Position numbers and translations under genes: made by a program. Source: a virus. Taken from it: a stretch of 23,466 bases of DNA. The notes below the pieces were generated by a model that was not told where the DNA came from, searched no databases, and was given only the letters and a program-made list of their open reading frames with translations. The DNA lies in the IMG/VR virus record IMGVR_UViG_3300032241_002755, positions 1 to 23,466 of that record. One strand, written 5' to 3'. Shown here piece by piece: positions 1 to 23,466 of the stretch. Within the stretch, counting starts at the first letter, position 1, and the number at the start of each line of letters is the position of its first letter.

Positions 1-1071
1 GTTAACATTGTAGATAACAGCTTCAACATAGTTGTTTATGTTACCAGCAATCGATAAAATATCTTGACCTGTTGCATCCCAAGTAATAGCAACGTTAGCT
101 GTTGAATTGCCGAAACCAAAGAACGAATTATTAGCAATGATACCATTAGCAGTTCCGCCATATGTACCGATCGTTAATGCAGAAGCGTTGACAACACCAG
201 TATATGTTGGAAGATAGGAAGCAATGTTAGCGCCGAGAGTGCTGTTTAATTGATAAGCAGAAGCAGCTGTACCACCAAGATTTGATGCGTTGTTAGCGTT
301 GTAAGCTGTACCAGTGAAATAAACAACAGTTGCGTTTGCTGTAATTACGCCATTAACTGTAGAATTACCAACAGCAATTTCTGTAGAGTTAGCAGTTAAA
401 CCGCTTGTTGTTGAACCATAAACGCCAGCTGTGTATGTAACAGCATTAACTGTGTTAGCTAAAATACTTGCGCTGAATGTAATTGTATTAGTAAATGTTT
501 GCGTATTTGTCCATGTAAACTGAGAAGCAGTATTGATAGACAAAGTGCCTGGAGCTGCCCAGTAAGCATTCGCACCAGCGCCGCCAGAAATAAGAACATA
601 ACCTGCAGCACCAACAACACCATTGGCTTGAATAGCGTTAGCAACGTTTATCTGACCATTGAATGTGATTGTGTTCGAAAATGACTGAGTGTTAGTCCAA
701 GCATATTGTGCAGCAACGTTAGTTGTTAAACCACCAGTTGACCCCCAGTATGCGTTCGAACCAGTGCCACCAGAGAATAAAACGTAGCCAGCTGTACCTT
801 GGCTGCCGTTTGCACCGAGCAAAGACAAATCAACGTTCGCAGCATATACGCGATTGATACCAGAAGTAGAGTTAGCAACAAGAGCTTGGTTGGCTGTAAG
901 TACGCCTGGATTTCTTACGCCACCAATGGGAACAACTGTACCGCCATCCGTTGAACCGATGTATAAAACGCCAGAACCACCAGTGGCATTCGAGTATGCC
1001 AATTCACCTGCATTGAGCGAAGCTGGGGTTGCTGTAGTTGCACTTCTTTTAATTTGAATGGTACTAGCCAT
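1..1071 (-). CDS. Fibre-type structural protein, N-terminal 357 residues (3' end outside window)
   Basis: The frame is open from the ATG at 1071 to the left window edge, with no stop. The N-terminus (I-Q-I-K-R-S-A-T-T-A-T-P-A-S-L-N-A-G-E-L-A-Y-S, then L-Y-I-G-S-T-D-G-G-T) is the standard start of many phage tail-fibre proteins, with the conserved G-E-L-A-Y. Residues 88-139 and 151-202 are two copies of a roughly 50-residue repeat ending T-W-T-N-T-Q-T-F-T-N-T-I-T-F, which recurs twice in the 734-residue protein. The rest is Asn/Thr/Ala-rich beta-repeat sequence with A-S-N-L-G-G-T-A-A-S-A-Y at about 262-273, a motif also typical of fibres. AAGGGA lies six bases before the ATG, and a TATAAATA late promoter box lies 30 bases upstream. 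It is likely a host-recognition fibre; the receptor-binding end is not visible. Confidence 0.8.
   Translation of the reverse strand, partial: MASTIQIKRSATTATPASLNAGELAYSNATGGSGVLYIGSTDGGTVVPIGGVRNPGVLTANQALVANSTSGINRVYAANVDLSLLGANGSQGTAGYVLFSGGTGSNAYWGSTGGLTTNVAAQYAWTNTQSFSNTITFNGQINVANAIQANGVVGAAGYVLISGGAGANAYWAAPGTLSINTASQFTWTNTQTFTNTITFSASILANTVNAVTYTAGVYGSTTSGLTANSTEIAVGNSTVNGVITANATVVYFTGTAYNANNASNLGGTAASAYQLNSTLGANIASYLPTYTGVVNASALTIGTYGGTANGIIANNSFFGFGNSTANVAITWDATGQDILSIAGNINNYVEAVIYNVN
466..621 (-). repeat. Fibre repeat unit B (about 52 residues)
   Basis: Encodes residues 151-202: G-V-V-G-A-A-G-Y-V-L-I-S-G-G-A-G-A-N-A-Y-W, then S-Q-F-T-W-T-N-T-Q-T-F-T-N-T-I-T-F. It is a direct neighbour and near-copy of unit A at protein level, so the fibre shaft probably uses this as a building block. 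Confidence 0.75.
655..810 (-). repeat. Fibre repeat unit A (about 52 residues)
   Basis: Encodes residues 88-139 of the fibre protein: G-T-A-G-Y-V-L-F-S-G-G, then A-Y-W-G-S, then A-A-Q-Y-A-W-T-N-T-Q-S-F-S-N-T-I-T-F-N-G. Three further copies of the pattern are at 466-621, 12149-12304 and 11972-12115. Boundaries are set by eye from the motif order. Confidence 0.75.
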
Positions 1072-1101
1072 GGAAATTCCCTTGTTATTATTATTTTTTA
1101 T

Positions 1102-1109
1102 TATTTATA
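1102..1109 (-). promoter_or_regulatory. T4-type late promoter box TATAAATA
   Basis: The minus strand reads TATAAATA exactly, the consensus late promoter element of T4 recognised by the phage sigma-like factor with its sliding-clamp coactivator. It sits in the only real intergenic gap of the window, 30 bases before the ATG at 1071, within an AT-rich run. Initiation 6-7 bases downstream would leave a leader of about two dozen bases that includes the AAGGGA ribosome site at 1078-1083. Sequence and placement are direct observations; promoter activity is inferred from T4. Confidence 0.7.
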
Positions 1110-1112
1110 AGG

Positions 1113-1379
1113 TCAAAAACTTCCACCATCAACATTAACATTGTTCGCCGTAAAGGTAACTGGCGCTAAATCATATTTTCCTGTATTTGCATTATATGTA
1201 AGTACTTCTCCATCGCTTGGAGTTGTTATTGAAACATCAAGTAAATGTGAAAGATATTGTTGGCTCAACGGAGGAGAGCTATTTTTTAAATCTATAGGAG
1301 GATTCGACTGCGAAGAAACAAGAGAACTCGCGTTCGCTACGATAATTCTTGGAGTTTGTATTACAGCATTAATCGCCAT
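1113..1379 (-). CDS. Small structural protein, 88 residues, with fibre-type motif
   Basis: The C-terminal half carries H-L-L-D-V-S-I-T-T-P-S-D-G-E-V-L-T-Y-N-A, followed by T-G-K-Y-D-L-A-P-V. This is a version of the L-x-D-V-x-x-x-x-P-x-D-G-x-V-L-x-Y-x-x-x-x-x-x-W repeat that is common in phage tail-fibre and other virion proteins, here with Tyr-Asp in place of the usual Lys-Trp. The N-terminal 40 residues are Ser/Pro/Asn-rich with no recognisable domain. It is the last member of the tightly spaced gene group; the 41 bases behind it contain a late promoter box. A role as a small fibre or baseplate component is inferred from motif and neighbours. It might also be a remnant of a larger fibre protein, although start, ribosome spacing and stop are intact. 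Confidence 0.68.
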   Translation of the reverse strand: MAINAVIQTPRIIVANASSLVSSQSNPPIDLKNSSPPLSQQYLSHLLDVSITTPSDGEVLTYNANTGKYDLAPVTFTANNVNVDGGSF

Positions 1380-1381
1380 AT

Positions 1382-2041
1382 TTACTCCGTTACAGTTTGA
1401 GTAACACTCATTACTATTGCGTTCGCATTTGTATTAGCATCATAAATCAAATAGCTGTTGTTATTGCTTGTTGTGATAAAAGTTCCAGAAGGATTCGAGA
1501 CCTTTATGATCATAACATTTGAAGATTGAGAAACTGGATCTCCGCCGATGTCATCCCAAAATCCAGCAGCCCCGTAACCGAGGAGCTGTGGTCCTTCTGT
1601 CCAATAAACTGTACCTGTTACGTTCGCAGAACCATTTGATTGATACACGCGATCGCCCGTCAAAATAGAGTTTTGAACATTTGCGAGATACATTGTATAA
1701 TATGTTGGAGTTGTATTCGGTCTCGTTGTCCATGGATCAACATAAACAACACCTTCGAGAACACGCGTAATGTTATTAGAGCTATCAGTTAAAATAACAT
1801 CATAAACATATCTTGATCTTGTCAGCTGTCCAGTTGCTGTGGAATTTAATGAAAGCGTTACTTGACCATTAGTAAGTGCGACATCAAAACTAACAGCATT
1901 AATAGAAGCGTAACTTGTTCTAATTTCTGCTTGAGCTGTATATGCTGTAAGATCTAACGGATTTCCACTAGCATCTGTTAATGAAATTTGTGTCGTAAAA
2001 GTAGAACCTTGATCGATAGAAATGTTAGCTTTTGTTGCCAT
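1382..2041 (-). CDS. Structural protein with BppU-like N-terminal beta-sandwich
   Basis: 219 residues. The first 115 (ISIDQGSTFTTQISLTDASG, then L-D-L-T-A-Y-T-A-Q-A-E-I-R-T, G-Q-V-T-L-S-L, R-Y-V-Y-D-V-I-L, E-G-V-V-Y-V-D-P) match the pattern of a beta-sandwich domain widespread in phage baseplate and fibre-anchoring proteins, similar to the N-terminal domain of siphophage BppU. The remaining 100 residues are a separate segment with V-Y-W-T-E-G-P-Q and G-A-A-G-F-W-D-D-I-G-G-D-P. I do not recognise it. The gene begins two bases after the TAA of the 164-residue gene and ends two bases before the 88-residue gene. It is probably an adaptor that holds a fibre on the baseplate. The beta-sandwich assignment is by pattern only. 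Confidence 0.75.
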   Translation of the reverse strand: MATKANISIDQGSTFTTQISLTDASGNPLDLTAYTAQAEIRTSYASINAVSFDVALTNGQVTLSLNSTATGQLTRSRYVYDVILTDSSNNITRVLEGVVYVDPWTTRPNTTPTYYTMYLANVQNSILTGDRVYQSNGSANVTGTVYWTEGPQLLGYGAAGFWDDIGGDPVSQSSNVMIIKVSNPSGTFITTSNNNSYLIYDANTNANAIVMSVTQTVTE

Positions 2042-2042
2042 G

Positions 2043-2537
2043 TTACACCGATACTAAAATTCTATTGAAGTTTACTGTTGTGTTAGATGATACAGGCGTA
2101 AATGAAAGATTTACGTTACCAGAAACTACAGAAGCGCTGAATGGACCAATAACAGTACTGTTATTAGATTGCATAACAGCATATTCGCTGATATAAGCGC
2201 TAGCGCCATCGTGGGTTACTAATGCTTTAGAAGTATAATGACTGTTTGCATTGTTATCAGTTACTGAAATAATATACTCTGCTGTTCTATATTGTCCTAA
2301 AGGAAACGCATCGATAATTTGAGTTGATGTACCAGAAGTTTGTGTGTTTGAAGACCACAGCTGAGAAACAGCAGAAACACCAAAAGCGAAAGCGCCGTTA
2401 ACAGAGGCGTTCCCATTCGGCGTTCCTCCATTAACCGTAACAGCATATGTCGACATTGCATAAGCAACTTCGTTCGTCCTATTTCTCCAATAGTCGAAGG
2501 TATTACTTACATTAGTATTTGCTACGGTTTGAGTCAT
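2043..2537 (-). CDS. Fibre-associated structural protein with domain shared with the 734-residue protein
   Basis: 164 residues in two parts. The N-terminus (N-T-F-D-Y-W-R-N-R-T-N-E-V-A-Y-A-M-S-T) is a short motif frequent at the start of T4-like phage fibre or structural proteins. Residues 76-164 form a compact beta domain containing T-A-E-Y-I-I-S-V-T-D, A-L-V-T-H-D-G, A-Y-I-S-E-Y-A-V, then F-S-A-S-V-V-S-G-N-V-N-L-S-F-T-P. The same order of motifs closes the 734-residue protein encoded at 11597-13801 (A-S-Y-E-I-S-V, V-Q-D-G, Y-I-T-E-Y-G-I-L, S-L-G-G-G-S-V-T-L-S). The protein is probably a small virion component that shares a folding or interaction domain with the larger one. The start ATG follows TAATAA. 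The stop lies one base before the next ATG. Confidence 0.75.
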   Translation of the reverse strand: MTQTVANTNVSNTFDYWRNRTNEVAYAMSTYAVTVNGGTPNGNASVNGAFAFGVSAVSQLWSSNTQTSGTSTQIIDAFPLGQYRTAEYIISVTDNNANSHYTSKALVTHDGASAYISEYAVMQSNNSTVIGPFSASVVSGNVNLSFTPVSSNTTVNFNRILVSV

Positions 2538-2540
2538 TTA

Positions 2541-2753
2541 TTATCTCTTTAACAATTCTTGTAACATCTGTTTAATATCGCTCATGTCATTTTCTAATTT
2601 GTTTAAACGCTCAGATTCTAGTTTTCTATCCTCATAAAATTTCTTTTGTTTCTTATAGGCTTCGAGCTGCCTATTATCAACACTAAGAACTGCTCCACTT
2701 TTAGGATCTTTAACTAAACCTTCTATTTCTGTCTTCAGATATTTATTTGTCAT
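2541..2753 (-). CDS. Small coiled-coil protein, 70 residues
   Basis: The N-terminal half carries a motif seen in small conserved genes of T4-like phages: V-K-D-P-K-S-G-A-V-L-S-V-D-N-R-Q-L-E-A-Y-K-K. The C-terminal half (about 38-69) is a heptad-like helix with hydrophobic positions in L-E-S-E-R-L-N-K-L-E-N-D-M-S-D-I-K-Q-M-L-Q-E-L-L, suggesting a short coiled coil that would dimerise or trimerise. The product is charged and probably soluble, with no signal or membrane segment. The ATG overlaps the stop of the 1018-residue gene by four bases, and its TAA is followed one base later by the start of the 164-residue gene. The role is unknown; an assembly factor or a small structural linker for the surrounding fibre-type proteins is possible. 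Family resemblance is from memory and was not searched. Confidence 0.75.
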   Translation of the reverse strand: MTNKYLKTEIEGLVKDPKSGAVLSVDNRQLEAYKKQKKFYEDRKLESERLNKLENDMSDIKQMLQELLKR

Positions 2754-5700
2754 AATTGCAACGCTATCGCTCTAACATCATTAAGAATCGGTGGTTTTGA
2801 AGAATCATTCGATTGAACAATAACTTTAATTTGGAATTTTAAGAATGTAGAATACAACGCCGCAGAAGAATTCAAATATGAAAGCCCATTTGGAGTTAAA
2901 ATATAGGCGTTAGCGCCATTCACTGTTGAAGACCATGGTTTACCAACTGTCAATGAAGTACCATTAGCAACTGCAACAACAGTTTGTTGGTCGTTAGCAA
3001 TATCTAAAATGTTACCAGGCTGAACTTGAATATCAAAGTAAGTTGAATTCAAAGAATGAATCTGAGCTGGGGTTGTTGTCGGAGCAGTGATTGTAATTGG
3101 AGTTGTATTACCTTGTTGTGGATTCAACGTTATCGCGCTAGTGTTAGCTGTCGCAATGAAGTAATAAGTGTTACCAGTCAAACCAGTTAATGCCGTATTT
3201 CCAGTTGGAACGTAGTAATATATTCTTTGACCAACAGAAAATAAAGAATTTGCGGTTGAAATTAAAATAGAGTTAGATGAGTTGTTAACCGCAGTTGTAT
3301 TTGCGTTGAATGTTTGTGCAAACCCAGTAACAATATTTGTCGTAGAACTCGTAGAAACATTACCGCTTATTTGAGTTTGAGTGTTAGCAGATAACCATGG
3401 AGTTGTTGGCGGAACTGCTAAGAAATATGCATTCGCAGTATATGTGTAATTGAAAGAACTATCAATTGTTAAGTGAGTATTATCCGTAATACTTACAACT
3501 TTTCTAGTTGTTTCATTTGTAGTTGGCGTAGCAGCCATATTGATGAACCATCCAGGTTTTAATTCTTTTTGGAATAAAGTTCCTGTACCAACAATAGCCG
3601 TGCAAGAGGAAGTAGTTGTAATTGTTCCTGTTGTCGGAATCAAATTATAATATGGCGCAATACCAAATGTATATTCGTTTTGATTTGATGGATTACCTGG
3701 ATCAGAATAAAGCGTAACCGATTGGTTGATCAAAGGTGTCCAAGTTTTAGCGCTAATTGGATCAGAATCCTGACCATTCAAGAACTTGACCCAAACTTGA
3801 ATATCTGTTGCAGGCGGTCTCCAAGCTGTAAGGATAACTTGAAGGTCTTCAGCGTCTTGCCCTGGAGCGAGAGTTACAATTTCAGAAACGTATTTTGATT
3901 TCGAAGAGCCATCGTTGTAAAATTCTTCATAAATGAAACTAATCGGATCAACATCGTTAGAAATCAGCAATTCCTGATGGCGAACTGTATCAACCACTGG
4001 TGACAATAAAGAGCTATCTGTCACAAGGTTTGTGTGAACAGTCAGCGAGCTTTTACCAGACATATTGAGAACTTCATTTGTTCTACTTGCTACAATTCTT
4101 TCATAGTCATAAAAGTCTGTTTCTGTACCTGGAGTTACAGCGTATTCATTTGAATCTAATGTATAGTTGTTGTTTGTACCGCTGTAGCTTACATTAAGCA
4201 CTGTACCAGATGGAGCAATTGTTGCTAATTGTGGAACAAAAGAATTCATTCTTGGGTTGTATAACCCTAAAGTATTAGCAAAAGCGATTTGCGTCACGTT
4301 GTTTGGACCTGGCGAAGAAAGCACAGTAGCATTTGCAAATCTATGAATTTGTAAATTGTTAGCAGTTGTTGGCCAGTTGCCTGTTGAATTTGCAACGTAA
4401 ATAATTTCTTTAACGTCATCGTAATATTCAATGATACCAGAAATTTGCGTATTTGTTGTACCGCCCGTAGCATTGATATATGAGTTTGTTGACTGGAACA
4501 CATAATCGCCTGGCAAAATCGTAGAAGTAGTGCAAGCGTATCCAACGTTGTATACGTTAATAAAATCTGTTGGAGCATTGTTGAAATATGCATCGCCAGA
4601 TTGTGCGGTAAATTCGGCTCTATAAAGCTCAAACTTAATATACTCCGTTTGAAGCGCTGTCCATTCGCCAGTTGTTGCGCCATAAAAAGCAGTTCCAATA
4701 ACGGGTTGGCTATAAATTTGCGTACCAGTTACGAGATCTGTATCTCCAAGATTTGCGCTATAAACCCAATAACTTGGGTCGCCAGCATCTGGTTTAATAA
4801 CAACTGCATATTCAGTACCATTGTTCAAGAAAACAGGAGCTTGGAATTTAAAATTAGTTGGGAATTGAACCGAGTCATCAGTTGAATAAACATCTTGGAA
4901 ATATGATCCACCGCCTGCACCTGTAGTAACATTAAGTGGACCGCCATTATATTTTGGCGCGCCATTAATGTTAATAGCTACATCTAACCATGTTAAATGA
5001 ACTGTTGAGAATGGAATAACATTGGTTCCATCTGGGTAACCATTGTTTATTTCACAAATATAAACTGTTACGCCATTTTGGGCATTCGTTGGTTTTTGTT
5101 TAAAGAAAAGGTCAATTGATGTAACAAAAACACCTGCTTCGCCATTTGGTGTATTGATTGTAAGACCCTGAGCAATAGGCTCGTACCAACTACCAGTAAT
5201 TGTTGCTGTGTCGGGGTGAACAACGATATTAGTCGTTGTTGTTGAAGTGACAACAGTTTGGGATACAGGTACAACAGAAATTTCAGGCGTAATCGTTGTT
5301 AAAGTTACGGACTGTTTTGTAACACTAAGATTAGAAGCTGTAAATGTAGCAGAAGCTTTTGTTGTTATAGCATCAGCTGACAAAGTTAAGTTTTCAGTAT
5401 CAGCAATGGTTAATACTCTATCTCCAGTTTTAAAAGTAGCCGCTGGAACGTTAAACCAACCAGCAACAGTGCCGAATGCATCTGTTCTAATAGGATATCC
5501 ATATGGAAATGATTGAGTGATAGATTGATAATTAGAAGTATCTGCGATAACTCCGCCTTCAGCAAAACCTGAAGCGCAATATTGGTCAACCAAAACGCTA
5601 TCAAAGAAAACGTGAACAATTGTATTTGGTCTTAAATTATAAGCGTAAAAAGCAATAATTGTCGGAGCAATATATGGCTGAATAGAAACATCAGTTACAA

Positions 5701-5806
5701 AATTTCCTACAGTTTGTGTTGACGAATTATCGTTAACAACTAACTTATTACCAGATCTAGTTGCGATGTTAGTTAGCGTCGTATTAATGTTGTCGATTTC
5801 AGCCAC
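2750..5806 (-). CDS. Large virion structural protein, probably baseplate- or fibre-associated
   Basis: 1018 residues, mainly beta sequence. Residues about 205-400 form a domain starting W-Y-E-P-I-A-Q-G-L-T-I, with V-F-V-T-S-I-D-L-F-F-K and I-N-N-G-Y-P-D-G. That arrangement is common in structural proteins of marine T4-like phages. A middle region (565-690) has Y-D-Y-E-R-I-V-A-S-R-T-N-E and L-A-P-G-Q-D-A-E-D-L-Q-V-I-L-T-A-W-R-P. Residues 726-798 are a module also present twice in the preceding gene, and 812-970 look like another copy interrupted by an insert. The start is GTG at 5806-5804; AGGAG lies six bases upstream and overlaps the TAG stop of the previous gene. The stop overlaps the next ATG (ATGA). 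The position after gp8 suggests a peripheral wedge component, perhaps a functional counterpart of T4 gp10, but I see no specific gp10 motif. Confidence 0.72.
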   Translation of the reverse strand: MAEIDNINTTLTNIATRSGNKLVVNDNSSTQTVGNFVTDVSIQPYIAPTIIAFYAYNLRPNTIVHVFFDSVLVDQYCASGFAEGGVIADTSNYQSITQSFPYGYPIRTDAFGTVAGWFNVPAATFKTGDRVLTIADTENLTLSADAITTKASATFTASNLSVTKQSVTLTTITPEISVVPVSQTVVTSTTTTNIVVHPDTATITGSWYEPIAQGLTINTPNGEAGVFVTSIDLFFKQKPTNAQNGVTVYICEINNGYPDGTNVIPFSTVHLTWLDVAININGAPKYNGGPLNVTTGAGGGSYFQDVYSTDDSVQFPTNFKFQAPVFLNNGTEYAVVIKPDAGDPSYWVYSANLGDTDLVTGTQIYSQPVIGTAFYGATTGEWTALQTEYIKFELYRAEFTAQSGDAYFNNAPTDFINVYNVGYACTTSTILPGDYVFQSTNSYINATGGTTNTQISGIIEYYDDVKEIIYVANSTGNWPTTANNLQIHRFANATVLSSPGPNNVTQIAFANTLGLYNPRMNSFVPQLATIAPSGTVLNVSYSGTNNNYTLDSNEYAVTPGTETDFYDYERIVASRTNEVLNMSGKSSLTVHTNLVTDSSLLSPVVDTVRHQELLISNDVDPISFIYEEFYNDGSSKSKYVSEIVTLAPGQDAEDLQVILTAWRPPATDIQVWVKFLNGQDSDPISAKTWTPLINQSVTLYSDPGNPSNQNEYTFGIAPYYNLIPTTGTITTTSSCTAIVGTGTLFQKELKPGWFINMAATPTTNETTRKVVSITDNTHLTIDSSFNYTYTANAYFLAVPPTTPWLSANTQTQISGNVSTSSTTNIVTGFAQTFNANTTAVNNSSNSILISTANSLFSVGQRIYYYVPTGNTALTGLTGNTYYFIATANTSAITLNPQQGNTTPITITAPTTTPAQIHSLNSTYFDIQVQPGNILDIANDQQTVVAVANGTSLTVGKPWSSTVNGANAYILTPNGLSYLNSSAALYSTFLKFQIKVIVQSNDSSKPPILNDVRAIALQL
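2897..3373 (-). repeat. Beta module copy 4, apparently split by an insert (residues 812-970)
   Basis: Residues 812-833 (T-Q-I-S-G-N-V-S-T-S-S-T-T-N-I-V-T-G-F) look like the start of the module and 922-970 (Y-F-D-I-Q-V-Q-P-G-N-I-L-D-I, A-N-G-T-S-L-T-V, A-N-A-Y-I-L) like its end. Between them lies a segment with N-T-A-L-T-G-L-T-G-N-T-Y-Y-F-I-A, which is itself a motif known from other phage proteins. A nested insertion is the simplest reading, but it is made by eye. Confidence 0.45.
3413..3631 (-). repeat. Beta module copy 3 (residues 726-798 of the 1018-residue protein)
   Basis: Pattern T-G-T-I-T-T-T-S-S-C-T-A-I-V-G-T-G-T-L-F, then L-K-P-G-W-F-I, R-K-V-V-S-I-T-D-N-T-H-L-T-I-D-S-S-F, ending A-Y-F. 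It shows that the module is shared between adjacent genes. Confidence 0.6.
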
Positions 5807-5815
5807 TTAAATCTC

Positions 5816-8800
5816 CTAGGCGATATTTTGATTATTGTTCAACCAATTGTCCCAAGTAAGGAAAGGAACCCCAACTTTTGCATAGTTGACTTTCATAAAT
5901 CCATCTGAACCATAAACAACTGCATCTGGAATAATATTGAGAACTTCTTGAGCCATGACGCCAACGTAAAAAACATTACTCCAAAGATAACGGTATTTAT
6001 ACAGGTTCAAACCATTGATCAATTTACCAATTAAACTAATATCTTTCTTCAAACGAATATCAGAAATGTGAGTTAAATTATAACTGATATTACCAAAGGT
6101 TACGTTTGGATAAGCAGCTTGCAATTGCGCTAATGCATAGGCTTCAGCTTCTCCTCTTGTTATAGCGTTGTCTCCACCGCCACCGCCGTAGAAATTTCCC
6201 ATATTACCAAGATCCAACGTAATATTATTTACAGTTCCTTGCGTTACAACATCGACTGAAGTCGTTTGTGTTGTTTGCCAATCGCCCCAAATACATCCAA
6301 GAGGACTATTAGCAAACTCTTGCCATGGGGTCGCCGTATCAACAGTAATGTTAATAGAACCAGTGTTGTTTATGTCTTGGTGATTGTCATAAGCTGGGCA
6401 AAGGATAATTGTTCCATTCCAAGCTAAAGAAACATGTGCAGCTGATCTATATTTACTTGAATATGGTTGCACAAGAAATGCTTTTTCTGTATAAGGTAAT
6501 GTTATAACGCGACCAGTTTGCTGTACATTAGATGAAGACAAACTATTAAATTGCGTTATAGAACTATTTGCAAAACTGATGTTAATAACTTCTCTTGTAA
6601 TTTTCGGGCGAGCGACACCATTTTTTTGGTCGATTGCGATAGAAAATTCAGGATTAGAAACATCAGATAAAGTGAAGTCATTTAATGGATCTGCAAAGAT
6701 ACCATTTTTAAATCTATTCAAACCATTCGAATCGGTTACAGTCATAGAAGTAGTTTGTTGCTCGAGCGTAGACAAAGCAACATAGTATTCAAGGTTTGTA
6801 ACGCGATTATCAATTGTACCAATATCTTTCATCGTGTAACGACGATTTGTTACTGCTTTCGAAGAAACAGATGAAGAAGTATCGCGGATAAGATTTTTAG
6901 AAAGCTGATTGACAGGTAAAAGCTCATCGAGCTGATCTGTTGTCAATGATGGGAATGGCGGTATGCTAAGAACCGCTAAAGCCATACCGTTATCTGGATA
7001 CAAAGGATCTTGCGGAGATAAGCTAGAAACGCCTTCCTTCACCTTCAATACATTATCTGGAGTTATGAAAATAAGGTCATGTCTACCAAGATAAAATGTA
7101 TAATCAGATTGAAGGTTTTTACCGTATGATGGGAAATTCAACCCAGCAGAAGGAATTGACAAAGTTAAAGTGCTAGAAGGATTAACTGTCGCCGCTGAAA
7201 TTGAAGCTGTAACGCTAGATGTATTAGAAATATCAACATTACCAGTATCCGACGCCGTAGGAACAGAAGGTGTTCTAAAATCTACGTAATCTCTCAAAGC
7301 GTTTTTGTTACCATTGCTATCAATGTACAATGGCATATCTTTAGTTTGAATTGTCGTATTATATTTGTAATATGTATCAGCATTATAGCTAGAAATAAAT
7401 GCGCTAGTAACAGTTAATGATGATGAATTTGTAATAGCGGAAATAGTTTTATATTCATCGCCAACCTGAATCGAATCATTAGTATTAAATGTGCTGCTGA
7501 AAGAAGTTCCAGTACCTGTAACAGTGGTAGAACCAGCAACAATTGTTACAGTCCCAGGTAAACCATCGTTAATTGGGTAGGATTCAACAGTATAAAAACC
7601 TACGCCAGAATTTGTGTTTGTTGTAAAATAATCTAATTCAACAAGCAAAGTATTTGCAATAGTATGATCAAAACCAGCATTTGGATAAAGATAGCCATAA
7701 TCATAGTGTGTATCTTTTTGACCTGTGTCGTAAGTAAATAATTTAGTGTAATCCGTATTGTTTATAGAATATGAACCATCAAGCGCACCATAAACTGCTT
7801 TTACCTGATGAATATCAGAGAAACCTAAGCACCATGGACCTTTTGGACCTGCAGGGTTTGTATCAACGTTAATTTTAACAAATCTGTTTTTATTGATTTG
7901 TTTCTGAGCAGGTTGAGTTGTTGTTCTCAACACATCGAAAATAACATCAACTGCTAAAGATGAAGATGGAATTTCAGCGGTATTAATTGTAAACGATGTT
8001 GAGTTTGTAACCTGAATGTAAGATTTTGGACCAGTTACATTATATTGAATTGGTATAATTTTACCAGCTCTATATGTTTTATAATATGTGTCACCAGACT
8101 CTGTTGTATTAAATGGCGCATCAACAACCATCGAGCTCGCACCAGAAACAGATAAAACTGTTCTGATTGTACTTGCTGTAGAGTTCGTAACCTTAATTGT
8201 ATCATAAGGATTAAATTGCGTATTGAAAGAAGTTCCGCCAGAACCCGTAACTGTTGTACATGCACTCGAAATAGAAACAGTTCCTGACAACGCAGAAGAA
8301 TCAACATTTGCTGTTGCAACTAGCGTGAACGAAGAAGCAATAGAATCAGCAAGCTGTCCAACGCCATATGGTAAAATGTCTGTACCGCCTGGCTGAGAGC
8401 TTGTAATTGTATATGTTAAAGCCCCAGAAGTATTCATTGTTCCAGAAATTTTATTTCTGTAAGTATATTCTGTATGAAGGTTATTACTTGAATCTCTAAG
8501 ATTCATCAAACCAGGAACGCCAAATGTGTAAAGTTGATCTATTGATGTTGTGCTTTGCAAACCAGTTTTATAAAGGTCGCCAACGCCATGAGTCGAACCG
8601 CTCGAATAATATACTGATTGAACTTGATTTACGTTTTTATTGGCGTTCATATTTACGTTGAATACGTGCAAAAGATATGTTGCACTATTCGAACCAACAA
8701 GCCCGCCGTTGTAAACGAAACATCTAGCCAACGCCGTACCAATTTGATTGCCAATAGGCGTCAAAGCAGAAAAATATCTGTTCGTAACAGCCATTTGCGG

Positions 8801-10036
8801 CGTGTCATATAATTGAATTGTTTGTGCTTTAGTAAAATCAAAATCTCCAGCAACTTCATCAAGAATAAAATAACCACCGTAACCAAATGTAATTTGTTGT
8901 TCTAAATTGGTTTGAGTGTCTACGCCGCGACGAAGAGGATTGATGTATTGTGTGATATCAAAACCGACTGGGTAACCCTGAGCGTAACCACGACCTGGAT
9001 TTACTCTACCGATCATCGTGTTACCAGTGGGGGCGCTGATAATGCTGCTACCTGTTATTGATGTAACAGTGTCGACAATGAATGGATTAACAACGTAATT
9101 ACCTGCTTCATCGTAAATTCTAGAAGCAATTGCATCGCCAACGATAGAATAAAGGTTAGCAACTGAACCAGTTGACTTAATTAAAACGCCATAATTGTAA
9201 GAAGCAATCGCGTTGAAATTGTCAGTGTTACCTGTTTCAGGATCAATTGCAACCAACGTTGGTTCTATTTTTAAACGATAAGCGCCTGGAGCGTTTTGGT
9301 TTGGATAGCCGAGAGAATTATCAAGCAAAGAAGGATCTTGATTTTCAGTTACAATTGATTCAATAACTTTAAAACCGACAACATTGTTAGCTGCATATGT
9401 ACCATAAGCGTTAACAATACCGTATGTTGGTGTTAATACATTAACAAATGTACCATTCAAATAAGCGATACCAGCATCAACATGAATACCGTGAGCTGTG
9501 CCAGTCGTATTTTGGCCAGCCGTTGTATTGGCAAACGTATTAATTGTCGCAACAACATATCCGTTTGAAGGAACGATAATGTTGATCGTTTCATTATTTC
9601 CGAATACTTTTGCCGTATTTGATGTGCTATTAGTTGAACCTTTGTAGTTCAAATAAAGAATGTTTGTGTTTGGATAATTCGAAACTTGTCCGCTGTTTGC
9701 GTAAAGGATAGTAGCTGATAAGTTTGATGTTAAACTTACAGCGACAAGGTTACCAAATGTGTTTATTTGATATGCATTGTTGCTCGTGTCTCTATCAGAC
9801 AAACGAACAAAAGGAAGGATAGGGTCGTCTGTTATAGAACAACCAGAAACAATATCACCATTTTTAAACGCCCAGTTACCGAAGTTTTCAATTTGGTTTT
9901 GAAGGATTGATTGAACCTGAGTAAGCTCACGCGCCTGTACAGCTACAGAAGGTCTAAACAAAACACGATAATATTGATTGTTTGCATCGAAATCATCAAA
10001 ATAAGGGGCAACATCTAAATCTGTTTGAAGTGGCAT
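5816..10036 (-). CDS. Large DUF4815-type virion protein with C-terminal S74-like chaperone domain
   Basis: 1406 residues, the longest product here. The first 65 residues (Y-Y-R-V-L-F-R-P-S-V-A-V-Q-A-R-E-L-T-Q-V-Q, then N-Q-I-E-N-F-G) are characteristic of the DUF4815 family of phage structural proteins. Residues 584-655 and 827-891 are two copies of a beta module that also occurs in the neighbouring 1018-residue protein. A helical zone with N-R-V-T-N-L-E-Y-Y-V-A-L-S-T-L-E-Q-Q at about 1077-1095 could trimerise. A glycine-rich stretch (1283-1288) precedes the C-terminal domain, which begins S-D-I-R-L-K-K-D (1325-1332) and contains Y-K-Y-R-Y-L and V-G-V-M-A-Q-E-V-L-N. These are marks of peptidase S74 intramolecular chaperones, with Ser1325 and Lys1330 spaced as in the known Ser-Lys dyad. 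It is likely a trimeric baseplate or fibre-attachment protein; its place in the particle is inferred. Confidence 0.82.
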   Translation of the reverse strand: MPLQTDLDVAPYFDDFDANNQYYRVLFRPSVAVQARELTQVQSILQNQIENFGNWAFKNGDIVSGCSITDDPILPFVRLSDRDTSNNAYQINTFGNLVAVSLTSNLSATILYANSGQVSNYPNTNILYLNYKGSTNSTSNTAKVFGNNETINIIVPSNGYVVATINTFANTTAGQNTTGTAHGIHVDAGIAYLNGTFVNVLTPTYGIVNAYGTYAANNVVGFKVIESIVTENQDPSLLDNSLGYPNQNAPGAYRLKIEPTLVAIDPETGNTDNFNAIASYNYGVLIKSTGSVANLYSIVGDAIASRIYDEAGNYVVNPFIVDTVTSITGSSIISAPTGNTMIGRVNPGRGYAQGYPVGFDITQYINPLRRGVDTQTNLEQQITFGYGGYFILDEVAGDFDFTKAQTIQLYDTPQMAVTNRYFSALTPIGNQIGTALARCFVYNGGLVGSNSATYLLHVFNVNMNANKNVNQVQSVYYSSGSTHGVGDLYKTGLQSTTSIDQLYTFGVPGLMNLRDSSNNLHTEYTYRNKISGTMNTSGALTYTITSSQPGGTDILPYGVGQLADSIASSFTLVATANVDSSALSGTVSISSACTTVTGSGGTSFNTQFNPYDTIKVTNSTASTIRTVLSVSGASSMVVDAPFNTTESGDTYYKTYRAGKIIPIQYNVTGPKSYIQVTNSTSFTINTAEIPSSSLAVDVIFDVLRTTTQPAQKQINKNRFVKINVDTNPAGPKGPWCLGFSDIHQVKAVYGALDGSYSINNTDYTKLFTYDTGQKDTHYDYGYLYPNAGFDHTIANTLLVELDYFTTNTNSGVGFYTVESYPINDGLPGTVTIVAGSTTVTGTGTSFSSTFNTNDSIQVGDEYKTISAITNSSSLTVTSAFISSYNADTYYKYNTTIQTKDMPLYIDSNGNKNALRDYVDFRTPSVPTASDTGNVDISNTSSVTASISAATVNPSSTLTLSIPSAGLNFPSYGKNLQSDYTFYLGRHDLIFITPDNVLKVKEGVSSLSPQDPLYPDNGMALAVLSIPPFPSLTTDQLDELLPVNQLSKNLIRDTSSSVSSKAVTNRRYTMKDIGTIDNRVTNLEYYVALSTLEQQTTSMTVTDSNGLNRFKNGIFADPLNDFTLSDVSNPEFSIAIDQKNGVARPKITREVINISFANSSITQFNSLSSSNVQQTGRVITLPYTEKAFLVQPYSSKYRSAAHVSLAWNGTIILCPAYDNHQDINNTGSINITVDTATPWQEFANSPLGCIWGDWQTTQTTSVDVVTQGTVNNITLDLGNMGNFYGGGGGDNAITRGEAEAYALAQLQAAYPNVTFGNISYNLTHISDIRLKKDISLIGKLINGLNLYKYRYLWSNVFYVGVMAQEVLNIIPDAVVYGSDGFMKVNYAKVGVPFLTWDNWLNNNQNIA
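7364..7558 (-). repeat. Beta module copy 2 (residues 827-891 of the 1406-residue protein)
   Basis: Pattern G-T-V-T-I-V-A-G-S-T-T-V-T-G-T-G-T-S-F, then F-N-T-N-D-S-I-Q-V-G, S-A-I-T-N-S-S-S-L-T-V-T-S-A-F, ending D-T-Y-Y-K. It closely parallels copy 1 in the same protein. Confidence 0.65.
8072..8287 (-). repeat. Beta module copy 1 (residues 584-655 of the 1406-residue protein)
   Basis: Pattern G-T-V-S-I-S-S-A-C-T-T-V-T-G-S-G, then F-N-T-Q-F-N-P-Y-D-T-I-K-V, R-T-V-L-S-V-S-G-A-S-S-M-V-V-D-A-P-F, ending D-T-Y-Y-K. The same order of motifs occurs at 7364-7558 and 3413-3631. Such modules are common in phage virion proteins and probably form an independent beta domain. Confidence 0.65.
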
Positions 10037-10049
10037 TTTTGTTCCCTAA

Positions 10050-11597
10050 TTAAATCTGAATAATCAATCTAAATGATTCAGTTTGGTTGTTGGCACGTTG
10101 GACATTAGTAACATTTTGTATGTATAATGGGACTATATTTTTAGAATAAAGGTCGCCAATTGTATTTATAGTTATTTCGGTAGACAATGTCCCGTTACTG
10201 ACGTATTCTCCACTGCTGAAGTATTTATCACCAGTGAGGTAAAGAGTCGAAGAATTTGAAAAAGCGACTAAACCAGTGGCTCCGCTTGTACTTCCGATAA
10301 CAGTATCTCCGACATTATATGTCACAGAAGGCGATACCGTAGATTTTAAAACTTGACTGAAAGTGTTTGCGGCAGTTCTAGAAAAAGCGCCGAAGCTTGT
10401 TGTGTTAATTGTATATGGGTTTTGAATAAGCCCAATTTTATTATACTGAACTTCTGTAGGTATTTTACTACCTTCATTGTTCGCAAAATAAAAGCTAACG
10501 CCAAACCCTTGACAATCTAATTCATTTACTGGATCATAACCATGCCCGCCTGGAGGCGGAACGATAGCATAAGCAGTAGCGCCAAACCCATAAACCGAGT
10601 TACTGACAATAGAAACATTACACCAAGAAATGTTAGTTCCATTATCAACCATAACAACGCTGCTGATAGAATTTGTAGAAGTGTTAACAATTGTATATCC
10701 AGCAGGAGAATTTCCTGGACTAGCATCAGAATTAAAAACAACAGCTGGCGAAATGTTATACAATGTTATTTGTGATTGTATGCCATTTGTATTAGCTGGA
10801 GCAACTTGCATCGGAGAGCTCGTGATAACAAAATTACCCGAGCTGTTATTAAAGCTGCTAGCAACAGTCGTTAATTGAGCTGTTGCTGAAGAAGTATTAT
10901 AAAAATAAATACCATTGTTTGAATAGTAATTCGAAGATATATTTGCGTTGTTGCCAATTTGGAAACAAGTAGAATTGATCACCGATTGAACTGTTCCGTT
11001 AGTATAGCAGCTGTAACCATTACCGCCATTTGTAACAACAACAACTTCAACGCCAGTGTATTCGTAAGCCGCAGAAGAAATAGCAGGATTCGAAATAATC
11101 GGAACATATTGATCAGTTGAAAACCGAGAAAATATCTGAGAACTAATCGAAGTGATATATCTCCAAATATAGCCGTCTGATTTAGTAAATGATTCGGATT
11201 GCAGCTGATCTGGTAGTTCTGTTGATGGCGCTCCACCATTGTTGTAAATGCATTTAAATACGTTATAAGAACCGCCTTCATATGTTGGCGATGTAATAGC
11301 ATAATAATTTGTACCAGTCAAATCTTTTGTATTGTCGTACATTTCGTAAACAGTGTTAGAAATCCACTGATTATACGTCATAACAGGAAGTATATTAGAA
11401 TTCGAAAGCTTTTTACCGAAAAGAAGTTCCCATTCGTTTAAAAACTTTGAAGAATAATCATCTAATGTAGTATTTGAAACTGATGCGACAGGCACTGGAC
11501 CAGCAACAAACGCGTAATACTGAGAGGTGTTTGATGTAATATTCGTCAGTATTTCATTGATTACTACACTTTTATAATTTGTAAGTAAAGTACCCAT
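10050..11597 (-). CDS. 8: Baseplate wedge protein gp8-like, enlarged
   Basis: 515 residues against 334 in T4 gp8. The N-terminal part keeps the family order: N-V-F-K-C-I-Y-N-N-G-G (112-122; T4 L-V-Y-R-C-L-D), then K-S-D-G-Y-I-W-R-Y-I-T-S-I (139-151; T4 G-D-G-Y-V-W-E-Y-L-F-E-I) and D-Q-Y-V-P-I (162-167). Further on are G-G-H-G-Y-D-P-V-N-E-L (350-360) and Q-Y-N-K-I-G-L-I-Q-N-P (384-394; T4 F-R-Q-I-S-I-I-T-N-P). The last residues, N-N-Q-T-E-S-F-R-L-I-I-Q-I, parallel T4 M-D-Q-T-E-E-I-N-I-L-F-T-F. Extra sequence lies at about 180-345, including an N-G-G-N-G-Y motif like those in gp7, and at about 400-480. In T4 gp8 is a dimer linking gp7, gp6 and gp10 on the wedge. The start overlaps the stop of the fibre-like gene by one base. 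Confidence 0.85.
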   Translation of the reverse strand: MGTLLTNYKSVVINEILTNITSNTSQYYAFVAGPVPVASVSNTTLDDYSSKFLNEWELLFGKKLSNSNILPVMTYNQWISNTVYEMYDNTKDLTGTNYYAITSPTYEGGSYNVFKCIYNNGGAPSTELPDQLQSESFTKSDGYIWRYITSISSQIFSRFSTDQYVPIISNPAISSAAYEYTGVEVVVVTNGGNGYSCYTNGTVQSVINSTCFQIGNNANISSNYYSNNGIYFYNTSSATAQLTTVASSFNNSSGNFVITSSPMQVAPANTNGIQSQITLYNISPAVVFNSDASPGNSPAGYTIVNTSTNSISSVVMVDNGTNISWCNVSIVSNSVYGFGATAYAIVPPPGGHGYDPVNELDCQGFGVSFYFANNEGSKIPTEVQYNKIGLIQNPYTINTTSFGAFSRTAANTFSQVLKSTVSPSVTYNVGDTVIGSTSGATGLVAFSNSSTLYLTGDKYFSSGEYVSNGTLSTEITINTIGDLYSKNIVPLYIQNVTNVQRANNQTESFRLIIQI

Positions 11598-13801
11598 TAT
11601 ACGTTCACCATCGTTTTAACGTATTTAAACACCGTATTTGATAGAACAGCATTTGCGCTTAAAGTCACGGAACCACCGCCAAGCGAAGCCGTAAATGTAG
11701 CTAATGGAGAACCATTCGAAGAAAGTATACCATACTCTGTTATGTAAGGGTTAGTTCCATCTTGTACAATTTTAACAGTCGATGTTTGATAAATTTGACC
11801 ATTAGCATTAACAGATATTTCATACGAAGCAGCTCTATAAGATGTCGTAGAAAATGAATCCAAATTAACTGTTGCGCCACCTGTTGCCGAAAGTAAAGTT
11901 CCAGAGGTAATTAATCCTTGATTAAGGTTGAAGTTGTTACTAGCTACCGTTATTGTATTTGCATTGATAGAACCAGTAAACGTAATCGTGTTACTGAATG
12001 TTTGAGTGTTCGACCAAGTATATTGAGCCGCTGTATTGGTTCCTATTGATGACCAATAAACACCACCGCTGCTGTTAGATGTTAATGCTTGCCCAGCTGT
12101 GCCAGTAGAACCATTTGCCGTTACTGTTCCTGAACCAAATACAACGTTACCGTTAAACGTAACAGTGTTACTCCAAGATTGAGTATTTGTCCAAGCATAA
12201 GTTGAATTGACGTTCGTTGACAAAGCGCCAAGATTAGTCCAGTAAGCGTATGTACCATTTGAAGTAATAACGTAACCATTCGCGCCAGCAGAACCACCAA
12301 GGATAATAGCAGAACTGCCAGTGATTATAAGATTCGCATTAAACGTCATTGGGCTCGAGAAAGTGAACGATGATGTTGTATTAACAACGTTACCGCCGAG
12401 CTGCGCGTAAGGTAGCTGACCAGATGTAATGTTTGTGGCAGTTGTATAATAAGAAGCTAACTGACCATTTAAATATGTTGTATTGTTTGCAGATAACTTA
12501 GCTACGTTTGAAGACAAACCAACAAGCGTTGCGTAGTTAGATAAGTTTGAAGATAAATTGGTGTTATTTGGGTAGTTAGCAAGATTAGCAGAAAGTTGAG
12601 CGTTAGAAACAACGTTAGCCGCTGTAACTGTTCCAACATATAGCGTATTGTTTGCTGTTCCACTAAATGCTGTCGAGTTGATTGTTGTATAACTTGTATT
12701 TGTACCAACCCAAAGAGTATTTGTTTGGAATGTACCTAATGCAGTTCCTGATGGATTTCCAAGGCTTGGATCGGTTGCATTCGACCACCACATCAAACGT
12801 CCAGTACCGTTATCTAAATCTAAAAACCCATGGGAGTCAGCGCCGCTGTAGTAATGCATAACGATACCAACATTTTGCCCATCATTAGATGTCCATGGGG
12901 CAAGGTTTGCGTATGTATGCATGTTAATAACGGAATCAAGAACTGTTAAGTTATTAGATCCAATAATAACATTGTTACCAGAAACCGTAAGGTTGCCAGA
13001 AACTGTTAAATTGCCGCTAATAGTAGCAGAACCAGAAACGGCTAAATTAGCGCCGCTTAAAATACCAGTTGAATAGATACCAGTTGTATTTGCAATATAA
13101 CTTGTACCGATATTATAGGAATTCTGAGCGTAGCTGGTAACTGTGTTAACAGATGTTACATTAACAGAAACAGCATTAACAAGCCCAACAGCGTATATAC
13201 CTGTTGAATTAACAACAGCGCCGTTTGCATTTAATGTAGTTTGATTGGCAACGAACGTATTCGAAGCGATAGTATAAGCGCCCGCATTTGCTACGCTGTT
13301 ATTAGAAATACTGAATATCTGGCCAGAACCAATACCGCCATTATAGAAAGTTACGCCATCCGCTGTACCAACGCTGATACGTCCGTTACCGTTAACGTAG
13401 TCAATAACAATACCATCAACATAGGAAATACCGCCATTATAAGCCGCAATTGAATACAAACCATTAGAGGCGACAATTTCGCCATTCACTGTCAAGTTTT
13501 CGGTCATAGAAACATTGGCTGTATACGTAAAAAGACCGCTCAGTGAATAACTGCCAGTGGTATTAACATAAAGGTTAGCTTGAACGCCGCCAAGGTAAAG
13601 AGAGTTATTTGAAGTTCCAGAAAACGATGTTGAATTCATCGTCGCATTAACGGAACCATTGCCGACAGTTACGTTGTTACTAATGAATGCGTTTGCGTAA
13701 AGTTCATTGAAGTTACTATTGATATAACTAAACGCTGTGCGTAGAGGCGTGCCAGTTCCGTCATTTGGATTAACGCCAATAGATATAGTTTGTTTTGACA
13801 A
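11597..13801 (-). CDS. Fibre-like structural protein encoded between gp7 and gp8
   Basis: 734 residues, very rich in Asn, Thr, Ser, Ala and Val. The N-terminus (S-I-G-V-N-P-N-D-G-T-G-T-P-L-R-T-A-F, then I-N-S-N-F-N-E-L-Y) is the common adaptor-type start of virion fibre proteins of marine T4-like phages. Residues 100-280 are beta-repeat sequence with short tandem steps (S-G-N-L-T-V-S-G-N-L-T-V-S-G-N). About 285-365 forms a distinct module (V-I-N-M-H-T, then S-N-D-G-Q-N-V-G-I-V-M-H-Y-Y). Residues 500-610 hold two copies of a roughly 50-residue T-W-S-N-T-Q-T-F-S-N-T-I-T-F repeat also found in the fibre gene at 1-1071. Residues 650-734 form a C-terminal domain shared with the 164-residue protein at 2043-2537. 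The start is TTG (13801-13799) with AAGAGG eight bases upstream; the in-frame codon before that site is the gp7 stop. The exact role, fibre or wedge decoration, is not known. Confidence 0.75.
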   Translation of the reverse strand: MSKQTISIGVNPNDGTGTPLRTAFSYINSNFNELYANAFISNNVTVGNGSVNATMNSTSFSGTSNNSLYLGGVQANLYVNTTGSYSLSGLFTYTANVSMTENLTVNGEIVASNGLYSIAAYNGGISYVDGIVIDYVNGNGRISVGTADGVTFYNGGIGSGQIFSISNNSVANAGAYTIASNTFVANQTTLNANGAVVNSTGIYAVGLVNAVSVNVTSVNTVTSYAQNSYNIGTSYIANTTGIYSTGILSGANLAVSGSATISGNLTVSGNLTVSGNNVIIGSNNLTVLDSVINMHTYANLAPWTSNDGQNVGIVMHYYSGADSHGFLDLDNGTGRLMWWSNATDPSLGNPSGTALGTFQTNTLWVGTNTSYTTINSTAFSGTANNTLYVGTVTAANVVSNAQLSANLANYPNNTNLSSNLSNYATLVGLSSNVAKLSANNTTYLNGQLASYYTTATNITSGQLPYAQLGGNVVNTTSSFTFSSPMTFNANLIITGSSAIILGGSAGANGYVITSNGTYAYWTNLGALSTNVNSTYAWTNTQSWSNTVTFNGNVVFGSGTVTANGSTGTAGQALTSNSSGGVYWSSIGTNTAAQYTWSNTQTFSNTITFTGSINANTITVASNNFNLNQGLITSGTLLSATGGATVNLDSFSTTSYRAASYEISVNANGQIYQTSTVKIVQDGTNPYITEYGILSSNGSPLATFTASLGGGSVTLSANAVLSNTVFKYVKTMVNV
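11972..12115 (-). repeat. Fibre repeat unit D in the 734-residue protein
   Basis: Encodes residues 563-610: G-S-T-G-T-A-G-Q-A-L-T-S-N-S-S-G-G-V-Y-W, then A-A-Q-Y-T-W-S-N-T-Q-T-F-S-N-T-I-T-F-T-G. It follows unit C after about ten residues, mirroring the tandem pair A-B. Confidence 0.7.
12149..12304 (-). repeat. Fibre repeat unit C in the 734-residue protein
   Basis: Encodes residues 500-551: A-G-A-N-G-Y-V-I-T-S-N-G-T-Y-A-Y-W-T-N-L-G-A-L-S, then Y-A-W-T-N-T-Q-S-W-S-N-T-V-T-F-N-G. It is the same repeat type as units A and B, about 11.5 kb away in a different gene. Confidence 0.7.
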
Positions 13802-13813
13802 AGTAGTAACCTC

Positions 13814-16276
13814 TTAAATTGAAACGTAAATCTGATCTGCAGTGTTGATAGACTCGTCGGCGGTAATCGTAGTCAAATCTGTGGTCAGATAGTAAGATAT
13901 AACATTATTTATTTCCATCGCGTTTTCCTGTAATTTAATTACAGGAACCGCATTATTATAGTCAGAAAGCTGGAATTGACCGAATAATTCAGAACCAGCC
14001 GTGTGGAATGTATTGTACAGTATGTTTTTATATTTATCAAGCGTCGCAGCAGTTCTTATTTGATAAGAGAAATCTTGATAGAAATAACTGTCTTGAACAT
14101 ATTTGTCTGAGTTAAGGAAGCTTTGCGTAGTAGCCCAATATCCAGGCTGGATACCAACGCCAGATTTCTTAACACGACCAGTAACCTGACTGTTGGTATT
14201 GTAAGTCGAAACTGTCGCGGTCAACGAAGCGCCCGATCCGTTCGCCGATTTGATATAAATTATTGGCGAAGAATCATAACCAGAGCCGTTTGATGTCAAC
14301 GTCACCGATGTGATAATACCATTGGTGTATTGCAAGCTCGTTACATTCGAATGTAATCCAGACACATTGTGGTCATATACCAGTCCTTGAGAGAACACAC
14401 CAGAGTAAGTGTTTACAATCATCAAAGAAGAGTTAACGAAGAAAATTTGACCATTGGCAGTATTAGAGGAACTGCTTACATTTTGAAATACGAAATCTCC
14501 AGGGCTATAAGAACCAGAAGTAGTTGTTGCTGGATCTATTGTAAGAGCTACAGAAGAACCAACGCCAACATTACCAGAAGCATAGCTTACAAAACTACCG
14601 CCTCCAACGAAAATAAGTGAGTCGCCGTTTGAATACCCAGAACCGCCATTGAGAATTTCAATAGAAGCGAGACCGCCCGAAAGGTATAATTCTACAAATT
14701 CATTATCAACATAACCTTTACCAGAATTAACCGAAACAACATTAGCAACAATCAAACCACTTGAAGAAGCTGCAGCCGAAATCACTGCGTTCAATCCGTC
14801 TATAGAACCATCAGCTGTATGGGCGATAGGATCTGTCGGTGCAAATTCAGAAGCAAAAATAGCTGGCGCTAATCTCGCTTTCGCCGAAGGTGTTGAGTTG
14901 TTTGATGGTGGTCCCCAAAGAGTTACTACAGAAGAATTAACGACATTTTTGACAATACCATATTCAATTGTACCGCTGAGGGATGAATTTGCCTGTATAA
15001 AAATACCATCATTGGCGCTGAAAAAATATTGCGCATTTGCTGTACTGAATGTAACATTATTTGATGCTGTATTATATGTTACAGAACCAGTAATAACATT
15101 AGAAGTTTGAAACGACCTCACAAAAACGGTAGCTGAATTCGTATAGCTGTTACCTGTTTTGATATTCGTTAATGAAGCGATAGAACCGAAAACAGCATCT
15201 GCGTATTTAAGAGCAGTAGCTATTGTTGAACCATTATTTGCGGTTGGCGCAGTTGGAAAATTAAATTGCGAGGCATTTATAGAAGTATTGATATAATCAA
15301 CAATCAAATCTGTGTTGTAAACAATACTCTGAGTTGAAGCCAAAGAGCCGATATTAAAAGAGCCTCCTTGACCAGTTGTGTCACCAGCACCCCTATAGAC
15401 AAACACTTCAGCGTTTTCTGTATATCCATAACCGCCATTTAAAATATCAAATGTTAAAGAACCAATACCTGTTGCTAATTCTGTTACTTTAACAAGCCCG
15501 TTGACGCCATGCGAAACGACCGCATTGTTTGACAAATCTCTGTGAACAACTTTTAAAATGTCGCCAACTTTGAAATTTTGTCCGCCGTTAATAATATTGA
15601 GGCTATTAAGAGAACCAATAACAGAAGGCGAAACAGAAATTGCTACGCCATTAGATTGTTGTCCTTGAATAACAATTTTTTCTCCTATTTTAAACGAACC
15701 ACCTTGCGGTTGAATATTCGTTAAAAACAAAGAGGAAATGATATTTTTGTTGATTGGTTCTTTGATGAAACTTTCGACAACAGCTGTTGTACCAGATGTA
15801 AGACCAATGATGTTTTTACCAACATATGTTCCGAGAACGCCAGTGTCGGTCACTTCAATATATTTTGGCTGAATCCAGTGATTGTCTGATGGCTTTAAAA
15901 TATCGTTTCTTGGAAGGTAGACATCGATATCTTGATCGTAGATTAATTTAAATAAAAGCTTATAACAGTTGATCGTGCCCTTAGAACGATAAACGTCGAG
16001 GATATGTTTAAGCAAAAATCTAGGATTAACGATAACATCAAAGGGAATACCGTAAAGATACTTTGTTTGAAAGTGTTCAAGAAAAGCGTTTAAGGTGTTA
16101 TCAATGTCTCTGTAATCTAACAAGCTTCTGGCTTGATTTACTGCTTGACCTTCTGATTCTAACCATTCATAATATGCTTTTACAAACAATACGAAGTTTG
16201 GACCTTCAGTCAAATAGAACTGAGGAAACTGACTTTCTACAAAATTCGATATTGTTTTTTGTATGTCGAAATTCAT
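13814..16276 (-). CDS. 7: Baseplate wedge protein gp7-like, shortened and repeat-bearing
   Basis: 820 residues, against 1032 in T4. The N-terminus (E-G-P-N-F-V-L-F-V-K-A-Y-Y-E-W-L at 24-39; Y-R-S-K-G-T-I-N-C-Y-K-L-L-F-K-L-I-Y at 96-113) matches a part of T4 gp7 that lies in its C-terminal third (F-E-A-F-C-E-A-Y-I-Q-Y-L; Y-S-T-K-G-I-E-A-S-Y-K-F-L-F-K-V-L-Y). The large N-terminal portion of T4 gp7 is therefore absent. Near the C-terminus, F-S-Y-Q-I-R-T (736-742) and F-H-T-A-G (757-761) correspond to the T4 segment ending H-P-V-G. Between them are about seven repeats of the I-x-N-G-G-x-G-Y-x-x-G-D-x-V-x-V type (around 190, 230, 280, 372, 518, 543 and 663). gp7 is the wedge initiator that binds gp8 and gp10. 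It starts right after gp6, as expected. Confidence 0.88.
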   Translation of the reverse strand: MNFDIQKTISNFVESQFPQFYLTEGPNFVLFVKAYYEWLESEGQAVNQARSLLDYRDIDNTLNAFLEHFQTKYLYGIPFDVIVNPRFLLKHILDVYRSKGTINCYKLLFKLIYDQDIDVYLPRNDILKPSDNHWIQPKYIEVTDTGVLGTYVGKNIIGLTSGTTAVVESFIKEPINKNIISSLFLTNIQPQGGSFKIGEKIVIQGQQSNGVAISVSPSVIGSLNSLNIINGGQNFKVGDILKVVHRDLSNNAVVSHGVNGLVKVTELATGIGSLTFDILNGGYGYTENAEVFVYRGAGDTTGQGGSFNIGSLASTQSIVYNTDLIVDYINTSINASQFNFPTAPTANNGSTIATALKYADAVFGSIASLTNIKTGNSYTNSATVFVRSFQTSNVITGSVTYNTASNNVTFSTANAQYFFSANDGIFIQANSSLSGTIEYGIVKNVVNSSVVTLWGPPSNNSTPSAKARLAPAIFASEFAPTDPIAHTADGSIDGLNAVISAAASSSGLIVANVVSVNSGKGYVDNEFVELYLSGGLASIEILNGGSGYSNGDSLIFVGGGSFVSYASGNVGVGSSVALTIDPATTTSGSYSPGDFVFQNVSSSSNTANGQIFFVNSSLMIVNTYSGVFSQGLVYDHNVSGLHSNVTSLQYTNGIITSVTLTSNGSGYDSSPIIYIKSANGSGASLTATVSTYNTNSQVTGRVKKSGVGIQPGYWATTQSFLNSDKYVQDSYFYQDFSYQIRTAATLDKYKNILYNTFHTAGSELFGQFQLSDYNNAVPVIKLQENAMEINNVISYYLTTDLTTITADESINTADQIYVSI
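13925..13947 (-). repeat. Perfect inverted repeat (10-base arms, 3-base loop) inside gp7
   Basis: The arms TTCCTGTAAT and ATTACAGGAA flank TTA, forming a possible strong hairpin. It lies in the coding sequence for V-P-V-I-K-L-Q-E-N near the end of gp7, about 110 bases before the gp7 stop. No run of T follows on the transcribed strand, so it does not look like an intrinsic terminator. It may be an RNA-processing or stability element, or a coding coincidence. Confidence 0.5.
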
Positions 16277-16279
16277 TTA

Positions 16280-18115
16280 TTACGCTGCTGTTAATGTTAT
16301 TGAAACGTCATTGAGGTCAATTAACAATATATTTTCACGACTCACTGTGATATCATTCACTTCTGGTTTCATATAAATTGAAATATAATTACCATAGGAC
16401 GATGTCAATAGATTGTTAATAGACACGATGCCATTAGCGTAATCTACTGTTCCTAATACCGAATTAAGAATAACAAATTGATTGTTGATATCTGTATAAA
16501 CAACCAAGTTACCGAAGTTATCATCTCTAATATAGCAATTTTCGTATGTTATATTAGTGCTTGAATCGATATATGTGAACGAAGATGATGTAATTACTGG
16601 ATCTTCGTAAAATGGGCTTGTTTGCGTATAACCGATCAATGAATTAGAAGTATATTGATGGGATGCGTTGTTGAAGTATAATGTATACGTCGTTGGGTAA
16701 TTTAACAACGGAGAAATACGTTTGATAATTTGAATTTCAGTTTCGTTGCTTAAGAAACTAGGATCAGTTGCGTCGATTGCAGCGCCAAACTTACTGTATC
16801 TGAAATTAGCTCCGAAAACGCCCAAATTGTTCGCAGAGTAATTGAAAATAGAGGTCGATGTTAATGTGTTAAGCTCAGAAACACTCAGCGTTGTTGAATT
16901 CGCGCTATATTGAATGTTTGTATTAACAGCGCAATAAATGTAACTTGGATCTGTAACTACAACTTTATTTGGCAAAGCAATATAGTTTGTAAGGTAATTC
17001 ACTATTTCGTTTTTAAGATAATCTGGTGCAATAGTACCGCCAGCTGGTTTTAAACAAACAGCTACAGTACCATATTGTTTTGGATTAAGCTGTTCGCCGC
17101 CGTATACGTTGACTGCCTCAATTTTATTGAAATTACTAAGAACCAAAGATGCATAATCGTCAGAAGAAACAGCTCTTTGCTGCGTTGCAAAATACCTTGG
17201 AGCTTCAAATCTAATTGATTCAATCGATTGTGCATTCGAACTACCAGCCGAAGGGGTTGCTGTTGCAAGAGAAGCAACGACAGAACCTATCCCACCGCCA
17301 TTATATTCGCTCAAATTTTGTAATAATGTAAATGAAGAAATACCATCACCATCAGTGCCAGATGTTACGCGATAGCTAGCATTAACGATAGATCCGTTGT
17401 ATGGGATACGACCAAATAAACCATCGCCAAAAACGATTTCATACAAACCATTTTGAGCGCCTTGTAAGAAATATACATTCGAGTTTGAATTAAGATTAAA
17501 CAAGTTTTCAACGGCTGTGAATACTGTGTTTGTCGCGCCATTGTTTTCGTAAACAGTCACAACCAAACTATCTGTATCAATATTTTGGTTTGAAAGGATA
17601 AAACTTTGAACGGGATTAGCGTAGTCAATAACGAATGAATCGTTGAAATAAGATCCTTCGTAAATCGTTAAGTTAGCAACGTTGTATACATTCGAAGCAG
17701 AAACGTATGTATGAGCTGTATCGGTTGTATATGTAAAAGTTCCGTTCGAATTAGTACCACTGAACTGAGTACCTTTCGGAATTACGAATGGATTCGATAT
17801 ACCGCTAGTATTGATTGTAAAAGAAACAGTTGCCTCAGAAGATTTAGCAGATCTAGGAACGTAATTAAGTTCCTTCGCATGCGAAACAACTGAATTAAGC
17901 TTCTGAGCTGAGTCCATAAACATTTCAGAGGCAACCATGTTTAAATAAAATGCATTCAGATAGCTGTTATAGCTCATAAGGTCTAAAAGAGTGTTAATGT
18001 TCGACCCTTGGAAATTAAAATCTTTAAACGCAGAATTAGATTGTAAATACGAAACGAAGTTTTGTTTTAACGTATTAAAATCTAATGAGGTTAAAGTTAG
18101 CGAGCTATTAGCCAT
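16280..18115 (-). CDS. 6: Baseplate wedge protein gp6 (baseplate J-like)
   Basis: 611 residues against 660 in T4. The N-terminal region D-F-N-F-Q-G-S-N-I-N-T-L-L-D-L-M-S-Y-N matches T4 gp6 D-Y-D-F-E-G-S-R-L-N-V-L-C-D-L-L-A-Y-N, followed by V-V-S-H-A-K-E-L-N-Y-V-P-R-S-A-K-S (T4: V-V-Q-A-A-Q-D-N-G-Y-L-P-T-S-K-S). The central baseplate J-type core has Y-E-I-V-F-G-D-G-L-F-G and R-F-E-A-P-R-Y-F-A-T-Q-Q-R-A-V-S-S-D-D-Y, aligned with T4 R-E-T-Q-Q-R-C-V-T-A-T-D-Y. gp6 forms the inner ring of the baseplate that opens on contraction. The ATG immediately follows the gp25 TAA. The gene ends in two consecutive TAA codons, then the gp7 ATG. Gene order 25-6-7 supports the call. The somewhat shorter length comes mainly from the C-terminal domain. 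Confidence 0.95.
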   Translation of the reverse strand: MANSSLTLTSLDFNTLKQNFVSYLQSNSAFKDFNFQGSNINTLLDLMSYNSYLNAFYLNMVASEMFMDSAQKLNSVVSHAKELNYVPRSAKSSEATVSFTINTSGISNPFVIPKGTQFSGTNSNGTFTYTTDTAHTYVSASNVYNVANLTIYEGSYFNDSFVIDYANPVQSFILSNQNIDTDSLVVTVYENNGATNTVFTAVENLFNLNSNSNVYFLQGAQNGLYEIVFGDGLFGRIPYNGSIVNASYRVTSGTDGDGISSFTLLQNLSEYNGGGIGSVVASLATATPSAGSSNAQSIESIRFEAPRYFATQQRAVSSDDYASLVLSNFNKIEAVNVYGGEQLNPKQYGTVAVCLKPAGGTIAPDYLKNEIVNYLTNYIALPNKVVVTDPSYIYCAVNTNIQYSANSTTLSVSELNTLTSTSIFNYSANNLGVFGANFRYSKFGAAIDATDPSFLSNETEIQIIKRISPLLNYPTTYTLYFNNASHQYTSNSLIGYTQTSPFYEDPVITSSSFTYIDSSTNITYENCYIRDDNFGNLVVYTDINNQFVILNSVLGTVDYANGIVSINNLLTSSYGNYISIYMKPEVNDITVSRENILLIDLNDVSITLTAA

Positions 18116-18544
18116 TTATCGAACTCTTTTAACGAATATGCTGAATGAAATTGGTTCTGATGTATTTATCATTGAAAAAACTATGTTCACGGAGATGTAA
18201 TTTTCGTTAGTTGGATCTTGTGATACTGTAACATTTAACAAATTTACTCTTGGCTCGAACTGAGTTGCAGCCGTACTGACATAGCGGATAATATCTTCTC
18301 TTAAGAATGGAGTAAAGTTTTCGAATAAGCTTCTGTTGATATTCGAACCAAAAAATGGGCTAAAAAATCTCTCACCAACATTGGTTAGGATAAGATTTTT
18401 AAAAGCTTGTTTAACGCTGTCGGCATTTTTCAACACAACCAATTCATTGGTAACTGGGTGTACAGTAAAATTATCCGCAAAATCGCTATACGTTTGTGGC
18501 GTAAAAAGCGTTTCGGTTATTTTGTCTGCTCTTGAAACTGCCAC
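18116..18544 (-). CDS. 25: Baseplate wedge protein gp25
   Basis: 142 residues, the usual size for the GPW/gp25 family (T4 gp25 is 132). Recognisable family features are the segment V-K-Q-A-F-K-N-L-I-L-T-N-V-G-E-R-F-F-S-P-F-F-G at residues 44-66, where phage and contractile-injection gp25 proteins carry the conserved G-E-R, and the E-P-R signature in F-E-P-R-V-N-L-L-N-V (about 96-105). In contractile tails this protein is a sheath-like domain that initiates sheath assembly on the wedge and binds gp6. The start is a GTG at 18544-18542, preceded by a strong GGGGGA five bases upstream; no ATG is available in frame. It lies directly downstream of the PAAR-like gene and its TAA abuts the gp6 ATG with no spacer. 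The assignment is secure. Confidence 0.95.
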   Translation of the reverse strand: MAVSRADKITETLFTPQTYSDFADNFTVHPVTNELVVLKNADSVKQAFKNLILTNVGERFFSPFFGSNINRSLFENFTPFLREDIIRYVSTAATQFEPRVNLLNVTVSQDPTNENYISVNIVFSMINTSEPISFSIFVKRVR

Positions 18545-18546
18545 TA

Positions 18547-18651
18547 TTATCCCCCGATGAATACGTTAGAAGAACCAGAACCACAAAAAGTGTAACCAGC
18601 GAGCGCATCACCAATTCTACCAGCACCAAGTCCATTAACTCTTACAGTCAT
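18547..18651 (-). CDS. PAAR-like spike-tip protein, 34 residues
   Basis: A very short open frame of 34 codons plus TAA. It starts MTVRVNGLGAGRIGD and ends G-S-S-N-V-F-I-G-G. The G-x-G-R-I-G-D block and the closing G-S-x-N-V-F-x-G block match the repeated PAAR pattern of spike-tip proteins (T4 gp5.4 and type VI secretion tips), and small PAAR-like genes of this form occur in T4-like phages. It would sharpen and cap the beta-helical needle. It holds about one third of a normal PAAR domain, with no histidine and a single cysteine (Cys23), whereas classical PAAR proteins bind zinc through histidines and a cysteine. The start ATG overlaps the preceding stop (ATGA), and the TAA is followed at once by the gp25 ribosome spacer and GTG. 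Position between spike and gp25 supports the assignment. Confidence 0.8.
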   Translation of the reverse strand: MTVRVNGLGAGRIGDALAGYTFCGSGSSNVFIGG

Positions 18652-18845
18652 TTAGTTTCTCTTTTTAGAAGATCTTGTAACTTTTGCCCCCACTGATCAA
18701 TTTCCTCATGTTGTTCGTCAGTATGTGGACCATCAGGTATTTCTGGTTTAAATTCAATCACTCTATTAAATGTTTCAGGTATATCTTCATATTTAGTGTA
18801 TGTTTCCAAAACACCATTAACAATTAAAACAAATTTGTGAGCCAT
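18648..18845 (-). CDS. Hypothetical 65-residue protein between spike and PAAR-like genes
   Basis: I do not recognise this protein. It begins with a short beta-type stretch (K-F-V-L-I-V-N-G-V-L-E-T-Y) and continues with Y-E-D-I-P-E-T-F-N-R-V-I-E-F-K-P-E-I-P. It ends in a charged, probably helical tail (D-E-Q-H-E-E-I-D-Q-W-G-Q-K-L-Q-D-L-L-K-R). There is no signal peptide or membrane segment. Its ATG directly abuts a perfect 20-base palindrome that contains its ribosome binding site and the stop codon of the spike gene. Its own stop overlaps the PAAR-like start (ATGA). Such tight linkage suggests stoichiometric expression with spike and tip, for example as a small assembly factor or tip accessory, but that is inference from position alone. 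The coding call is supported by the overlaps and by uniform strand. Confidence 0.72.
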   Translation of the reverse strand: MAHKFVLIVNGVLETYTKYEDIPETFNRVIEFKPEIPDGPHTDEQHEEIDQWGQKLQDLLKRETK

Positions 18846-18865
18846 AATTTATCCTAGGATAAATT
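18846..18865 (-). promoter_or_regulatory. Perfect 20-base palindrome covering stop codon and ribosome site
   Basis: The sequence AATTTATCCTAGGATAAATT is its own reverse complement. In its centre the TAG stop of the spike gene (18856-18854) overlaps the AGGA ribosome site (18855-18852) of the 65-residue gene, whose ATG begins at the very next base after the palindrome. In RNA the AGGA could pair with the UCCU of its own arm or of another transcript. This is consistent with initiation that depends on ribosomes finishing the spike gene. The coupling is inference. Confidence 0.55.
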
Positions 18866-19750
18866 GATTATAGCAGCTAGAGCTGTGATAGAAGCAGCAG
18901 TTAATGTAATAGACGATCCGCCAATAGACAATTCAATTTGACTTGGCTTCATAGAAATTGTTCCTGCGCCGCAAGTCATTGTAATAGAAGTTGGTGAATT
19001 AAAGGTCATCGCACTGATTGACTTACCAGAAAGCGTCGATTGCGTGTTTAAAGACATCGCGCCAGTTGAATTCGCCGCTAAAGTAGAAACAGAATTGAAA
19101 GCCATAGCGCCAGTTGAATTGGCTGTAAACGATCCTTCTGTTACAATATAACCAGAGCCAGTAACATCAAAACTTAAATTGGCATTAATAATGTGACCTT
19201 CGTTGCCAGTAATATAAACAGCAAAATCTTGCTCCGAAACAAGCGTCATTACACCAGATGTGCTGATAGAATAATCGTTTGAAGCATAGTTATGAACACC
19301 GCCGTCAATCGTTAAGAAGGATTGGTCGCCTTGAACTATGTGATGTCCATCGCCGCCAGTCGTGATAACTTTGTGAGCTTGGCTAGTCGCGACAACTGTA
19401 ACGCCATCATGCGCGGAAGTATGATCGCCAGCATGCTCTTCAGCTTTACCGTTATTTGTGCTTAATCTTACACCGCCTCCGTAGTTTTCATCGGAGTTGT
19501 TAATAATTGTTTTTGTACTGTTATCTGCAGCGTATTTGTGACCGCCAACGATTACTTCATTTTTATTACCTTGAGCGTCAAACATCTCAGTTGAATAATT
19601 GCCATCAGAATTAACCTGAGCTTCGATTGTCATAATAGCTGATGGATCGAACGATGTCGCTTTATAATTACCGATAGGGTCTGTGTTTATGTTAACGAGA
19701 TAATCATCGCCTTGTTGCGCATGATCGTCTATTCTTACATTATCTACCAT
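18854..19750 (-). CDS. Central spike beta-helix protein (gp5 C-terminal-like)
   Basis: This 298-residue protein corresponds to the needle part of T4 gp5. The C-terminus has the typical spike ending S-Q-I-E-L-S-I-G-G-S-S-I-T-L-T-A-A. Before it, residues 206-253 are three consecutive 16-residue repeats (STLAANSTGAMSLNTQ type), as expected for a triple-stranded beta-helix. Residues 105-155 are rich in histidine (A-E-E-H-A-G-D-H-T-S-A-H-D, then G-D-G-H-H). The start is a choice: a GTG at 19753 would add one residue, but GGAGG at 19755-19759 is one base from that GTG and four from the ATG at 19750, so I use the ATG. The stop of the preceding gene overlaps it (TGATG). The PAAR-like protein encoded just downstream is the likely tip. 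Beta-helix assignment rests on repeats and context. Confidence 0.78.
   Translation of the reverse strand: MVDNVRIDDHAQQGDDYLVNINTDPIGNYKATSFDPSAIMTIEAQVNSDGNYSTEMFDAQGNKNEVIVGGHKYAADNSTKTIINNSDENYGGGVRLSTNNGKAEEHAGDHTSAHDGVTVVATSQAHKVITTGGDGHHIVQGDQSFLTIDGGVHNYASNDYSISTSGVMTLVSEQDFAVYITGNEGHIINANLSFDVTGSGYIVTEGSFTANSTGAMAFNSVSTLAANSTGAMSLNTQSTLSGKSISAMTFNSPTSITMTCGAGTISMKPSQIELSIGGSSITLTAASITALAAIINLS
18992..19135 (-). repeat. Three tandem 16-residue repeats in the spike
   Basis: Spike residues 206-221, 222-237 and 238-253 repeat on a 16-residue period with consensus S-T-L-x-A-N-S-T-G-A-M-x-x-N-x-x. Alternating small and hydrophobic residues fit successive strands of a trimeric beta-helix. 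Confidence 0.7.
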
Positions 19751-21093
19751 CACACCTCCACTGGATTATTATAAGAAGAACCAACTGGCGTTGCTGTAAT
19801 CGTCGCGTTTGGTGTATTTACAGTAACTGGTTTACCAGTGGAAGCTGCTTGCACTGCTGCAGCATGAGCCGAGTTTTGAACCTGTTCGGATTGTGTTGAT
19901 CCGAACATATTAGCGATATTATAAATTTGCCTTGCAATACCTATAACCCTAGAAGCATTTTGCATAGAGGTATTAACAACGCCTGTATTCAAATATGATC
20001 TACCTAATCCACCAAGTAATCCGCCAATCAACCCACCCATTTGAGGTCCAAGGATTGTATTAAGATTACCAAGCAAAGAATTAATACCGAAGCCAATTAA
20101 CATTTGAAGCCCTTGGCTCTGAATGTTGGTATTATGATTGTTAATTATATTAGCCATTGCGGCTGGAGTTACATTATTAACGCCATTTGATTGTTGAATC
20201 AGATATAAAATATCTGCAGCCATCGTATCAGCTGTCGCGTTCGCAAGATCAATATGTTCAACACCAGTAAAAGAAGGCACATTTTGTAAACTCAATTGAA
20301 TATCGTTTGTTGTAACATAAACCTGCACATTACAAGTAACGCCATCAACTGTAATTTGTACATTCAACGTTGTTCCTGCAGGAGATACCGCGACCAAAGC
20401 GGCTAATGATGTTGGATCTAAACCGATTGTTGCGCCACCAACCGCAGCAGTAGCAGTTGTTGCCGCTTGAGTGCTTAACACGCCAGTTTTAGTATTAGCT
20501 AATAATCCATTGACTGCCTGATTAACAGCGCTATTTAAAAAACTGTTTAATTGCGATGACATTCCAGGCATTACGTTATTCATCAACTGTAAAACTGGAC
20601 CCAAACCAATTTGATTTGCTATATTTGTAAGAGCGCCGTTTAAAGCGCCAGACATAATACCAGAAATACCTGCAGGTGTTGCGAGACGACTCATCATTGT
20701 TAATGAGATCATTGCATCAAGAGCTTTTTTAACAGCGCCTGAAGTGTTGTTGGGATCGGCTGCTTTTATCGCCTGAAGAATAGAACCCGCTGGCTGCGAG
20801 GCAACTGTTGGGTTTGTAGATTGCTGATTCGCTGGAGCTTTAGAATCACTGTTATCTTTTGCTTTTTTTTGAGCGTTACTTTGGCTTCCCTCTTGCTTTT
20901 GTTGTTGCCCAAATGGAGCTGTGCCGTAGATATTATCCTCTTGATCTTTGTATAACAAATACTGCCTTGGTGATTTAACATTACCAAGAACAGCTGGATC
21001 GAGAGTCGCGCCCATTGGACCGCCTGGAGGCGAGCGATAAGTTCCGTCAATAGATCCTAATGGTTCAAGTGGCGTTTGTGTTAAGTCTGTCAT
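19750..21093 (-). CDS. Spike-associated protein between OB-fold and beta-helix (gp5 middle region, no lysozyme)
   Basis: I do not recognise a fold for most of these 447 residues. The first 60 look like the linker that follows a gp5 OB fold: proline/glycine-rich (S-P-P-G-G-P-M-G-A-T-L-D-P), then a charged Y-L-L-Y-K-D-Q-E-D. Residues 61-100 are a Gln/Lys/Ser/Asn low-complexity tract. Residues 103-205 are Ala/Leu/Met-rich and probably helical. About 235-275 contains a short beta segment (V-Q-I-T-V-D-G-V-T-C-N-V-Q-V-Y-V). Residues 330-366 are glycine-rich and hydrophobic, including MGGLIGGLLGGLGRS. The lysozyme motif of T4 gp5 (catalytic Glu, Asp and Thr in an E-G-x-x-x-x-x-Y-x-D-x-x-G context) is absent. 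Position between OB-fold and spike genes implies that it belongs to the central needle. It could alternatively be a tape-measure-like or membrane-active component. The function is inferred from context only. Confidence 0.6.
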   Translation of the reverse strand: MTDLTQTPLEPLGSIDGTYRSPPGGPMGATLDPAVLGNVKSPRQYLLYKDQEDNIYGTAPFGQQQKQEGSQSNAQKKAKDNSDSKAPANQQSTNPTVASQPAGSILQAIKAADPNNTSGAVKKALDAMISLTMMSRLATPAGISGIMSGALNGALTNIANQIGLGPVLQLMNNVMPGMSSQLNSFLNSAVNQAVNGLLANTKTGVLSTQAATTATAAVGGATIGLDPTSLAALVAVSPAGTTLNVQITVDGVTCNVQVYVTTNDIQLSLQNVPSFTGVEHIDLANATADTMAADILYLIQQSNGVNNVTPAAMANIINNHNTNIQSQGLQMLIGFGINSLLGNLNTILGPQMGGLIGGLLGGLGRSYLNTGVVNTSMQNASRVIGIARQIYNIANMFGSTQSEQVQNSAHAAAVQAASTGKPVTVNTPNATITATPVGSSYNNPVEV

Positions 21094-21096
21094 GTT

Positions 21097-21402
21097 TTAG
21101 CCCGTTGTTATACCAGCTTTATGCAAGCTGCCAAGAATTATTGGTATTTGTTTTGTTTCTGGATCAAGCCAAAAACCAACAACTGTCGTTCCTGGGAGGT
21201 AATGTGTTGTTGAACCAATACCATTCACTGAAGGTGAATTATTCATAACACAATGCGCCCATGGTAGATCTGTATCCTGTATAGGCGTATCATCGATATT
21301 ATGGTGGCCATGAACGATCACTTTCATTTTACCAGTTTTATCCGGATCACGAATGTCTCTAACTTCGCCTGTCCAAAAATTACCAAGTACCTGTACTGTC
21401 AT
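21097..21402 (-). CDS. 5: Spike base protein: stand-alone gp5-type OB-fold domain
   Basis: This 101-residue protein is almost entirely one gp5/VgrG-type OB-fold domain. Residues 9-34 read W-T-G-E-V-R-D-I-R-D-P-D-K-T-G-K-M-K-V, then H-G-H-H-N. DTDLPWAHCVMNNSP follows, then P-G-T-T-V-V-G-F-W-L-D and finally Q-I-P-I-I-L-G-S-L. In T4 this domain is the N-terminal part of gp5, where it sits in the gp27 ring. Here the gene stops directly after the fold (residues G-I-T-T-G), and the proline-rich linker that would follow in gp5 begins the next gene, three bases downstream. The start ATG is preceded by a GGGAG ribosome site that lies within the last codons of the hub gene. I see no frameshift signal or internal stop suggesting a recent break, so it looks like a genuine separate cistron. 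Confidence 0.85.
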   Translation of the reverse strand: MTVQVLGNFWTGEVRDIRDPDKTGKMKVIVHGHHNIDDTPIQDTDLPWAHCVMNNSPSVNGIGSTTHYLPGTTVVGFWLDPETKQIPIILGSLHKAGITTG

Positions 21403-21404
21403 AA

Positions 21405-22625
21405 TTAACTCCCGCTATAAGCGCCTTTGAGACACTCAAGGACACATATATGTCTCGGTTGAACACCTGGTTTACGAATTTGATGCTCTAGTTTTGCTAT
21501 CAACCATCTACCACTTGCTTGTGGATCTAATTGAGAATTTTGTGTACTTGCAGTAATTTGAGGGATATTACATTTAACTGTTTTACCAGCTTCAAGCAAT
21601 GGATCACCAAGAACAGTCATATGTAACAGCTGTTCCTGCATCTGAGCTAGGTTAACCATTTTATTCGGAACAGTTTCTGGCATGTAGCTCTTATTGATTT
21701 TTAGGTTTTGATTTGGGTGAATGAACCTCAACAAAGATCTATTAGCATTCGGAAACAAGTTTCTAAATGTATCGAGCGTAGTCATAACTATTTCGCCCAT
21801 TTCAGTAATACCATTTAAATTATTGAAATCCTGCTTACGATATTCGTTTGTATGTACATTAAACGTAGAAACACGCTGATTTAAAACGCCAGCTTTGATA
21901 CGATTCATTGCATCCATATTTTGCTGGATTTTCCAACCGATAATGTTATTGTCAATACTGTTGAAAATAGAACGACCGACTGTTGGATCTTGCGTGAGCT
22001 GCTTAACATCGCCCTCATTGAGCATTGCTTCTAGCGTTTTGAAAAAGAAACCAGAAGCCGTTTGCCAGAACATGTAGTTCGATGATTTGTATTGCGAAGA
22101 AACAGCTTCTTTTCTTAACATTTCGATAGCATGATACAATGGCTGATTTGCTATTTTTAAATTACGGGGAACATTAGTTTGTTCTGCAGTTATATTTGCC
22201 TGACTATTAAGCTTGCCGAATATATCAGTTACAATATCGGAAATATGAGTGTTGTAAGCTTTTTGAACGTAGTTTGCTTGGCCAGATAATACTTCTCTCG
22301 AAACACAAACAAGCTTGTAGGTTTTAGATTTCATAGACCCTTGAATACCAACGTCTTTGATGGTGTCTAAATGAAAGTTGTAGGAAGCTGTTCCGCCATT
22401 CGGTTTGGTGAATGCAAACTGAACTGATTCATCGCCAGCCAGCTGCAAATTACCTAGGTAATCTTTATCATCAAAAACTTCTATTTCCGCATGTACGCCT
22501 GGAGTGAAAATAGTCTCCAAAACAGAACATGAAAGAAAATTAGCTGCAGCATTCCAATTTCCCGATCTAGGGGAAATTATGTTAAATGTGCTGATTGCGA
22601 CGTCGCCTGGATTATAACCTGCCAT
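21405..22625 (-). CDS. Baseplate hub protein, gp27-like
   Basis: The 406-residue length is close to T4 gp27 (391), which forms the trimeric ring that carries the central spike and joins it to the tail tube. The N-terminal half contains a hub-type beta domain (residues about 28-110: L-E-T-I-F-T-P-G, then E-I-E-V-F-D-D-K-D, then S-V-Q-F-A-F), matching the gp27 scheme of a 'thematic failure' barrel repeated with helices between. A helical segment at 125-180 (L-Y-H-A-I-E-M-L-R-K-E-A) precedes F-W-Q-T-A-S-G-F-F-F, resembling gp27 F-V-W-Q-D. The C-terminal barrel (about 330-400) has L-H-M-T-V-L-G-D-P-L-L-E-A-G and ends G-R-W-L-I-A-K-L-E-H. The ATG overlaps the gp53 stop, and the OB-fold spike gene follows after two bases, which is the expected partner. 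It could equally be named a gpD-like tail protein of the same fold. Similarity is structural and by context, not a confirmed match. Confidence 0.72.
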   Translation of the reverse strand: MAGYNPGDVAISTFNIISPRSGNWNAAANFLSCSVLETIFTPGVHAEIEVFDDKDYLGNLQLAGDESVQFAFTKPNGGTASYNFHLDTIKDVGIQGSMKSKTYKLVCVSREVLSGQANYVQKAYNTHISDIVTDIFGKLNSQANITAEQTNVPRNLKIANQPLYHAIEMLRKEAVSSQYKSSNYMFWQTASGFFFKTLEAMLNEGDVKQLTQDPTVGRSIFNSIDNNIIGWKIQQNMDAMNRIKAGVLNQRVSTFNVHTNEYRKQDFNNLNGITEMGEIVMTTLDTFRNLFPNANRSLLRFIHPNQNLKINKSYMPETVPNKMVNLAQMQEQLLHMTVLGDPLLEAGKTVKCNIPQITASTQNSQLDPQASGRWLIAKLEHQIRKPGVQPRHICVLECLKGAYSGS

Positions 22626-23466
22626 TATTCACTCAATAGATTTTTTACTGATTTATTCAAATCATTTACAAAGGATGGGTTTAGAACATTCACGAATTTA
22701 TTTCCTTCATTTTTTTCAACTTCATAATCGTAATAATATACTGGTTCCCAATAAGAAATAACATCGCTCGGTATATTGTTAGCGATATATGTTACCTCTG
22801 TAACAACTGAGTTTGTACCGCTTTCTGTTCCATAAACGTAGCCAGTCCCAACAGTTCCGTTAACATGCTGTATTGTTAGTGTGCCATTTGTAGATAAAAC
22901 AACCTGCGCGTTCGCACCAGAACTCAAGGTAACAATTTCATTATTTACATAGCTATTTGCAGCAGCCTCGACAAAAAGATTAATCGTGAAATTGGTAGAA
23001 GATGTCCAATCTTTTTGTTTCCTAAAATAGTTAATTATAACGCTATTAACGCCATATTTTGGCTGCCAATATATTTGTTGATTCGGCGTCAAAGAATTAT
23101 AGGTGGTTACGCTGATTGATGGTTGATCGACCCAATTGTTTCTATAATACATAACCTTGTTTGTCGCTGCAGCCAATGAACCATACTTGCTTTTGATATA
23201 ATTGGTAAATTCAGAATCGTTCAAATACCACTCATAATAAGGGTCTACAATTTGATTCGAAATGTAGATCATCCAGCTCGTGTAAGGATCATTATAAGCA
23301 GAAAATGCTAATTGATCTGGTCTGATGCCATTTCTAATATCTTGCGGATAATAAACATATGGATTTCTAATAAGGTTATTAGCAATGACAACGCGCTCTG
23401 TAATGTCAACGACAGCGTTGTTAGAGTAACTTATGATATTAAATTTGTCGAAATACGTTGTTGACA
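22625..23466 (-). CDS. 53: Baseplate wedge protein, T4 gp53-like (5' end outside window)
   Basis: The reading frame is open to the right-hand edge, so the N-terminus is missing; 280 residues and the stop are visible. An internal ATG at 23272 gives a 215-residue product, but coding clearly continues upstream of it with Y-F-D-K-F, then V-V-D-I-T-E-R-V and the run NDPYTSWMIYISNQIVDPYY. That is the gp53 pattern of an early Y-F-D-K-F followed by a W-x-x-Y-x-x-N-x-I-x-D-P-Y segment. Probably only a few residues are missing. In T4, gp53 is a small wedge protein that helps lock the wedges round the hub. A beta-rich insert (about residues 170-225 of the visible part) precedes a C-terminus with Y-Y-D-Y-E-V-E-K-N-E. 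At 280 or more residues it is longer than T4 gp53 (about 196). The stop overlaps the next start by one base (TAATG). The family call rests on recalled motifs and gene order. Confidence 0.82.
   Translation of the reverse strand, partial: STTYFDKFNIISYSNNAVVDITERVVIANNLIRNPYVYYPQDIRNGIRPDQLAFSAYNDPYTSWMIYISNQIVDPYYEWYLNDSEFTNYIKSKYGSLAAATNKVMYYRNNWVDQPSISVTTYNSLTPNQQIYWQPKYGVNSVIINYFRKQKDWTSSTNFTINLFVEAAANSYVNNEIVTLSSGANAQVVLSTNGTLTIQHVNGTVGTGYVYGTESGTNSVVTEVTYIANNIPSDVISYWEPVYYYDYEVEKNEGNKFVNVLNPSFVNDLNKSVKNLLSE

Follow-up and report, generated by a model that had tools for sequence, protein, structure and literature searches.

The central spike of phage T4 is made from a single gene, gp5, whose product is cleaved after synthesis at Ser351/Ala352, between lysozyme and needle, to give the complex (gp27-gp5*-gp5C)3 (PMC3004832). 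How would a T4-like phage cross the cell envelope if its gp5 were spread over three genes, none of them encoding a recognizable lysozyme? The question is raised by the window analysed here, the 23,466-nucleotide stretch of IMG/VR record IMGVR_UViG_3300032241_002755, on the minus strand of which the gp5-type spike is encoded by three separate, intact ORFs lying between a gp27-type hub gene and gp25. We consider it probable that these genes specify a T4-like central spike with gp5 in three cistrons, in which the middle protein is structural and the wall is cut by another tail protein.

All the genes concerned are on the minus strand. At the contig end lies a gp53 baseplate wedge gene (22625-23464), recognized by PF11246 and by the gene order of relatives, followed by the gene for the 406-aa hub protein (21405-22625). 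This counterpart of gp27 matches PHROG 350 'tail protein' (E 5.6e-59), is encoded immediately 5' of the spike genes, and has a homologue in phiM12 for which the phage's record notes an HHpred match to gp27. Next come the OB-fold module of gp5 as a gene of its own (21097-21402, 101 aa), the middle protein (19750-21093, 447 aa) and the needle (18854-19753). Three nucleotides separate the OB stop from the middle ATG, and the TGA stop of the middle gene overlaps the needle start, where the junction reads GGAGG-TGTG-ATG. A GGGAG lies six bases 5' of the OB ATG and a GGAGG four bases 5' of the ATG at 19750; because of the latter spacing, this ATG (298 aa) is a better needle start than the GTG at 19753 (299 aa). 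The three genes are packed for coupled translation, and the ORFs agree with the first-pass annotation, which had described cistrons of 101, 447 and 298 aa, each with its own start and an intact stop.

One could suppose that the three frames are what sequencing errors or a recent mutation have left of a single gp5 gene, given that T4 gp5 is one chain and that the junctions in the window are only a few bases wide. However, the same breaks, with proper starts, recur in another 20 contigs drawn from many metagenomes. When all fetched loci were searched with family profiles, at least 20 IMG/VR contigs besides the window were found to carry the three genes complete, unfused and in the order of the window, a count of distinct contigs from which those losing a gene at the contig end were left out; one further contig has the three-gene order with the needle interrupted by the contig end, and several others lose one gene in this way. 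The middle gene sits between the OB and needle genes wherever all three occur, and middle and needle are joined in none of the contigs scanned. Among close relatives, dN/dS is 0.03-0.26 for OB, middle and needle. As the same split is found in 20 contigs and is under purifying selection, a sequencing error or fresh frameshift is refuted, in line with the earlier view that the split is stable; with start signals also present at OB and needle, we give the broken-gene explanation practically no chance.

The OB protein scores 30.8 bits against PF06714 in Pfam (cut-off 25) and matches gp5 PHROGs (phrog_430, E 1.1e-21), and the OB-family alignment, used as a profile, retrieves T4 gp5 from the PDB with E 7.6e-5. 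The N-terminal OB fold of the T4 gp5 family is present in the window, in a gene that adjoins the gp27-like hub gene. By sequence the needle of the window is weak, while that of the relative L036 matches DUF2345 at 35.7 bits, above the cut-off. For a monomer model of the window needle (pLDDT 64.5), five of the top six Foldseek matches in the PDB are T4 gp5 and the other is the Klebsiella phage KP1 spike, with VgrG next; the best E obtained with this monomer is 8.7e-4, which is only moderately significant. The predicted monomer points to a C-terminal beta-helical needle as in the T4 gp5 family, of gp5C/VgrG type.

What joins the middle protein to gp5 is a fusion in the related contig L038, where OB and middle form a single 549-aa ORF, residues 12-110 belonging to the OB family and 116-547 to the middle family. 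Because of this fusion, the middle protein can be identified as the gp5 region after the OB fold, present here as its own cistron; gp5 in one chain is seen in neither the window nor the 20 relatives, and L038 joins OB and middle. The fusion and the OB and needle domain identities together uphold the proposal that gp5 function is divided over three cistrons. It had also been proposed that the middle protein begins with the gp5-type linker, which holds by position, as in the L038 fusion, but not by profile: the PF06714 match stops short of the middle protein, with no extension into the 447-aa chain. The next ORF after the fusion in L038, in the needle's place, encodes a collagen-repeat protein (L038:5210-6994).

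The 447-aa protein has no match in Pfam, PHROGs, NCBIfam or PDB sequences, and tblastn with two family members found none in cultured phages. Its family is present in more than 20 contigs, and identity to relatives is 23-37% (37% to L037 and 32% to L038, as assigned by row order in the alignment). Among 18 aligned members, ten columns are invariant (P114, G142, G149, G163, G204, P273, E279, G334, P350 and F397). E279 is the sole invariant charged residue, H280 is absent from L038, and neither a catalytic constellation nor an invariant Cys/His set is found. Past residue 100, charged residues make up 5.8% of the window protein and Gly/Ala/Ser 31%. A Gly/Ala/Ser-rich family of low charge with one invariant acidic residue is therefore unlikely to be an enzyme. 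An AlphaFold2 model built from 16 sequences is mostly helix, with a mean pLDDT of 41, and gave no meaningful fold match in Foldseek; since the predicted model is poor, the role we assign to the protein rests on position and composition. A 19-residue hydropathy scan detects no transmembrane helix in the window protein and one or two marginal ones in the middle proteins of some relatives. Homology to cyanophage gp5 middle regions or to Melnitz or LG08 proteins was considered and rejected, as hhalign and HMM searches gave no significant match. Most likely, the middle protein occupies the lysozyme-domain position as a structural module rather than an enzyme.

The first-pass annotation had described the spike as lysozyme-free, and this is confirmed: no lysozyme, amidase, peptidase or other peptidoglycan-hydrolase profile matches OB, middle or needle, and the search of the 447-aa protein against lysozyme, peptidase and amidase families that it had suggested returned no matches. 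The PF00959 lysozyme domain with the Glu/Asp/Thr triad, as in T4 gp5, is without a match in the window, and no PF00959 match exceeds the cut-off in the window or in any of eight related records; a weak match in G004, under the cut-off and in a protein unlike lysozyme, was disregarded.

Related contigs indicate where the enzyme may be instead. All ten that reach the site encode, in a divergent tail operon upstream, a 548-950-aa protein with a hydrolase domain (nine M15 peptidases and one BPSL0067-like match under the cut-off); the other related contigs stop short of it. In the 167-kb G002, the divergent operon upstream of gp48-gp53-hub encodes, in this order, a gp54-like tube protein, a gp26-like hub protein, a 976-aa protein that takes the tape-measure position and a 751-aa protein bearing Peptidase_M15_4. 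This domain (PF13539) is over the cut-off in eight related records: G002, and G001, G004, G005, G007, G009, G012 and G014, in which contig coordinates place the gene upstream on the opposite strand. The zinc-ligand motifs S-x-H-x-x-G-x-A-x-D and D-P-M-H-F are intact in all five aligned M15 proteins (G001, G002, G004, G005 and G007). At the same place G003 has PF08291 (Peptidase_M15_3) and G006 a BPSL0067-like stretch under the cut-off, of a kind also present in G004. The window ends at 23466, at the start of gp53, before the position of this gene in relatives, and we infer that the window phage carries a hydrolase gene beyond the contig end. The choice originally posed, between crossing the envelope with no spike-borne lysozyme and a different activity in the middle protein, is incomplete: in relatives the murein hydrolase domain resides on a different tail protein, which makes a third possibility. 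The dilemma is best resolved by such a hydrolase, seen in relatives and presumed for the window phage.

With T4 gp5 (PDB 1K28, 1PDL, 1WTH and 2Z6B) the window spike shares an OB fold on a gp27-type hub, a beta-helical needle and the order of the modules. It differs in being encoded by three genes rather than one, and in its middle protein, which has no known domain and is unrelated to the PF00959 lysozyme of T4. As T4 gp5 is cut between lysozyme and needle, the boundary between the middle and needle genes mimics the processed state (PMC3004832).

Other T4-like phages were suspected of having a lysozyme-free gp5, and a survey of gp5 architecture finds both this and two-cistron gp5 already in sequenced isolates. 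By Pfam, gp5 is lysozyme-free in S-SSM5, S-RIM50, S-CAM1, ACG-2014j, Bellamy, HTVC008M, Mosig and DLP6, while other middle domains are Phage_lysozyme2 in Cr30 and phage OC, GH19 in BUCT-ZZ01 and CHAP in LG08. Two-gene spikes occur in S-CAM1, ACG-2014j, Melnitz and phiM12. The cyanophage proteins resemble those of the window in having an OB fold and no hydrolase in the chain by Pfam, S-SSM5 and S-RIM50 with one chain and S-CAM1 and ACG-2014j with two genes, the separate downstream gene of the latter pair, annotated as hub lysozyme, being most likely the needle. In S-SSM5, S-CAM1 and ACG-2014j the gene immediately preceding that of the hub encodes a large protein, and it is this protein that bears a hydrolase domain (lysozyme, glucosaminidase or Hydrolase_2). 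Unlike in the window, cyanophage OB is fused to the middle region, which has no detectable kinship to the window family. Methylophilales phage Melnitz and Sinorhizobium phage phiM12 also place spike function on two genes, but their hydrolase domains have not left the spike: in Melnitz both proteins carry a VanY-like domain, and the phiM12 record notes gp5 as a muramidase and the next gene as an M15 peptidase. The pelagiphages HTVC008M and Mosig and Stenotrophomonas phage DLP6 are T4-like with a lysozyme-free gp5, which in contrast to the window is a short single chain of 305-361 aa with OB and a needle-like region and no middle protein.

A further comparison is offered by cyanophage A-1(L), whose genome is not known to be T4-like. 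Its spike is lysozyme-free, and its hub has tested peptidase and endoglucanase activity (PDB 8KEA; PMC10966104). Wall-cutting activity is thus shown on a baseplate protein other than the spike (PMC10966104), an arrangement that the window family would resemble; in A-1(L), however, it is the hub that contains the inserted enzyme domains, and the spike is one chain. The principle of a lysozyme-free or multi-gene gp5 is thus already known or visible in annotations, whereas by our comparisons a gp5 in three genes that includes this middle family is found only in environmental contigs, and a search of the open-licence literature yielded no account of such a three-way division. In a different T4-like lineage (L063:4959-7378, with L065 similar), one gene combines OB with Phage_lysozyme2 and the following one encodes an Amidase_2 protein, a multi-gene spike with two wall enzymes.

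Several other readings of the middle protein and of wall-cutting must be weighed against a structural module. Its location in the exact slot of the T4 gp5 lysozyme, which elsewhere holds Phage_lysozyme2, GH19, M15 or CHAP domains, and the conservation of the family under selection would suit an unrecognized peptidoglycan-degrading fold doing the job of lysozyme. Yet the protein matches no profile, is low in charge and Gly/Ala-rich, and has in E279 its only invariant charged residue, with H280 gone in L038 and no invariant Cys/His set; relatives moreover have hydrolase domains elsewhere, and we regard such an enzyme as very unlikely. A needle assembly factor or chaperone, absent from the mature spike, is improbable: it would accord with a separate, poorly conserved gene (23-37% identity) whose product cannot be aligned to cyanophage gp5 middle regions, but in L038 the protein is fused to OB and would there be part of the hub, and its gene keeps its place between OB and needle.

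Alternatively, the needle might suffice to cross the wall, with no hydrolase in the virion at all. None of the window tail genes tested has a hydrolase profile, and the one-chain gp5 of HTVC008M, Mosig and DLP6 is likewise without a hydrolase profile match; the contig, however, stops at gp53, short of the site where ten out of ten covering relatives carry a hydrolase domain, and we find this reading unlikely as well. A more speculative version of the separate-enzyme arrangement, rather doubtful in our estimation, would see in the middle protein a new kind of module for penetrating the envelope. A helical trimer, low in charge and rich in glycine, would fill the lysozyme slot, enter the periplasm together with the needle, and insert into or open the inner membrane; cutting of the wall would fall to a separate peptidase of the tape-measure side, one that can be swapped.

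In the structural reading that we favour, three OB proteins would sit on the gp27-like hub trimer, with three middle proteins next and a needle trimer at the tip, the OB, middle and needle chains binding one another non-covalently. Peptidoglycan would most likely be cut by the tail protein of the divergent operon encoded near the tape-measure position, an M15 peptidase in most relatives. The presence of all three spike chains and of the hydrolase in the virion, and the stoichiometry and order of chains in the spike, are what we infer from the genes.

These comparisons suggest that phages rearrange their envelope-piercing machine freely, with a three-gene, enzyme-free spike here and the enzyme of relatives in a nearby tail-operon gene. 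The cistrons for OB, middle and needle act as units that can be exchanged, and the enzyme that cuts the wall shifts among spike, hub and tape-measure-side proteins. As the boundary between OB and middle varies between relatives (the L038 fusion), the assembly rules of a spike made of separate chains are directly testable. There is also a practical consequence: annotation pipelines label gp5 OB proteins 'baseplate hub and tail lysozyme', which is often wrong, both for this family and for many cultured T4-like phages.

Some neighbouring and distant genes deserve mention. On the 3' side of the needle a conserved 65-aa protein (18648-18845, minus strand; phrog_24555, E 2.1e-12) is found at the same place in L015, L023 and L026, and is kept between the needle and PAAR/gp25 in several relatives. 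Its stop is overlapped by a 34-aa ORF (18547-18651, minus strand), MTVRVNGLGAGRIGDALAGYTFCGSGSSNVFIGG, which has no Pfam match of its own and, compared by eye with the proteins of L004, L006, L015 and L026, resembles the C-terminal third of relatives' PAAR tip protein. This PAAR-C-terminus-like ORF is all that the window has of a PAAR domain capping the needle; L016, L021, L024, L036 and L041 have no PAAR gene here and a longer needle C-terminus instead. A second large structural gene also appears to be divided in the window: PHROG 358, which has 2056 positions, matches the products of two neighbouring genes at 2750-10036 on the minus strand. The 1406-aa product, which contains DUF4815 and a Peptidase_S74 chaperone domain, covers positions 1-1154 of the PHROG, and the 1018-aa product covers positions 1318-1589. 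Finally, among the genes of the G002 record are those for a porin of the Porin_2 family (155 bits) and for a second outer-membrane beta-barrel protein (L076:15689-17083 and L081:18488-19039), the former presumably indicating an alphaproteobacterial host; HTVC008M likewise carries an annotated porin.
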